DNA from: an uncultured Paracoccaceae bacterium
Lineage (GTDB): Bacteria > Pseudomonadota > Alphaproteobacteria > Rhodobacterales > Rhodobacteraceae
Direction: 5' to 3'
Assembly (NCBI GenBank): GCA_947493255.1
Contig: CANLQK010000004.1
Location: 248,001 to 312,000 of the forward strand
Length of the DNA: 64,000 nucleotides
The notes under the pieces are model-generated. The model was not told where the DNA came from. It was given only the letters and a program-made list of their open reading frames with translations, and made no database searches. Both the position numbers and the translations under genes were made by a program. Of this stretch, positions 1-64,000 are shown one piece after another; position 1 is the stretch's first letter, and the number at the start of each line of letters is the position of its first letter.

Positions 1-427
1 CGCGCAAAAAGTCGAGGTAGTTCAGCTCGTCCAGCCATTCAGCGTTGTTCAACATCAATGCTGGCAATTCGGCATCGTAATCAATGTAGGCTGAAAAGAC
101 CTTTTTGATACCGGCGATATTGTCATCAATTTGGTCAGCCGTCAGGAGGGGGCGTTCGTCTGCGCGAAACGACGGGTCGCCAACCTTTGTGGTGCCGCCG
201 CCCATCAGCGTAATCGGCTGGTGTCCGGTTTTCTGCAGCCAACGCAACATCATAATCTGGATCAAGGACCCAACGTGCAAAGACTTCGCTGTCGCATCAA
301 AGCCAATGTAGGCTGGGACAACACCGGCGGCGAATGCCTCATCCAAACCTTGATAATCCGTGCAATCGGCCAAAAAGCCCCGTTCAATCATGATGCGGAT
401 GAAATCGGATTTGGGATGGTAGGTCAT
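1..427 (-). CDS. tyrS: Tyrosyl-tRNA synthetase, N-terminal part (cut by window edge)
   Basis: Charges tRNA-Tyr with tyrosine in the cytoplasm. The minus strand reads without a stop from an ATG at 425-427 to the window edge, giving 142 residues that begin MTYHPKSDF. The class I signature is seen as [15 protein letters not shown] at about residues 40-54, where HVGS stands for [15 protein letters not shown] and the following segment also match bacterial TyrRS. The C-terminal catalytic half, including KMSKS, and the S4-like domain lie outside the window. It is transcribed divergently from anmK with only 61 bp between the starts. The identification rests on family knowledge of these motifs. Confidence 0.93.
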
Positions 428-488
428 AGCGTCGTCCTGTTATCGTTCGGGACAGTCTATAGAACCCTCATCAGGCAAGGGAAAGAGT

Positions 489-1592
489 ATGTTGAAAACG
501 GATCGCTGTCGTGTCGTTGGGGCCATGTCAGGAACGTCACTAGATGGTGTCGATGCCGCAGAAATTGTTACTGATGGCCACGAGGTTTTCGAATTCGGAC
601 CATCCGCGTTTTTTCCCTACACACCCGCCCAGCGCGATACGTTGAAAGGGGCGCTTGGGAAATGGCCCGAGGATGACATTGCTGATGTCTGCGAACTCAT
701 CGAAACAGTGCATGCGCAGGCCCTCATTGGGTTCGAGGCTGCAGAATTGGTCGGCTTTCACGGCCAAACTCTTGCCCATGACCCGAAAGGCAAACAAGGC
801 GCGCCGCGCACCCACCAAGCAGGGGACGGCGCTATATTGGCCGAAGTGTTGGGTAAGCCGGTCGTCTGGGACTTCCGCACCGCAGATGTGCAAATGGGCG
901 GCGAGGGCGCACCGCTCGCGCCGTTTTACCATTTCGCATTGGCCAAACACATGAAGGCAACCGCCCCAATAGCGATCCTGAATTTGGGCGGGGTCGGCAA
1001 CATCACCTGGGTTGATCCGTCCCAACCATTGCCAGAAACCGAAGGTGCCTTGCTGGCCTTTGACACAGGGCCAGCCAATGCACCTTTGAATGACCTAATG
1101 TTGGAAAAAACCGGCAACCCTTTTGACAAGAACGGCGTGACAGCCTCCAAGGGCGTTGTGAACGAACAGGTCATCACAGAGTTCCTGAACCACCCTTATT
1201 TTTTCCGTATGGCACCGAAATCGCTCGACCGCGATGACTTTAGCGCCCTCAACACTGCCGTTGCTGACCTGTCATTAGAAGATGCCGCAGCGACACTGAC
1301 AATGGCCTGCGCCGCGTCGGTTGCCGAAGGTCTAAAGCAATGCCCTCAGCCACCAACACAGCTTCTGGTGACCGGCGGTGGGCGCCTGAATGCGACATTG
1401 ATGAAAATGATTGCGGACCGGACAGACCTTCCTGTCGCCCCGATCGAAGACGCTGGTTTTGATGGTGATATGCTCGAAGCGCAGGCGTTTGCGTTTTTGG
1501 CTGTACGGGTCGCGAAAGGGCTTCCCACCAGCGCATCAGGCACCACGGGTGTTGCCGCTGCGATTGGTGGGGGAACTCTCTCGCGCCCTTAA
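489..1592 (+). CDS. anmK: Anhydro-N-acetylmuramic acid kinase
   Basis: Phosphorylates and opens 1,6-anhydro-MurNAc to MurNAc-6-phosphate during peptidoglycan recycling (family knowledge). The 367-residue protein has the family length. It carries the N-terminal nucleotide-binding signature GAMSGTSLDGVD (about residues 11-22), the conserved VVWDFRTADVQMGGEGAPL stretch, LNLGGVGNIT, and a C-terminal VTGGGRLNATLM loop. AAGGGAAAGAG just upstream of the ATG is a good ribosome binding site. It is divergent from tyrS. The neighbouring minus-strand gene ends 3 bp after its stop, so the two are tightly convergent. Confidence 0.95.
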   Translation: MLKTDRCRVVGAMSGTSLDGVDAAEIVTDGHEVFEFGPSAFFPYTPAQRDTLKGALGKWPEDDIADVCELIETVHAQALIGFEAAELVGFHGQTLAHDPKGKQGAPRTHQAGDGAILAEVLGKPVVWDFRTADVQMGGEGAPLAPFYHFALAKHMKATAPIAILNLGGVGNITWVDPSQPLPETEGALLAFDTGPANAPLNDLMLEKTGNPFDKNGVTASKGVVNEQVITEFLNHPYFFRMAPKSLDRDDFSALNTAVADLSLEDAAATLTMACAASVAEGLKQCPQPPTQLLVTGGGRLNATLMKMIADRTDLPVAPIEDAGFDGDMLEAQAFAFLAVRVAKGLPTSASGTTGVAAAIGGGTLSRP

Positions 1593-1595
1593 CGA

Positions 1596-3155
1596 TCAAG
1601 CCGGAAGGTGAATGTTAAACCTCGACCTAATCGCGGCATCTAATTCTGGGTTAAACCGCGCAGCGGATCTCGTGGCCAAGATCGCTTCTTTCTTCGCAAT
1701 GGCGGATTGTACCAAGTTGGGTCGATCGTTTTCGGCCCATTCTTTCGGGCTCATCCGGTTGCCCAAGGTGGGATAGACGCAATCGCGTTCCATATGGCTC
1801 AGCGTGCGGTCTGTCCCAAGGTAGTGCCCCGGACCGCCCATACAGACCTCGCGCATCTGGTCGAGCGCCATAGTTTCGTCGTCCACCTCAATCCCGCGAA
1901 CACAGCGTTGGGCCTGACCAATCAAATCATCACCCAAAATCAGGCTTTCATGGCAGAACCCCAGCAAAGACGCATGCATCCCAGCCGCTTCATACACCAT
2001 GTTACACCCCGCCAGTCCGGCCATAACGTTTGAACACATCTGTTCCCAACCGGCCTGCATGTCGGGCATTTTACTGTCTGCAGCGCCACCTGCAGCGCCA
2101 CCTGGTAGGCCATAGAACGCGTGCATCTGGGCGCATCCGGCTGTCAGCAATGCCTGTTCACCTGACCCAACGGTCATTGCGCCTGTCCGCAGGTCCAACC
2201 CAAACGGCCAAGTTCCAAAGATTGCAGGGTGACCGGGGGCCATGGCGTTGACGTAAACAACACCTGCCAAACATTCGGCAACGGCTTGCACGATTGCACC
2301 TGCGGTTGTTGAAGGGGCAGTCGCCCCAGACATGCCAGCAGACAACAACAACACGGGCATTCCGCCCCGAATACAATGTTCCATCGTTTCGCAAGATTCA
2401 GTTGCGAACTTCATGGGCGGAACCACAAAACAGTTCGAGTTGCTGACGAACGGGCGCGCACGAAAGGCATCTTCTCCACCGGCAATCATATACAACATTT
2501 CAAGGCAGTCGGGCACGAACGACGGGTCCGAAAACGATGTCCCAATGTGTTTTGTTGTGCCAGCCGTACAGGCGTAAACCGTGTTCAGGTCCATTTCCAA
2601 ATTATCAAGGATATCGCGTGCCACCATTGGGCGTTGCAAGAAATGGACATTGTCTAATGTATCTGTAATCCGCGCAGCGTCGTGCAGGTCTTGCAGGGTG
2701 CTTTCGCGATAGTCGTTGCCTTCTACATCCACCATGTTCACAGCGGCGCCTGCAGTGCCGTAATGCACGCGAGTCCCGGACAGATCTAAATCATAGCGCG
2801 GGTCACGGGCTGCAAGTTTGAGATCCTTGCAGGCAATCGCCAACATATCTTCGACCAATGAACGGGGAAACCGAATGCGCCCGTCATCTCCCAAGATCGC
2901 ACCGGCGCCAGTCAAAATATCGATGCCCGATTGGGGCGCATCAGCAAGGCCGATGGTTTCCAACGCGGTCAGGGCCGCATCGTGGATTTTCAAAACATCC
3001 GCGTCCGACATAGGTTTATACATCCCGCCAGGCATTCCTGGCCGAATTGGGCGCATGTCGTCGGACAATGGTGTTGCGCGTGCGGCGTGGCGGGCGGCAC
3101 GGCCACCAGAACGGGCAGGGCGTGCGGGACGGGTTGAAGTCGCTTGATCTGTCAT
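1596..3155 (-). CDS. MttB-family corrinoid-dependent methyltransferase (non-pyrrolysine)
   Basis: A 519-residue member of the trimethylamine methyltransferase (MttB) superfamily. Members move a methyl group from a quaternary or tertiary amine to a corrinoid protein. The N-terminal 30 residues are basic and Ala/Arg-rich, followed by the family core with DPRYDLDLSG, YGTAGAAVNMVD, GTSFSDPSF, GLPGGAAGGAADSKMPD and GGPGHYLGTDRTL. No in-frame amber codon occurs, so this is the Pyl-lacking branch, whose known substrates include glycine betaine, proline betaine and carnitine. The substrate here cannot be read from sequence. No corrinoid protein lies next to it, but a RACo-type reactivator is at 27504-29552. 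Confidence 0.88.
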   Translation of the reverse strand: MTDQATSTRPARPARSGGRAARHAARATPLSDDMRPIRPGMPGGMYKPMSDADVLKIHDAALTALETIGLADAPQSGIDILTGAGAILGDDGRIRFPRSLVEDMLAIACKDLKLAARDPRYDLDLSGTRVHYGTAGAAVNMVDVEGNDYRESTLQDLHDAARITDTLDNVHFLQRPMVARDILDNLEMDLNTVYACTAGTTKHIGTSFSDPSFVPDCLEMLYMIAGGEDAFRARPFVSNSNCFVVPPMKFATESCETMEHCIRGGMPVLLLSAGMSGATAPSTTAGAIVQAVAECLAGVVYVNAMAPGHPAIFGTWPFGLDLRTGAMTVGSGEQALLTAGCAQMHAFYGLPGGAAGGAADSKMPDMQAGWEQMCSNVMAGLAGCNMVYEAAGMHASLLGFCHESLILGDDLIGQAQRCVRGIEVDDETMALDQMREVCMGGPGHYLGTDRTLSHMERDCVYPTLGNRMSPKEWAENDRPNLVQSAIAKKEAILATRSAARFNPELDAAIRSRFNIHLPA

Positions 3156-3579
3156 GATTTGGGCCTTTGAAAATTTCGCGTTGAGGGTTGATCAACGCAA
3201 ATTTGGCCGTCCTCTGGCCGCGCGGCCTCTGCGTGCACCGATGGTCCTTAGATTTCGGATGCGGATCGCGTTGCTCTGAATCACCGTTTTCATAGGATCA
3301 TTTTTGCGCTCAGATTCGCGAAGGTCTTTTCCATTTACGACGTCAGGTCGTTTTTTGACCTCTACTGATCCATCTCTGGTTTGGATCACAAATTTCTTGA
3401 TCCGAACTGTGGTGCGGCACGGTTTCGCTTACGCTGGGGTAACGTTTTTGCGGGGCCTCGCTGATTTCGCGCTTCCCTGAGAAATCCGTGGCAAGCTGCG
3501 GCGTTTTCTTTGTTTTGTTCAACTCCACGGGGGTCCACAGCGACAGTCCCGTCAAACACAACATGAAGAGGACGCCTAA
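3156..3579. other. 424-bp intergenic region, no gene supported
   Basis: Lies between the divergent mttB-like gene and the outer-membrane protein gene, so it should hold both promoters. I see no convincing coding sequence. A minus-strand open frame (3192-3389) has many rare codons and no clear ribosome binding site. A small hairpin at 3337-3351 (ACGAC/GTCGT, 5-nt loop) followed by six T's at 3351-3356 resembles a weak plus-strand terminator but has no gene upstream of it. Confidence 0.5.
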
Positions 3580-4176
3580 ATGAAACGTTTATTAGTGACA
3601 TCAACAGTTGCCGTTCTTATGGCAAATGGATCAATCGTGTCCGCAGGGAATATTGAAGCTCCAGTTGTTACCGCTCCACCAACGGCACCGGTCTTTGTTC
3701 CGGATACGTATTCAAATGATTGGTCCGGTTTCTACGCAGGTGGGTCCATCGGGTTTGCGGATGTTGATGAAGACGCAGCGGCATTTGTAGATAGTGGAGC
3801 GACATACGGTGTGCATGGCGGGTATGATTACGACTTTGGCAATTTCGTTATCGGCGGCGAATTGGAATTGTCTGGGTTCGACGTTTCGAGCGGCGGCACA
3901 AACGTAGAAAGTGTTGCCCGTGCAAAGGTTCGGGCTGGGTATGACGCGGGCAGTTACCTGCCTTACGTAACAGTCGGCGTGGCTCAGCTCAGTACCGGTG
4001 GTGCCCTAACCGGGGATGATACGGGCCCGGTATATGGTCTTGGTATGGATTACAGGCTGACGGATGATATTCGTTTGGGCGGTGAAATCTTGAAACACGA
4101 ATTCAATAATTTCGATGGATCAGGCTTGGACCTAGATGCCACGACCGCAGCTGTTCGCATGGCGTTTGAATTCTAG
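3580..4176 (+). CDS. Outer-membrane beta-barrel protein
   Basis: A 198-residue predicted surface barrel. Residues 1-22 form a signal peptide ending around VSA/GN, then a Pro/Thr/Val-rich stretch (about residues 25-45), then SGFYAGGSIGF, typical of the small OmpA-like or Omp25-type barrels of alphaproteobacteria. Alternating hydrophobic and polar residues with many Gly, Asp and Tyr continue to a C-terminal Phe (MAFEF), as expected for assembly by the BAM machinery. It stands alone, with a mttB-like gene divergent upstream and a terminator directly downstream. A specific role cannot be assigned. Confidence 0.82.
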   Translation: MKRLLVTSTVAVLMANGSIVSAGNIEAPVVTAPPTAPVFVPDTYSNDWSGFYAGGSIGFADVDEDAAAFVDSGATYGVHGGYDYDFGNFVIGGELELSGFDVSSGGTNVESVARAKVRAGYDAGSYLPYVTVGVAQLSTGGALTGDDTGPVYGLGMDYRLTDDIRLGGEILKHEFNNFDGSGLDLDATTAAVRMAFEF

Positions 4177-4200
4177 AAACGCGTATCGATGTATCACACC

Positions 4201-4236
4201 GGCGCGCCCGAACACGGGTGCGCCGTTTGTTATTTT
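4201..4236 (+). terminator. Rho-independent terminator after the outer-membrane protein gene
   Basis: Stem GGCGCGCCCG (4201-4210) pairs with CGGGTGCGCC (4215-4224) through ten pairs including one G-T wobble, with loop AACA. A T-rich tract (GTTTGTTATTTT) follows. It starts 25 bp after the stop of the barrel gene and overlaps the stop codon of the convergent gene at 4230, so it may serve both strands. Confidence 0.8.
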
Positions 4237-5030
4237 AGAAACGCATCGACTTTGCTGCCCGATATGCTTTTTCCAAGCAGGTCAAACGATCCGGTTCCAA
4301 ACATGTCCTGTGCGGCGTCATGGATCACCTTATGTGTGGCGCGCGCCAAGGACGACCCCAACGAAATCCGCGCCGCACCCATCTGGGCGTATCGCGCCAA
4401 CGTTTCCGCAGTGTATGTTGGCCCCGCAACCAAAACGTTGACCGGCGCGGCGACCGACGCACAAATTCGCGCCAGATCATCCATGGTTTTTGGGACCGGG
4501 GCATACAGGCAATCGGCGCCAACGGCTTCGAACCCTTGCAGGCGCGCAATGCCTTCTTCGATGTCATACGCACCCGTCATGATCCCATCAGCCCGCGCGG
4601 TGAGAACGAAATCTTCCGGCAAGGCACGGGCAGCTGCCACGCCCGCGGCGATTCGTTCGATTGCTAGCTCGCGATCATAGGCATCGTCCGTTGGCAAAAT
4701 CGTGTCTTCAATACAAATTCCAGCCAATCCGGCCTCTGCCGCCAGTCGGACCGTTTCGGCAACCGTTTCGGGGTCATCACCCCAACCGTTTTCGAAATCC
4801 CCCTGAACAGGCAACCCAGTCGCCGCGACCAGATCAGCGCCATGGGCGAGGGCCTCGTCGCGGGTGACGCCCAACCCATCTGGCCGCCCTAGGGTAAACG
4901 CGTGACCCGCAGAAGATGTGGCAATGGCCTTTGCGCCCAGCGCCTTTAGCATCTTGGCAGAACCGGCATCCCACGCATTTGCAAGGATGAATGGATTTCC
5001 CTTTTGGTGGAGCTCCCGAAACGTTCCCAT
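4230..5030 (-). CDS. Isocitrate lyase/PEP mutase superfamily protein
   Basis: A 266-residue TIM-barrel protein of the PEP mutase/isocitrate lyase superfamily, whose members make or break C-C or C-P bonds next to an oxaloacetate-like enolate. Seen are the N-terminal NAWDAGSAKML, SSAGHAFTLG, a metal-binding acid in DFENGWGDDPE, IEDTI and VLTARADG. The KKCGH catalytic loop of true isocitrate and methylisocitrate lyases is not present, so the common label '2-methylisocitrate lyase' would overreach. It probably shares a transcript with the aminotransferase upstream, 21 bp away. Substrate unknown. Confidence 0.8.
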   Translation of the reverse strand: MGTFRELHQKGNPFILANAWDAGSAKMLKALGAKAIATSSAGHAFTLGRPDGLGVTRDEALAHGADLVAATGLPVQGDFENGWGDDPETVAETVRLAAEAGLAGICIEDTILPTDDAYDRELAIERIAAGVAAARALPEDFVLTARADGIMTGAYDIEEGIARLQGFEAVGADCLYAPVPKTMDDLARICASVAAPVNVLVAGPTYTAETLARYAQMGAARISLGSSLARATHKVIHDAAQDMFGTGSFDLLGKSISGSKVDAFLK

Positions 5031-5051
5031 TGGTCTTTCTCCTTTGTGCGT

Positions 5052-6224
5052 TCAGCCTGCTTTTTCGGCGGCGAACGCCATCAACGTTTTTAACGCTTCC
5101 GCATAGCGGTCGTCATTGATCGTCATTGCCACGCGAACATGTCCTGCACCGGCGTCGCCAAAACTTTCACCGGGCATCGTCGCGATATGATGTTCATCTA
5201 GCAACGCATTCGAAAACTCTTGTCCGCTCATCCCGGTCGCGCGCAGGTCCAACATGGCGTACATCGCCCCCTGTGTTGGGCTCGCCTTGACCACATTTTG
5301 TCCCGCCAACAGGTCTTCGGTGATCTCGCGGCGGCGCTTGAACGGGGCCGCAACCTCGGTTTCCAACGGCGTTCCTTCACCCAGCGCAAACAGTGCTGCA
5401 TCCTGAATGTAACCTGGCACGCCATAGGTCGTGTGCGTTGCAAGGTTGATCATATGTTCGATGACATCCGCAGGCCCGCAGACCCACCCAACCCGAGACC
5501 CCGTCATCGCATGGCTTTTGGACATTGACCCAACCACCAACGTGCGATCGGCCATGTCGGGCAGGGCCCGAGGGCTGATATGCGCACCCTCCCAGATTTG
5601 GGTGTCATAAACTTCGTCAGAGATCAGCCAAAGGTCGCGGTCTTTGCAAACCTGCGCAATGCCATCCAACGTGGCACGCGAATAAACCGCGCCTGTTGGG
5701 TTATTTGGGCTGTTGATCAAAAGGCTGGCCGCGTCATCTGCTTGCGCAGCAATGTCTGCCGCTTGGGGCTGAAACCCGTGATCTGGTGATGCACTGACCC
5801 CGCGTGGAACACCGCCAACACCACGGATCGTTCCGGGGTAGGTGGCATAATATGGGTCGATATAAAGGGCAACGTCACCGTCATCCAAAACCGCGTGATG
5901 GGTCGTGTAAAGTGCCGACTGCCCACCTGGGGTGATCATAATGTTAGCAGCGGTTGTCGGTACGCCTGTTCGCTCTTGAATGCGCGCGGCAACGGCAGCA
6001 CGCAATTCTGCAGTGCCGGGAACCATAGCGTATCCCGTGTGCCCGCCGACAGCGGCCGTATTCATAGCCGCCAAAATCGAAGGATGGGTCCGGATGTCAT
6101 GCTCCCCGATGGTCAGCTCGGTGATGTCATGCCCCGCGGCTTTCATGGCGCGGGCTTTGTAAAAGACCTCCCAACCGTCAGAACCGGAGGGGGTCAAATG
6201 TGTGATGCGATGTGATAACTTCAT
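5052..6224 (-). CDS. Class I/II PLP-dependent aminotransferase
   Basis: A 390-residue fold-type I aminotransferase acting in the cytoplasm with pyridoxal phosphate. Visible features are the N-terminal GSDGWEVFYKARAM, MITPGGQSALYT, NSPNNPTGAVYSR, the PLP-contacting SDEVYD, the Schiff-base lysine in SMSKSHAMTGSRVGW, and a C-terminal arginine in HVRVAMT that would bind the substrate carboxylate. The donor and acceptor cannot be decided. It lies 31 bp after soxR on the same strand and 21 bp before the PEP-mutase-like gene, suggesting one operon. Confidence 0.85.
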   Translation of the reverse strand: MKLSHRITHLTPSGSDGWEVFYKARAMKAAGHDITELTIGEHDIRTHPSILAAMNTAAVGGHTGYAMVPGTAELRAAVAARIQERTGVPTTAANIMITPGGQSALYTTHHAVLDDGDVALYIDPYYATYPGTIRGVGGVPRGVSASPDHGFQPQAADIAAQADDAASLLINSPNNPTGAVYSRATLDGIAQVCKDRDLWLISDEVYDTQIWEGAHISPRALPDMADRTLVVGSMSKSHAMTGSRVGWVCGPADVIEHMINLATHTTYGVPGYIQDAALFALGEGTPLETEVAAPFKRRREITEDLLAGQNVVKASPTQGAMYAMLDLRATGMSGQEFSNALLDEHHIATMPGESFGDAGAGHVRVAMTINDDRYAEALKTLMAFAAEKAG

Positions 6225-6255
6225 GCGCCCACGTGACCCGCAGGTTTGGTGACTG

Positions 6256-6690
6256 TCAATCCTCGATCAACGTTCGCGGTCCAGTTCCTTGCGCGGCGCG
6301 GGTATCGTCGGGGTTGTACAGTTTGCAGGCCTCTAGGGACAGGCACCCACAACCAATGCATCCATCCAAATTGTCCCGCAAGCGTTCCAATTGCCGAATG
6401 CGGTCGTTCAGATCACTGCGCATGGATTTTGAAACGCGTGTCCAGTCAGCTTTGCTTGGGGCTTTGTGGATCGGCAAATGGGCCAGTTCATCTGCGATGT
6501 CCGCCAATGACACGCCTAGCTTTTGCGCAATCATCGCGAACGACAACCGGCGCAAGTCATGTGCACCATACCGGCGATGCCCCCCTGCGTTTCGAACGGG
6601 GTGAACGATACCATGGGTTTCGTAAAACCGAATTGCAGGAACGCTTAGCCCAGTGCGCCGCGCAAGATCTCCAATTGTTAATCCCGACAT
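6256..6690 (-). CDS. soxR: Redox-sensing MerR-family activator SoxR
   Basis: A 144-residue transcription factor that senses redox-active compounds through a [2Fe-2S] cluster. The N-terminal MerR helix-turn-helix is LTIGDLARRTGLSVPAIRFY, followed by a dimerisation helix (about residues 75-108). The cluster-binding cysteines fit CX2CXCX5C (C111, C114, C116, C122), which separates SoxR from other MerR proteins. Length is normal for SoxR. A SoxR-type promoter lies in the divergent intergenic region (6707-6737), so it probably controls the genes at 6769-7300, and possibly itself. Confidence 0.93.
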   Translation of the reverse strand: MSGLTIGDLARRTGLSVPAIRFYETHGIVHPVRNAGGHRRYGAHDLRRLSFAMIAQKLGVSLADIADELAHLPIHKAPSKADWTRVSKSMRSDLNDRIRQLERLRDNLDGCIGCGCLSLEACKLYNPDDTRAAQGTGPRTLIED

Positions 6691-6706
6691 GACCTAAACT
6701 TTTCCC

Positions 6707-6737
6707 TTGATCTAAAGTGCACTTGAGAAATTATCCA
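6707..6737 (+). promoter_or_regulatory. SoxR-type promoter with operator dyad
   Basis: An 18-bp dyad at 6711-6728 (TCTAAAGTG/CACTTGAGA, 8 of 9 pairs symmetric) sits between a -35 TTGATC (6707-6712) and a -10 TATCCA (6732-6737) separated by 19 bp. That overlong spacer is what MerR-family activators need. The right half and following bases (CTTGAGAAATTAT) closely resemble the E. coli soxS promoter from memory. A start near 6744 would leave a short leader before the ORF at 6769. Confidence 0.72.
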
Positions 6738-6768
6738 TACCCCACGAACAAACACAAGGATGACTCTC

Positions 6769-6915
6769 ATGAGACCCAAAGCCATACGCATCCGTAAGGA
6801 TTGCCTCCCGCAGAACATTATTCGACATCTTGAACATCAAGGACTTGGCTGGGGCCATGATCTTGATGCAGGCTGTTTTTACATCGCAAAGGACCCAAAC
6901 CATGGAAAAGCGTAA
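6769..6915 (+). CDS. Small ORF (48 aa) behind the SoxR promoter
   Basis: An open frame of 48 codons starting with ATG at 6769, MRPKAIRIRKDCLPQ at the N-terminus and ending NHGKA. ACAAGGA at 6754-6760 is a good ribosome binding site eight bases before the ATG, and the expected SoxR-dependent start is only about 25 bp upstream. Its last 14 bases overlap the start of the VOC gene, which fits translational coupling. Composition is basic at the N-terminus, with no membrane segment or signal peptide. I do not recognise the family. It could also be a non-coding leader; comparative data would decide. Confidence 0.45.
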   Translation: MRPKAIRIRKDCLPQNIIRHLEHQGLGWGHDLDAGCFYIAKDPNHGKA

Positions 6916-7300
6916 CCAGGCCCGCCTAGAGCATCTGAATGTAACCGTCGTTGACGCCAAAGCCACCGCCGCATTGCTGTGCGATCTGTTCGGGTGGCAC
7001 ATCCGGTGGGAAGGCGCGTCGATTTATGATGGCTATTCTGTCCACGTCGGGGAAACCGACACTTACCTTGCGCTGTACAACGGCCCCGGTGGCGATGCGA
7101 AAGATGCAGCACATACCACCTACACCCAGAAGGCGGGGCTAAACCATATTGGTGTTGTTGTGCCAGATCTGGACAAGGCAGAAGCACAGGTAAAGGAACT
7201 TGGATATACACCGAATTCGCATGCAGACTATGAACCAGGCCGACGGTTTTATTTCACCGAGGAAAACGGGCTGGAAATTGAGCTGGTTCAATACGACTAA
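6902..7300 (+). CDS. VOC-family (glyoxalase/bleomycin-resistance fold) protein
   Basis: A 132-residue vicinal-oxygen-chelate protein; relatives are glyoxalases, ring-cleaving dioxygenases and antibiotic-binding proteins. Two beta-alpha-beta-beta-beta modules can be seen: LEHLNVTVVDAKATAALL with a metal-ligand-type His near residue 11, and LNHIGVVVPDLDKAEAQV with a His near residue 81. A C-terminal acidic residue in NGLEIELVQYD could be the third ligand. I chose ATG 6902 because AAAGGA lies just upstream and the domain starts there; the frame stays open to a TTG at 6830. It sits behind a SoxR-type promoter, which suggests a job in oxidative or xenobiotic stress (inference). Confidence 0.8.
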   Translation: MEKRNQARLEHLNVTVVDAKATAALLCDLFGWHIRWEGASIYDGYSVHVGETDTYLALYNGPGGDAKDAAHTTYTQKAGLNHIGVVVPDLDKAEAQVKELGYTPNSHADYEPGRRFYFTEENGLEIELVQYD

Positions 7301-7366
7301 GGTGCAAAGCCCAACGGGGCGGACAAACCCACCGTGTTAGGCAACAAAGGTCCGGCGTTCGACGGT

Positions 7367-7714
7367 TTAGCCCTCGAACGGCGCCAAACTTGCTTGCAGC
7401 TTTTTGGTCAGCCCGCCGCGAACTGTTTTATAAGACGCATAGATCCGATGGCGCAATTCGTCCTCCGGCGTATCCATTGGCAGATGAACCCAAGACCTGT
7501 GAAAGTAGGGGGCCTTTGGCCAACCGAACATGTCCTCTAGGTGCAATGCTTCCTCAATCGATGCGCATTTGACGGCCACACCATCTCCACGCGCGCCGAT
7601 AGATGCGAACATCTTGCCGCCGACCTTCCATGCATCATGGCCGCCACCCCAAGGGTCGTTTAGCTCTGCTCCCGGCAGCGGTGCACATATTTGGTTGACG
7701 GTTTCACGGCTCAT
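7367..7714 (-). CDS. MmcQ/YjbR-family protein
   Basis: A 115-residue protein with the YjbR (CyaY-like fold) pattern: DPWGGGHDAWKVGGKMFASIG, VAVKCAS, and a C-terminal segment with YFHRSWVHLPMD and the final SYKTVRGGLTKKLQ. Proteins of this family are often annotated as DNA-binding, on thin evidence. It is divergent from the DUF1697 gene, and the two start codons are only 16 bp apart, so each promoter must overlap the other gene. The ribosome binding site is weak. Confidence 0.82.
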   Translation of the reverse strand: MSRETVNQICAPLPGAELNDPWGGGHDAWKVGGKMFASIGARGDGVAVKCASIEEALHLEDMFGWPKAPYFHRSWVHLPMDTPEDELRHRIYASYKTVRGGLTKKLQASLAPFEG

Positions 7715-7730
7715 GGGGTCATCATGGCAT

Positions 7731-8267
7731 ATGACAGATCAATTAAACAAGTTCGTGGCTTTGCTTCGGGGGGTAAACGTCGGCGGGTCCAACAAGGTCC
7801 CCATGGCAGATCTGCGTGCCGTGGCCAAAGGGCTGGGCTGGGATCAGGTCAAAACCTACATCGCATCCGGCAATTTGGTGTTTGCGGCCAACGAAGAACC
7901 CGATGATTTGGCTGGTCGGCTGCGCGGGGCACTTGCGAAAGACCTCATGGTCGATGTGCCAATCTACGTGCTGCCTGCGAATGTCGTGCGCGATATAACA
8001 ACCGCTTGCCCATTCGATGACGCAGGAAACCGCATTCATTTGTTCACCTGCGAAGCACCACCCGTACTGGATGACACCCTGAAAAATGCGCTCATCGCAC
8101 CGGACGAAGTTATCCATATCGAGGGCCGGTTCGTTTGGCTTTATGCCCCATCTGGCGTTGCCCGATCCAAACTGTTTGCGAAAATGGAAAAGGTCCTCGG
8201 CGTCGCCGCAACGGCACGAAACCTCAACACCATGCGCAAACTGTCAGATTTGGTGACCACCCCGTAA
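7731..8267 (+). CDS. DUF1697 domain protein
   Basis: A 178-residue protein with the DUF1697 hallmark N-terminus FVALLRGVNVGGSNKVPMADLR, then VKTYIASGNLVF, and a C-terminal half ending RSKLFAKMEKVLGVAATARNLNTMRKL. The function of the family is unknown. The start at 7731 was chosen because the domain begins there and longer reading frames would run through the divergent MmcQ/YjbR gene. Confidence 0.85.
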   Translation: MTDQLNKFVALLRGVNVGGSNKVPMADLRAVAKGLGWDQVKTYIASGNLVFAANEEPDDLAGRLRGALAKDLMVDVPIYVLPANVVRDITTACPFDDAGNRIHLFTCEAPPVLDDTLKNALIAPDEVIHIEGRFVWLYAPSGVARSKLFAKMEKVLGVAATARNLNTMRKLSDLVTTP

Positions 8268-8312
8268 GGATTGCGCGTTGATTTGTGCCCCAGTCCGCGC
8301 TAGGAAGCTGAT

Positions 8313-8354
8313 ATGAAGAGCATTTGCACCATCTGCATTATTATTACCTGCTGA
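8313..8354 (+). CDS. Putative Ile/Cys/Thr-rich leader peptide MKSICTICIIITC
   Basis: A 13-codon ORF, ATG at 8313 and TGA at 8352-8354, with five Ile, three Cys and two Thr codons among 13. AGGAAG (8302-8307) is a clear ribosome binding site five bases before the ATG. The next genes are cysS (cysteinyl-tRNA synthetase) and cimA (citramalate synthase, first step of isoleucine synthesis), so the peptide is rich in exactly the residues the operon handles. This is the logic of ribosome-mediated attenuation peptides such as those of thr and ilv operons. The ORF is read directly; the regulatory role is inferred. Confidence 0.7.
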   Translation: MKSICTICIIITC

Positions 8355-8361
8355 CATCTGT

Positions 8362-8450
8362 CGCGGGCCGCTCTTTCACGTTTCTTCTGATCCCTGAACT
8401 TGCTAAGCCCGCGGGCGAATTGTTTGCAAATAACCTGTGCACTGGCGCAG
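8362..8450 (+). promoter_or_regulatory. Structured leader between the peptide ORF and cysS
   Basis: CGCGGGC at 8362-8368 is the exact complement of GCCCGCG at 8407-8413. The 5' arm starts eight bases after the leader stop codon, within reach of a ribosome stalled on the last Cys codon (8349-8351). A second hairpin, CTGTGC (8435-8440) with GCGCAG (8445-8450), stands just before the cysS ribosome binding site AAGGCGAG (8457-8464). No T-run follows the long stem, so a classical intrinsic terminator is not evident. Confidence 0.5.
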
Positions 8451-8469
8451 CGTATCAAGGCGAGACAAC

Positions 8470-9918
8470 ATGACGATCAAATTGTACAATACCAAGGTCC
8501 GCAAAAAGGTCGATTTCGAACCGATCGACCCAAATAACGTGCGCATGTACGTTTGCGGGCCCACGGTTTACGACCGCGCCCACCTAGGAAACGCGCGGCC
8601 CGTAATCGTGTTTGACACGTTGTTTCGTTTGCTCCGCCATACCTATGGTGCCGATCACGTCACCTACGTGCGCAATTTCACCGACGTGGACGACAAGATC
8701 AACGCCACAGCCTTGGCGCGCCAACAGGCTGGCGCCGCTGGAACGTTGGAAGACCTGATTAACGAGCGATCCAATGAAACCATCAGTTGGTACCTGGAAG
8801 ACATGGGCGCAGTTGGCGCGATGGAACCCAACGCCGCCCCGCGCGCCACAGACTACATCGCTGAAATGATCGCGATGATCGAAAACCTTATCGAAAAAGA
8901 CCACGCCTATGCTGCAGAAGGCCATGCGTTGTTCCGAGTTCGGTCCTATCAAGACTACGGCGCGTTGTCTGGCCGGTCTGTTGACGACATGATCGCAGGT
9001 GCACGGGTCGAAGTCGCACCATTTAAAGAAGACCCAATGGATTTCGTCCTTTGGAAACCGTCCACAGACGACCAACCCGGCTGGGATAGCCCATGGGGCC
9101 GAGGCCGTCCGGGGTGGCACATTGAATGCTCAGCAATGGCGCTTGATTTGTTGGGCGAAGAATTTGACATCCACGGCGGCGGCAACGATCTGCAATTCCC
9201 GCACCACGAAAACGAAATCGCACAATCCACTTGCTGCGGCCACGGGTTTGCAAACGTCTGGATGCACAACGAGATGCTTCAGGTCGAGGGCAAGAAGATG
9301 TCCAAATCCTTGGGTAACTTCTTCACAGTGCGCGACTTGCTGGACCAAGGCGTCCCCGGCGAAGTCATCCGTCTGGTGTTCCTTCTGACCCATTATCGCA
9401 AGCCAATGGATTGGACCGAGGCAAAACGCGGCGAGGCAGAAAAGATGTTAGCGGACTGGGTGTCGGTGCTTCAAAAGCACGGCTATTCACCCAAGACAAT
9501 CGAAGGCCTCAAAGCGTCAGGTGACTGGGTCGCTGATGCGGAATTCATCGGGGTGCTCAGCAATGATCTGAACACGTCTGGCGCGATTTCCCGAATGCAT
9601 GTTCTTGCAAAGGCAAAGACAGCGGCAGGATTGGTGCCTTTGGCCCATGCGCTAGAAACGCTGGGCTTGGTCACCGACTGGTCTGTCCTCGAAACCGCTG
9701 CAAACCAAGACGATGATATGCCTGACTGGGCCACTAGCGTGATCGACCGCCTGATTGTCGAACGCGGCAATGCGCGCGATGCAAAAGATTGGGGCGAAGC
9801 AGACCGCTTGCGCGATCTTCTGAACGCAGCAGGTGTGCAAGTCACTGATGTTGCCGGAACCGCGACTTGGGTGCCCGGGCCAAACTTTGATCCAAGCGTG
9901 TTGGAGGGATTGAAATGA
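8470..9918 (+). CDS. cysS: Cysteinyl-tRNA synthetase
   Basis: A 482-residue class I aminoacyl-tRNA synthetase that charges tRNA-Cys. Seen are the zinc-ligand cysteine in YVCGPTVYD, the HIGH equivalent HLGN, the [10 protein letters not shown] and [18 protein letters not shown] segments that hold the other zinc ligands, and [10 protein letters not shown] chose ATG 8470 (MTIKLYNT) over the in-frame GTG at 8437 because AAGGCGAG precedes it and family members start there. It overlaps cimA by four bases (ATGA) and is preceded by a leader ORF rich in Cys and Ile codons. Confidence 0.97.
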
Positions 9919-11543
9919 AAGAACGTCTTTTCCTCTATGACACCACTCTAAGGGATGGCCAGCAAACCCAAGGTGTCCAATTCTCAACCGAAGAAAAGCA
10001 CCAAGTCTGCGCGGTGCTTGATGATCTTGGCGTTGATTACATCGAAGGGGGTTGGCCCGGTGCCAACCCAACGGACAGCGAATTTTTCGAAAGCGCCCCG
10101 AAAACCCGTGCCACCATGACCGCCTTTGGCATGACCAAACGGGCAGGGCGTTCGGCTGACAATGATGACGTTTTGGCGGCTGTCATGAACGCGGGAACTC
10201 CGGCGGTTTGTCTTGTAGGGAAGACACATGATTTTCACGTGACCACCGCGCTGGGTATTTCGCTTGATGAGAATATTGAAAACATCGAAGCGTCCATCAA
10301 ACATATCGTCGCAAATGGGCGCGAAGCGTTGTTTGACGCCGAACACTATTTCGATGGTCTGAAATCCAACCATGACTACACCCTGCGTGCTGCCAAAGCC
10401 GCTTACGATGCTGGCGCGCGGTGGGTCGTGTTGTGCGACACCAACGGCGGTGCGCTGCCTCATGACGTGCGGGCAGGTGTTACTGCCCTGATCAAGGCAG
10501 GCGTACCGGGCGATCACATCGGCATCCACACCCACAATGACACCGAAAATGCCGTCGCCAACTCCCTCGTGGCGGTTGCCGCCGGTGCGCGTCAGGTTCA
10601 GGGTACGCTCAACGGGTTGGGCGAACGCTGCGGCAACGCTAACCTGACAACCCTGATCCCAACACTGGCGCTCAAAGAACCCTTTGCCAGCCAGTTTGAA
10701 ACCGGCGTCACCGCTGAGGCCCTTAAAGGTTTGAAAAAAGCATCACGTACCTTGGATGAAATTCTTAACCGCGTGCCACACAAACAGGCGGCATTTGTCG
10801 GTCCATCCGCCTTTGCGCACAAAGCCGGCCTGCACGCCAGCGCCATCGCCAAAGACCCAACAACCTACGAACACATCGAACCATCGCTTGTCGGCAACAG
10901 CCGCATCATTCCCATGTCGAACCAAGCAGGTCAGTCTAACCTGCGCGAACGTTTGTCTGGCATGGGCCTAGAGGTCGCTAAAGGTGACCCCGCACTGCAA
11001 CGCATTCTGGACCGTGTGAAAGAGCGTGAGGCCGCGGGTTATACCTATGACACCGCTCAAGCCTCGTTCGAAGTGCTGGCCCGCGAAGAATTGGGGCTGA
11101 TGCCGGAATTCTTTGAAGTGAAACGTTACCGCGTGTCCATCGAACGGCGCCGCAACAAACGCAACCAAATGGTGTCGTTGTCCGAAGCCGTCGTCGTTGT
11201 GAAGGTCGATGGCGAGAAAAAACTGAGCGTTTCAGAAAGCCTTGGACCGGACGGTTCTGACCAAGGGCCCGTGAATGCCTTAAGCCGCGCGTTGGTCAAG
11301 GACCTTGGCCGTTACGCGGAATATGTCTCCGACATGCGCCTGACCGACTTTAAGGTCCGCATCACCAATGGCGGCACCGAGGCCGTCACACGTGTCATTA
11401 TCGACAGTGAAGACGGGCAGGGAACCGCATGGTCAACCGTCGGGGTCAGCGCCAACATAGTTGATGCGTCCTTCGATGCATTGCTTGATGCTATCCGTTG
11501 GAAGTTGGTCCAAGAAGGTGCCACTGAAAGCCATCGTTCATGA
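9915..11543 (+). CDS. cimA: Citramalate synthase
   Basis: A 542-residue enzyme of the DRE-TIM metallolyase family. It condenses pyruvate and acetyl-CoA to (R)-citramalate, the threonine-independent entry to isoleucine (and 2-oxobutyrate). Evidence: the N-terminal [15 protein letters not shown] with the catalytic Arg-Asp, the metal-binding [35 protein letters not shown], and a C-terminal LeuA dimer/allosteric domain (about residues 390-540). It overlaps cysS and the following gene by four bases each, so translation of all three is probably coupled. Confidence 0.92.
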
Positions 11544-12313
11544 GCATAAATGCCTGTGCCCAAATCGTAGAACGGGGCGACCCCGATCGTTTCCGCGCTG
11601 CAATGGCCTGTCCACCTGCTGCGCGTGAAATCCTGTTTCCGCTCTATGCTTTTAACGTCGAAGTGTCCCGCGCACCGTGGGTGACCCAAGAACCCATGAT
11701 TGCTGAAATGCGCCTTCAATGGTGGCGCGACGCGCTGGACGAAATTGCGACGGACGCAAAGGTGCGCAGCCACGAGGTGACGACTCCACTGGCCAGTGTT
11801 CTAGATACAGAGGCCGCAGAGGCACTCGATGCGCTGGTGGCAGCGCGCCGCTGGGATGTGTACAAAGACGCCTTCGAGGATGCAGGGCATTTCGTCGACT
11901 ATTTGCGAAACACGGGTGGTGCGCTGATGTGGCAAGCCGCGCGGTTACTTGGTGCACCGAAAGAACACTGTCTCGCCGTCACGAACATTGGGGCCGCAAC
12001 AGCGGTGTCTCGGTACTTGGCCGCTGTAAATGCCCTCGAAGCTTCGGGTCGTATTCCATTGGTGAACGGGACCTATGATGGCATTTCTAGCCTCGCGATG
12101 AACAGCGCGGCTGATGCTGGTTCGGTTCGGAAAATTGCCAAGGCGCTACCGCCACAGGCAAGGCCTGCACTGATGGAGGCATGGATGGCGAAGCCTATAT
12201 TGCTTCAGATCGCCGCCCAGCCTGCGCGTGTTGCGGATGGTGCCGTCGGTCTTAGCCCGTTTCGAGACCGCATCCGTCTTGCGCGGTGGGCCATGACACT
12301 GGGTATGCGTTAG
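11540..12313 (+). CDS. Squalene/phytoene synthase-like protein
   Basis: A 257-residue member of the trans-isoprenyl synthase (head-to-head) fold. CPPAAREILFPLYAFNVEVSRAPW and EMRLQWWRDALDEI match the first conserved region, where an acid-rich motif binds diphosphate. The second aspartate-rich motif of true synthases is not obvious. Similar short proteins (NDUFAF6-like) occur across alphaproteobacteria, and in eukaryotes the relative is a complex I assembly factor. A non-enzymatic role is therefore possible. It overlaps cimA by four bases and meets the convergent MFS gene, sharing four bases. Confidence 0.75.
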   Translation: MSINACAQIVERGDPDRFRAAMACPPAAREILFPLYAFNVEVSRAPWVTQEPMIAEMRLQWWRDALDEIATDAKVRSHEVTTPLASVLDTEAAEALDALVAARRWDVYKDAFEDAGHFVDYLRNTGGALMWQAARLLGAPKEHCLAVTNIGAATAVSRYLAAVNALEASGRIPLVNGTYDGISSLAMNSAADAGSVRKIAKALPPQARPALMEAWMAKPILLQIAAQPARVADGAVGLSPFRDRIRLARWAMTLGMR

Positions 12314-13563
12314 GCGGTTTTACGGGACTTGGCTGTAAGCCAAATGATCGCCCCAGCTGCCAGAACCAAAAACGGTGCCATTGCGAAATTAACCGCGGAC
12401 CAACCTTCAATTGGCACGCCACCTGAACAGTTCATCAATCCACCCGATGCCAGCGACGCCATTGTGACCGATCCGAACACGACCATGTCGTTAAGCCCCT
12501 GAACAACACCACGCTCGGATGCACTGTGCGAAGACGTTAGCAAAGTCGTCGCGCCGATAAATCCAAAGTTCCACCCAAGACCAAGCAAGATCAATGCGGC
12601 GTAAAAGCTGGTCAATGAAGGCTGGTCGGCTTCGGCAAACCCAACGCCGCTCAGCGCGGCAAGGCCAGCAGCGGTCAAGATGACCAAACCAGTCGACATA
12701 ATAGTTTTGACACCATACCGAACGATCAAATGACCTGTGAAAAAGCTAGGGGCGAACATGGCCAATACGTGAGCCGACACAATGTCATTGGCGTGATCTA
12801 GGCTATAGCCGCAGCCCACAACCGCTAAAGGCGTCGACGTCATAACAAGGTTCATCAACGAATAAGCGACAAGCCCCACAATCATCGCAACAAGGATATT
12901 TGGGTCACGGAATAATTCAGCGCGGCTGCGTGCGACTGCTACATTCACAGCCTTTGGTTCATTGCGCGTCCCCTTTGGCAAGTCCAACGCAAGGAACAAC
13001 AGCATACCGATAAGGTTCAACGCCATCACTGCAAGGTATGTGCCCAGAAACGGCACAACGAACGACTCTTCAACGATTTTGTTCAGTTGAGGTCCCAAGA
13101 TCGCAGACAAAAGCCCACCGGCCATAACGTAGGAAATCGCCTTTGGTTTAAACGTGTCAGACGCAGTGTCAGTCGCGGCGAAACGGTAAAAACCTTGGGC
13201 TGACATATAGATACCGGTAAAATAAGACCCGATCAGCAAGGTCATGAATGACCCCACATACAACCCATAGGCCGCAACCGCAGCGCCCAATGCACCTGCG
13301 ATCGCCCCAATAAAGAACCCTGCGCGGCGCCCATGTTTCTGCATGAGTGGTGACAACCACGGGGCCGTGGTCATCGACCCGAAGATGATCAATGAAATCG
13401 GCAGCGTCGCAAAGCAAATGTTGGACGCCAATTGTTTGCCAGCCAATCCGCCCACAACAAAAATCATGGGCATTTGCGCCCCAAGAATTGCTTGGGCGAG
13501 GACCAGAACAGCCACGTTTCGTTTCGCGCGGGCGTCGGATTGGGGAAGTGTTGTATCAGTCAT
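12310..13563 (-). CDS. MFS transporter
   Basis: A 417-residue major facilitator with about 12 membrane segments. PWLSPLMQKHGRRAGFFIGAI fits the conserved loop between helices 2 and 3, and a similar loop (GHLIVRYGVKTIMSTGL) occurs in the second half. Charged residues are few in the helices. I chose ATG 13563; the frame extends to a TTG at 13569. The substrate is unknown. It lies on the same strand as cobB, 66 bp downstream of that gene's stop, so a link to corrin export or uptake is possible but not shown. Confidence 0.82.
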   Translation of the reverse strand: MTDTTLPQSDARAKRNVAVLVLAQAILGAQMPMIFVVGGLAGKQLASNICFATLPISLIIFGSMTTAPWLSPLMQKHGRRAGFFIGAIAGALGAAVAAYGLYVGSFMTLLIGSYFTGIYMSAQGFYRFAATDTASDTFKPKAISYVMAGGLLSAILGPQLNKIVEESFVVPFLGTYLAVMALNLIGMLLFLALDLPKGTRNEPKAVNVAVARSRAELFRDPNILVAMIVGLVAYSLMNLVMTSTPLAVVGCGYSLDHANDIVSAHVLAMFAPSFFTGHLIVRYGVKTIMSTGLVILTAAGLAALSGVGFAEADQPSLTSFYAALILLGLGWNFGFIGATTLLTSSHSASERGVVQGLNDMVVFGSVTMASLASGGLMNCSGGVPIEGWSAVNFAMAPFLVLAAGAIIWLTAKSRKTA

Positions 13564-13629
13564 GCACAATCGCTACGCGCCGCGTGCCGCTAAGGCAATG
13601 GCCCAAATTGTACCCCTCACGCGATTGTT

Positions 13630-14901
13630 TCACACAGGGTCAATGATATGGGCAAAAGATCCTGCCACACGCCCTTCGACCAACCCAATCTGTCCAAGGT
13701 CGTTGCCCTCTGCGTCAGACGCCTCAAATAGGGGCGCGCCATCAGCCGCGACAGTGGTCGCGTAATGAAACTCATGGGCCTTGAATGTCCCTTGCTTCAC
13801 AGCCTCAAGCCCTTCGAGGGTTCGGTATCCTAGGTGGAGTTTTCGATCAGCAAAACTGGTGGTTAACCCCAAAAGACCCGCCATTTTATGTGCAGTCCCA
13901 TCGGCATCAATTAGGGTTTCCCCCAGCGCCATGTACCCACCGCATTCACCATAAATATCAGTGTCTTGCGCTGCATATTTCAGGCTTTGCATGAATGTAA
14001 GGTTGCCGGCTAATCGTGCGGCATGAAGTTCTGGGTATCCCCCAGGCAAAAACACCGCGTCTGCGTCGGGCACAGCTTCATCAGCCAAAGGCGAAAACCA
14101 GTTAATTTGCGTCCCAGCCGCGGTCCAGTCCGCGATTTGGTGAGGGTAAATAAACGAAAACGCGGCATCGCGGGCTACGGAAATCGATGCAGGGCTGCGC
14201 GTACTTGGCCGCGTCGTCGCAGGTGCCAACGTTGGTTCGCGCATCAGTGCTTTCAGATCTGTCAAATCTACGTTGGTTGCAATGACATCCGCTGCTGCGT
14301 CTAAAAACCCGTCCAGATCAGGCATCTCGCCCGCTTGGACCAATCCCAAATGACGTGAAGGGCGCGACAGGTTTGCAGATCGGGGAATACAGGCCAAAAC
14401 CGGAACACCAGTCGTTTTCTTCATCGCACGCATCAACATTGTCCGGTGGCGATCTGACCCCACATTATTCAAAATAACGGCCGCGATGTGCACGCTGTCG
14501 TCAAATCGCGCGAACCCTTGCACCAAAGCCGCAACCGATTGGGACATTGCACCAGCATTCACGACTAAAACCACAGGCAACCCCAATTGGCGGGCCAAAT
14601 CGGCCGTCGCACCTGCACCCTCTGGCGGCGCGCCATCAAACAGGCCCATAGCGCCTTCGATGATCATGTCTGTCTCACCAGTGGCCAAACGGGCAATCCG
14701 GTCTGGTGTCATTGCCCATGCATCAAGGTTCACACAGGGGTGTCCCGTGGCTGCCGCGTGGAAAGCTGGGTCAATATAATCCGGTCCGGATTTTGCAGAC
14801 CGCACTGGATGCCCCGCGTGGCGCAACGCGCGCAATAGGCCAAGGGTGATCGTGGTTTTCCCCGAACCAGAATTAGGCGCCGCAATGATGATACCCCGCA
14901 T
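13630..14901 (-). CDS. cobB: Cobyrinate (hydrogenobyrinate) a,c-diamide synthase
   Basis: A 423-residue glutamine amidotransferase that amidates side chains a and c of the corrin ring. The N-terminal P-loop-like GIIIAAPNSGSGKTTITLGL and SGPDYIDPAFH are diagnostic of CobB/CbiA. The C-terminal class I glutaminase domain carries the nucleophile Cys in DIYGECGGYMALGE and a catalytic His in FKAHEFHYATT. It starts six bases after the cobA stop, so cobA-cobB form an operon. Confidence 0.93.
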   Translation of the reverse strand: MRGIIIAAPNSGSGKTTITLGLLRALRHAGHPVRSAKSGPDYIDPAFHAAATGHPCVNLDAWAMTPDRIARLATGETDMIIEGAMGLFDGAPPEGAGATADLARQLGLPVVLVVNAGAMSQSVAALVQGFARFDDSVHIAAVILNNVGSDRHRTMLMRAMKKTTGVPVLACIPRSANLSRPSRHLGLVQAGEMPDLDGFLDAAADVIATNVDLTDLKALMREPTLAPATTRPSTRSPASISVARDAAFSFIYPHQIADWTAAGTQINWFSPLADEAVPDADAVFLPGGYPELHAARLAGNLTFMQSLKYAAQDTDIYGECGGYMALGETLIDADGTAHKMAGLLGLTTSFADRKLHLGYRTLEGLEAVKQGTFKAHEFHYATTVAADGAPLFEASDAEGNDLGQIGLVEGRVAGSFAHIIDPV

Positions 14902-14907
14902 GTCGGG

Positions 14908-15756
14908 TCAGGCGCTTTCAGCAGGGCGGCCACGACCCAACGGGTCTAGGTTCACAGGGGCTATACCTGCCGCTTGTGCTTGCCAGTTCAACACATCACG
15001 CATGCGGACTGCTTTGCCCACACAAATGATGGCGGGCGGCTCTAGTCCTGCGTCGGCAATGTCGGCTTCAAGATCCACCAATGTTGTCTCAAGGACCTTT
15101 TGGTCTTGCGTCGTTGCCGACGTCACAACGGCGACCGGCTCGGTCGGCGCGCGCCCCGCATCAATCAACTGTTTGGAAATCTGGGCGATGTGTTTCATCC
15201 CCATATAGATCACGATCACCTGTGACCCCCGCGCGATGCCTTCCCAATCCAACGACGACGGCGTGTTGCCCGACTGGTCATGGCCCGTCACAAACGTCAC
15301 CGCTTGGTTCACATCTCGGTGGGTGACGGGAATGCCCGCATAGGCCAATCCGCCAATACCAGCAGAAATGCCCGGAATAATTCGGATCGGGACGCCGTGT
15401 TGCACCAGCGTTTGCGCTTCTTCGCCGCCACGCCCAAAAACAAACGGGTCGCCGCCCTTTAGGCGCAACACCTTTTTGCCAGCCTGGGCCAGCTCTACCA
15501 GATGCAATGAAATATCACGTTGCTTGGCAGACGGTTTCCCGCCGCGTTTGCCCGCATAAATATGTTCCGCATCGGGCGCCCAGTCCAAAATCGCCTCTTG
15601 GACCAAGGCATCATAAATCACCACATCCGCTTGGCGGAGTGCATTTAGGGCGTGAAGCGTCAACAACCCCGGGTCACCAGGGCCAGCGCCACAAAGCCAA
15701 ACCCAACCGGGTTCAAGAACAGGCCAATCAAGGGCGGGAAGGGGCAAATCAGTCAT
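14908..15756 (-). CDS. cobA: Uroporphyrinogen-III C-methyltransferase
   Basis: A 282-residue SAM-dependent methylase making precorrin-2 from uroporphyrinogen III, the branch point to cobalamin and sirohaem. Evidence: the glycine-rich VWLCGAGPGDPGLLTLHA, the proline/glycine loop RLKGGDPFVFGRGGEEA, PGISAGIGGLAYAGIPVTHR and YMGMKH. The open frame runs upstream to 16539, but that part is antisense to cbiD, and ATG 15756 (MTDLPLPAL) fits the family. It is single-domain, with no fused CysG oxidase/chelatase. It is divergent from cbiD with 96 bp between them. Confidence 0.93.
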   Translation of the reverse strand: MTDLPLPALDWPVLEPGWVWLCGAGPGDPGLLTLHALNALRQADVVIYDALVQEAILDWAPDAEHIYAGKRGGKPSAKQRDISLHLVELAQAGKKVLRLKGGDPFVFGRGGEEAQTLVQHGVPIRIIPGISAGIGGLAYAGIPVTHRDVNQAVTFVTGHDQSGNTPSSLDWEGIARGSQVIVIYMGMKHIAQISKQLIDAGRAPTEPVAVVTSATTQDQKVLETTLVDLEADIADAGLEPPAIICVGKAVRMRDVLNWQAQAAGIAPVNLDPLGRGRPAESA

Positions 15757-15852
15757 GCCCCCTTTATGGACCGCTTTGAAAGTGGGCGAAAGCAGCAACG
15801 CGACGCTGATTTGTGGATTGGCGTCATCGGTACCTGCGGCTAAGGTCGCGCC

Positions 15853-16917
15853 ATGACACGCAAACCTGCGACCCAATTGCGCCGTGGCTGGACCACAGGT
15901 GCCTGTGCCACCGCCGCCACCAAGGCCGCGTTGATGGGGTTGTGGGGTGGGGCGCCGTTTCCAAAAGAGGTCCAGATCACCCTCCCAAACGGAGAGACAC
16001 CGACCTTTGAGATAAAAACCAACGCGGTCACGGCCGACACAGCCACCGCTGGTATTATCAAAGATGCAGGTGATGATCCGGACGTGACCCACGGCGCGTT
16101 GATTAAGGTGACCGTTGCAAAATCGGATGGCGGGGTGGTGTTTTGCGCAGGCGAAGGGGTCGGCACGGTCACAAAGGCGGGTCTTCCCATCGGTGTTGGC
16201 GAACCGGCCATCAATCCGGTCCCTCGCGCGATGATGGACGAAGTCGTTGCCGAAATGGCGTCCGAATATGGGCAGCCCCCAGACATTAAAATCACCGTCG
16301 AAGTCGTCAACGGAAAGGCAATCGCGGAAAAAACATGGAACCCTCGACTTGGCATCGTCGGTGGGCTTTCTATTCTTGGGACCACCGGCATCGTGCGTCC
16401 GTTTTCCTGCGCCGCATGGATCGCATCGATACACCGCGGGATCGACGTGGCCCGCGCCGATGGTGCACCCCATGTCGCTGGCTGCACCGGCAACACATCT
16501 GAACGGGTGGTGCAGGGCATGTTCAACCTGCCAGATCACGCAATGTTAGATATGGGCGATTTTGCCGGCGGTATGATCAAATATCTGCGCCGCAATCCGG
16601 TTGATCACGTTACTATTGGGGGCGGCATTGGCAAGTTGACCAAACTGGCCCAAGGCGCGGTCGACCTTCATTCTGGGCGTTCGCAGGTCGACTTTGACAT
16701 ACTGGCAGATTGGATGGATGACGACAGGTTGCGCACTGCCAATACGGCCCTTGAAGCTTTCGAAATTGCTGGCGCTTCATTTGCACAACAGGTCGCCGAC
16801 CGCGCTGTCACCGCCGCATGGGGCATGTTTTCTGACACGCCCCCACAAAAGCTATCGATTGTCGTGATCGACCGTAAAGGATCCGTAATTGCACAGGCCG
16901 AACGGGTTGGGTCATGA
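15853..16917 (+). CDS. cbiD: Cobalt-precorrin-5B C1-methyltransferase (CbiD)
   Basis: A 354-residue enzyme that methylates C-1 with release of acetaldehyde during ring contraction. The N-terminal RRGWTTGACATAATKAALMG and VTLPNGE-like region are family hallmarks, followed by GLSILGTTGIVRPFSCAAW and HVTIGGGIGKLTKLAQGAVD. CbiD is classed with the oxygen-independent pathway, yet aerobic alphaproteobacteria lacking CobF are known to use it. It overlaps cobK by four bases. Confidence 0.92.
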   Translation: MTRKPATQLRRGWTTGACATAATKAALMGLWGGAPFPKEVQITLPNGETPTFEIKTNAVTADTATAGIIKDAGDDPDVTHGALIKVTVAKSDGGVVFCAGEGVGTVTKAGLPIGVGEPAINPVPRAMMDEVVAEMASEYGQPPDIKITVEVVNGKAIAEKTWNPRLGIVGGLSILGTTGIVRPFSCAAWIASIHRGIDVARADGAPHVAGCTGNTSERVVQGMFNLPDHAMLDMGDFAGGMIKYLRRNPVDHVTIGGGIGKLTKLAQGAVDLHSGRSQVDFDILADWMDDDRLRTANTALEAFEIAGASFAQQVADRAVTAAWGMFSDTPPQKLSIVVIDRKGSVIAQAERVGS

Positions 16918-17642
16918 CGCTTTTATTGCTCGCTGGAACCAATGAAGCCAAACAAATCGCATGGGGTCTGACGGACGTTGGCATACCTGTGTTGGCCTCC
17001 CTTGCCGGGGCAACCCGCCACCCCGAACCGCTTCCTGTTCCGACCCGAATTGGTGGGTTTGGCGGCGAAGATGGGTTCCGCCAAGAGGTGTCGTCCCGAG
17101 GGATCACCGCCGTCCTTGACGCAACCCACCCCTTTGCAGCCGATATTTCTAACCGGACCGCCCGAATTTGCGCCGAACTCGGCCTCCCATATGGTCAGGT
17201 CGTCCGCGCGCCTTGGACACCTGAATTTGGTGATAACTGGATTAACATCAGCACACCCGAGGCTGCACAAAAACACCTCCCGTTGGATGCTGTCGTGTTT
17301 CTGGCAACGGGGCGCCAAACCCTTGGGCAGTATTGCAACCTTGAAGGGCGCAAACTGTTGGTGCGGGTTATCGATCCACCCACCGCGCCACTGCCGTTCG
17401 AGGGTGGCGAATTCATCATCGGCCGCCCCCCATTTTCTGTGGAGAATGAGGTTGCGTTGTTCCGATCCCTTGGCGTAACCCATCTGGTGGTCAAAAACGC
17501 TGGTGGGTCTGGGGGGCGTGCAAAGCTTGATGCAGCGCGCCTACTTGGTCTTCCCGTTTTGCTGATACAGCGCCCCCCCAATCCGGACGTGCGTCAGTTC
17601 ACAACGGCCCAAGAGGCGGTGTCATGGGCGACGAAGCTATGA
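16914..17642 (+). CDS. cobK: Precorrin-6A reductase
   Basis: A 242-residue NADPH-dependent reductase of the corrin ring (CobK/CbiJ). The N-terminal TLLLLAGTNEAKQIAWGL is the usual dinucleotide-binding start. VLDATHPFAADISNRTARIC, VFLATGRQTLGQY and VTHLVVKNAGGSGGRAKLDAARLLGLPVLLI match family motifs. It sits between cbiD (four-base overlap) and a DNA glycosylase gene, whose start overlaps its end by 19 bases. Confidence 0.9.
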   Translation: MTLLLLAGTNEAKQIAWGLTDVGIPVLASLAGATRHPEPLPVPTRIGGFGGEDGFRQEVSSRGITAVLDATHPFAADISNRTARICAELGLPYGQVVRAPWTPEFGDNWINISTPEAAQKHLPLDAVVFLATGRQTLGQYCNLEGRKLLVRVIDPPTAPLPFEGGEFIIGRPPFSVENEVALFRSLGVTHLVVKNAGGSGGRAKLDAARLLGLPVLLIQRPPNPDVRQFTTAQEAVSWATKL

Positions 17643-18271
17643 CCATCGGGCGCATTATCGAAACAGATGCGGATGTCGCCGAAGGGATGGATTGGCTGGC
17701 GTCACATTGCCCGCGCATGGCGTGGGCCTACACGCAAACAGGGCCACTACCGCTGCGGCGCAAACCAGATGGGTTTGCTGAACTGCTCTCTGCCATTGTC
17801 GGCCAACAGGTCAGTGTTGCCAGCGCGCGGGCCATTTGGGGCCGGATGCAAGATGCGGGGCTGACAAACACAACAACCTGTGCAGCTGCCTCCGAGGACG
17901 ACCTTCGTGCGGTTGGTCTGAGTCGCCAGAAAATTCGCTACACATATGAACTGGCGAATGCAGGTATTGATTTCAACGCATTACGAGCCGCACCTGATGT
18001 AGACGTCATCAAAACACTGGTCGCAGTGCCCGGCATCGGCCCGTGGACTGCCGAGGTCTACGCGATGTTCAGCCTTGGCCGCGCAGATGTGTTCGCACCC
18101 GGCGATTTAGCTCTGCAAGAAGCGGCACGTGTCCTTTACGACTTACCAGATCGTCCTAAAGAAGCGGCGTTTCGCAAGATGGCCCACGACTGGGCACCAT
18201 GGCGGTCGGTTGCAGCGCGGCTGTTGTGGGCGTACTACCGCGTAGCAAAGAACAAAGAGGGCATATCATGA
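17624..18271 (+). CDS. DNA-3-methyladenine glycosylase (AlkA-type HhH-GPD)
   Basis: A 215-residue base-excision glycosylase of the HhH-GPD superfamily that removes alkylated purines. Visible are FAELLSAIVGQQVSVASAR (about residues 51-69), the helix-hairpin-helix VPGIGPWTA (135-143) and the catalytic aspartate D161 in VFAPGDLAL. There is no AlkA N-terminal barrel domain, so it is the short form. ATG 17624 is preferred over 17639 because AAGAGG stands upstream. It overlaps cobK and the following esterase gene, probably only as an operon passenger. Confidence 0.87.
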   Translation: MGDEAMTIGRIIETDADVAEGMDWLASHCPRMAWAYTQTGPLPLRRKPDGFAELLSAIVGQQVSVASARAIWGRMQDAGLTNTTTCAAASEDDLRAVGLSRQKIRYTYELANAGIDFNALRAAPDVDVIKTLVAVPGIGPWTAEVYAMFSLGRADVFAPGDLALQEAARVLYDLPDRPKEAAFRKMAHDWAPWRSVAARLLWAYYRVAKNKEGIS

Positions 18272-18936
18272 CACGGGTTCTAAATTCACAACACCGCGAA
18301 CCGGTGTCAGGCGAAATGCGATCAGCAGTGGTGTTCTTGCACGGGTACGGTGCGAATGCTGCCGACCTCATGGGGCTCGCAGACCCTTTGGGCGAACATC
18401 TTCCAGATACGGCGTTCTTTGCGCCAGACGCTCCAGAAGACTGTGCTGGCAGCCCGATGGGGTTCCAGTGGTTCCCGATCCCTTGGATCGATGGATCATC
18501 AGAAGAAGAATCGCGCGCAGGCATGGAACGTGCAGCTGCCGACCTGAACGCCTATCTCGACGGGATTATGGTCGACCAAGACCTCTTGCCCGAACAGGTG
18601 ATGGTTTTAGGCTTTAGCCAAGGGACGATGATGTCATTGCATGTATTGCCCCGCCGCGAAGACCCAATTGCTGGACTTGCCGCGTTTTCAGGCCGTTTGC
18701 TCGAACCTGAACTGCTGAAAGACGAGGTCGTCTGCCGCCCAGCCGTTCTACTGGTACATGGCGACGAAGACGACGTCGTCCCAGTGCAATCACTGCCAGA
18801 AGCCGCCGAAGCCTTGCAAGAAGCCGGCTGGAAAGAGGTCTACGCACATATCCAAAAGGGCACAGCCCACGGCATCGCGCCCGATGGTCTGCAAATTGCC
18901 TTGGCCTTCATGCGCGAACGTTTGGGCTACCAATAA
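18268..18936 (+). CDS. Phospholipase/carboxylesterase-type alpha/beta hydrolase
   Basis: A 222-residue serine hydrolase of the carboxylesterase/YpfH group. The catalytic triad can be placed: Ser117 in the nucleophile elbow GFSQG, Asp in GDEDDVVP (about 166-169), and His201 in GTAHGI. FLHGYGANAADLMGLADPL near residues 23-41 forms the oxyanion-side loop. ATG 18268 overlaps the previous stop (ATGA) and has AAAGAGG upstream, which decides the start. Substrate unknown. Confidence 0.87.
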   Translation: MTRVLNSQHREPVSGEMRSAVVFLHGYGANAADLMGLADPLGEHLPDTAFFAPDAPEDCAGSPMGFQWFPIPWIDGSSEEESRAGMERAAADLNAYLDGIMVDQDLLPEQVMVLGFSQGTMMSLHVLPRREDPIAGLAAFSGRLLEPELLKDEVVCRPAVLLVHGDEDDVVPVQSLPEAAEALQEAGWKEVYAHIQKGTAHGIAPDGLQIALAFMRERLGYQ

Positions 18937-18980
18937 ACGCGGCCCACCAAAACTGTCACAAAACCATCAATATCTAGGGC

Positions 18981-19008
18981 TTGTCAGGTCGCGAACGCGA
19001 TATATAGT
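18981..19008 (+). promoter_or_regulatory. Candidate sigma-70 promoter of the HNH gene
   Basis: TTGTCA (18981-18986) and TATAGT (19003-19008) are spaced by 16 bp, a good housekeeping promoter. The transcript would start near 19015, directly before a 7-bp hairpin GAGCGGG/CCCGCTC (19023-19029 with 19033-19039). Confidence 0.5.
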
Positions 19009-19048
19009 CATAGATAAGGCAGGAGCGGGGCTCCCGCTCTGATGCCGT

Positions 19049-19678
19049 TTGCTGGCAGACAGGGTGGGCACGATTTTGCTAATCGATACGACCGCACAGG
19101 CGGAGTTTAGAACAGATTTTGTACGTCAACCTGCAGGGCTAAAACACCACCCTGCATTGGTCTTAAACGCGGACTATAGGCCGCTTTCTTATTATCCATT
19201 ATCGCTTTGGTCGTGGCAGGATGCCGTCAAGGCTGCTTGGCTGGACCGCGTTGATATCATTGCCGAATACGACGAAGTTGCACGGTCTCCATCCCGCGAA
19301 ATCCGCATCCCTAGTGTTGTGGTTTTGAAAGATTTCGTAAAACCCCAACGCAAAGTGGCCTTCACACGGTTTAATCTGTTTTTGCGCGATGAATTTTCTT
19401 GCCAATATTGCGGCACAACGGGCGATCTGACCTTTGATCACGTCGTTCCGCGTGCATCGGGCGGGGTCACATCGTGGGAAAACGTTGTCGCGGCCTGTTC
19501 CAAATGCAATTTGCAGAAGGGCTCGAAATCTTTGCGCCGATCCGGGATGGCGCTGCGCAAACAGCCCTCCCAGCCCATAGCAGAACAGCTTCGCAACGCT
19601 GGCCGCAAGTTTCCACCAAACTATTTGCACGAGAGCTGGCTGGATTTTCTATATTGGGATGCCGAATTGGAAGCATAA
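19049..19678 (+). CDS. HNH endonuclease family protein
   Basis: A protein of up to 209 residues with an HNH nuclease module: paired zinc cysteines in CQYCGTTG, the catalytic-type DHVVPRASGG, an Asn in WENVVAACSKCN with the second cysteine pair, and a C-terminal helix region. The N-terminal HHPALVLNADYRPLSYYPLSLW is highly conserved in alphaproteobacterial relatives. The start is uncertain: the frame opens at a TTG (19049) and contains later GTG/TTG candidates, none with a strong ribosome binding site. The role of this widespread single-copy family is unclear; it is not next to a modification enzyme. Confidence 0.85.
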   Translation: MLADRVGTILLIDTTAQAEFRTDFVRQPAGLKHHPALVLNADYRPLSYYPLSLWSWQDAVKAAWLDRVDIIAEYDEVARSPSREIRIPSVVVLKDFVKPQRKVAFTRFNLFLRDEFSCQYCGTTGDLTFDHVVPRASGGVTSWENVVAACSKCNLQKGSKSLRRSGMALRKQPSQPIAEQLRNAGRKFPPNYLHESWLDFLYWDAELEA

Positions 19679-19716
19679 CGGCGCATTTCTTGGCGTATTA
19701 ACCCGCTGAACATGTG

Positions 19717-19822
19717 TTTTGCGCTAACGAATACCCAATAAGGCGAATGTAGATGGCAAGGCCTCGTTTGTGCGCTAGACTCGCCCAAACTAGAACGTTA
19801 AGTAGGCAACGTTAGCGCTAAC
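19717..19822 (+). promoter_or_regulatory. LacI/GntR-type palindromes upstream of zwf
   Basis: A perfect 12-bp palindrome GTTAGCGCTAAC lies at 19811-19822, 38 bp before zwf. A second copy with two mismatches (TTTTGCGCTAAC) is at 19717-19728, about 94 bp upstream, close to nine helical turns. Palindromes with a central CG are typical operators of LacI-family sugar regulators. The flanks differ from the AglR-like sites at 39624 and 39779, so a different regulator may bind. Confidence 0.55.
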
Positions 19823-19859
19823 TGAGCTGCAAGAGACAACCAATTTTTCGGAGGCCAAT

Positions 19860-21314
19860 ATGGTATCCCGCGTCATTCCTGTTGAAGATTTTGATCTAGT
19901 AATTTTTGGTGGCACAGGGGACCTTGCACGTCGCAAAATCCTACCAGGCTTGTTTCGCCGGTTTTTGTCTGGGCAAATGCCAAAGACTTCTCGGGTCATC
20001 GGGGCTGCGCGTTCTGACATAAACACCGATGGGTACCGTCAGATGATCCGCGACGCGATTGCGGAATTTGGCGGCGCTGAAAAGGAAAACACCGCAGGCA
20101 TCGAAGCCTTTGTCGGTCAATTGCATTACGTCACCGTAGACGCCAAAGGCGACGGCGGATGGGCTGAACTCCATGACTTGATCCGCTTTGAGGTGGTGAA
20201 TGCATTCTATTTCTCCGTCGCGCCAAGTCTGTTTGGCGATCTGGCGGAACGCCTGCACACCTATGAAATTGCCGATGCGGACAGCCGCGTTGTTGTTGAA
20301 AAACCATTCGGTCGCGATTTGGCATCGGCGCAAGCCCTGAACGAAACCTTGGCTGAACATTTCAAAGAAAGCCAAGTGTACCGGATTGACCATTACTTGG
20401 GCAAAGAAACGGTTCAGAACCTTATGGCGGTTCGGTTCGGGAACATGTTGTTCGAACCGTTGTGGAACAACCACTACGTGGATCACATCGAAATCACCGT
20501 TGCCGAAACCGTCGGTGTTGGTGGGCGCGGGGCCTACTACGACAAATCCGGTGCAATGCGCGATATGGTGCAGAACCACCTTATGCAGCTCCTGTGCCTT
20601 ATCGCGATGGAAGCGCCGTCTGAATTTGAATCCGATGCGGTCCGCGACGAAAAACTGAAAGTAATCCGCGCCCTGCAACCGGTCGAGCCGCACCACATTG
20701 TGCGGGGCCAATACGACGCCGCTGGTGACGAGCCCAGCTACCGCGAAGATGCAGGTGACCCACGGTCTTTCACTGAAAGCTTCATCGCGATGCGCTGTGA
20801 AATTGCCAATTGGCGTTGGGCCGGTGTGCCGTTCTACCTGCGGACAGGTAAGAAGATGAAGGCGCGGACGTCTGAAATTTCTGTGGTGTTCAAAGACCTC
20901 GGGCATTCGATCTTTCCAGGCGATGAGAAACGTCACCGCAATATTTTGTCCATCCAACTGCAGCCAAACGAAGGCATGCAGCTGCAAGTGACCATCAAAG
21001 AGCCGGGTCAAGGCGGCATGCGATTGGTCGATGTGCCGTTGGACATGACATTCGCAGACGCGCTTGGCCCAGACGCGGAAGGTGCTGCCGACGCATACGA
21101 ACGCCTGATCATGGATGTTATTCGTGGCAACCAAACCCTGTTCATGCGGGGTGACGAAGTCGAAGCAGCATGGGCATGGACAGACCCAATCATCGAAGGC
21201 TGGCAGGCCCGTAACGATGTACCAAAGCTTTATGATCAAGGTTCATCCGGCCCTGACGATGCGATGGCCTTGATGCACCGCGAAGACAGAAAATGGCGTG
21301 ACATCAAAGGCTAA
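19860..21314 (+). CDS. zwf: Glucose-6-phosphate 1-dehydrogenase
   Basis: A 484-residue NADP-dependent enzyme making 6-phosphoglucono-lactone. Evidence: the nucleotide-binding LVIFGGTGDLARRKILPGLF (about residues 13-32), the active-site signature RIDHYLGKE, and PFYLRTGKKM. It is the first gene of zwf-pgl-pgi. In Rhodobacteraceae this step feeds the Entner-Doudoroff route, although edd and eda are not in the window. A 12-bp palindrome lies just upstream. The start ATG has CGGAGG seven bases before it. Confidence 0.96.
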   Translation: MVSRVIPVEDFDLVIFGGTGDLARRKILPGLFRRFLSGQMPKTSRVIGAARSDINTDGYRQMIRDAIAEFGGAEKENTAGIEAFVGQLHYVTVDAKGDGGWAELHDLIRFEVVNAFYFSVAPSLFGDLAERLHTYEIADADSRVVVEKPFGRDLASAQALNETLAEHFKESQVYRIDHYLGKETVQNLMAVRFGNMLFEPLWNNHYVDHIEITVAETVGVGGRGAYYDKSGAMRDMVQNHLMQLLCLIAMEAPSEFESDAVRDEKLKVIRALQPVEPHHIVRGQYDAAGDEPSYREDAGDPRSFTESFIAMRCEIANWRWAGVPFYLRTGKKMKARTSEISVVFKDLGHSIFPGDEKRHRNILSIQLQPNEGMQLQVTIKEPGQGGMRLVDVPLDMTFADALGPDAEGAADAYERLIMDVIRGNQTLFMRGDEVEAAWAWTDPIIEGWQARNDVPKLYDQGSSGPDDAMALMHREDRKWRDIKG

Positions 21315-21443
21315 CACCGTTGCTTGGCGCACGTGACGAACACTGCGCAGACGTCGTAAACAAAAGTGATCCCGCCTATGCGGGGCTATATTTGCCAGCA
21401 ATTTCCATGAATTGCGTGGCGCAGCAAGAAAGCAGACCCAGAT

Positions 21444-22118
21444 ATGGACCTAATCAAATATCCAGACGCGGACATGATGATGATCGACCTTGCCAATACA
21501 TTGGCTGGTGAAATCGAAATGGATTTGCGGACCCATGATCAGGTATCATTTGCGGTCCCTGGCGGCACAACGCCGGGCCCTATTTTTGATGTGCTTTGCG
21601 GTACGAAACATATCGATTGGGCGCGTGTGAATGTCATGCTGACCGACGAACGCTGGGTCCCTGAAACATCAGATCGGTCCAATACGCGGTTGTTAAAGCA
21701 ACGTCTGCTTGTCGATGCGGCTGCGGCGGCAACTTATGTGCCTCTCTATGGCGACGCGGAGACGCCGGAAGAAAAACTACCCGAACTGGCTGCCAACCTC
21801 GCCGAAACACTGCCCGTAAACGTAATGTTGCTGGGCATGGGTGCAGACATGCACACCGCATCCATTTTCCCCGGCGCAGATAGGCTGACTGAGGCACTAA
21901 CAAGCGACGATCTTCTTGTTGCCATGCGTGCTCCGGGTGCCCCTGAACCACGCATTACACTGTCGGCTAAGGTTTTGAATGGTGCCATGAAACGTCACAT
22001 CGTGATCAAAGGTGCGGACAAGTTGGAAGCCCTTGAAAAAGCGAAAAACCTTTCCCCAGAAGAGGCGCCCGTCGCCGCCATTCTGGCCGGATCAACAGTA
22101 CATTGGGCGGAGAGCTAA
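21444..22118 (+). CDS. pgl: 6-phosphogluconolactonase
   Basis: A 224-residue lactonase of the DevB/NagB-like family that hydrolyses 6-phosphogluconolactone. Typical motifs are FAVPGGTTPGPIFDVL, VMLTDERWVPETSDRSNTRLL, and GMGADMHTASIFPGAD, which normally reads GxGxDGHTASLFPG. The DM in place of DG is a small deviation. It follows zwf by 129 bp, a gap holding only a weak hairpin (21371-21384), and is followed by pgi after three bases. Confidence 0.93.
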   Translation: MDLIKYPDADMMMIDLANTLAGEIEMDLRTHDQVSFAVPGGTTPGPIFDVLCGTKHIDWARVNVMLTDERWVPETSDRSNTRLLKQRLLVDAAAAATYVPLYGDAETPEEKLPELAANLAETLPVNVMLLGMGADMHTASIFPGADRLTEALTSDDLLVAMRAPGAPEPRITLSAKVLNGAMKRHIVIKGADKLEALEKAKNLSPEEAPVAAILAGSTVHWAES

Positions 22119-22121
22119 GCC

Positions 22122-23717
22122 ATGTGGAACGCGTTACGTAGCCATTTTGAAACCGTAAAAGATCGCCGGTTCGAAACACTGGTCGACACCGCTCGCGCTG
22201 AAGACTTTTCAGCGCAGGCCGGTGATATGCGGTTTGACTACGCCAAAACCAACATCGACGCGGACGGTCGCGCGTTGTTGTTTGATCTGTTGGACAAGAC
22301 GGGTGTCGCTGAAAAACGCGACGCGATGTTCGCCGGCGCCAAAATCAACGAAACCGAAGGCCGCGCGGTTTTGCACACCGCATTGCGAAACCTCGATGGT
22401 CAGCCCGTTGTTGTCGACGGTGAAAACGTCATGCCCGAGGTTCTTGAAACCTTGGACCGTATGGAGAAATTCGCCGCCGATGTGCGCTCCGGGGCATATT
22501 CGGGGCAGGGCGGTAAGATTACAGATGTGGTGAACATCGGAATCGGCGGGTCGGACCTTGGGCCAGCAATGGGGGCTCTCGCCCTTCGGCCCTATCACGA
22601 TGGCCCGCGTTGCCACTTTGTGTCCAATGTTGATCCCGCCGATATCGCCGATGTCCTGCGCAGCTGCGACCCTGCAACAACCTTGGTGATCGTTGCGTCT
22701 AAAACATTCACGACCATCGAAACCATGACCAATGCCCGCACCGCCAAAGCGTGGATGGGCGAAACGGTAACAGATCCCGCGGCCCAATTCGCGGCACTGT
22801 CCACATCTGAACAGGGCACCGCCGATTTCGGCATCGATGCATCGCGCGTCTTCGGTTTTGAAGATTGGGTTGGCGGCCGCTACTCCATGTGGGGCCCAAT
22901 CGGGTTGTCTTTGATGTTGGCGATTGGCCCCGATGCCTTCCGCGCCTTCCTCAAAGGCGGGCAGGCGATGGACCAGCATTTCCAAGCCGCACCTTGGGCA
23001 GAAAACCTGCCAGCGTTGTTGGCTGTCGTGGGCATTTGGCACAACCAAGTATGCGGCCATGCCACCCGCGCGGTTCTGCCTTATGATAACAATCTCAGCC
23101 GCTTACCGGCCTATCTTCAACAACTAGAGATGGAAAGTAACGGCAAAGGTGTCAGCATGGACGGCGAAGATTTGTCCGTCAATTCTGGCCCCGTTGTGTG
23201 GGGTGAACCGGGCACAAACGGCCAGCATGCGTTCTATCAATTGATCCACCAAGGCACGCGGGTCATCCCATGTGAATTCCTCGTTGCGGCCCGCGGTCAC
23301 GAAGACGACCTGCATCATCAACACCAATTGCTCGTCGCCAATTGTCTGGCCCAATCAGAAGCCCTGATGAAAGGCCGTGACCTTGATGAAGCCCGTGGCA
23401 AGGTCGCTGACAAATTCGAAGGCGCCGAATTAGAACGTCAGGCCAAACACCGTGTGTTCCCAGGCAATCGCCCGTCAACCACTTTGGCGTACCCACAGCT
23501 TGATCCGTTCACATTTGGCCAGATCGTAGCGCTCTATGAACACCGCGTATTCGTCGAAGGTGTGGTTTTAGGCATCAACTCCTACGACCAATGGGGCGTT
23601 GAATTGGGCAAAGAACTGGCAACCGCGTTGCAACCGATTGTCGAGGGCGCCAATGCGTCGGGCAAAGACGGGTCAACCGCTGGTTTGGTTGGGTTCTTGC
23701 AAACAAACGGTCTGTAA
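22122..23717 (+). CDS. pgi: Glucose-6-phosphate isomerase
   Basis: A 531-residue enzyme interconverting glucose-6-phosphate and fructose-6-phosphate. Seen are [51 protein letters not shown] and [11 protein letters not shown], with a catalytic His/Lys region near the C-terminus ([13 protein letters not shown]). It is the last gene of the zwf-pgl-pgi operon. Its stop directly touches the stop of the convergent thioesterase gene. It would connect glucose released by the agl locus with gluconeogenic carbon. Confidence 0.96.
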
Positions 23718-24188
23718 TCAGACCTGAACTGCGCCGTCCTTTTCTACCAAAACAGACCGCAACGCCTCCGGAAGGGGGCGTTTGCTGTTGTCTTGGTTCA
23801 GCAAAACAACAACCGCCGTGCCTGTGGTCGTAATGGTGCCGTCAACAAACGTCGCATATTCCATTGAAAAGCTAGTGTTTCGCATCGCGACCGTGCGCGC
23901 CACGTTAATATAGGTCGCGTCTGGATGGACCTCGGCGCGGTAATCAAGACTAACTGATTTCACCACCAATTTCGGGTCATCCCCAGAAAGCCTGTAGATG
24001 TCATAGTCTTCTAGGTATCGCACGCGCAGGGTTTCATACCACCGCAGGTACGCAACATTATTGACGTGGTTTAACACGTCGACCTCGGCAAACCGGACCC
24101 TGTCTTTCAGCCCATAGGCCCAAGGCTCAGCGATCTCCACCGACCGAAGCTGGGCCGCTGTAAGAGGGGTGATAAAGGGCAGGGTCAT
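23718..24188 (-). CDS. Acyl-CoA thioesterase (hot-dog fold)
   Basis: A 156-residue hot-dog thioesterase of the 4-hydroxybenzoyl-CoA/YbgC type. RFAEVDVLNHVNNVAYLRWYETLR carries the usual catalytic Asp within the first helix region, and VSLDYRAEVHPD continues the fold. ATG 24188 (MTLPFI) is the first plausible start; it makes the gene overlap the 3' end of the DUF2235 gene by 62 bases in another frame. Substrate chain length cannot be told. Confidence 0.85.
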   Translation of the reverse strand: MTLPFITPLTAAQLRSVEIAEPWAYGLKDRVRFAEVDVLNHVNNVAYLRWYETLRVRYLEDYDIYRLSGDDPKLVVKSVSLDYRAEVHPDATYINVARTVAMRNTSFSMEYATFVDGTITTTGTAVVVLLNQDNSKRPLPEALRSVLVEKDGAVQV

Positions 24189-25479
24189 TTGATTGGGTGT
24201 CCTTACAGGCCGTATCGGGTAAATTCTCTGGCGCGTAATTTGACGGGCCGTGCGCCATCCTGTCACAGACGGACGGATGTACAAGGGTCTCTTTTGTCAT
24301 CAGCCGTGGTTCTGAACGCGGCAAATACCAGAACGGAAACCTTGTTTTTGTGGCCGGAACGGCCTTGCGCCAAAGCGTCTTGGGAATCCATTCCAATATC
24401 TGCCATCCATTCACCATGGAATCATGGATCGGCGCCGTCGGGTCGGGAACCGACTTGGTGCGTTCGTCCACAGTTTCCCGATAGCGGCCTTTCCCCTGAA
24501 TTTCCGTGGCCCAATAACCGCGATACCAATCCCATTTCAGGTCCAAATCATCCATCTGGTCCAACGCCCAAGATAGGGTAATCTTTCCAACGCCCGCCTG
24601 ATCCTCCAACGCGCTTCCGCCGATGTCGCTGTGATACCCAGCAAACCATGCCTCGCGGACATGTTGATCTTCTCTGTCTTCGGGTTTCTTACTAAAATTA
24701 TTCCCGAAATAGTCGCGCCCCTCCCATAGAAGAGGGCGATAGAAACTGCGTTTCTCATCAATAGACACCGCATGCAAAACGTTCCGGACACTCGGGTTTT
24801 TGGTGGTGTAAGCGTGGGCATCAAAGGTGATAATGCTCTGCTTGCGCCAAAACGTTTGCAGCATGGATCGGAAATGAAAATGGGCCGAAACCGTATCAAA
24901 CAGGACAAGCGTATCGATCGGCACGGTGATCGGTCGAAACACCTGCGCAAACCGTCTCAGGGCTTTGTAATCTTCGCGGAACCTGTCTTTCGCGTCATTC
25001 ACCTGTAGTATGCGGTAGGCGCGGAAAATCTGTGGCGCCATGTGCAGATCATCGGGGTGGAGTAGGCCAAACGCATTGATGAACCCTGCCAAAACTCTTG
25101 CGGTGTACGCCCCCCTTGAAAACCCCACCAAAGAAATCTGATCGCGCAGGTCAACGGTTGCTGATGCATCGTATACTTCGTGCGCCGCATGGTCATATGT
25201 TTCGCAGATATATCGATATCCGTTCAGAACATTGTCTTCCAAACCGGTCCCGAAAACCAAACCCAAAAGGCGCCAAATGCTCATCCCACCATCATCGCGC
25301 AGAACCTGACCCTGCATCGTACCGACACCTTGGATGTAGTGAACTTTCTGCTGTTGGGTCTTCTTAAGCCCACGAAAGATGCGCACAACGTGGGTTTGTC
25401 TGTCGCTCACTTCGTTCGCAGTACCATCAAGGCACACAATGATGCGGCGTGGTGTTTTGGGTTTAATCTGCTTTGCCAT
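24127..25479 (-). CDS. DUF2235 (T6SS phospholipase-like) alpha/beta hydrolase protein
   Basis: A 450-residue protein with the DUF2235 pattern: PRRIIVCLDGTANE at the N-terminus, the nucleophile elbow LVGFSRGAYTARVLAGF, WFAGYHSDIGGS with the Asp/His part, and ALDQMDDL. Some DUF2235 proteins are type VI secretion lipases (Tle1), but no secretion genes are near, so that role is not claimed. ATG 25479 directly follows a terminator-like hairpin and T5 tract and lacks a clear ribosome binding site; a GTG at 25503 inside the hairpin is the alternative. Confidence 0.8.
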   Translation of the reverse strand: MAKQIKPKTPRRIIVCLDGTANEVSDRQTHVVRIFRGLKKTQQQKVHYIQGVGTMQGQVLRDDGGMSIWRLLGLVFGTGLEDNVLNGYRYICETYDHAAHEVYDASATVDLRDQISLVGFSRGAYTARVLAGFINAFGLLHPDDLHMAPQIFRAYRILQVNDAKDRFREDYKALRRFAQVFRPITVPIDTLVLFDTVSAHFHFRSMLQTFWRKQSIITFDAHAYTTKNPSVRNVLHAVSIDEKRSFYRPLLWEGRDYFGNNFSKKPEDREDQHVREAWFAGYHSDIGGSALEDQAGVGKITLSWALDQMDDLDLKWDWYRGYWATEIQGKGRYRETVDERTKSVPDPTAPIHDSMVNGWQILEWIPKTLWRKAVPATKTRFPFWYLPRSEPRLMTKETLVHPSVCDRMAHGPSNYAPENLPDTACKDTQSNDPALYHPSYSGPASVGGDR

Positions 25480-25532
25480 AAAAACGCGGCCCTGAATGAT
25501 CACATGAATAACTCATGATCATCAGGACCGCG
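25480..25532 (-). terminator. Long imperfect hairpin with T-run behind ridA
   Basis: On the minus strand, an arm of about 20 bases at 25532-25513 pairs with 25507-25485 (CGCGG, CCTGA and TGATCA blocks match with small bulges) and is followed by five T's at 25484-25480. This is a normal intrinsic terminator for ridA (stop at 25563). Unusually, the T-run is immediately followed by the start codon of the DUF2235 gene. Confidence 0.65.
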
Positions 25533-25562
25533 AAAAATAGCAAGCAGCGTCAACCGATGGTG

Positions 25563-25913
25563 TTAAACGGCCGCTGTGACGATGATTTCAACCTTGAACC
25601 CAGGCGTCGCCAGTTTGGCTTCGCCAGTCCAGCGGGCAGGGGCGCACCCTGTCGCAACCCAAGCATCCCAAACCGCGTTCATGTCCGCGAAATCGGTTTC
25701 AATGTTGGCAACCCAGATCTGCGCCGTCAGCAATTTGGTTTTATCGGTACCGGCCTTCGCCAATACATCGTCAACCTTCGCCAGAACCGCTTGTGTTTGT
25801 TCGGTGACGGTGCCGCCCTCAGCACCCACTTGGCCCGCCAAATAGGCGATCCCATTGTGAACAACCGCCTGCGACATGCGCGCGCCAGAATCGATACGTG
25901 TAATGTTGGACAT
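25563..25913 (-). CDS. RidA-family protein (YjgF/YER057c/UK114)
   Basis: A 116-residue trimeric RidA-type protein; archetypes deaminate reactive enamine/imine intermediates from PLP enzymes. Residues such as ARMSQAVVHNGIAYLAGQVG and the C-terminal GCAPARWTGEAKLATPGFKVEI fit the family. The position of the key Arg in PARWTGEAKL differs from the strict RidA CXRV(X)V pattern, so it may belong to a sister Rid subgroup. ATG 25913 is chosen because GGAGAAG lies upstream. Confidence 0.85.
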   Translation of the reverse strand: MSNITRIDSGARMSQAVVHNGIAYLAGQVGAEGGTVTEQTQAVLAKVDDVLAKAGTDKTKLLTAQIWVANIETDFADMNAVWDAWVATGCAPARWTGEAKLATPGFKVEIIVTAAV

Positions 25914-26013
25914 GATGAACTTCTCCTGAATATTTCCGCCTGAAGTAACGACCTGCCGCATCAAAGATCAAGCGTCTCGGCGAAGGAATTACAGTTTCAG
26001 AACCTAAGAAGAA

Positions 26014-26087
26014 TGGAGCGGGTAACGGGAATTGAACCCGTAACTAAAGCTTGGGAAGCTGCCGTGATACCTTTTCACCATACCCGC
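26014..26087 (-). tRNA. tRNA-Gly (anticodon CCC)
   Basis: Folding the minus strand from 26087 to 26014 gives a full cloverleaf: acceptor GCGGGTA with TACCCGC, T-arm CGGGTTCAATTCCCG, and a 7-base anticodon loop TTCCCAA with anticodon CCC. The CCA end is encoded (26016-26014). The anticodon stem has one mismatch and one wobble at its outer end, and the discriminator is T as in other glycine tRNAs. Confidence 0.9.
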
Positions 26088-26222
26088 CTTATGGGTGAAA
26101 TACTGCGCACCAATCACGGCGTCAACGTGATTAGTCCAAATACGCGCAGGGAAGGAATTCCTGACTTCGCCGATACGCCAAAGCATGCAAAGCTTACCCG
26201 TACGTAAGACCCCAATTCATTT

Positions 26223-26984
26223 TTGATTTCCATCTTCGCATTATTTGTCGCGGTGATTTTTATGTTTGTTGACCTTTTTAACGGCCTTTGGGCCGACCGA
26301 TATCTTATTGCCGGCATGTTGGCCGCCGGGCTGAGCATCGTCGCCTTCGTGCCCTACGTCCGTGCTATTTTGAATGGGTCCACAAAACCCGATCGCGCAT
26401 GCTGGCTGATCTGGGCCGTTCTGTCCTCCTTGTCGGGGGCCAGCAACCTGATCGAAGGGGCCGGAACGTCGCTCGCCTATGTCGGAACGCAGGTCGGCGG
26501 CACTGTCCTTGTTTGTGCGTTGGCCGTCCGATACGGCAGCGGGCACCTCTTTAACCGTGCGAACCTGCTCGTGCTGGCAATCGCGGCCCTTGGGATTATC
26601 AGTTGGCTGATGACGGACCGCGCAATCATTGCACTCACCTTATCCATCGGTGTGTCTGCCTTGGGAGGCCTTCGCACCGTGTACAAAGCTTACGAGGCCC
26701 CTGAAACCGAAGCGGGCAGCGCATGGTTTGTGCTTTTGGTTGCTTCTGTTTTCGGGCTGGCCTCCGTTGGTACGCTCGATCCGGTGCTCTTGGCCTATCC
26801 GCTTTATCTCACCGTGCTCTACGTTGCTGTTCTGGGCGCAAGGATGGCCGGAACACAGGCCCAACGTCGCGATCAAGAAGAACAAGAACACCTGCTGCGC
26901 CGCCAGTATGTTCCACCCGTCACCCGCAGGCCCGAGCCGGTTTATGCGCACATATCCAGCGCACCAATGACAGCAGGGGCCTAG
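26223..26984 (+). CDS. Integral membrane protein, unknown function
   Basis: A protein of up to 253 residues with about seven hydrophobic segments and a hydrophilic C-terminal tail rich in Gln/Glu/Arg (about 220-253). AILNGSTKPDRACWLIWAVLSSLSGASNL resembles the PQ-loop or SemiSWEET-type repeat loosely. The start is unsure: TTG 26223 keeps an extra N-terminal membrane segment, ATG 26262 is the alternative, and neither has a strong ribosome binding site. It lies 135 bp after tRNA-Gly, on the other strand. No partner gene is next to it. Confidence 0.65.
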   Translation: MISIFALFVAVIFMFVDLFNGLWADRYLIAGMLAAGLSIVAFVPYVRAILNGSTKPDRACWLIWAVLSSLSGASNLIEGAGTSLAYVGTQVGGTVLVCALAVRYGSGHLFNRANLLVLAIAALGIISWLMTDRAIIALTLSIGVSALGGLRTVYKAYEAPETEAGSAWFVLLVASVFGLASVGTLDPVLLAYPLYLTVLYVAVLGARMAGTQAQRRDQEEQEHLLRRQYVPPVTRRPEPVYAHISSAPMTAGA

Positions 26985-26991
26985 TTTGGGG

Positions 26992-27489
26992 TTATCGGCG
27001 CTTCAGAATGATGTCCAAACCACCACCATACTGACTGGTTGTCAGCGTGCTGGACGCGCTTAGGTTTGCTGTCCCATTCGTGTAAATAATGTCTTGCCCG
27101 TTTGACTGGCCCGTGGCTGAAAACCCTGCAGACGCCAACGTTTCTTTCAACACGGCGGTTGCAGCGGGGGCTGCTGGGCTGTTCAGCCACGTAATACGGC
27201 ATTCATTGCGATTTGTGTTTAAGACCACGAACAGGTTCGGCGCGTCGTATATGGTTCTGCCCAAACTGCTCCGCGGGCCGGTAAAACCTGATTGAACCAA
27301 GGCATTTGCATCAAACGATCCACCGCCAGCAAATTGAACACAGGCGCGTATCCCTGGGGCCGCTTGCGTTTCAATGATCTGGTTTGGTGATTGGGGGGCC
27401 GCCGCAACCCGTTGCGCTGTGGGCTCCTCTGGCGTCGAAACACAGGCCGCCAAAAGGGCAAGGGCGGTCAGGGAAAAAGAAACTCTCAT
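26992..27489 (-). CDS. Predicted lipoprotein, unknown function
   Basis: A 165-residue exported protein. The N-terminus MRVSFSLTALALLAACVS is a lipoprotein signal with lipobox LAAC (Cys16 lipidated). It is followed by a Pro/Ala/Gln-rich linker and a small domain with two further Cys (in IRACVQF and NECRITW) that could form a disulfide. The end is basic (LKRR). It lies 14 bp after the RACo-type gene on the same strand and could be co-transcribed, but its role is unknown. Confidence 0.7.
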   Translation of the reverse strand: MRVSFSLTALALLAACVSTPEEPTAQRVAAAPQSPNQIIETQAAPGIRACVQFAGGGSFDANALVQSGFTGPRSSLGRTIYDAPNLFVVLNTNRNECRITWLNSPAAPAATAVLKETLASAGFSATGQSNGQDIIYTNGTANLSASSTLTTSQYGGGLDIILKRR

Positions 27490-27503
27490 GTTAAAAACCT
27501 TCG

Positions 27504-29552
27504 TTAGCTCCGTCGTCTGCGCCGGCGCCGGCCACCGCCAGCATCATCGCCACCACCCGTGTTAAAGCTGACATCGGGCAGGGGGGCAATACCGCGCAAA
27601 ATCGTGAACGGGTCCGTCGCATGGGGGATGCCATTCGCATTGACGAAATGTTCTTGGAACTTTGGCTCGATCGCGGTTTCAACCTTGGTGATCTCGCGCA
27701 CTGTCTTTTCAATCGATGCCCGCGCCGCCACAGAACATAGCGCCATCCGTGCGCCGGTGCCTGCCGCGTTGCCTGCCGACGTGACCTTGTCCAGTTCTAC
27801 ATCAGGGATCATCCCCAAAACCATCGCGTGTTTGGGCGAAATGTGCGCACCAAACGCGCCCGCCAACACAACACGATCAACCGTGTCCGTCTCCATTTCA
27901 TCCATCAACAAACGTGCGCCCGCATACAGGGCTGATTTCGCCAACTGAATGGCCCGAATGTCCCCTTGGGTCACTGTCACCAATGGCCCACCATCCGCCG
28001 TGCCGTCATAAATTACATAAGAATGTGTGCGTCCATCAGGGATGCAGCGCGGTGTGCCGGTTTGCTCCGGTGATCCAATCAAACCCTTCGCATCCAACAG
28101 CCCCGCCATGCGCATTTCGGCCACGGCTTCAATAATGCCCGACCCGCAAATACCGGTCACACCGGTGGTGGCAATCGCGGCGTCAAACCCCGCGTCAGTG
28201 GACCACAAATCAGACCCGATCACCTGAAAGCGTGGTTCTTTGGTCAAGGTATCAATCTCGATCCGCTCAATCGCACCGGGCGCAGCACGCTGGCCGCTCG
28301 AAATCTGTGCACCCTCAAACGCAGGACCGGTGGGGGATGAACACGCCAAAACCTGAGTCGTGTTGCCCAGCAAAATTTCCGCATTCGTGCCCACGTCCAC
28401 AATCAACGTCAGGTCTGTTTGGCTAGCTGGATCTTCGGACAACGCCACAGCCGCGGCATCTGCCCCAACATGCCCAGCAATGCACGGCAAAATGAAAACA
28501 CGCGCGGCATCGTTCATCGCTGTTAGGTCAAGGTCCTTGGCATCCAAAGACAGCGATTTTGACGTCGCCAACGCAAACGGGGCTTGGCCCAATTCAACAG
28601 GGTCAATGCCCAGCAACAAATGGTGCATAACAGGGTTACACACAAACACGGCTTCCATGATTTGTTCTGGCGTTACCTCGGCCTCGGCAGTCAGGGTCCC
28701 GATCAGCGCGTTGATCGCTGTGCGCACGGCCTCGGTCATTTCCTGATCGCCGCCGGGGTTCATCATCGCGTAACTCACACGGCTCATCAGGTCTTCGCCA
28801 AACCGGATCTGTGGGTTCATGATCCCGCTGGATGCCGCAACTTCGCCACTGCGCAAATCTGTCAGGTGCGCAGCAATCGTGGTCGACCCTAAGTCAATCG
28901 CCAACCCATATAGCGGGGTTTCATCGAACCCAGGCGCGATGTCTAGAATGCGCGTTTCACCGTCTTGGTGGCCCTTGTGCAAGGTCACGGTGGCGGCCCA
29001 TTTGCCTTTGCGCAACACGGGCTGCAATTTCCGCAAAACAGACAAGCCCGCCCTGACGTTTTCAACATCCCACTGATCTTTTAATGCGCTGGCCAACCGT
29101 TCCAAATCGCCCGTTGGCGTGTGCATGTCAGGTTCCGCAACCTCGACGTAAAGCGCGCGTGTGGCAGGGTCCATCACCATCGCACGGGTCGATGCGGCCT
29201 TACGAACGACTTGGCGGTGCACTTGGCTTTCCGCGGGCACATCGATCACAATGTCGCCCTGTACGGTCGCCTGACACCCTAATCGGCGCCCTTTGGTCAA
29301 TCCGCGAATGTCGTCATAACGTTGCTCGACGCTGTTCCACTCGGACAGTGCCCCATCTTGCGCTGTCACTCCGTGTTTTGGAAATTCGCCATAGCTGGGT
29401 GTGATCTGACATTTCGAACATATTCCACGCCCGCCACAGACGGAATCTAGATCAACCCCCAATTGGCGCGCCGCTGTCAGAACAGGGGTGCCCACAGGAA
29501 AATGACCGCGTTTGCCAGACGGGGTAAAAACGACAAGTGGATCGGTGCTCAT
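27504..29552 (-). CDS. RACo-type ASKHA/ferredoxin corrinoid-activation protein
   Basis: A 682-residue protein with an N-terminal [2Fe-2S] domain (C39, C45, C48 and C93, pattern CGGRGICSKC) and a large C-terminal ATPase of the actin/Hsp70-like type (DUF4445). That part has LAIDLGSTTIAAHL, VDVGTNAEI, GAQISSGQRAAPGAIE and VLAGAFGAHISP. Proteins of this build use ATP to drive reduction of inactive Co(II) corrinoid proteins to Co(I). The C-terminus ends in a glycine/aspartate stretch and seven arginines. It is a logical helper for the MttB-like enzyme at 1596-3155. Confidence 0.88.
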   Translation of the reverse strand: MSTDPLVVFTPSGKRGHFPVGTPVLTAARQLGVDLDSVCGGRGICSKCQITPSYGEFPKHGVTAQDGALSEWNSVEQRYDDIRGLTKGRRLGCQATVQGDIVIDVPAESQVHRQVVRKAASTRAMVMDPATRALYVEVAEPDMHTPTGDLERLASALKDQWDVENVRAGLSVLRKLQPVLRKGKWAATVTLHKGHQDGETRILDIAPGFDETPLYGLAIDLGSTTIAAHLTDLRSGEVAASSGIMNPQIRFGEDLMSRVSYAMMNPGGDQEMTEAVRTAINALIGTLTAEAEVTPEQIMEAVFVCNPVMHHLLLGIDPVELGQAPFALATSKSLSLDAKDLDLTAMNDAARVFILPCIAGHVGADAAAVALSEDPASQTDLTLIVDVGTNAEILLGNTTQVLACSSPTGPAFEGAQISSGQRAAPGAIERIEIDTLTKEPRFQVIGSDLWSTDAGFDAAIATTGVTGICGSGIIEAVAEMRMAGLLDAKGLIGSPEQTGTPRCIPDGRTHSYVIYDGTADGGPLVTVTQGDIRAIQLAKSALYAGARLLMDEMETDTVDRVVLAGAFGAHISPKHAMVLGMIPDVELDKVTSAGNAAGTGARMALCSVAARASIEKTVREITKVETAIEPKFQEHFVNANGIPHATDPFTILRGIAPLPDVSFNTGGGDDAGGGRRRRRRRS

Positions 29553-29592
29553 GATCAGGCCTTTGATTGTTTACCCTTCGATAAACGATCAC

Positions 29593-29626
29593 GCCGCTAT
29601 GTGCAGCTACGAAGCGGCCTCTTTTT
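29593..29626 (+). terminator. Hairpin with T-run on plus strand, orphan
   Basis: GCCGCT (29593-29598) pairs with AGCGGC (29613-29618) across a 14-base loop and is followed by CTCTTTTTG. It looks like an intrinsic terminator pointing right, but no plus-strand gene precedes it. It could end a transcript antisense to the RACo gene, or be chance. Confidence 0.35.
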
Positions 29627-29705
29627 GTTCAGGAACGTCATGAGTTAGGTTTGAAACACTGTTGCCAGCCGCACGGCAATATCGGCAAAACACCCCAGTG
29701 CGCGC

Positions 29706-30875
29706 TTATGCAACTATATCAGACCATTGATAAATGCCACCATTGGCGGATCCATCCACGAAATCTTCGACAGCAAAATCGGCAAGGTCAGCTTTCTTGA
29801 TAACCAATTTCCAATCACCGTCACGCAACACGACGTTGTTGCCAACTTGATGTCCAAATTGAGTGAACAGATCGAACGCATCTTGCGCGGAATGGGTGTC
29901 ATTGCCGTGTGGACTGAACCACAAAAAGTCGTCGCCTTGTTGGAAATCTTGGATAACGAACCGGCTCTCGCTCGCTTGTTCGTGGCCACCAATCAAGAAC
30001 ACGAAAGCATCTGCCCCAGCGCCACCATTCATCACTGTATCTGCCCCGTGGGCAGCCAAAACATCGTTTCCACTACCGCCAAACAAACGATCGCCATCAC
30101 CCGCGACAAAGAGAACGTCATCACCCGCATGGCCCTTCAGCAAATTCGCGTTTGAACCGCTGAACAGTTGGTCATCCCCACCTTGCCCGAGCAATAAATT
30201 GTTTCCACCGCCCCCATGAAGGTAGTCTTCGCCCGATCCGCCCTTCAAGGTATCGTCGCCTAATCCGCCGTAGAGCGTATCATCACCACTTTGTCCGAAT
30301 AATTGATCGTCTCCGGCTTCGCCTGCCACATAGTCGTGGCCGCTTCCACCATACATCGTATCGTTGCCGTCACTGCCGTAGGCGGTATCATCGCCCGATC
30401 CCATTTTGAGCGTCATCGGACCAGCATTGTCTTGAATGCGCACAAAATCATTGCCGCCCTTCAGGTTGATCTCACGTCCGTCGCCGCCGACAGTGTAATG
30501 TTCCGCCATACTGCTACCCAAAAGCAGGTCATCACCATGTTCAAAAATGGCCACAAACCCGTTGCTCGCATTGGCACCCAGCTCGTTTAATCCATTTGCC
30601 CATGCCAGCACGCCGAACAGATACATGAAATCTGCATCAGGGCTTGTTTCAAAATCATTGCTAACGTCGATCGGGTTTAACACGGACTCGAAAATGATAC
30701 CGTCCGTCAGGCCGTTTTCCTCGTACACAGCATCCCAATCAGCGCTCAACTGGACTGTTTCGAGGTATCCATCAACAAGCGTTTCATCTTCGCTGATTGT
30801 AAGGTCAGTCCCCCCAAGGGTCATGGTGATCTCACCGGATTCAAGACTGTAGGAGAATTGGTACTCGTTAAACAT
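29706..30875 (-). CDS. RTX (hemolysin-type calcium-binding repeat) protein
   Basis: A 389-residue protein with glycine/aspartate-rich RTX nonapeptides (GGxGxDxLx type) from about residue 130 to 292, for example GSGDDTAYG, GGLGDDTLKG and GGSGNDVLA. The C-terminal portion has FVFLIGGHEQ and DFQQGDDFLWF, as in type I secreted proteins. The N-terminal 120 residues have no recognised enzymatic motif. There is no N-terminal signal peptide, in agreement with type I secretion, but no HlyB/D/TolC genes are near. ATG 30875 has GAAGGG upstream and is favoured over GTG 30896. Confidence 0.85.
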   Translation of the reverse strand: MFNEYQFSYSLESGEITMTLGGTDLTISEDETLVDGYLETVQLSADWDAVYEENGLTDGIIFESVLNPIDVSNDFETSPDADFMYLFGVLAWANGLNELGANASNGFVAIFEHGDDLLLGSSMAEHYTVGGDGREINLKGGNDFVRIQDNAGPMTLKMGSGDDTAYGSDGNDTMYGGSGHDYVAGEAGDDQLFGQSGDDTLYGGLGDDTLKGGSGEDYLHGGGGNNLLLGQGGDDQLFSGSNANLLKGHAGDDVLFVAGDGDRLFGGSGNDVLAAHGADTVMNGGAGADAFVFLIGGHEQASESRFVIQDFQQGDDFLWFSPHGNDTHSAQDAFDLFTQFGHQVGNNVVLRDGDWKLVIKKADLADFAVEDFVDGSANGGIYQWSDIVA

Positions 30876-30927
30876 GGTAAACCCTTCACTATTCACACAA
30901 AACTTAACACAGCCCTAGGTGGAGTAA

Positions 30928-32561
<1,634 letters not shown>

Positions 32562-32562
<1 letters not shown>

Positions 32563-33722
32563 TGACACCTGCTGCGCGTGTCGCCGCGGCGATCGACATT
32601 CTTGACGACATTTTCGCGGGCACTGCCGCCGAAAAAGCCATTTCCGGCTGGGGGCGGGCCCATCGGTTCGCAGGGTCCAAGGACCGTGCCGCCATTCGGG
32701 ACCATGTGTTTCAGGCCCTGCGATGCCGCGCGTCCTACGCATGGATTGGTGGGGACGACACCGGGCGCGGGGTTATGCTCGGCGCAATGCGGGCATCCGA
32801 TGAGGTTGCCCAAGTCTTCACAGGCGAAGGTTACGCCCCAGCGGCTGTCGAAAGCGGCGAAGACGGGCAGCCCTTAACGGATGCAGATCGCGCCACGCAG
32901 CTGGACACGCCAGATTGGTTGCTCCCCTTGTTCGATGACGCTTTGGGCCAGCAGGCCGACGATGTTTTGACCCTTATGCAAAACCGCGCTGGCGTCTTCT
33001 TGCGGGTCAATGCAGCCGTCACCGATCGCGAAACCGCGCAGGCGCAGCTCGCCCAAGATGATGTGTCTACAATCCCAGTTCCAGACGTAAAGAACGCCCT
33101 TCAAGTCACTGAAAACGAAAGGCGCGTGGCCAATTCGGCTGCATACCTGAATGGCTTCGTCGAACTCCAAGATCCGTCATCGCAACAGGCCGTAAACGCC
33201 TTGATGATCGAACCTCGGTCAACGGTTCTAGATTATTGTGCGGGCGGCGGCGGCAAGGCATTGGCCTTGGCCGCATCAGGCGCAACTGTTACCGCCCATG
33301 ACATCGACCCGCGCCGCACCAAAGATATTCAGCCGCGTGCACAACGCGCCGGTGTCGAAATCGACATTGTCCTCACCGAAAACCTCAACGCCCTAGATCC
33401 ATTCGACATGGTCTTCTGCGACGCGCCATGTTCAGGCAGTGGTACATGGCGGCGGGCACCGCAGGCCAAATGGGCGCTTTCCCAAGATCGGTTGAACGAA
33501 TTGGTCGACATCCAACAATCTGTCCTCAACGATGCCAGTCGTTTTGTGAAAACGGGGGGGCGTTTGGTCTATGCGACCTGTTCCGTGTTTGACGTTGAAA
33601 ACAGCAATCAAATCGCTGCATTTATTGAACAATCGAATGATTTCCTGTGCGAGTCACAGACCAAAATCACACCAAGTTCTGTGTCCGATGGGTTCTTTTT
33701 CGCGGTCTTGCGTCGCATATAG
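32562..33722 (+). CDS. RsmB/NOP2-type RNA (cytosine-5) methyltransferase
   Basis: A 386-residue SAM-dependent m5C methyltransferase. The Rossmann-fold SAM motif is LDYCAGGGGKALALAA (about residues 222-237). The two family cysteines lie in DAPCSGSGTWRRAP and VYATCSVFDVENSNQI. The N-terminal 150 residues look like the RsmB helical part, weakly. The most likely target is 16S rRNA, as in RsmB, but this is not certain. It is translationally coupled to guaB. Confidence 0.88.
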
Positions 33723-33760
33723 AACAACCATTAGTTGCATGTCTTTCCGTATTGGGTAAC

Positions 33761-33836
33761 ACTTCTTTCACTTCTTTCACTTCTTTCACTTCTTTCACTT
33801 CTTTCACTTCTTTCACTTCTTTCACTTCTTTCACTT
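33761..33836 (+). repeat. Perfect 9-bp tandem repeat, eight copies, in the cckA leader
   Basis: ACTTCTTTC is repeated eight times without a mismatch (33761-33832) and followed by a partial ACTT. The plus strand is almost all pyrimidine. It begins 38 bp after the RsmB-like stop and ends 21 bp before the GTG of cckA. A possible promoter TTGCAT-16-TAACAC (33735-33762) would start transcription inside the array. Slippage would change leader length in 9-bp steps. Confidence 0.95.
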
Positions 33837-33857
33837 AATCAATGATTAAGGATTGGG

Positions 33858-36236
33858 GTGATAACAGACACTCGGGGCGAGACCAATAAAGAGGCAGATG
33901 TGACGGACATTCATGATCAATCTCTGCTCGCGCCGGACGTCCGACCAAATCAGGGGCGCAAGGCACAATACTGGCAGCAATTTTATGTTCTTGGGGCGGC
34001 ATTTCCGGGTGTTGTCGCAGTAATCCTGTCGTTGTTTGTCACGAATCCGCTTGTTTCGCTCGCTCTTCTTGGTTTTGGGGCAGTGTTCATTCTGTTCGCT
34101 ATCGGCGTGGCCGTTTACCAGTTTACAAAATCCCGTCAGAGGGCTTTCGCAATGAGTTCTCTGATCTCGTTGGTTGATAACGACGCCTCACCGTGCTTTC
34201 TGGCCGACTTTGATGGTTCGATTTCCTTCAGAAATGAAGCAGCAACCGACCGGTTTCGTGAACGCGCTGTGTCATCGCTTGGACGTGCGTTCACCGATCT
34301 TTTCGCCAATCCAGGTGCTGTTCTGTTTCGTCTTCAAAGCAAGGCACAAGCATTGGGCAGCGCCCGCGAAGATATCGTGACACGCAAAGGCCATGTGCGG
34401 CTTTCTGTTAACGCTGTGGATGATGACACTTTTCTGTGGCGGCTCGAAGATCTTTCGGATCGAGGTGGTGGTGCACGGGCTGCAGATGCTCTCAGTCTGC
34501 CAATGTTAACTGCAGGACCGACTGGTACCGTTTTGTACATGAACGAAGCATTCCGGCGTCTGTTAGGGGGGCGGGCAAAGAACCTTTCAGGCGTATTTGA
34601 AGCGCTGCCGATCGTTTCTGGGACGATCCATAAGGTCCTCACGGACAACGGCCCAATCGACAGCTTGGTTGCAGAGGTTCCTGGGCATGGTGGGCGTAGT
34701 GAGATTTACCTCCTGCCGGGCGACAGCATGTCTGGCGGATCCGTAACACCCACGGATTGGGACGCCATAGAAGAGCTTCCCGTACCGCTCCTGAAAATCA
34801 ACAAAACGGGCGAAATTCTCGCATCCAACCATGAATCACGGGTTTTGTTAGACAACACCATACCAGCGGCCTCCCGCATGTCAGATCTGATGACAGGGCT
34901 CGGACGCCCGCTCGTCGATTGGCTCGCCGAAACAGCCGAAGGTCGGGGTGACGCGAAACCGCAATTGCTTGAGGTCATCAATGAAAAGAAGGAAATCCAC
35001 GTGCAGGTTTCGCTCCATCCTGCTGGCGATGTAGAAAACCCGCATGTCGTTGCAGTCCTTAGTGATGTGACCGAATTCAAAAACCTTCAACAGCAGTTTG
35101 TTCAAAGCCAAAAAATGCAGGCAATCGGGCAATTGGCAGGGGGTGTTGCACATGACTTCAACAACCTTCTGACAGCGATTTCGGGGCATTGCGATCTGCT
35201 GCTCCTGCGGCACGATCAAGGGGATGGCGACTACGCTGACTTGGTTCAAATTCATCAAAACGCCAACCGTGCGGCAGCGCTTGTTGGCCAGTTACTGGCC
35301 TATTCCCGAAAGCAAAACCTGCAGCCCGAAGTCTTGGATCTGCGCAATACTTTGTCTGACAGCACGCATTTGTTGAACCGGCTTGTGGGCGAAAAAGTCA
35401 CGCTCACGCTCGACCATGATCCAGGGCTCAATCCGATCAGGGCGGACAAAAGGCAGCTTGAACAAGTGCTTATGAATCTTGTCGTCAACGCGCGCGATGC
35501 TATGCCGGATGGCGGTAGCATTCGTATCGAAACAGAAAATGTGACCCTTTCAGAAGGTTTGAGTAGGGATCGTGTAACCGTCCCTGTCGGGTCCTATGTG
35601 GTTTTGCGCGTTCATGATACGGGCTTTGGTATTCCGGAAGACAAGCGAACAAAAATCTTTGAACCGTTTTGGACGACTAAGAAAACCGGAGAGGGCACGG
35701 GCCTTGGGCTGTCCACAGCCTACGGGATCATCAAGCAAACGGGCGGCTATATTTTTGTCGACTCAAATGTTGGGATCGGCACGAGTTTTAGCATTTTGAT
35801 CCCAACCCACGATGCGCCCCTCGAAATTGTTGATACCGCCGAGGTCGTGGATCCGGTCGTTACAATGTCCGGGGATGGGGTCGTTCTATTGGTCGAGGAT
35901 GAAGCGCCTGTAAGGGCCTTCGCCTCGCGCGCACTGAGACTACGTGGCTTCACGGTCCTAGAAGCGGATTGCGCGGAGTCTGCTTTGAACATGTTAGCCG
36001 ACCCCGAGCTAAATGTGGATCTCTTCCTGACAGATGTCATCATGCCAGGAAAGGACGGTCCTACATGGGTGCGTGAGGCGCTCGTTGAACGCCCCGAAAC
36101 GAAGGTGGTGTTTGTGTCTGGATACGCGGAAGAAGCGTTCGGCGAAGATCAACGTAGCATTCCAAATTCGGTCTTCTTACCAAAACCGTTCTCGTTGAAC
36201 GAGCTGACGACAACAGTGCACAGCCAGCTCCACTGA
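33858..36236 (+). CDS. cckA: Hybrid sensor histidine kinase CckA
   Basis: A 792-residue membrane kinase at the top of the CckA-ChpT-CtrA relay, which controls cell cycle, motility and gene transfer agents in this group. Two membrane segments (about 43-63 and 66-88) are followed by PAS-like regions (about 100-405), a HisKA domain with H432 in [11 protein letters not shown], and the ATPase boxes [21 protein letters not shown] and [15 protein letters not shown]-terminal receiver has D726 in [14 protein letters not shown] and K786-type PKPF. GTG 33858 has AAGGA upstream; a GTG at 33900 with AAGAGG is an equally good start. Confidence 0.94.
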
Positions 36237-36247
36237 GCGGTTTCAAT

Positions 36248-37228
36248 TTACGCTTTAAGCAGACCGTCGATGTGCGACGCCGAACCAGCCAATGCGGCAT
36301 AGTCATCTTCGACCACGCTGACCGAGAAGTTATCCATAAACCCAGAAAATCGGCCTTTGCCTTTAAAACTTTCTTCAAAGCCAAACCTAATCAAATAGGG
36401 GGTCAATGCTCGGGCAACTCCGCCAACCAAATACACACCACCAAATGGCAACTGAATAAGGGCAAGGTTGCCGCAAACTTTCCCAAGGTACTTTGAAAAT
36501 AGGGCTGCTGCCTCGATCGCGCGTGGATCTGAATTGGTCTCACATGCGGACATGATGTCCTTGGCGCTCGCCGACTTAGGATCGCCAGCATCTTCACCCA
36601 AGAATGCGTAAACACGTTCCAACCCGCGGCCAGAAAGCACATCTTCGATGGCTGCAAAACCATGTGATCGCGCCACATAGTCGCTCAGCCGTTTCTCCAA
36701 TGCGTTGCCAACAGGCAAATCGGCGTGGCCTGACTCGGATGCAGGAACAATCCGACCTGCAGGCGTTTCAAAAACCGGCGCCGCGTTGAACCCTGTTCCG
36801 ACCCCAACAACCAGACAGGCTGACCCGTTCGCCGGCGTTGTTTTGGGGCCAGCAACTAATGGCCGAATTGCGGATGGATCCAAATGCCCAATTGCGTGGC
36901 CTTGGGCCTGCAAGTCATTCAAAATCGAAACATGTTCGGCCTTTGTCGCACGGGCGAGGGTGGCTTCGTCAATTTGCCAGTCCAGATTGGTCATCGTCGC
37001 TGTTCCGTCACGAACTGGTCCGGCAACGGCAACACAGGCCGCAATCGGGTCGACGTTATCTTCATCCGCCAAATACTGGCGCAATACGGTTTCCAGATCT
37101 TGGAATTGCGCATTGGAATACCGCCGGATCGTGTCTTTTAGAATGGTCGGCCCGTTTGCCAAGGCACAACGAGTGTTCGTTCCCCCGATATCAGCGACCA
37201 GAGACAACGTGTTTGCGGGGTGTTTCAT
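36248..37228 (-). CDS. glk: Glucokinase
   Basis: A 326-residue ROK-independent (Glk-type) glucokinase. LVADIGGTNTRCALA is the phosphate-binding N-terminus, and CVVGVGTGFNAAPV and ESGHADLP match the sugar- and ATP-binding loops. It makes glucose-6-phosphate from glucose released by the neighbouring glycosidases. It follows the GH1 gene after one base and closes the aglR-bgl-glk operon, convergent with cckA. Confidence 0.93.
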   Translation of the reverse strand: MKHPANTLSLVADIGGTNTRCALANGPTILKDTIRRYSNAQFQDLETVLRQYLADEDNVDPIAACVAVAGPVRDGTATMTNLDWQIDEATLARATKAEHVSILNDLQAQGHAIGHLDPSAIRPLVAGPKTTPANGSACLVVGVGTGFNAAPVFETPAGRIVPASESGHADLPVGNALEKRLSDYVARSHGFAAIEDVLSGRGLERVYAFLGEDAGDPKSASAKDIMSACETNSDPRAIEAAALFSKYLGKVCGNLALIQLPFGGVYLVGGVARALTPYLIRFGFEESFKGKGRFSGFMDNFSVSVVEDDYAALAGSASHIDGLLKA

Positions 37229-37229
37229 G

Positions 37230-38549
37230 TTACTTTTCCAACGCCTTTTGCAGCGCGTAATACGAGGCTTTAGGTGTGCGTTTCAAGGTGTCGAAATCCA
37301 TATGGATCAGTCCAAACCGTTTTTCGTACCCCAAGGCCCATTCGTAATTATCCAGAAGGGACCACAAGAAATAGCCGTTTACCGGAACGCCTTCTGAAAT
37401 GGCCTGTTTCACCTTCGCCAGATGTACGTCTACAAATTCAATGCGTTCTTGGTCATTCACGGCGCCATCTTGAATAACATCGGGGTTTGCCATTCCGTTT
37501 TCCGTGACAAACAACGGCAAATCGCCTGTATATTCAGACGCGGTCCGCTTTAAGAACTTGTACAAACCGTCTGGGTAAACTTCCCACCCCATCTGGGTCT
37601 TAGGTAGCGGCCCTTCGACCTCCTCCAACGAGGGCCACGCGTCAGTATTGGGTGCGATGATCTTACGTGTGTAGTAATTCAACCCGACCCAATCGAGCGG
37701 GGCTTGGATCGTTTTGAAATCGTCTTGCCATCCGGTTGGGAGATATGGCTCCAACCCTTCCAAAACTGATTTTGGATAGCTGCCTTTGAAAACCCCATCT
37801 AAGAAAAACCGATTATAATAGCCGTCATAACGTTCGGTTGCAGCCATTGCTTCCGGAGTGTCATCTACAGGCTGTGCCCATTCAAAATTGAAAACGCCAC
37901 CTAGGTTCTTAACGCCCAATCCGCGCATGGTTTCGATGGCGGTTCCGTGTGCCAATAGCACGTGATGCATTGCGCGCGCGGTTGCGCGAATGTCGCGAAG
38001 GCCGGGCGCATGGTGGCCCATAAAATGCGACAGCCATCCAACACACCATGGTTCGTTAATCGGCGCAACGGTGGCCATTCGGTCCCCAATGCGCCCCATG
38101 ATACACGCGGTGTAATCGCCAAACCATTTCGCCAAATCCGGACTGCGCCAACCGCCCATGTCCGCCAGATCAGACGGCAATTCCCAATGGTACAAGGTCG
38201 CGTAGGGCGCTAGCCCGCGTTCCAACATCGCATCGACCAAACGGTCATAAAAATCCAAACCTTCTGGGTTTGGCGTTTTGCCATCTGGCATAACGCGCGC
38301 CCACGACGTGGAAAACCGATAGGCATCAAAGCCCGCGGCCTGCATGAGGTCAAAGTCTTCTTCGTATCGGTTGTAGTGGTCACAGGCCAATGCACCATGT
38401 TCTTGGCGCACAACATTTCCAGGTGTCGCAGCAAAGGTATCCCAATGGGTTTGGCCTGCGCCCCCATGGGCGTGACCTTCGATTTGATACGCGGATGTCG
38501 CGGCCCCAAATGTAAATCCTTCGGGAAAGTCCGAGCGTTTGAATTGCAT
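37230..38549 (-). CDS. GH1 beta-glucosidase
   Basis: A 439-residue cytoplasmic glycoside hydrolase of family 1. The N-terminal FTFGAATSAYQIEG is the GH1 signature. The acid/base Glu is in INEPWCVG, the nucleophile Glu in FVTENGM, and the end reads GYFLWSLLDNYEWALGYEKRFGL. There is no signal peptide. It lies between aglR and glk, so it broadens the locus to beta-glucosides or cellobiose that share the regulator. Confidence 0.94.
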   Translation of the reverse strand: MQFKRSDFPEGFTFGAATSAYQIEGHAHGGAGQTHWDTFAATPGNVVRQEHGALACDHYNRYEEDFDLMQAAGFDAYRFSTSWARVMPDGKTPNPEGLDFYDRLVDAMLERGLAPYATLYHWELPSDLADMGGWRSPDLAKWFGDYTACIMGRIGDRMATVAPINEPWCVGWLSHFMGHHAPGLRDIRATARAMHHVLLAHGTAIETMRGLGVKNLGGVFNFEWAQPVDDTPEAMAATERYDGYYNRFFLDGVFKGSYPKSVLEGLEPYLPTGWQDDFKTIQAPLDWVGLNYYTRKIIAPNTDAWPSLEEVEGPLPKTQMGWEVYPDGLYKFLKRTASEYTGDLPLFVTENGMANPDVIQDGAVNDQERIEFVDVHLAKVKQAISEGVPVNGYFLWSLLDNYEWALGYEKRFGLIHMDFDTLKRTPKASYYALQKALEK

Positions 38550-38576
38550 GTTAGTCCTTTAGATAAAACGGGGCGA

Positions 38577-39614
38577 TCAAGGCGAGGCCAATTGTGGGGC
38601 AGGGCCAGTCGAACTGCCCAACGTCAATTCGGCCTCTAACAAAGTATGTTGAGGATCGCTGTTAGGGGTGTTGATTAGTGTGATCAGCATTTGAGATAAG
38701 GCGCGGCCCGCATCACGGACAGAAGATCTCGTTGCGGTAAAAATGGGGACAGTTTCACCGTTGGCCAAGTACGACAATGTATCGTCATGGGTCACGATTG
38801 ACACGTCACGCCCCATTTTCAATCCACGTTCTTCGATCGCTCGACGCACGCCGAGCGCTGAGATGATGGAAGACACCAGAAAAGCTGTCGGTGAGTTGGG
38901 TTGGGCAAGCATTTCGCGTGCGCCTGAATACCCGTAATGTTCCGTCATTTCTTCGGAACGTAGCAACGCTGGGTCTAGCGGCACGCCCCGTTCGGTGAGC
39001 GCTTGATGATAACCGGTACGTCTGCGATGGGCGAAATCCATCGTTTCAATTCCGTTTAGCAATGCGATCCGACGATGCCCCAAATCCAACAAGAAATCCG
39101 TTGCCCGACGAAACGCGCTCCGGTTGTTCACGTCCAACCAGCTATAGGGCAGGTCTACGCCCGACGCGCGGCCATGCACCACAAACGGCATCCCCAGTTC
39201 AATCAAAAGCGGGATCCGCGTGTCGTTCATTTTGGGGCCATGCAGGATAACACCATCAACCGCGCCACGTGTTTTTAGGTTACGGTATATGTCTTCTTCG
39301 TTGGCGTCATCGGTGATTGTCAGCATCATTTCGTAATTGTTGGCCATATAGATTTCACCCGCACCCGCGATGAAATCACCAAAAATGGGGTTTACCATTT
39401 CATGGCTATTGGCCGTTGGAATCACGTGCCCAATTGCGTTTGAACGCCCGGTCGCAAGGCCCTTCGCACGGACATTCGGGCTGTATCCATGGGCCTGCGC
39501 GGCCTCCGCCACCTTTTTTCGCGTCGCTTCTTTTACCTCTGGGTACCCATTCAACGCACGGCTTACTGTCGTTTGGGACAGCCCGAGTAATTGTGAGAGT
39601 TCCTTGAGGTTCAT
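38577..39614 (-). CDS. aglR: LacI-family regulator of the alpha-glucoside locus (AglR-like)
   Basis: A 345-residue repressor. The LacI helix-turn-helix (MNLKELSQLLGLSQTTVSRAL, with the hinge RAKGLATGRSNAIGHV) is followed by a periplasmic-binding-protein-like effector domain (DGVILHGPKMND, DLGHRRIALLNG, VSIVTHDD). It is the first gene of aglR-bgl-glk and divergent from aglEFGAK. Two palindromes of the type CCAAAGCGCTTTGG in the shared intergenic region are its likely sites, one next to its own start. The name follows locus context. Confidence 0.88.
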   Translation of the reverse strand: MNLKELSQLLGLSQTTVSRALNGYPEVKEATRKKVAEAAQAHGYSPNVRAKGLATGRSNAIGHVIPTANSHEMVNPIFGDFIAGAGEIYMANNYEMMLTITDDANEEDIYRNLKTRGAVDGVILHGPKMNDTRIPLLIELGMPFVVHGRASGVDLPYSWLDVNNRSAFRRATDFLLDLGHRRIALLNGIETMDFAHRRRTGYHQALTERGVPLDPALLRSEEMTEHYGYSGAREMLAQPNSPTAFLVSSIISALGVRRAIEERGLKMGRDVSIVTHDDTLSYLANGETVPIFTATRSSVRDAGRALSQMLITLINTPNSDPQHTLLEAELTLGSSTGPAPQLASP

Positions 39615-39623
39615 ACGGTTCTT

Positions 39624-39637
39624 TCAAAACGCTTTGG
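39624..39637. promoter_or_regulatory. AglR-like operator near aglR
   Basis: TCAAAACGCTTTGG matches the perfect site at 39779 in 12 of 14 positions and lies ten bases before the aglR start codon, where binding would repress the aglR-bgl-glk operon. Confidence 0.6.
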
Positions 39638-39741
39638 ATTAACGGAATTGCTGATTTTTGTATCGTTCTGCCTAAGAAATCAACCTCTTTCTTTAACGTA
39701 CATCTGTAATATTAGGGCAATTAGGGGGCAAAACGAACGTC

Positions 39742-39793
39742 TTGACTTTGGGTTCGAGTTACCTCATTTTCGATTCATCCAAAGCGCTTTGGA
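39742..39793 (+). promoter_or_regulatory. aglE promoter with perfect AglR-like palindrome
   Basis: TTGACT (39742-39747) fits a -35 element, with a weak -10 around 39764-39770 (TCATTTT). A perfect 16-bp palindrome TCCAAAGCGCTTTGGA at 39778-39793 covers the expected transcription start. This is the classic position for a LacI-family repressor. The -10 is the least certain part. Confidence 0.65.
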
Positions 39794-39853
39794 AACTTTG
39801 CGCGCGGAAAGTTTTACAATTTATGGGGCACAGCTCCAATCTGGGAGGATAAA

Positions 39854-41140
39854 ATGAAGCGTTCACTATACATTGGTGTGGCTATGACAGCACTGACTGC
39901 TGGTCTTGCACATGCAGACGGTCATCTGGCCGGCGAAACCATTTCAGTTGCTGGCCCTTGGCTCAGCCCAGAGGCAGAGCGTGTTGAAGCCGTGTTCGAC
40001 CTTTTCGAAGAGCAGACAGGCGCCACAGTCACCTATGTTGGCTCTGACAGCTTCGAAAGCCAGATCGTTATCGACATTGAAGGCGGTTCCGCACCGAACC
40101 TTGCAGTCTTCCCACAGCCTGGTTTGGCTGCAGATTTGGCCGCGCAGGGTCACCTGACTCCATTGGCCGACGGTTCTGCAGAATGGATCGTTGAAAACTA
40201 CGCTGCGGGTCAATCTTGGGTTGATCTGGGCACATATGCGGATGCCACCGGCGCCGATGACTTGTTTGGCATGTTCTTCCGCGTCAGCGTGAAATCCCTC
40301 GTCTGGTATTCGCCAGAAAACTTCGAAGATGCAGGCTATGAAATTCCTGAAACAATGGAAGAGCTTATCGCGTTGAGCGATCAGATCGTTGCGGATGGCG
40401 AAACACCTTGGTGTATTGGTCTGGGTTCAGGTGCCGCGACAGGTTGGCCAGCGACTGACTGGGTTGAAGACATGATGCTGCGGACGCAGGAACCATCTGT
40501 CTATGACGCATGGGTTTCCAATGAAATGCCGTTCAATGATCCTAAGGTCATCGAAGCAATCGAAGCCTTCGGCATGTTTGGTCGCAACGATGACTATGTT
40601 GCTGGTGGTGCCGCTGGTGTCGCAACAACAGACTTCCGCGACAGCCCAAAAGGTCTCTTTGACAGCCCGCCACAGTGCTACATGCACAAACAGGCGTCGT
40701 TCATTCCGGCGTTCTTCCCTGAAGGTGTTGAAGTTGGCGAAGACGCAGACTTCTTCTACTTCCCGGCGTTTGCTGAAAAAGACCTCGGCAGCCCAGTTTT
40801 GGGGTCTGGTACATTGTTCGCAATTACCAACGAATCCGAAGGTGCACATGCATTGGTCGAATTCCTTCGCTCCCCTGAAGCGCACAACATTTGGGTCGAA
40901 CAGGGCGGCTTCCTTACGCCACACCTCGAAGCTGACCTAAGCTTGTTCTCCTCTGATGCTGAACGTGCCGTGAACGAGATCCTTCTCGGCGCGACAACAT
41001 TCCGCTTTGATGGCTCCGACCTGATGCCAGGTGGTATCGGTGCCGGTACATTCTGGACAGGTATGGTTGACTACGTTGGTGGCGCATCTGCCGAAGACGT
41101 AACCGGTTCCATCCAGGAAAGCTGGGACGCACTGAAGTAA
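39854..41140 (+). CDS. aglE: Alpha-glucoside ABC transporter, substrate-binding protein
   Basis: A 428-residue periplasmic protein that binds alpha-glucosides (sucrose, trehalose, maltose type) and hands them to AglFG. Signal peptide MKRSLYIGVAMTALTAGLAHA with cleavage near residue 21. The mature part has the family-1 binding-protein pattern, e.g. GGSAPNLAVFPQPGLAADL and SGTLFAITNESEGAHALVEFL. GGGAGGA is a strong ribosome binding site. A stable hairpin after the gene probably keeps its message level above that of the permease genes. Confidence 0.92.
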   Translation: MKRSLYIGVAMTALTAGLAHADGHLAGETISVAGPWLSPEAERVEAVFDLFEEQTGATVTYVGSDSFESQIVIDIEGGSAPNLAVFPQPGLAADLAAQGHLTPLADGSAEWIVENYAAGQSWVDLGTYADATGADDLFGMFFRVSVKSLVWYSPENFEDAGYEIPETMEELIALSDQIVADGETPWCIGLGSGAATGWPATDWVEDMMLRTQEPSVYDAWVSNEMPFNDPKVIEAIEAFGMFGRNDDYVAGGAAGVATTDFRDSPKGLFDSPPQCYMHKQASFIPAFFPEGVEVGEDADFFYFPAFAEKDLGSPVLGSGTLFAITNESEGAHALVEFLRSPEAHNIWVEQGGFLTPHLEADLSLFSSDAERAVNEILLGATTFRFDGSDLMPGGIGAGTFWTGMVDYVGGASAEDVTGSIQESWDALK

Positions 41141-41160
41141 TTCAGCACGTCATTAGAAAA

Positions 41161-41188
41161 AGATGGCGCGCCGCTTGGTGCGCCATCT
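41161..41188 (+). terminator. Intercistronic hairpin after aglE
   Basis: AGATGGCGC (41161-41169) pairs perfectly with GCGCCATCT (41180-41188) around a 10-base loop. No T-run follows, so it looks like an mRNA-stabilising or partial stop structure between the binding-protein gene and the permease genes rather than a full terminator. Confidence 0.65.
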
Positions 41189-41250
41189 ACACTATTCGGA
41201 ATGACAGTTTTCACGTCCTGTAGGCGTGTTTTCAATATGGGGGGACGGAC

Positions 41251-42258
41251 ATGCATCCAGCGCTGCTTGGGCTGATAACGATTGTGATTGGTGTCACAGG
41301 ATGTGTCGGATATTTTTACGGTGCGAACCTTCTGTTGGATAAGGTTCTATTTCCGGCCCGCGGCCCCAACATCGGCCGTAACATCAACCGACGTGAGATG
41401 ATCCGCCCTTGGATCTTTCTCTTTCCGGCATTGTTCGGGCTTGGACTCTACCTTGCGTACCCCGTTTTCGCGACCCTGCGGTTAAGCTTTCTGGAACGCA
41501 TTCCAGGGAACGAATATATCTTTGTTGGGCTGAAGAATTACCAACAAATGTTTGCCGAAGACAAATTCGTGGAAGCGTTGAAAAACAACATCTTATGGCT
41601 CATTGTTGTGCCAGCTTCATCCACCGCATTCGGTCTGCTGGCCGCCCAATTGACCGACAGATTGCGGTGGGGCAATTTCGCTAAATCCGTTATCTTTATG
41701 CCCATGGCGATCTCGTTCGTCGGTGCGGCTGTGATCTTTAAACTCATCTACGAAGCCCGCCCCGAAGACGTGGCGCAAATCGGTGTGTTGAACGCGCTCT
41801 ATCTGCAATTTGGCGGACTAGAGCCGCGCCAATGGCTGACGATCCCGTTTTGGAACAACTTCTTCCTGATGGCGGTTTTGATCTGGATCCAAACGGGGTT
41901 CGCCATGGTCATCTTGTCGGCGGCCTTGCGTGGCATTCCCGAAGAAACGATCGAGGCCGCAATCGTCGATGGCGCCAACCCGTTTCAGATCTTTTTCAAA
42001 ATCAAAGTCCCCCAAATCACCAGCACAATTGTTGTGGTTTGGACGACGATCACAATCGCAACGCTCAAGGTGTTCGACATCGTGTTCGCCATGACCAACG
42101 GCCAATGGGAAACCCAAGTTTTGGCCAACTACATGTATACGAAAATGTTCGTGGCCCGTGATTGGGGCATGGGGTCTGCGTCGGCCATGATCATCATGTT
42201 GCTCGTGATGCCGATCCTCGTTTGGAACGTCTACAACGCCCGTAAGGAGATGCGCTAA
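41251..42258 (+). CDS. aglF: Alpha-glucoside ABC transporter permease AglF
   Basis: A 335-residue inner-membrane permease with an N-terminal extra hydrophobic helix (about residues 3-28), then RPWIFLFPALFGLGLYLAYPV. The EAA loop that docks the ATPase is seen as EETIEAAIVDGANPFQIFFKIKVPQ. It partners with AglG and AglK. It overlaps aglG by one base (TAATG). Confidence 0.92.
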   Translation: MHPALLGLITIVIGVTGCVGYFYGANLLLDKVLFPARGPNIGRNINRREMIRPWIFLFPALFGLGLYLAYPVFATLRLSFLERIPGNEYIFVGLKNYQQMFAEDKFVEALKNNILWLIVVPASSTAFGLLAAQLTDRLRWGNFAKSVIFMPMAISFVGAAVIFKLIYEARPEDVAQIGVLNALYLQFGGLEPRQWLTIPFWNNFFLMAVLIWIQTGFAMVILSAALRGIPEETIEAAIVDGANPFQIFFKIKVPQITSTIVVVWTTITIATLKVFDIVFAMTNGQWETQVLANYMYTKMFVARDWGMGSASAMIIMLLVMPILVWNVYNARKEMR

Positions 42259-43415
42259 TGGATAGTCTTGCAGGCAAGAAACCAGCCGTCGTTTGGGCGC
42301 TGAATATCTCGGTTCTGGCATTGGTGTTGCTATGGATCTTCCCAACATTGGGTCTGTTTGTGTCGTCCTTTAGGACTAGCGAACAGATCACATCATCAGG
42401 GTGGTGGGCATCGTTGTTTCCGGCCGAACAAACCCTCCAATTGCGCGCCCTTGATCCCGACGATCACCGCATCGAAACAGATGCAGGCGTCTTCGTGGTT
42501 GAAGGCAGCATCTTTGATGGTGATGTAGACACCGTTGGCATCGACCGTTGGGGCACATCATCGCGTACGCCTGATGCCTTTGAGCCGGGTGAAACGGCTG
42601 ACTTGGGCGAAGGCGAAACCATGACCCTCGCGGCTGACGGAACATATGTCTGGGAAGGGAACGACGATCAAATTTCAGGTCGTGGTCAACGTCTGTTCAT
42701 CATCGCGACCATTCCACCCGACTTCACCACCAGCAATTACAACAATGTCTTGTTCAAAGAAGGCAATTCCGAAGGGATGGCAAAGGCGTTTTTCAACACG
42801 CTTACCGTCGTTATCCCATCAACAATCATCCCCATTCTGATCGCGGCCTTTGCGGCCTATGCGCTGGCATGGATGGACTTTCCGGGTCGTGCATTGCTCA
42901 TCGCAGCCGTTGTTGCGTCGCTGGTTGTTCCGTTGCAGCTGGCACTTATTCCGCTGCTGTCGCTCCACAACGCTGTGGGGATCGGGAAGGGGTATCTTGG
43001 TGTCTGGCTGGCCCACACTGGGTTTGGGCTGCCGCTGGCGATATACTTGCTTCGAAATTATATGGTCGGGCTTCCACGGGACATCATCGAAAACGCCCGC
43101 GTGGATGGCGCGACCGAATTCCAGATTTTCACAAAAATCATCCTCCCACTGTCCTTTCCGGCCTTGGCGTCCTTCGCGATCTTCCAGTTCTTGTGGACAT
43201 GGAATGACCTGTTGGTTGCGCTGGTGTTCTTGATCGACAGTTCTGGCCAAACAACGGTGATGACCAAACAGATCGTCGAGCTTTTGGGCACCCGTGGGGG
43301 AGACTGGGAAATCCTTGCAACATCAGCGTTCGTATCCATTGCGGTGCCGCTGTTGGTGTTCTTCTTGATGCAACGTTACCTCGTGCGCGGTCTGCTGGCC
43401 GGCTCGGTTAAATAA
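42258..43415 (+). CDS. aglG: Alpha-glucoside ABC transporter permease AglG
   Basis: A 385-residue permease. After the first membrane segment (about 13-36) there is a hydrophilic, probably periplasmic insertion of roughly 110 residues (about 55-165) with an acidic, beta-rich character. This makes AglG longer than ordinary MalG-type permeases. The remaining segments and the EAA loop PRDIIENARVDGATEFQIFTKIILP follow. The insertion is typical of AglG proteins and may contact the binding protein (inference). Confidence 0.92.
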   Translation: MDSLAGKKPAVVWALNISVLALVLLWIFPTLGLFVSSFRTSEQITSSGWWASLFPAEQTLQLRALDPDDHRIETDAGVFVVEGSIFDGDVDTVGIDRWGTSSRTPDAFEPGETADLGEGETMTLAADGTYVWEGNDDQISGRGQRLFIIATIPPDFTTSNYNNVLFKEGNSEGMAKAFFNTLTVVIPSTIIPILIAAFAAYALAWMDFPGRALLIAAVVASLVVPLQLALIPLLSLHNAVGIGKGYLGVWLAHTGFGLPLAIYLLRNYMVGLPRDIIENARVDGATEFQIFTKIILPLSFPALASFAIFQFLWTWNDLLVALVFLIDSSGQTTVMTKQIVELLGTRGGDWEILATSAFVSIAVPLLVFFLMQRYLVRGLLAGSVK

Positions 43416-43427
43416 TAAGGTTTGGGT

Positions 43428-45083
43428 ATGACCAAAATGGAAAACGTAACGGGCAACACCCGCTTCGAAAAAGACAAAGACTGGTGGCGCGGTGCGGTGA
43501 TCTATCAGATCTACCCGCGCAGCTATCAAGACAGCAATGGCGACGGCATTGGTGACCTTGGCGGTATCGTGCAACGGCTGCCCTACATCGCGTCCCTCGG
43601 TGTGGATGCGATCTGGATTTCGCCGTTCTTCACATCCCCGATGAAAGACTTCGGGTATGACGTCAGCGATTACTGCGACGTGGACCCAATGTTCGGCACT
43701 CTGGCCGACTTTGATGCCGTCATTTCTACGGCTCACGGACTTGGCATCAAGGTGATGATCGACTTGGTGTTGTCGCACACGTCAGACCAACACCCGTGGT
43801 TCCAGCAATCCAAGGCCGACAAAACCAACGACAAGGCCGACTGGTATGTTTGGGCAGACCCACAACCAGACGGCACACCGCCCAACAATTGGCTGTCCAT
43901 TTTTGGCGGGTCTGCATGGCAATGGCATGGGGAACGCGAACAATATTACATGCACAACTTTTTGGTCTCACAACCAGACCTGAATTTCTGGGCACCACAG
44001 GTCCAAGACGCGTTGTTGGATGTTGCTCGGTTCTGGCTGAAACGTGGCGTGGATGGGTTCCGTTTGGACACCATCAATTTCTACATGCACGACAAAGAAC
44101 TGCGCTCCAACCCCGCGTTGCCGCCCGAAAAACGCAACGCCACCATTGCGCCGTCGGTGAACCCCTATAACCACCAAGAACACCTCTATTCTAAAAACCA
44201 ACCTGAAAACCTCGACTTCTTGCGCAAGCTGCGCGCGGTGATGGAACCGTTCAATGCCGCTGCAGTGGGCGAGGTGGGTGACGCCCAACGTGGCCTCGAA
44301 ATCATGGGCGAATACACTGCAGGCGATGACCTGATGCAGATGTGTTATGCGTTCGAATTCCTGTCTGGCGCCAAACCGAATGCCGCGATGTTCGCAGACG
44401 TCATGACCCGTGTCGATGAAAGCGCCGCAGATGGCTGGGCCTGCTGGGCCTATTCCAACCACGATGTCGTGCGCCACGCGACCCGTTGGGACCTGTCTGA
44501 CAACGCCAAGGCGACCTTCGCGACCTTGATCATGTGTTTGCGTGGCTCTGCGTGTATCTATCAGGGCGAAGAATTGGGCCTCTCCGAAGCAGACGTCGCC
44601 TTCGAAGACCTCCAAGACCCATACGGTATCGAATTCTGGCCAAAGTTTAAGGGGCGCGATGGATGTCGCACCCCCATGGCTTGGGAAGCCTCAAATTCCA
44701 ACGCCGGCTTCTCGGATGCTGCAAAAACATGGTTGCCCGTCAGCCCAGACCACATGCAAAAGAGCGTGGCCCAACAAGAAGCCGATCCAGATGCCTTGTT
44801 GCACCATTATCGCCGCGCAATCGCGTTTCGCAGGGCTCATCCTGCGCTGGCCAAAGGGGCACATGATGGGGTCAAACATGACGGCGACGTCGTCTATTTC
44901 ACCCGCAAAGACGGGGACGAAACCATCTTTTGTGCGTTCAACCTCAGCGACACAGCCGCAACATTGGCGATGCCTGCTGGCAACTGGTCCACAATCGGGC
45001 AAGACCTTGGGTCCACAGACGTCGCAAACGACACCACATTACACCTCGAACCATGGCAGCCGCATTTTGCGGTCGCGGTTTGA
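43428..45083 (+). CDS. aglA: GH13 alpha-glucosidase
   Basis: A 551-residue cytoplasmic alpha-amylase-family enzyme that splits imported alpha-glucosides. GAVIYQIYPRSYQDSNGDG with the calcium-type loop starts the barrel. DLVLSHTSDQHPWF is conserved region I, GFRLDTINF holds the nucleophile Asp, a Glu in AVGEVGD is the general acid, and YSNHDVVR carries region IV. ATG 43428 has AAGG eight bases upstream. It lies between aglG and aglK. Confidence 0.93.
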   Translation: MTKMENVTGNTRFEKDKDWWRGAVIYQIYPRSYQDSNGDGIGDLGGIVQRLPYIASLGVDAIWISPFFTSPMKDFGYDVSDYCDVDPMFGTLADFDAVISTAHGLGIKVMIDLVLSHTSDQHPWFQQSKADKTNDKADWYVWADPQPDGTPPNNWLSIFGGSAWQWHGEREQYYMHNFLVSQPDLNFWAPQVQDALLDVARFWLKRGVDGFRLDTINFYMHDKELRSNPALPPEKRNATIAPSVNPYNHQEHLYSKNQPENLDFLRKLRAVMEPFNAAAVGEVGDAQRGLEIMGEYTAGDDLMQMCYAFEFLSGAKPNAAMFADVMTRVDESAADGWACWAYSNHDVVRHATRWDLSDNAKATFATLIMCLRGSACIYQGEELGLSEADVAFEDLQDPYGIEFWPKFKGRDGCRTPMAWEASNSNAGFSDAAKTWLPVSPDHMQKSVAQQEADPDALLHHYRRAIAFRRAHPALAKGAHDGVKHDGDVVYFTRKDGDETIFCAFNLSDTAATLAMPAGNWSTIGQDLGSTDVANDTTLHLEPWQPHFAVAV

Positions 45084-45098
45084 GACAGGGAGGAACGA

Positions 45099-46187
<1,089 letters not shown>

Positions 46188-46208
46188 TGGGCGTTGTAAC
46201 GCTGGCAC

Positions 46209-46955
46209 ATGGTAAAAAAACCCACATCCCGTCAGGGCAAGAATGATTCAGGTCGCGGACAGCGCGACCTGACCGTGAAGGTCAAAACCGCACGCGGTCG
46301 TAAAATGTCGTCCACCATGTGGTTGCAGCGGCAATTGAACGACCCCTATGTCCAACGCGCCAAGGCCGATGGATATCGCGGTCGTGCGGCCTATAAGATT
46401 CTGGAATTGAACGAAAAATTCCAGTTCTTCACACCTGGAAAACGTGTGGTCGACCTCGGCGCAGCACCGGGTGGATGGTGCCAAATCGCCGTTCCGCGCA
46501 TCAATGCTCTGGGCGAGAAAAAGGGAAAACCCATTGGCACGATCCTCGGGATCGACCTGCAAGAAATGGAACCCATCGCCGGCGCCGAATTGCATGTCCT
46601 CGATTTCATGGAAGACGATGCAGACCTGAAGGTAAAAGAATGGCTGGGCGGTAAGGCCGACATCGTGATGTCCGATATGGCGGCGTCCGCGTCCGGCCAC
46701 AAACAAACCGACCACAACCGCATCATGGCGTTGTGCGAAACGGCAGCCTATTTCGCGTTCGACGTGCTCGACGAAGGCGGAACCTTTGTGGCTAAGGTTC
46801 TAGCGGGTGGCGCAGAGGCTGATCTGCAACGCATGCTCAAGAAAAATTTCAAGAAAGTTCAGTATGTTAAGCCGCCAAGTTCGCGGTCTGACAGTTCTGA
46901 AAAGTTTGTTGTCGCCATCGGGTTCCGTGGGGGCGACCAAGGAGACGCCGCATGA
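46209..46955 (+). CDS. rlmE: 23S rRNA 2'-O-ribose methyltransferase RlmE (FtsJ)
   Basis: A 248-residue SAM-dependent methyltransferase for U2552 of 23S rRNA. The N-terminal 35 residues are basic, then [14 protein letters not shown]-like (here [15 protein letters not shown]). The SAM motif is [15 protein letters not shown], the conserved Asp lies in [19 protein letters not shown], and the catalytic Lys in [15 protein letters not shown] 46209 lies 21 bp after aglK. It overlaps glpK by four bases, an unusual partner. Confidence 0.93.
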
Positions 46956-48418
46956 CCCATATCCTTGCAATCGATCAAGGCACCACATCCAGCCGCGCCA
47001 TATTGTTTGATGAAAACATGGCCGTGGCCCATGTGGCGCAGCAGGAATTCACTCAGATTTACCCGCAATCGGGTTGGGTCGAACATGACGTCGAAGAAAT
47101 TTGGCAAAGCGTCGAAGCTGTCTGCAAAGACGTGATCGCCAAATCAGACGACATTGCCGCCATTGGCATCACCAACCAGCGCGAAACAACCATCGTTTGG
47201 AACCGCGAAACCGGCAAACCCATCCACAACGCGATTGTCTGGCAGGACCGCCGCACATCTGCCTTCTGTGAAGACCTGCGCGCCGAAGGGTTCGAAACCG
47301 AAATCACGTATCGCACTGGCCTTTTGGCCGACCCATATTTTAGCGCCACCAAGGTTAGGTACATCTTGCAAACCGTTGATGGTGCACAAGAAATGGCAAA
47401 TGCAGGCAAGCTCGCATTTGGCACCGTCGACAGCTATTTGATCTGGCGCATGACCGGCGGAAAGCGCCACGTCACCGACGCGACGAACGCCGCCCGCACC
47501 ATGTTGTACAACATCCGCGACGGCAAATGGGACGCCACCATTTGCGACCGCTTGGGCATTCCGATGTCGATGTTGCCGACCGTGTTGGATTGCGCGGCTG
47601 ATTTCGGCACCACAGACGTCTTCGGCCCAACCTTACCCATTCTGGGCGTCGCAGGCGACCAGCAAGCCGCCACAATCGGGCAGGCGTGTTTTGAACCGGG
47701 CATGTTGAAATCCACCTATGGGACGGGTTGCTTTGCATTGCTCAACACGGGCAGTGATTTGGTGCAAAGCCAAAACCGTCTGTTGGGGACAATCGCCTAT
47801 CAACTCGATGGCAAAACCACCTATGCCCTTGAAGGCTCTATCTTTATTGCCGGTGCAGTTGTCCAATGGTTGCGCGACGGTTTGGGCATTATCGAAACAG
47901 CTGCGGACACCCAGCCATTGGCAGAAAAGGCCGATCCCTCGGTCGAATTGTATTTGGTTCCAGCCTTCACAGGGCTTGGCGCACCTTATTGGGATGCTGA
48001 AGCCCGCGGTGCGGTGTTTGGTCTAACGCGCAATTCTGGACCAGCTGAATTTGCTCGTGCAGCCTTGGAAAGTGTTGGCTTCCAAACGCGCGATTTGTTG
48101 GATGCCATGACCGCTGATTGGGAGGGGGCCACGGGTGGCGCCGCCTTGCGCGTGGATGGTGGCATGTCGGCCTCCGATTGGGCGATGCAATTCTTGTCAG
48201 ACATCATTGGCGCACCGGTTGATCGGCCCAAAGTGTTGGAAACAACCGCATTGGGCGCCGCATGGTTGGCGGGGATGCGGGCAGGGGTCTATCCAACGCA
48301 GGCGGAATTTGCAGCGACATGGGCGTTGGAAAAAACCTTCACTCCGAAAATGGCACAGACCGACCGTGATCGGCGTTATTCTGGTTGGCAAAACGCGATC
48401 GGCCGCACACGCAGCTAA
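46952..48418 (+). CDS. glpK: Glycerol kinase
   Basis: A 488-residue FGGY-family kinase making glycerol-3-phosphate. [15 protein letters not shown] starts the ATPase fold. [41 protein letters not shown] and the ATP-site [12 protein letters not shown] with LGAAWLAG complete the match. glpF, glpD and glpR are not adjacent; the gene is coupled to rlmE instead. The region after it up to 48564 shows no feature. Confidence 0.95.
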
Positions 48419-48564
48419 ATCTGCGGGCAAAAGCCTTTATGCATCGTTAGGTAATTGGGTCGGCGACAGTAACGGATCACGGGTTACCTGCACCAACATC
48501 AAACTCTAGCGTGAATTGGTCGCGAAAGGGTAAAGTGTAAATCTATGTCATCACCTAAGAGCGT

Positions 48565-48867
48565 CTAAAAGGCTTCGGGCGTATCGGTGGCTCCATCGAA
48601 GTCATCCACTTGAAATTCAGCTGTACGTTTTTCTTTTATCAATTGGATCCGTCCGGCAATGACAAGAAGCTCCGATGTCTGGGATGGGCCATATACGAAG
48701 TTCAACTCGGTCGCAGCTTGCTCGATCAGTGTAGCTGCCGTGTGCAACTGCTTTGCAGCAAGTTCTCTGCGTTTTCGGGCAGGGACCCGCGCTGGATGAT
48801 TCCTAAGAACCTTTTTCAGTTCCAATATCTCGGTGACATTGCTGTATAGCTCATGTTCGTGTCTCAT
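48565..48867 (-). CDS. Hypothetical protein, unknown function
   Basis: A 100-residue, mostly helical, charged protein starting at ATG 48867 (MRHEHELYSN), with GAGG nine bases upstream. The frame extends to a TTG at 48897. The middle part ARKRRELAAKQLHTAATLI is basic and the C-terminus acidic (VDDFDGATDTPEAF). No membrane segment, signal or cysteines. I recognise no family. It lies downstream of the LuxR-type gene on the same strand. Confidence 0.5.
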   Translation of the reverse strand: MRHEHELYSNVTEILELKKVLRNHPARVPARKRRELAAKQLHTAATLIEQAATELNFVYGPSQTSELLVIAGRIQLIKEKRTAEFQVDDFDGATDTPEAF

Positions 48868-48942
48868 TTTCGGCGGCCTCAGTCCTTCCGTTGTCAATTG
48901 AAGGCTCTTTACGCGCGTAAATTTTTAGGGGCCATCACGTAG

Positions 48943-49665
48943 TTACGTGACCAATAAGTCAGAAACCCGAATAAGACCGCGGCCGATACCCCGAAGGGTG
49001 GCCGTCGTTCGGTCGGTGACGTCCAGCTTCGAAAAAATCCGTCTGACATGGCTATCCACGGTGTGCGGTGACATTGCCATGATTTGGGCAATCACACTGT
49101 TACTTTTTCCGACCGCGATCCACTCCAGAACCTCTAACTCACGCTCGGTAAGGGGGGCCTTGGCATCGCGCTTCTTTGACAACACACAATAGCGCAGGTG
49201 TGCGGCCTGTGCGAGGCATTGAAGTTCGAACATACGTGCATCGGTTAGCATGATACGTTCTTGTCCAAAGCCTAACCCAATGAAAGCATTCTGAAAACGG
49301 GGACCATACAGATAGAACGCTATACCGTCTCCGACTTCGGTTTCAGCCATTGCCGTCAGGAATTTTTTCCGACCGGGTGTCATGGTCAAAAGCTCAGGTA
49401 GCTCATGCCAATAGAATGGTCGTTCCATACTCGACGCAATGTCGGGAAAAGGATCGTCCTTAAACAGGTCTTCGTCCTGATAGCGATCAACCCAGTCTTT
49501 GGGGAACCCATCATGCGATAACCTGTCAAACCGTCCGTCTTCGCCAGTCGCATGGTACGCAACCATGGAAACCCCGTTTCGGTTCATCTCGGCAACAAGA
49601 ACCTTCCACAATTCATAGCGCGTTGTGATTGCCGCAAAGGTATTTATGGCATTTTCCAAAGACAT
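48943..49665 (-). CDS. LuxR-type autoinducer-binding regulator
   Basis: A 240-residue regulator with an N-terminal acyl-homoserine-lactone-binding domain (about 15-165) and a C-terminal LuxR helix-turn-helix (LTERELEVLEWIAVGKSNSVIAQ... with SPHTVDSHVRRIFSKLDVTDRT). Residues of the ligand pocket are kept: W and Y in WVDRYQ, the D-P pair in DDPF, W in FYWHEL and G in VGDGIAFYLYG. No luxI synthase is in the window, so it may be a solo. The frame is open to 49917, but that stretch covers tRNA-Ser; ATG 49665 was chosen. Confidence 0.88.
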   Translation of the reverse strand: MSLENAINTFAAITTRYELWKVLVAEMNRNGVSMVAYHATGEDGRFDRLSHDGFPKDWVDRYQDEDLFKDDPFPDIASSMERPFYWHELPELLTMTPGRKKFLTAMAETEVGDGIAFYLYGPRFQNAFIGLGFGQERIMLTDARMFELQCLAQAAHLRYCVLSKKRDAKAPLTERELEVLEWIAVGKSNSVIAQIMAMSPHTVDSHVRRIFSKLDVTDRTTATLRGIGRGLIRVSDLLVT

Positions 49666-49732
49666 GGGCGGTGACGTTATACACGCCACGCTATCTGTCA
49701 ACAAAATGGGCTGTCTTGGAAAAACGGGCGCA

Positions 49733-49822
49733 TGGCGGGCAGACAGGGATTCGAACCCTGGGTACCCGTGAAGGTACAACGGTTTTCGAGACCGCCCCGT
49801 TCGACCACTCCGGCACCTGCCC
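49733..49822 (-). tRNA. tRNA-Ser (anticodon CGA)
   Basis: The minus strand from 49822 to 49733 folds as a class II tRNA: acceptor GGGCAGG with TCTGCCC (one wobble), anticodon stem GCGGT/ACCGT, loop CTCGAAA with anticodon CGA, a long variable arm, T-arm CAGGGTTCGAATCCCTG, discriminator G and an encoded CCA. Confidence 0.93.
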
Positions 49823-49961
49823 GCATTTGGGTGATCGAGCGGCGTGATAGTCGCAGGTTCAAATATGGACAAGGGCTTTCCTAACAATCTTGTGCAAGAC
49901 CTTGGAAACCGCGCCATAGAAGCCTATTCCTATACAAGAGCAGAAAAAGGAAACCGCCCGA

Positions 49962-50795
49962 ATGAATATGCGTTTCACCATCCCCGCGGCACTCATCGCC
50001 ACATCGTTCAGCAGTGTTTTGCCGGCATTCGCGCAAGACAATGACACAGATGTTTTGTTCGATTTGTTGATGTTGCCAGAGATCATTTCGATCATGCGTG
50101 AAGAGGGGGTGTCTTACGGCGAAACCATTGGGCAAGACCTGTTTGCAGGTCCGCCGACGGCCGATTGGCAGGCCAAGGTCGAACGCATCTATGACTACGA
50201 CGTAATGGTCGGGATGGTGAAGGAAGACTTTGAAATCTCATTGTCTGACGTTGATTTGTCCCCGATGATCGAGTTCTTCGGATCCGATCAAGGGCAAATG
50301 ATCATCGGCCTCGAGGTCAGCGCGCGCGAAGCCCTGCTAGATGAAGCCGTCGAAGAAGCCAGCGAAGAGATGGCTGCCGTTGCGATCGCCGACGAAGACC
50401 CGCGTATGTCCTTGGTGCAAGAATTCGTGCAGGTGAATAACCTGATCGAAACCAATGTCGCGGGCGCGCTCAATTCCAATCTGGCGTTTTATGGTGGTCT
50501 TGTTGATGGCGGTGCCTTTGGTGGCGCACTTAGTGAAGAAGACATTCTTACAGATGTCTGGAGCCAAGAACCCGAGATCCGCAGCAACACCACTGATTGG
50601 ATCCACTCGTTCCTGTTCATGGCCTATCAACCGCTCGATGACGCCGACCTCCAAGGCTATATCGCGTTCTCCGAAACGGACGCTGGTGGCGACATCAACC
50701 GTGCCATGTTCGAAAGCTTTGATCGCCTGTTCAACGGCATCAGCCGCTCGTTAGGCCGCGCTGCGGCAACGGAAATGACGAGCCAGGAACTGTAG
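49962..50795 (+). CDS. DUF2059 domain protein, exported
   Basis: A 277-residue periplasmic protein. Residues 1-26 are a signal peptide (cleavage near AFA/QD). It then contains two DUF2059-like helical repeats, one around MVGMVKEDFEISLSDVDLSPMIEFFGSDQGQMI and one near the C-terminus (YIAFSETDAGGDINRAMFESFDRLF). The protein is strongly acidic. AAGGA nine bases before ATG 49962 supports the start over ATG 49968. The family's function is unknown. Confidence 0.8.
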   Translation: MNMRFTIPAALIATSFSSVLPAFAQDNDTDVLFDLLMLPEIISIMREEGVSYGETIGQDLFAGPPTADWQAKVERIYDYDVMVGMVKEDFEISLSDVDLSPMIEFFGSDQGQMIIGLEVSAREALLDEAVEEASEEMAAVAIADEDPRMSLVQEFVQVNNLIETNVAGALNSNLAFYGGLVDGGAFGGALSEEDILTDVWSQEPEIRSNTTDWIHSFLFMAYQPLDDADLQGYIAFSETDAGGDINRAMFESFDRLFNGISRSLGRAAATEMTSQEL

Positions 50796-50997
50796 AAAAG
50801 TCCGTTTAGCGGACAAAACGGGCAATGGCTGTGGTTCGAAAAATGGCCACTTTGGATTTGGATGTTCGCTGTATGGATTATCCATTTGGGTAGGTGACAT
50901 ATCCAAATTGGTTCAATGATATCCGCAAACTCTCGTGTCTCAACGCGGGGGTGTGTTGTAATTTCGACGCAATAACAATTTTGCAGGTTAGGTGTCG

Positions 50998-51423
50998 ATG
51001 TTGGACAGTTCGTGCTCGAAAGATCAAATCCGTGTCATCGTCGCTGATGACAGCGAGATAGTGCGTAGTATCATTAGTGCTATGATTGAAAATGGATTGT
51101 CAGCCGAATGTAGCTCTGCACGTGGCCTCGACGAAGCGTTGAAAATTGCGTCAGATACGCCCGTCGATTTGGTGCTTCTCGATTACCAAATGCCCGGAAT
51201 GGACGGGTTGAACGGCTTGAAGCGCATCATGGCTACCGACGCGCGGCACGTTGCGCTTTTGTCAGGGGCCATGCCAAGTGAGGTCGTCGAAGAGGCGATT
51301 GCCCTTGGTGCCTCTGGTTTCCTGCCGAAAACTCTACCACCGCGCGATATGCTCGGTGCCGTCAATGCCATGTGCCTTGGTGAAAGGTTTCCCGCACAGC
51401 ATTTTCTCGATCGAATGATGTAA
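50998..51423 (+). CDS. Receiver-only response regulator
   Basis: A 141-residue CheY-like protein. The acidic pocket D17/D18 is in VIVADDSE, the phospho-acceptor is D62 in VLLDYQMPGMDG, the Thr/Ser switch lies in ALLSGAM, and Lys in GFLPK. It looks like the receiver half of a NarL-type regulator but stops before any helix-turn-helix, and the next 140 bases contain no remnant of one in any frame. No kinase is adjacent; a role as phosphate sink or single-domain signal is possible. ATG 50998 is preferred over GTG 50992. Confidence 0.8.
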   Translation: MLDSSCSKDQIRVIVADDSEIVRSIISAMIENGLSAECSSARGLDEALKIASDTPVDLVLLDYQMPGMDGLNGLKRIMATDARHVALLSGAMPSEVVEEAIALGASGFLPKTLPPRDMLGAVNAMCLGERFPAQHFLDRMM

Positions 51424-51568
51424 CGGCAACCCTATACCGTGAGGGCGAAACGAGAAGCAGTTCACGCTCGAACAGCATGTTTGAGTTTTGGGCTAAAAAA
51501 CGTCATTCACGGCAGCTACGTCCTCAAACCTTAACGAACCCCACCGTTCGTCGTCTTGAAAACCGCTT

Positions 51569-51919
51569 TCAGCCTGACACCACCATAATCGCGACAATCA
51601 GGGCTTCCAGATTGCTTTCGTAAAGTTGCAGGTCCGATTGCAACTGCAACGTATGGGGGCCGCGCACCGCTTGCGGGACGTTCGCAATGTCAAACGCCTC
51701 GCTCAACACCGAACCGCCGCCAGCGCGGATGTCTGCGATCAGGGCAGGGTGGTTGGTTTTGACAAACACCTCGACCTGTCCACGGGTGTGATTATAGCCT
51801 GCATTGCCAATGGCCGTGCCAATCCCGTTGATGGGCAACAACAGCGGATTGCCCAAATGGTTTGCTTCGCCCGTACAAGCCGCCAAGAATGTCATGAAAA
51901 GAAGGGGTGTTTTATGCAT
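51569..51919 (-). CDS. Predicted lipoprotein, unknown function
   Basis: A 116-residue exported protein starting at ATG 51919 (MHKTPLLFMTFLAACTG) with lipobox LAAC (Cys15). The mature part has LGNPLLLPINGIGTAIGNAGYNH and RGQVEVFVKTNHPALIADIRAGGG. These look like a conserved small domain, but I do not recognise a named family. It stands alone, divergent from rplU. Confidence 0.68.
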   Translation of the reverse strand: MHKTPLLFMTFLAACTGEANHLGNPLLLPINGIGTAIGNAGYNHTRGQVEVFVKTNHPALIADIRAGGGSVLSEAFDIANVPQAVRGPHTLQLQSDLQLYESNLEALIVAIMVVSG

Positions 51920-52102
51920 GTGGTGGCCTGCTTTGGGTTGACTTGAAACCCAATTGGCCAGATAAGCCGCCATCCGAGCAAGTTACTTGTTTGGTTTAAG
52001 CGAAAATTCGCCCTTGAATGGGCGCGCTGTTTACGGGCCGCATATGCGCTGAACGCCTTAATAATAAGGGGCCCCAGAGACGCGAATGAAAAGGAAAACG
52101 AT

Positions 52103-52837
52103 ATGTTTGCGGTTCTTAAAACCGGTGGCAAACAGTACCGAGTCGAATCTGGCGATGTACTGCGTGTCGAAAAAATCGCTGCTGAAGCAGGCGAAACTAT
52201 TCAATTCAACGACGTTCTTATGGTTGGCAGCACTGTTGGTGCTCCTCTGGTAGAAGACGCTGGCGTTCAAGCCGAAGTCATCGACCAGATCAAAGGCGAA
52301 AAGACGATCAACTTCGTTAAACGCCGCCGTAAGCACTCTTCCAAGCGTACCAAAGGCCACCGTCAGCAACTGACATTGGTCCGCATCACTGACATCCTTG
52401 AAAAGGGTGCAGGTAAGTCCGGCGTTAAAGCCGCGCTTGCAGGTGCTGGTTTCGTTTCCGCAGCACAAGCTGCTGCTGGCAAAGGCGCACCGACATCTAA
52501 GAAAGCAGCCGCCGCTGCTGAACGTGCATCCCAGCCTAAGAAAGCTGCTAAACCAGCTGCCGAGAAAAAAGCTGCTGCGCCTAAGAAAGAAGCTGCACCT
52601 AAGAAGGCCGCTCCTAAGAAGGCTGCAAAAGCTGACGGCGCAGACGATCTGACACGCATCAGCGGTGTTGGCCCGGTCATCGTTGGCAAACTGCACGACC
52701 TTGGCGTAACTACATTCGCTCAGATCGCAGCATGGACGCCAGAAGATGTGGCTGCTATGGATGATAAACTGAACTTCAAAGGTCGTATCGACCGCGATGA
52801 GTGGCTTAAACAAGCCGCTGAGTTCGCAGCCGAATAA
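52103..52837 (+). CDS. rplU: Ribosomal protein L21 with C-terminal HhH-like extension
   Basis: A 244-residue protein, more than twice the usual 100-105 residues. Residues 1-102 are a normal L21 (MFAVLKTGGKQYRVESGD... GHRQQLTLVRITDI). Residues 103-178 are an Ala/Lys/Pro linker with PKKAAPKKAAK-type repeats. Residues 181-244 form a compact helix-hairpin-helix-like domain (LTRISGVGPVIVGKLHDLGV and WTPEDVAAMDDKL). Extended L21 forms occur in Rhodobacteraceae; the task of the tail is not known. It is co-transcribed with rpmA. Confidence 0.93.
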   Translation: MFAVLKTGGKQYRVESGDVLRVEKIAAEAGETIQFNDVLMVGSTVGAPLVEDAGVQAEVIDQIKGEKTINFVKRRRKHSSKRTKGHRQQLTLVRITDILEKGAGKSGVKAALAGAGFVSAAQAAAGKGAPTSKKAAAAAERASQPKKAAKPAAEKKAAAPKKEAAPKKAAPKKAAKADGADDLTRISGVGPVIVGKLHDLGVTTFAQIAAWTPEDVAAMDDKLNFKGRIDRDEWLKQAAEFAAE

Positions 52838-52849
52838 GGAGAGACACCA

Positions 52850-53119
52850 ATGGCACATAAAAAAGCAGGCGGTTCATCCCGTAACGGTCGCGACTCCGCA
52901 GGTCGCCGCCTTGGCATCAAAAAGTACGGTGGCGAAGCTGTCATCCCAGGTAACATCATTGCACGTCAGCGTGGCAACAAGTGGTGGCCGGGTGAAGGCG
53001 TAGGTGAAGGCAAAGATCACACGATCTTCGCAGTCACTGAAGGCGCAGTTTCCTTCCGTAAAGGCTTCAAAGGCCGCACCTTTATTTCGGTTCTCCCGGT
53101 GGCGGAGGCCGCTGAATAA
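52850..53119 (+). CDS. rpmA: Ribosomal protein L27
   Basis: An 89-residue L27 beginning [20 protein letters not shown], with [19 protein letters not shown], which reaches the peptidyl-transferase centre of the 50S subunit. GGAGAG is a good ribosome binding site 12 bases after the rplU stop. The unusual KWWPGEG, instead of the common KFHPG, fits alphaproteobacterial L27. A terminator follows. Confidence 0.96.
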
Positions 53120-53146
53120 CCGAACCTCAAGGTATCAATATTTTAA

Positions 53147-53175
53147 GGGGGTCGGTGTAAACCGGCCCCCTTTTT
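53147..53175 (+). terminator. Rho-independent terminator of rplU-rpmA
   Basis: GGGGGTCGGT (53147-53156) pairs with ACCGGCCCCC (53161-53170) through ten pairs with one G-T wobble, loop GTAA, followed by TTTTTCT. A strong, well-placed terminator. Confidence 0.92.
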
Positions 53176-53210
53176 CTATTTTGAAAACCTCAACGTCAAA
53201 GGAGGGCGTT

Positions 53211-53723
53211 ATGGACGATAACAGTTTGAAAACCGAACGCCTGACGTTGCGCGCACCTTCTGCAAGTGATGCAGATATGATCACCCGCGCGCTTTCCGAT
53301 TTCGGCGTCACAAAATGGTTGGCACAGGTCCCATTCCCATACACCGACGGGATGGCTCAAGATTGGCTTGCGCGGTCCGAAAACCGCTGGCCCGAACTGG
53401 CGATGGTTACGCACAACGACGTAGCCATTGGCTGTGTTGACACCAAAGGCGGATCCATCGGCTATTGGCTCGCACGCGATGCTTGGGGGCAGGGGTTCAT
53501 GACCGAAGCCGCCACTGCGATGCGCGATCACTTTTTCCAGAACAGCGACGCATCCGTGCTCAACTCCGGTTACTTCAAAGGAAACGCAGCATCCGAAGGC
53601 GTGCTACGGAGGATGGGCTTTGACGCGACAGAAGAAACAACCATGTTCAATGTGGCACAGGCTAAAGACTTGCCGCACATCAACATGGCCTTGTCACGCG
53701 CGACATGGGAGGCGTCACAATGA
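53211..53723 (+). CDS. GNAT-family N-acetyltransferase
   Basis: A 170-residue acetyltransferase of the RimJ/RimL-like type. LKTERLTLRAPSASDADMI is the usual N-terminus, IGYWLARDAWGQGFMTEAATAM carries the acetyl-CoA-binding loop, and VLRRMGFDA the C-terminal motif. AGGAGG precedes ATG 53211, which decides the start; a longer reading frame runs through the rpmA terminator. It overlaps the LysE-type gene by four bases. Acceptor substrate unknown. Confidence 0.85.
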   Translation: MDDNSLKTERLTLRAPSASDADMITRALSDFGVTKWLAQVPFPYTDGMAQDWLARSENRWPELAMVTHNDVAIGCVDTKGGSIGYWLARDAWGQGFMTEAATAMRDHFFQNSDASVLNSGYFKGNAASEGVLRRMGFDATEETTMFNVAQAKDLPHINMALSRATWEASQ

Positions 53724-54328
53724 CTGTTGCCGTTCTCCCGTTCCTGACGTTTGCCGCATCACAGGTGGGCACACCTGGGCCTGCCAATATGGTTTTACTC
53801 GCCACTGGCGCGCGCTTTGGATTGCGCCGTGCGTTGCCATTTGTTGCGGGCGTTGCGCTCGGCAAGCAGCTCATCATCTGGCCCTTAGGCTTGGGCCTCA
53901 TGGCCATTCAGGACGATTTCCCCTTGGTGTTTGAAGCCCTGAAATGGGTCTCTGTCGCCTATATTCTCTTTTTGGCCTACCGCGTTGCGGGCATGCGTCT
54001 TTCTGTACGGGAGACAGATGACACACCGCCCGGATTCTTCGCAGGCCTGATCGTTCACCCCTTAAACCCAAAGGCGTGGGGAATGATCACAACTGGGTTC
54101 ACAACCTTCGTGAGCACCGGAACACCCCCCTTGCAGGCAACGGCAACCATCGCCATCTGTTTGTTAGGTTTGCAAATAATCCTGCACCCAATCTGGACCT
54201 ATGCTGGCCAGGCTATTGCAGCAGGATTAGCCGGTAAGCCGGGGGAGAAATATTTGATGTGGGCGCTGGCAGCACTGACTGTCGCGTCTGTAATGTACGC
54301 GCTTTTCGGAGGAGGAGGAGCGAAATGA
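53720..54328 (+). CDS. LysE/RhtB-family exporter
   Basis: A 202-residue membrane protein with about six hydrophobic segments and the family mark TPGPANMVLLATGARFGLRRALPFVAGVALG near the N-terminus. Relatives export amino acids such as lysine, threonine or homoserine lactone. The C-terminal half has HPLNPKAWGMITTGF. ATG 53720, with GGGAGG upstream, overlaps the preceding stop. It shares four bases with the next GNAT gene. Confidence 0.87.
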   Translation: MTVAVLPFLTFAASQVGTPGPANMVLLATGARFGLRRALPFVAGVALGKQLIIWPLGLGLMAIQDDFPLVFEALKWVSVAYILFLAYRVAGMRLSVRETDDTPPGFFAGLIVHPLNPKAWGMITTGFTTFVSTGTPPLQATATIAICLLGLQIILHPIWTYAGQAIAAGLAGKPGEKYLMWALAALTVASVMYALFGGGGAK

Positions 54329-54891
54329 GTATTGAACCTTTATTGAAAGAAACAGCCGAAACGGTACAGGCAATAATGCCGTCCGAACGGTTTGTTTTGC
54401 GTCCCCTTAAACGGTCCGATGTGGGCCTTTTGGGAATGTATCTTGGTGACGGACGCGTGGCCGAAATGACCCGCGTGATCCCGCATCCATTGCCACCTGA
54501 ATATGTCACGAACCTGATCGAACGCTCATCCGCGGTCGACCGGATCGAAGATTTTTGGGCGATTGATGGCTCGACCACTGGCCACGCCGAAGTCATGGGC
54601 GTCGTCAAAATGGCGCGCCTTGATCGCAACCAGTCCGAGCTTCGCTATTGGGTCGCCCCAGCGTTCTGGAACACTGGCATCGCCAGCGAAGCCGTTTCCA
54701 CGATCCTGCACGCAAACCCGCAAGGCGCCTGCGATATCTATGCCGAGGTGTTCCAAGACAACCCCGGATCCGCGCGTGTGCTCACCAATGCCGGCTTTGC
54801 CTACTTGGGCGACGCCGAAACATTCTGTGTGGCCCGCAATAAGGTGATCCCGACGTGGACCTATGTTCGCAAGATGGGCAGCGCTGCTTGA
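54325..54891 (+). CDS. GNAT-family N-acetyltransferase
   Basis: A 188-residue GNAT protein. RFVLRPLKRSDVGLLGMYLGD starts the fold, LRYWVAPAFWNTGIASEAVSTIL is the acetyl-CoA loop region, and ARVLTNAGFAYLG follows. It starts at ATG 54325 with a very strong GGAGGAGGAGGAG site inside the end of the LysE-type gene (ATGA overlap). Together with the preceding GNAT and exporter it may modify and export a small amine, but this is only inferred from the operon. Confidence 0.85.
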   Translation: MSIEPLLKETAETVQAIMPSERFVLRPLKRSDVGLLGMYLGDGRVAEMTRVIPHPLPPEYVTNLIERSSAVDRIEDFWAIDGSTTGHAEVMGVVKMARLDRNQSELRYWVAPAFWNTGIASEAVSTILHANPQGACDIYAEVFQDNPGSARVLTNAGFAYLGDAETFCVARNKVIPTWTYVRKMGSAA

Positions 54892-54945
54892 GGCGCCGAA
54901 CCGTTTCGGGTATCGCCCTAAGAAAGCTAAACGAAAGTTGAACCG

Positions 54946-55992
54946 ATGAAATTCCTCGACCTGTGCAAAGTCTACATCCGCTCTGGCAGCGGTGGGGGCG
55001 GCTGCATCTCGTTCCGCCGTGAAAAGCACATCGAATACGGTGGGCCGAACGGTGGCGATGGTGGTAAAGGCGGTGACGTAATCGTCGAGGCGGTTGATAA
55101 CCTCAACACGTTGATTGATTTCCGGTATCAGCAGCACTTCTTCGCGAAAAACGGCGAGGCCGGTAAGGGCCAGCAGCGCACCGGTGCAGACGGTGACGAC
55201 ATCGTCTTGCGTGTGCCCACCGGCACCGAAATCATGGACGAAGATCAAGAAACCGTTCTGGTCGATATGGCCACAACCGGCCAACGTGTTGTAATCGCAA
55301 AAGGCGGTAATGGTGGGTGGGGCAACCTGCACTTTAAATCCGCCACCAACCAAGCCCCACGTCGCTCCAACCCGGGCCAAGACGGCATTGACCGTACGAT
55401 CTGGATGCGTCTCAAGCTCATCGCGGATGCTGGTCTTTTGGGGCTGCCCAACGCCGGTAAGTCCACGTTTTTGGCCGCAACATCCAACGCCCGCCCGAAA
55501 ATCGCGGACTATCCATTTACGACCTTGGTTCCAAACCTTGGTGTTGTGGGGGTGGATCAGTCTGAATTCGTCATTGCTGACATTCCGGGCCTTATTGAGG
55601 GCGCCAGCGACGGCAAAGGTTTGGGCGATCTGTTCCTAGGCCACGTTGAACGCTGTTCGGTGTTGTTGCATCTTATTGATGGTACATCAGGCGACCCTGT
55701 TGGCGATTACAAAACCATCATTGGCGAGCTGGAGGCCTACGGCGGTAATTTGGCTGACAAGCCACGTGTGACTGTCTTGAACAAGGTAGACACATTGGAT
55801 GCCGAAGAACGCCAGTTTATCGTTGATGAAATCAAGGCCGGCACCGGTGTCGACGTCATGATGATGGCAGGCGCCACAGGCGAAGGTACGGTCAACGTTC
55901 TTCGTGCGCTGAAAGAAGAAATCGCAGAAGACAAGCTGCGCCAAAAGAAGGCCGCTGTTGAAACCGAGGAGGAACAGCCGTGGCGCCCCTAA
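54946..55992 (+). CDS. obgE: Obg-family GTPase
   Basis: A 348-residue GTPase of ribosome assembly and stress signalling. The N-terminal glycine-rich OBG fold ([31 protein letters not shown]) covers about residues 1-158. The G domain has G1 [10 protein letters not shown]3 DIPGL, and NKVD. The C-terminal OCT extension of some Obg proteins is short here. It overlaps proB by 13 bases. Confidence 0.96.
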
Positions 55993-57083
55993 CGGATGCC
56001 AAACGACTGGTAATCAAGATCGGGTCAGCTTTACTGGTCGATCAAACATCAGGATTGCGGTCGAACTGGCTGAAATCATTAGCAGAAGACGTTGCAGAAA
56101 TTCGGGCGCGCGGTACGGATGTGATCATCGTCTCCTCCGGGTCTATTGCCTTGGGGCGCGGTGTTTTGGGCTTACCCAAAACAAAACTTGCACTCGAACA
56201 AAGCCAAGCGGCTGCAGCCGTAGGTCAAATTCGTCTCGCCCGTGCCTATGAAGAGGCGTTAACGCCCCACGGCATCACAACGGCTCAGGTGCTGGTCACC
56301 TTGGAAGACAGCGAAGACCGTCGCCGTTATCTGAACAGCCGTGCAACGATGGAAACCCTTCTATCGCTGGGTGTTACGCCCATCGTGAACGAAAATGACA
56401 CCGTCGCGACTGACGAAATCCGCTATGGCGACAATGATCGACTTGCCGCACAGGTGGCGGTGACAGTCGGCGCCGATTGTTTGGTGCTTCTGTCTGATGT
56501 GGATGGTCTTTATTCTGACAATCCAAAGGTGAACAAAGACGCACATCACTATGATGTTGTTAATGAAATTACACCTGAAATCGAATCCCAAGCAGGCGAT
56601 GCGGGCTCGGGGCTATCAAAGGGCGGCATGAAGACCAAAGTCATGGCCGCAAAATTGGCGACCGATGCAGGTTGCTCGATGCTTATTACTTTAGGAACCC
56701 CCAATAACCCCCTGACTGAATTGCAAAATGGTGCGCGGTCAACGTTATTTGTCGCCCAGACCAACCCCCACGCGGCACGCAAAGGGTGGATCGCCTCCAT
56801 GAAACCCCACGGCACAGTAACAGTCGACGTCGGTGCGCAGGAAGCACTGAACAAAGGTAAATCTTTATTGCCAGTTGGTATGACCACCGTCAGCGGAACG
56901 TTTGGGCGTGGCGATCCAGTCGCAATCCTATCAACCGCAGGCGACCAGTTGGGCATTGGCCTGTCACGTTATTCCAGCGCCGAGGCGCAGGCCGTGAAGG
57001 GCAAACATAGCAAAGACATTGCAGAAACGCTCGGCTATGAAGGCCGAAACGTTGTAATCCATCGAGACGATATGGTGATCTAA
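55980..57083 (+). CDS. proB: Glutamate 5-kinase
   Basis: A 367-residue first enzyme of proline synthesis. The kinase domain has [54 protein letters not shown] and [20 protein letters not shown]-binding domain forms about residues 280-367. GTG 55980 has GAGGAGG upstream and lies inside the end of obgE. It shares one base with proA (TAATG). Confidence 0.95.
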
Positions 57084-58333
57084 TGACTGACCAAACTAAT
57101 ATTCCCGACCTGATGGCCGACATTGGTATTCGCGCCCGTGCCGCAGCGAAAGTCTTAGCCAGCGCATCACCGGACTCCAAAACACTGGCCCTGAATGCAG
57201 CTGCAGATGCCGTCTGGGAAAGCCGCGAAAAGATCATTGCCGCCAACGCTTTGGACATGGAATTTGGCCGTGACAAAGGACTGTCTGACGCAATGATGGA
57301 TCGCTTGATGCTAGACGAAGACCGCATTGCCGGTATGGTTGCTGGGCTCCGTTCTGTTGCGGCACAGGATGATCCCGTTGGTGCCGTGACCGAGGAATGG
57401 GAACAGCCCAATGGCCTGAATATTCGCCGTGTGCGTACACCCTTGGGCGTGATCGGCGTGATTTATGAAAGCCGCCCAAACGTAACTGCAGACGCTGGTG
57501 CGTTGTGCTTAAAGGCAGGTAATGCCGTTATTTTGCGGGGCGGGTCCGAAGGGTTCAACAGCTCTGGCGCGATCCATGCTGCACTTCAGGTTGGCCTTAA
57601 GGCCGCAGGTTTGCCCGTTGATTCGGTGCAGCTTGTGCCCACCCGCGACCGTGCAGCTGTGCGCGAAATGCTAACGATGACAGACTCAATCGACGTAATC
57701 GTGCCACGCGGCGGCAAAGGCTTGGTTGGTTTGGTCCAACGCGAGGCGCGCGTGCCTGTTTTTGCGCACCTTGAGGGCATCGTGCACATCTACATCGACA
57801 AGGACGCGGACGCCGAAAAGGCACGCGCTGTTGTGTTAAACGCGAAAACACGCCGAACCGGAATTTGCGGCGCTGCGGAATGCATTTTGGTGCACAAAGA
57901 CGCGCAGGCGTTGGGGCAGCAAATTGTGGATGATCTGATAGCAGCGGGCGTCGAAGTACACGCTCAAGGCGTCAACGGCTCGGTCCCCGCCACCCAAGAG
58001 GATTGGGGAACCGAATATCTGGACATGATCATCGCCGCAAAGGTCGTGGATAGCATCGATGACGCAATCGACCACATCCAAACCTTTGGGTCCAATCACA
58101 CCGATTGCATCATTACCGAAGACAGCGCAGCGGTGAATACATTCTTCGCACGTCTGGATTCCGCTATTTTGATGCACAACGCGTCGACCCAGTTTGCCGA
58201 CGGCGGCGAGTTTGGGATGGGCGCCGAGATCGGCATCGCCACAGGCAAAATGCATGCCCGTGGGCCAGTGGGGGCGGCTCAATTGACCAGCTTCAAATAC
58301 TTAGTCGTGGGTGATGGGGCCCTGCGCGCGTAA
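57083..58333 (+). CDS. proA: Gamma-glutamyl phosphate reductase
   Basis: A 416-residue NADPH-dependent aldehyde-dehydrogenase-like enzyme, second step of proline synthesis. [45 protein letters not shown] and the catalytic cysteine in [15 protein letters not shown] are seen. It forms obgE-proB-proA with overlapping starts and stops. Its end meets convergent chpT 21 bp later. Confidence 0.96.
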
Positions 58334-58354
58334 AGGCGCACTGCCGGCAAAAGA

Positions 58355-58942
58355 TTAGAATGAAATCTTAACCCAGTCGGCACCATGAGACAGCGTTAGG
58401 GTTCGGCTCGCTTCCCTTGCCATTTCTGGCAGCAGCGCAAAATGGACCTGTGCTGGCGTCAAAGATGATGCAACTGCGCTTTTACTAAGCGGGACCCACA
58501 AATCTGGGTCCAAATTCAGGCGATCATGGCTCGCCTGAATGGACCAGCTATTTGCAGCTTCGGTAATGTTGATGTCACCACCAAGCGGCAAAGCCGTTTC
58601 AATGCACATGACCGCCAACAAAGCCACTCGCACATCCAGTCTGAGTGTGTCTGTATTTACGTTCCAAGAGTAACTGAGGCGACCACCACGGGCGACGGCC
58701 TCTAGCGTCGCTAAGATTTCTTGACGTGAAACGGTCTGATCTTGGGATGCGGCCCCAAACGCAAGCCGCAACATTTTCAGTTTCGCAGTCGCGTTTAAAA
58801 CACTTTCAGACACCAGACCCATTTCAGGACCCTGAGCGACGCCAGCCAGTTCAAGTAGCTCAATACCATTGCTGATCGCGCCCAATGGGTTAATTAGGTC
58901 ATGGCAAATTCGCGATCCGATAAGGGCGTTGATATTAGACAA
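58355..58942 (-). CDS. chpT: Histidine phosphotransferase ChpT
   Basis: A 195-residue dimeric phosphotransferase that carries phosphate from CckA to CtrA and CpdR. The phospho-accepting His14 is in RICHDLINPLGAISNGIELLE. The rest resembles a degenerate kinase ATPase domain lacking the usual N and G boxes, as in Caulobacter ChpT. CckA, its donor, is at 33858-36236. It is divergent from the DUF3553 gene with 17 bp between the starts. Confidence 0.92.
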   Translation of the reverse strand: MSNINALIGSRICHDLINPLGAISNGIELLELAGVAQGPEMGLVSESVLNATAKLKMLRLAFGAASQDQTVSRQEILATLEAVARGGRLSYSWNVNTDTLRLDVRVALLAVMCIETALPLGGDINITEAANSWSIQASHDRLNLDPDLWVPLSKSAVASSLTPAQVHFALLPEMAREASRTLTLSHGADWVKISF

Positions 58943-58959
58943 GTGAGGTCTCCGTTTCT

Positions 58960-59139
58960 ATGACACATCAGTCAATTTTCGAACCAGGGATGATCGTTCG
59001 TCATCCGTCTGAAAAGGCGTGGGGATTGGGGCAAGTCCAATCCTCGGTTGGCGGTAAGGTGACCGTAAATTTCGAAAACGTCGGCAAGGTCGTTATTGAT
59101 GAAACACGGGTCAATTTAACAATCGTCTCTCTTGGGTGA
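58960..59139 (+). CDS. DUF3553 domain protein (59 aa)
   Basis: A 59-residue protein, ATG 58960 to TGA 59137-59139. FEPGMIVRHPSEKAWGLGQV, followed by GGKVTVNFENVGKVVID, matches the small DUF3553 family of alphaproteobacteria, which has a CarD/UvrD-C-like Tudor-type fold (family knowledge). GAGG lies about 11 bases upstream. It is often near chpT or ctrA genes; function unknown. Confidence 0.82.
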   Translation: MTHQSIFEPGMIVRHPSEKAWGLGQVQSSVGGKVTVNFENVGKVVIDETRVNLTIVSLG

Positions 59140-59141
59140 CC

Positions 59142-59167
59142 TTTACGTCAACTTGACCCAACGTAAA
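59142..59167. promoter_or_regulatory. Inverted repeat upstream of olsB
   Basis: TTTACGT (59142-59148) and ACGTAAA (59161-59167) form a perfect inverted repeat with a 12-bp spacer, 50 bp before olsB. It could be a dimeric regulator site. It does not fit the Pho box as I know it. Confidence 0.35.
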
Positions 59168-59217
59168 TCATCATTTCAAAACCTCTACAACAGCCTAACT
59201 TGAAAGCTCCAACTAAA

Positions 59218-59985
59218 ATGAAAGATGGGATCACCCTGACACCTCCGAAGTTTGAAGCCAAGCTTGCGACCTGTGATGAGGATGTGAGGGCGGCTCAGTC
59301 TTTGCGGTATCGGGTGTTTGTAGATGAGCTTGGTGCAGATGGTCCGCTTGTCGACCACAGCAAGCGGTTAGAAATCGACACTTTTGACGATCATGCTGAA
59401 CAGCTAATCCTCTTAGATCATGCGCGCGCGGCCAACGACAAAGTGGTTGGTGTGTATAGATTAATGGATAATGACGCAGCCGTTCGGGCAGGGCGTTTTT
59501 ATAGCGAATGCGAATATGATTTATCGGCGTTAACAGCAACGGGTCGGCCTTTGTTGGAGCTCGGGCGGTCGTGTGTGCATTCCGACTATCGCGGGGGTGC
59601 CGCGTTGTTGCACCTTTGGCAGGCCTTGGCTGATGAGGTTGAAAGGCGAAAGGCCGAAATCCTGTTTGGCGTCGCAAGCTTTCATGGAACAGACCTCGAC
59701 ACACTCGCTCCGTCCCTTTCACTCTTGTCCCGCAATCATTCTGCACCAGAGCATTTGCGCGTACGATCAAAGGTCTACCAACCCATGGATCTGGCCGATG
59801 TCACCGACCGTGCCGCGGCGATGAAACAGGTGCCCAGTTTGATAAAGGCGTACCTGCGGCTTGGGGGCGTTGTGGGGGATGGTGCCTTTTTGGATCATGC
59901 CTTTAATACCACTGATGTCTGTCTTATTTTGGATACGGCTGAAATGACGGACCGACAACGGACCATTTATGGGGGACGCCGGTGA
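59218..59985 (+). CDS. olsB: L-ornithine N-alpha-acyltransferase
   Basis: A 255-residue GNAT-fold enzyme that N-acylates ornithine with 3-hydroxy-acyl-ACP, the first step of ornithine-lipid synthesis. AAQSLRYRVFVDELGADGPLVDH, VGVYRLMDNDAAVRAGRFYSECEYDL, LELGRSCVHSDYRGG and FGVASFHGTDL match the OlsB/hemolysin-like acyltransferase pattern. The start may be ATG 59218 or TTG 59200; both lack a strong ribosome binding site. It overlaps olsA by four bases. Confidence 0.9.
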   Translation: MKDGITLTPPKFEAKLATCDEDVRAAQSLRYRVFVDELGADGPLVDHSKRLEIDTFDDHAEQLILLDHARAANDKVVGVYRLMDNDAAVRAGRFYSECEYDLSALTATGRPLLELGRSCVHSDYRGGAALLHLWQALADEVERRKAEILFGVASFHGTDLDTLAPSLSLLSRNHSAPEHLRVRSKVYQPMDLADVTDRAAAMKQVPSLIKAYLRLGGVVGDGAFLDHAFNTTDVCLILDTAEMTDRQRTIYGGRR

Positions 59986-60806
59986 CTTGGACCTCTGATA
60001 CCGTCCCCCCCCAAAAAAAGATCACCGCGTTTGGTTGTATCCGTGTTCTTTTACGCGGAGTTGCTGTCGCGACGGTGACCTTTGGCTGCTTGGCACTGTT
60101 GCTCCTTGTTCGGCTCATTGAACGGCCGCTATTTGGGCAAGGCCGCCCGGTGACCCCGTATATCACCCAATTTGTGTGCCGGTCTGCCTTTCGTTTGATG
60201 GGAATCCGCTATGAACGGGTCGGGACACCGATGAAAGGTGCAGGCGCGGTCGTGGCGAACCATTCGTCTTGGTTGGACATCTTTTCGTTGAATGCCGCAC
60301 AGCGGATCTATTTTGTGTCCAAAGCCGAAGTCGCGAAATGGCCGGGCATTGGCTGGTTGGCCCGCGCCACAGGAACCGTCTTTATTGCCCGCGACCGCAC
60401 GCAGGCCGCCAAACAAGTACAGGTGTTCAAAGACCGTCTATCCCATGGGCATCAATTGTTGTTCTTCCCCGAAGGAACCTCGACCGACGGGCGCCAAGTT
60501 CTTGCGTTCAAGCCAACATTGTTCGCCGCATTTTATGACGATGCCCTACGCGATCAAATGCAGATTCAACCCGTTTCAGTCGTGTATACCGCACCCAATG
60601 GCCACGACGCCCGCCTGTACGGCTGGTGGGGAGACATGGACTTTGGCCCGCATCTGTTGACGACTCTCGCGCAGTCCCCACAAGGGAAGGTGACAGTCGT
60701 CTACCATTCACCGGTGAATGTTGCTGATTTCAAAGACCGAAAAGCGCTGGCGCTACACTTAGAGGCAACCGTGCGCGACGGCCACCAAGCCCGCTTAACG
60801 CATTAA
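59982..60806 (+). CDS. olsA: Lyso-ornithine lipid O-acyltransferase
   Basis: A 274-residue PlsC-family acyltransferase. One N-terminal membrane segment (about 20-45) anchors it. The catalytic box is NHSSWLD (H-X4-D), and FFPEGTSTDGRQV is the substrate-binding block. Context with olsB points to O-acylation of lyso-ornithine lipid rather than of lysophosphatidate. GTG 59982 overlaps the olsB stop. It is convergent with the thiE-like gene, the ends overlapping by 12 bases. Confidence 0.9.
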   Translation: MTWTSDTVPPQKKITAFGCIRVLLRGVAVATVTFGCLALLLLVRLIERPLFGQGRPVTPYITQFVCRSAFRLMGIRYERVGTPMKGAGAVVANHSSWLDIFSLNAAQRIYFVSKAEVAKWPGIGWLARATGTVFIARDRTQAAKQVQVFKDRLSHGHQLLFFPEGTSTDGRQVLAFKPTLFAAFYDDALRDQMQIQPVSVVYTAPNGHDARLYGWWGDMDFGPHLLTTLAQSPQGKVTVVYHSPVNVADFKDRKALALHLEATVRDGHQARLTH

Positions 60807-61427
60807 CGCTGCAAAGTCGGACAAGGTGGAGGCAGGGGCATCTGTTCCCCAAACTTCATCGCCAAGACCAAAGAAATCCGTATGCGGTGTTAGGCTGCGG
60901 ATCAATTCACCATCCAACATACCCTCAGCCACAACAGGCACTTCGATCATCATCGACCACCACTGGAACAGTTCCAGCTCGGCCTGACGGCCATCACCCA
61001 AGGGGGACTGCCCAACAGGGCCAAATGAAATATAGTCAGCGCCCAGTTCGCCAGCCGTCATGCCGTCGTGGCGTGAATTGTGACAAAACGTGCCGACAAT
61101 CGCTTCTTCGCCAAGATCTTTGCGCACCTTTTTAACAGACCGCGCAGCGTCCGTCAGATGAACACCGTCCAACCCAAGGCGTTCGACCATCAGCATGTGT
61201 GAATCCATAACCAAGGCGACATCGCGTTCATGAGTCACCAAACGTAGGGTGTCAGCCGCACGTGCAATACGGTCTTCGTCCTTGGTAGCAAGGGCCAAAC
61301 GCACACATGACACCTCGGTCGCATCCAAACAGGCGGCCAATTGGTCAGGGAACGTGGACAGTTCGAACTCGGATGGGGTGATCAGATAAATCTGCGGATG
61401 ATCGGGGGCGTCTTGTTGGTCTGTCAT
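60795..61427 (-). CDS. Thiamine-phosphate-synthase-like (ThiE/TenI) protein
   Basis: A 210-residue TIM-barrel protein. IYLITPSEFEL, ALVMDSHMLMVERLGLDGVHLTD and GADYISFGPVGQSPLG follow the ThiE pattern, although the pyrophosphate-binding residues are partly changed (for example the usual NDR/D loops read MDSH). It may be a ThiE or a divergent TenI-like protein without synthase activity. No thi genes are next to it. Confidence 0.75.
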   Translation of the reverse strand: MTDQQDAPDHPQIYLITPSEFELSTFPDQLAACLDATEVSCVRLALATKDEDRIARAADTLRLVTHERDVALVMDSHMLMVERLGLDGVHLTDAARSVKKVRKDLGEEAIVGTFCHNSRHDGMTAGELGADYISFGPVGQSPLGDGRQAELELFQWWSMMIEVPVVAEGMLDGELIRSLTPHTDFFGLGDEVWGTDAPASTLSDFAALMR

Positions 61428-61523
61428 CGATACGTCCTTAGAAACTTTGGCCTGCTATAGCGTTGAAATTGCCACTTGAATAGGGGGCTGCTAAAGGCTG
61501 CGTAAGTTTCAGGAGTATCCGAC

Positions 61524-62264
61524 ATGCCAACCGACACAAAACAGCCTGCATTCGTGTTGATCCGTCCTCAGATGGGCGAAAACATTGGTGCCGCCGCGAG
61601 GGCCATGTGGAACTTTGGCTTGGACCGCATGCGCATTGTCGCACCCCGTGATGGCTGGCCAAATCCGGCCGCCGATGCATTGGCGTCTGGGGCAGGGCGC
61701 TTGTTGGACGAAGCAGAAATCGCAGATGACGTCGCCGCTGGGATTGCCGACCGCACCTATGTCTACGCAACAACGGCGCGTCCGCGTGAGTTAACTAAGC
61801 CTGTCTTTTCTCCCGAAGCGGCGATGAAAGACGCATCCGAACGTATCGCACGCGGTGAAAAGGTGGCCGTTATGTTTGGCCCCGAACGCTCTGGCATGGA
61901 AAATGCAGACATCGCTCATGCAAACGCAATCATCACCGTTCCGGTAAACCCAGAATTTCCGTCCCTCAATCTCGCGCAATGTGTGTTGCTGGTGGGGTAT
62001 GAATGGCGCCGCACCCAAGAACAAATTGCCGATGTGGTGGTGCAGGGGCAAACCATCACGCCAGCCGACCAAAAAGACGTCGAAGCCTTGGCGCGTCATT
62101 ACGAAGACCGGTTAGAAGAGGCGGGTTTCTTTTACCCCGACCACAAGGCCGAAAACATGAAGGTCAACCTGCGCAACCTCTGGAGCCGCATGCCCATGAC
62201 ACGTGCCGACATTCAAATGATGCACGGCATGCTGCGCCAGCTCTTGCGCGGCAAATCCGAATAG
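61524..62264 (+). CDS. trmJ: tRNA (cytidine/uridine-32-2'-O)-methyltransferase TrmJ
   Basis: A 246-residue SPOUT methyltransferase. PAFVLIRPQMGENIGAAARAMWNFGLDRM is the N-terminal motif with the catalytic-type Asn/Arg. VAVMFGPERSGMENADI and NPEFPSLNLAQCVLL form the SAM-binding knot. The C-terminal 90 residues are the TrmJ helical extension. It acts on tRNA position 32. Confidence 0.9.
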   Translation: MPTDTKQPAFVLIRPQMGENIGAAARAMWNFGLDRMRIVAPRDGWPNPAADALASGAGRLLDEAEIADDVAAGIADRTYVYATTARPRELTKPVFSPEAAMKDASERIARGEKVAVMFGPERSGMENADIAHANAIITVPVNPEFPSLNLAQCVLLVGYEWRRTQEQIADVVVQGQTITPADQKDVEALARHYEDRLEEAGFFYPDHKAENMKVNLRNLWSRMPMTRADIQMMHGMLRQLLRGKSE

Positions 62265-62313
62265 ATACATGTCTTAACAGCGCCCACCGCACGGCACGTT
62301 AACCAGGCCATTT

Positions 62314-62354
62314 TGTACATCTTGTATGTACAGGATGTGTACAGCCTGTGTACG
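62314..62354 (+). repeat. Phased TGTAC motifs upstream of ctaA
   Basis: GTAC occurs at 62315, 62328, 62339 and 62350, mostly inside TGTACA-like words (TGTACATC, TGTACAGG, TGTACAGC, TGTACGGA). Spacings are 13, 11 and 11 bp, close to one helical turn, so repeats would face the same side of the helix. This looks like a multi-site operator. Confidence 0.5.
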
Positions 62355-62449
62355 GATTGTGCCTGTTGATTTCCCCCGAAAAATAAGGCGTTTACCTTTA
62401 AAACCGGTGACCTCACAAAAATCTCGGGGGAGGGCGTTAACTTTTCCCG

Positions 62450-62489
62450 CCAAACTGCGCCCCCAAACTGCGACCGATTGGCGGTTTGG
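62450..62489 (+). promoter_or_regulatory. Competing hairpin arms in the ctaA leader
   Basis: CCAAACTGC occurs twice (62450-62458 and 62463-62471). Either copy can pair over nine bases, with one wobble, with the single downstream GCGGTTTGG (62481-62489). Two 5' arms competing for one 3' arm is a pattern of conformational switches. It lies about 60 bp before ctaA. Confidence 0.45.
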
Positions 62490-62546
62490 GTTGCCCTAAG
62501 CTGGGGCGCACCCTAGTTTGCCCTTAACATGTAGATGAGGTTCAAG

Positions 62547-63683
62547 ATGGCCACCAAGCCACGCAGCATTTTTGAAGACGTCACCGAGACAGCAAAACCA
62601 GTCGCCGCAACCGGCGTGATCGACGCCAAATCACGTGGCGCACGTGGGGGCATTCGTATTTGGTTGATGGTCCTTTTCGCCTTGGTCACGTTGATGATCG
62701 TAGTCGGCGGTTTGACCCGCCTAACAGACAGTGGGTTGTCGATCACTGAATGGGCCCCAATCTCGGGTTCTGTGCCACCCCTCAATGCCGAAGACTGGAA
62801 CGCGGAATTCGAAGCCTACAAACAAATCCCTGAATATATTGAACAAAACAGCGGCATGTCCCTGTCGGAATTCAAGACCATCTACTGGTGGGAATGGGGG
62901 CATCGCCAGCTTGGCCGTTTCATCGGACTGGTATGGGCGCTTGGGTTCTTTGGCTTCTTGATTGCGGGCAAAATCCCAACCGGATGGACGGGACGCTTAG
63001 TATTGATTGGCGCACTCGGCGGCCTTCAAGGGGCTATCGGTTGGTGGATGGTGCACTCGGGCCTTCAAGAAGGAATGCTCGATGTGGCGTCGTATCGGCT
63101 GGCCACTCATTTGGGTTTAGCCTTTGTTATCCTGGGTTTTATAGCTTGGTACGTGTTCTTATTGGGACGTCGCGAGGCTGATTTGATGCAAGCCCGCCGC
63201 GCGGGCGAGGCTAAACTGTTTTCAATGTCCACTGGTCTGATGCATTTCGCATTCCTGCAAATCCTGTTGGGTGCTTTGGTCGCCGGCATCGATGCAGGCC
63301 ACGCCTTCCCAACATGGCCCTTGATGGGCAGCGGCTTCTTCCCACCAGACCCGTTCCAGATCACACCAATCTGGCGCAATTTCTTTGAAGACGCAGGTCT
63401 CGTCCAATTCATTCACCGCATGTCTGGCTATCTGCTGTTTGCCTTTGCGATAGTTGTCTGGTTGCGCGCAAGGCGCTCCCCCAATGGGCAAACACGGTTT
63501 GGGTTCAACGTTGTTATCGCTTTGATAACACTACAAATGATAATCGGAATTGCGACAGTGCTTTACTCGGCACCGGTACAAATCGCGATCGTACATCAAT
63601 TTATGGCGGTCCTGTTGTGGGTCGCAATTTTGCGGGGGCGCTATCTGGCCCGTTATCCGCTCGCTCAATCCGTAAGGGGATAA
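62547..63683 (+). CDS. ctaA: Haem A synthase (CtaA/Cox15)
   Basis: A 378-residue membrane enzyme that oxidises the C8 methyl of haem O to make haem A for cytochrome c oxidase. About eight membrane segments are seen. VGGLTRLTDSGLSITEWAPISGS, YWWEWGHRQLGRFIGLVWALGF with a haem-ligand His, a central His in RLATHLGLAF, and FIHRMSGYLLF and VHQFMAVLLW near the end fit the alphaproteobacterial Cox15 type. ATG 62547 with GAGG upstream is preferred over ATG 62535. An M32 peptidase gene follows immediately. Confidence 0.94.
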   Translation: MATKPRSIFEDVTETAKPVAATGVIDAKSRGARGGIRIWLMVLFALVTLMIVVGGLTRLTDSGLSITEWAPISGSVPPLNAEDWNAEFEAYKQIPEYIEQNSGMSLSEFKTIYWWEWGHRQLGRFIGLVWALGFFGFLIAGKIPTGWTGRLVLIGALGGLQGAIGWWMVHSGLQEGMLDVASYRLATHLGLAFVILGFIAWYVFLLGRREADLMQARRAGEAKLFSMSTGLMHFAFLQILLGALVAGIDAGHAFPTWPLMGSGFFPPDPFQITPIWRNFFEDAGLVQFIHRMSGYLLFAFAIVVWLRARRSPNGQTRFGFNVVIALITLQMIIGIATVLYSAPVQIAIVHQFMAVLLWVAILRGRYLARYPLAQSVRG

Positions 63684-63685
63684 CC

Positions 63686-64000
63686 ACATGGCAGCCTTTG
63701 AAGAACTGATGGCGTTCGAACGCGAAACGCAGGCGTTGGCGCAGGTGGCAGGCCGTTTGGGCTGGGACCAAGAAACCATGATGCCGCGGGAAGCGGCCCC
63801 CCAACGGGGCGAAGAGATGGCTGCGATGGAGGCTGTTTTACACGCCCGCCGCACGGACCCACGGGTTGCCGATTGGCTGGCCGCCGCAGAAACATCTGGT
63901 GAAGTCGAAGTGGCCCAACTGCTCCACATTCGCCGGTCGTTCGATCGCGCCAGCAAGGTGCCAGCCAACTTAGCAAGTGAAATCGCCCGCGTCACATCTC
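63686..64000 (+). CDS. M32-family metallocarboxypeptidase, N-terminal part (cut by window edge)
   Basis: The frame is open from ATG 63686 (AAGGGG upstream) to the window end, 105 residues. AAFEELMAFERETQALAQVAG and LGWDQETMMPREAAPQRGEEMA are the typical N-terminus of Taq-type M32 carboxypeptidases, which remove C-terminal residues with a zinc HEXXH site that would lie beyond the edge. It starts two bases after the ctaA stop. Confidence 0.9.

Follow-up and report, generated by a model that had tools for sequence, protein, structure and literature searches.

Can a single short ORF in front of an operon respond to two unrelated amino acids? This question is raised by a leader ORF upstream of cysS and cimA in a window of 64,000 nucleotides of DNA from an uncultured Paracoccaceae bacterium (contig CANLQK010000004.1, positions 248,001 to 312,000; all positions below are those of the window, and features lie on its forward strand unless stated otherwise). 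The ORF (8313-8354) encodes MKSICTICIIITC, and its codons include five Ile, three Cys, and two Thr; the Cys codons are numbers 5, 8, and 13, no two of them adjacent, so that tandem Cys codons are absent. It ends 115 nt before the ATG (8470) of cysS, which encodes cysteinyl-tRNA synthetase (8470-9918; TIGR00435, 439.4 bits against a cut-off of 340), and the reading frame of cysS overlaps by 4 nt that of cimA, which encodes citramalate synthase (9915-11543; TIGR00977, 577.5 bits against a cut-off of 450). An IlvA above cut-off is also encoded in the source genome, and CimA is thus perhaps not the sole route to isoleucine. The initial annotation had proposed a two-amino-acid attenuator at this site. 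Its description of the ORF (position, codon content, distance to cysS, and the cysS-cimA overlap) was confirmed throughout, and the 7-bp complement that it pointed out, between CGCGGGC at 8362-8368 and GCCCGCG at 8407-8413, is exact.

Conservation and start of the leader ORF

To examine the occurrence of the leader, genome contigs were searched for CimA, and from at least 586 loci the best 80 were taken; with the window's own locus added and one incomplete locus (L057) left out, 80 loci with a cysS start were available, and all 80 have a CysS match 5' of cimA on the same strand. The record titles of these loci name Rhodobacteraceae or genera that we take to belong to them, except for L031 and L043, which are titled 'Alphaproteobacteria', and L056, titled 'Enemella evansiae', perhaps a mislabel. 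A leader was defined as a short ATG-initiated ORF with at least four Ile plus Cys within its last 12 residues. By this definition, an equivalent ORF was found in 79 of the 80 cysS loci of this set (own included), and the suggested check, whether relatives that keep cysS-cimA also keep the short ORF, was passed. The leader starts 119-175 nt before cysS, and the distance from leader to cysS ranges from 77 to 130 nt. Such a frequency is not due to chance, since ORFs of the same kind occurred in only one of 79 reverse complements of the same stretch and in 30 of 3950 shuffled sequences.

A covariance model of the leader region (R1) matched 321 of 395 family genomes; the window element scores 80.4 bits against R1, with its own row included in the model. 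Across 289 genomes sampled from the class, R1 had ten matches. Five belong to family members, the source genome among them, and the other five (E 3e-4 to 0.01) fall outside the family. The latter were taken as chance matches because no cysS or cimA match could be found in the surrounding 3 kb. By this search, the leader element is not convincingly present outside the family. Two R1 matches each were observed in G097, G151, and G348. The sole locus without an equivalent ORF, L003 from an Octadecabacter MAG, represents a natural loss case, with a seemingly decayed leader in which ATA replaces ATG and a stop codon interrupts the frame; its cimA is linked.

The sequence upstream of the leader has the layout of a promoter (P1), TTGATT-N17-TAGGAA-N6-ATG, with a putative -35 element at 8278-8283 and a putative -10 element at 8301-8306. 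A TA at -12 to -14 from the ATG is present in 78 of 79 loci compared with 54 of 790 control ATGs, and the same position was found in 54 of the 55 loci that have a single in-frame ATG. Similarly, a TTG or TGG precedes the -10 TA by 16-18 nt in 76 of 79 loci, compared with 10 of 790 control ATGs, and a pyrimidine (C or T) stands directly before the leader ATG in 77 of 79 loci. Because SD-like sequences are rare before the leader ATG (5/79) and common before cysS (58/79), the AGGAAG located five bases from the ATG, which had been annotated as a ribosome binding site, is probably part of the -10 box instead. We infer that the first transcribed base is the A of the leader ATG (8313), six nt after the -10 box, which would make the leader part of a leaderless mRNA.

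Isoleucine codons and linked cimA genes

Isoleucine accounts for 30.5% and cysteine for 27.7% of the residues after Met in the 79 leaders; for comparison, these residues make up 4.2% and 0.9% of three proteins of the window operon. At least two Ile and at least two Cys are present in 77 of the 79 leaders, and tandem Cys codons in 71, mostly at codons 10-11 when counted from the chosen ATG. When codons were counted backwards from the stop (n = 79), Cys was found at -5 in 72 leaders, at -4 in 57 (with Ile in 19), and at -1 in 71, and Ile at -3 in 74. In 43 further divergent loci, Ile occupies -3 in 39 and Cys occupies -4 in 33, and most of the last codons encode Arg (16) or Gly (13). Among the sensor codons, Ile at -3 is conserved best, and it falls outside the two stems described below. 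Moreover, the leader of L113, a locus with linked cimA, contains five Ile but not a single Cys. As far as these sequences tell, both codon types are conserved, and Ile is about as frequent as Cys.

The relationship between the Ile codons and cimA was analyzed in a family sample of 199 genomes, 189 of which have CimA. Three genomes with unlinked cimA (G040, G066, and G150) were excluded from the linked set; the cysS of G066 is a divergent copy elsewhere, and about 1.8 kb separates the two genes in G150. R1 matched 158 of the 186 cimA-bearing genomes not known as unlinked, their linkage being taken from listed coordinates rather than genome by genome, compared with none of the seven genomes in this sample that are resolved as cimA-less or unlinked (Fisher 3.8e-6, for genomes that are not independent). 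When contig-edge assemblies were counted as cimA-less, R1 matched 5 of 13 (Fisher 3.6e-4). In a larger set, made up of 394 genomes with a completeness of 98% or more, 16 were without a CimA match at E 1e-80, and a relaxed search covered part of them. An Ile-rich leader was found in none of the 14 resolved genomes (11 genera) without linked cimA. No leader of any kind was found in the cimA-less genomes G010, G042, G134, G701, G371, G361, G264, G275, and G324, nor in the three with unlinked cimA, and two cimA-less genomes of one genus (G096 and G690) retain MDWICCLCRA, a leader with three Cys and one Ile in which positions -5 to -1 read C-L-C-R-A. In eight of 11 cimA-less cases (G010, G042, G096, G134, G275, G361, G690, and G701), the gene located next after cysS matches the squalene/phytoene-synthase-like gene that stands after cimA in the window.

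Exceptions occur on both sides of this distribution. An Ile/Cys ORF or an R1 match was detected in seven cimA-less assemblies (G093, G105, G139, G140, G161, G174, and G272; in G139 the R1 match alone was seen, not the ORF). In all of them but G093, the contig stops in or soon after cysS, or a cysS could not be detected. G093 carries the ORF MGTAIRICGICITV, which is without an R1 match, and has about 650 nt after cysS without CimA; this genome may be a true counterexample to the linkage rule. In addition, the leader is absent in ten cimA-linked operons (L088, L114, L118, L119, L120, L138, L188, L190, L191, and L192) and in L193 (G106), whose linkage to cimA is presumed rather than confirmed. 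L118 and L119 (G083 and G152) come from small genomes (2.5 and 2.1 Mb) with an AT-rich region before a linked cysS-cimA pair. Overall, the genome comparison indicates that Ile codons accompany linked cimA in resolved cases, and contig-edge cases blur the pattern.

Alternative hairpins and a promoter-like element

Two RNA structures are predicted around the leader stop codon. Hairpin A (8347-8367; -9.8 kcal/mol) encloses the stop and is formed by CCUGC (8347-8351) and GAC (8353-8355) with GUC (8360-8362) and GCGGG (8363-8367). Stem B pairs 8362-8368 with 8407-8413. Since A and B share the GCGGG arm, they are mutually exclusive. The 7-bp pairing of the initial annotation is one of two alternatives rather than the sole structure, hairpin A with the stop codon having been overlooked.

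Both structures were compared with several controls. Against loop-shuffled sequences, the 59 distinct hairpin A segments gave a mean z of -1.77, with p<=0.1 in 36 of them (0.09 for the window's own) and in 28 of the 43 divergent loci outside the alignment. Cells of hairpin A are paired in 82.2% of cases versus 33.3-51.4% after sliding, and those of stem B in 82.5% versus 22.5-59.0%. The signal of stem B per sequence was moderate in the 43 divergent loci (p<=0.05 in 13, median 0.125). A joint test of A and B with a shared 6-bp arm reached p<=0.05 in nine of these loci; it asks too much, given that the overlap of A and B amounts to only about 5 nt. With regard to compensatory changes, pair 67-122 of stem B (n = 73) is C-G in 15 rows, G-C in 10, U-G in one, and unpaired in 47; among the divergent loci, arms are exchanged in stem B, for example, in L111, L117, and L204. 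All five loci with a TAA stop carry the matching A-U at pair 53-65, among them L077, which is without a folded hairpin A. The covariation score was reached by 7 of 500 shuffles for B and by none of 500 for A, and the count of pairs with two-sided changes by 83 and 131 of 500, respectively. Stem B slid by +2 had a higher covariation (0.107) than stem B itself (0.077), and RNAalifold on alignment A1 yielded four stem B pairs only and did not recover hairpin A. The alignments thus point to two exclusive hairpins with some compensatory changes. The changes anticipated for the 7-bp pairing are in part present, as the C-G and G-C pairs at 67-122 illustrate, but the shuffle and slide controls of the stems are mixed. 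In L033, L045, L056, L059, and L195, an extra GC-rich hairpin seems to have been inserted, separating the leader stop from the GCGGG arm.

Folding of truncated RNAs was used to simulate a stalled ribosome. For the window, the probability of hairpin A, P(A), was 1.0 with a stall at -6 and earlier, 0.34 at -5, and <=0.02 at -4 to -1; across 78 loci, the mean P(A) was <=0.03 at -4 to -1 and at least 0.85 at -6 or earlier. A stall at -4 to -1 abolishes A in these simulations, and the conserved Cys and Ile codons are thus placed where stalling would matter. The decisive codons -5 to -1 of the window (8337-8351) are Ile, Ile, Ile, Thr, and Cys. The initial annotation had the stalled ribosome cover 8362-8368; with a 12-nt downstream footprint, it would be expected to cover 8347-8351 instead, the segment that otherwise pairs with the GC arm. 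The equilibrium fold of the full-length window leader RNA gave B in every state, even ribosome-free, and no switch was found. Because equilibrium prefers B, hairpin A must act kinetically, during transcription.

A P2-like element, GTTTC-N15-TTGCTAAG (8380-8407), lies in the loop of stem B, and the consensus between the two arms reads GTTTY, 15 nt, and TTGCTAAG. The 16 columns from GTTT to TTGCTA are gap-free, except for a one-base insertion directly after GTTT in two of 73 rows, and the alignment columns 5' of GTTT do contain gaps. A P2 matrix matched at p<0.05 in 6 of 12 cysS genes that have neither a leader nor linked cimA, in 6 of 12 that have cimA but no leader (L193 counted here), in both of those with the Cys-rich leader, and in 22 of 36 with other leaders. 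These matches are partly weak, scores above 10 being found in L083, L087, and L108, in L138, L188, L191, L193, and L003, and in L082 and L180. Relatives whose loci lack the leader (L083, L087, L108, L188, L191, and L193) retain GTTTC-N15-TTGCTAAG before cysS. GCTA is an alphaproteobacterial -10 core. The -35 half of P2 in alignment A1 is TTT or TTC, never TTG, and with such an unusual -35 half the promoter identity of P2 remains a proposal; the element may belong to an unusual promoter class and is possibly a second promoter of cysS. The initial annotation regarded a transcription start downstream of 8354 as contrary to attenuation. The P2-like element would indeed start transcripts near 8416-8418, but these would add to the transcripts of the upstream promoter.

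Attenuation models and known leaders

Hairpin A is followed by a pyrimidine-rich tract (8370-8389). A T-rich segment begins 5 nt after the hairpin A arm, where T occupies the fifth base in 92% of cases. The T runs after hairpin A are mostly of 3-4 nt, the longest being <=4 in 77 of 78 loci and five in one, and a canonical U-run after hairpin A was not found. With T runs this short, help from Rho or another mode is possible. A pattern scan for an intrinsic terminator gave two matches versus 1.1 expected by chance, and this candidate was rejected; an Rfam scan of 8250-8500 returned no match even at E up to 1.

The element is probably a ribosome-mediated attenuator of cysS-cimA with charged tRNA-Cys and charged tRNA-Ile as its inputs. 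The P1 transcript would begin on the A of the leader ATG and be translated as a leaderless mRNA. When Cys and Ile are plentiful, the ribosome would complete the leader and depart at the stop, and hairpin A would form first during transcription; this would be the OFF state, in which transcription probably ends early, within the pyrimidine-rich tract or beyond it. When either Cys or Ile is short, the ribosome would wait at codons -5 to -1 and cover the 5' arm of A, the freed GCGGGC would pair with the downstream GCCCGC to form stem B, and RNA polymerase would continue into cysS-cimA. The P2-like element in the loop of B may provide basal cysS expression independent of the attenuator. The complete picture is only slightly more likely than not: a leaderless two-input attenuator whose codons track the operon genes (Cys with cysS and Ile with cimA), whose Ile codons are lost with cimA, whose hairpins pivot on the stop codon, and in which a basal cysS promoter is nested. 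The two-amino-acid attenuator of the initial annotation thus finds good support, all of it comparative, in the codons, the cimA link, and the hairpins, but its ribosome binding site and single pairing were wrong or incomplete, and the element had already been published.

A termination step that depends on Rho is the alternative that survives best, although it is rather unlikely as an account of its own. In this case, the pyrimidine-rich RNA 3' of A would be the entry site of Rho after release of the ribosome, and a stall together with stem B would block entry. The presence of such a tract without a U-run is consistent with this scheme, and Rho has been proposed for terminator-less actinobacterial Cys leaders (PMC1262725, in excerpt). 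However, the conservation of hairpin A suggests that it has a role of its own. Moreover, Rho would alter only the termination step of the two-input attenuator, and the odds of both overlap.

A related element has been described as uORFC-8-2 (PMC8632094, RNA Biol 2021). According to excerpts of that paper, it has 145 examples, found only before cysS in Rhodobacterales, and consists of a uORF with tandem Cys codons and two stems, for which ribosome-mediated attenuation was proposed. The element of the window, which is likewise located upstream of cysS in Rhodobacterales and has Cys codons and two stems, is almost certainly the same. Thus, the earlier statement that no such leader had been described does not hold, although the published reading, as excerpted, is a Cys reading only. 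Some differences were found. The paper names Cys alone, and isoleucine, cimA, citramalate, and leaderless are absent from its main text. Its tandem Cys codons are usually numbers 14-15, in contrast to mostly 10-11 here, and an upstream in-frame ATG within the -10 box, as in L035, could explain that numbering. The tandem itself, which 71 of the 79 leaders contain, is missing from the window leader. As for the remaining traits, the first of the two stems of uORFC-8-2 carries the Cys codons; in the window, the last Cys codon and the stop fall within hairpin A, and stem B comes second. uORFC-8-2 has a run of U at its 3' end; here, a pyrimidine-rich tract was found, with a longest T run <=4 in 77 of 78 loci. 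No further open-access paper was found under the name uORFC-8-2, and no Ile+Cys leader for cysS-cimA is described among the open-access matches listed. Compared with the published description, the Ile codons, the tie to cimA, the leaderless start, the exclusive hairpin pair, and the P2-like element appear to be new.

If the published reading were complete, Cys codons would be read and Ile would be filler. We consider such a cysteine-only attenuator unlikely. That reading emphasizes tandem Cys codons (PMC8632094, in excerpt), which most leaders (71/79) possess; cysS is the first gene of the operon, and G093 may retain Ile codons without cimA. However, the Ile at -3 (74/79 and 39/43) shows no less conservation than the Cys positions, and neither stem includes it. 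The window leader is without tandem Cys and has Ile at three of the five decisive positions, the leader of L113 combines linked cimA with five Ile and no Cys, and a Cys-rich, Ile-poor leader was found where cimA has been lost.

Leaders that sense more than one amino acid are familiar from E. coli, whose thr (Thr and Ile) and ilvGMEDA leaders contain several regulatory amino acids that match the pathway, and the Sinorhizobium trpL leader contains Trp codons. The two-input attenuator resembles the E. coli leaders in that multiple amino acids would be read by one leader. Those leaders serve a single pathway, whereas Cys (charging) and Ile (synthesis) are unrelated here and match two different genes.

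Control at the level of translation is less likely still. Stalling or reinitiation would then change the translation of cysS rather than transcription, as in the mycobacterial leaderless sORFs with poly-Cys codons, which are described, in the excerpts available, as attenuators that control Cys genes (Canestrari et al. 2020, via PMC9031893, PMC9094748, and PMC13236596). These sORFs provide a similar leaderless, Cys-rich layout (PMC9031893, in excerpt), and they share with the present element Cys codons, control of Cys-related genes, and a start that is probably leaderless here as well. On the other hand, the excerpts describe them as translational and responsive to cysteine only, with no second amino acid mentioned. 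The distance between leader and cysS varies from 77 to 130 nt, and no conserved pairing with the cysS SD could be seen by eye, both of which argue against this alternative.

It is very improbable that the locus involves no attenuation and that the peptide or leader RNA acts in trans (cf. rnTrpL/peTrpL of Sinorhizobium) or is a relic of a leaderless promoter: an alphaproteobacterial leaderless 14-aa leader with trans roles is known (PMC7298713, in excerpt), but the peptides here vary at their N-termini while the codon type near the stop and the two exclusive hairpins are conserved, and trans roles are compatible with attenuation. According to the same excerpts, the RNA of the Sinorhizobium trpL begins with the ATG, and transcription attenuation is described alongside trans-acting products. 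It resembles the present, probably leaderless, element as a leader ORF in an alphaproteobacterium, and it differs in controlling the trpE(G) operon rather than cysS-cimA.

If the two-input reading is true, one short ORF would read two unrelated amino acids and tie the charging of one to the synthesis of the other. The published view of uORFC-8-2, limited to cysteine, would be broadened, and a reason for the lasting association of cysS with cimA would suggest itself. The family would also contain natural controls, namely genomes that lack cimA, genomes that lack the leader, and genomes that keep just a Cys-rich one, and evolution would have already supplied codon swaps for testing two-input attenuation.

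Elsewhere in the window, an Rfam match to PYLIS_3 (pyrrolysine insertion sequence) was observed at 1985-2084 on the reverse strand, with a score barely above the cut-off (39.1 versus 38 bits). It is located inside an ORF on the same strand (1596-3155) that encodes an MTTB-family protein (PF06253, 363 bits) and is open, without an in-frame stop, and the match is likely a resemblance of coding sequence rather than a Pyl site.
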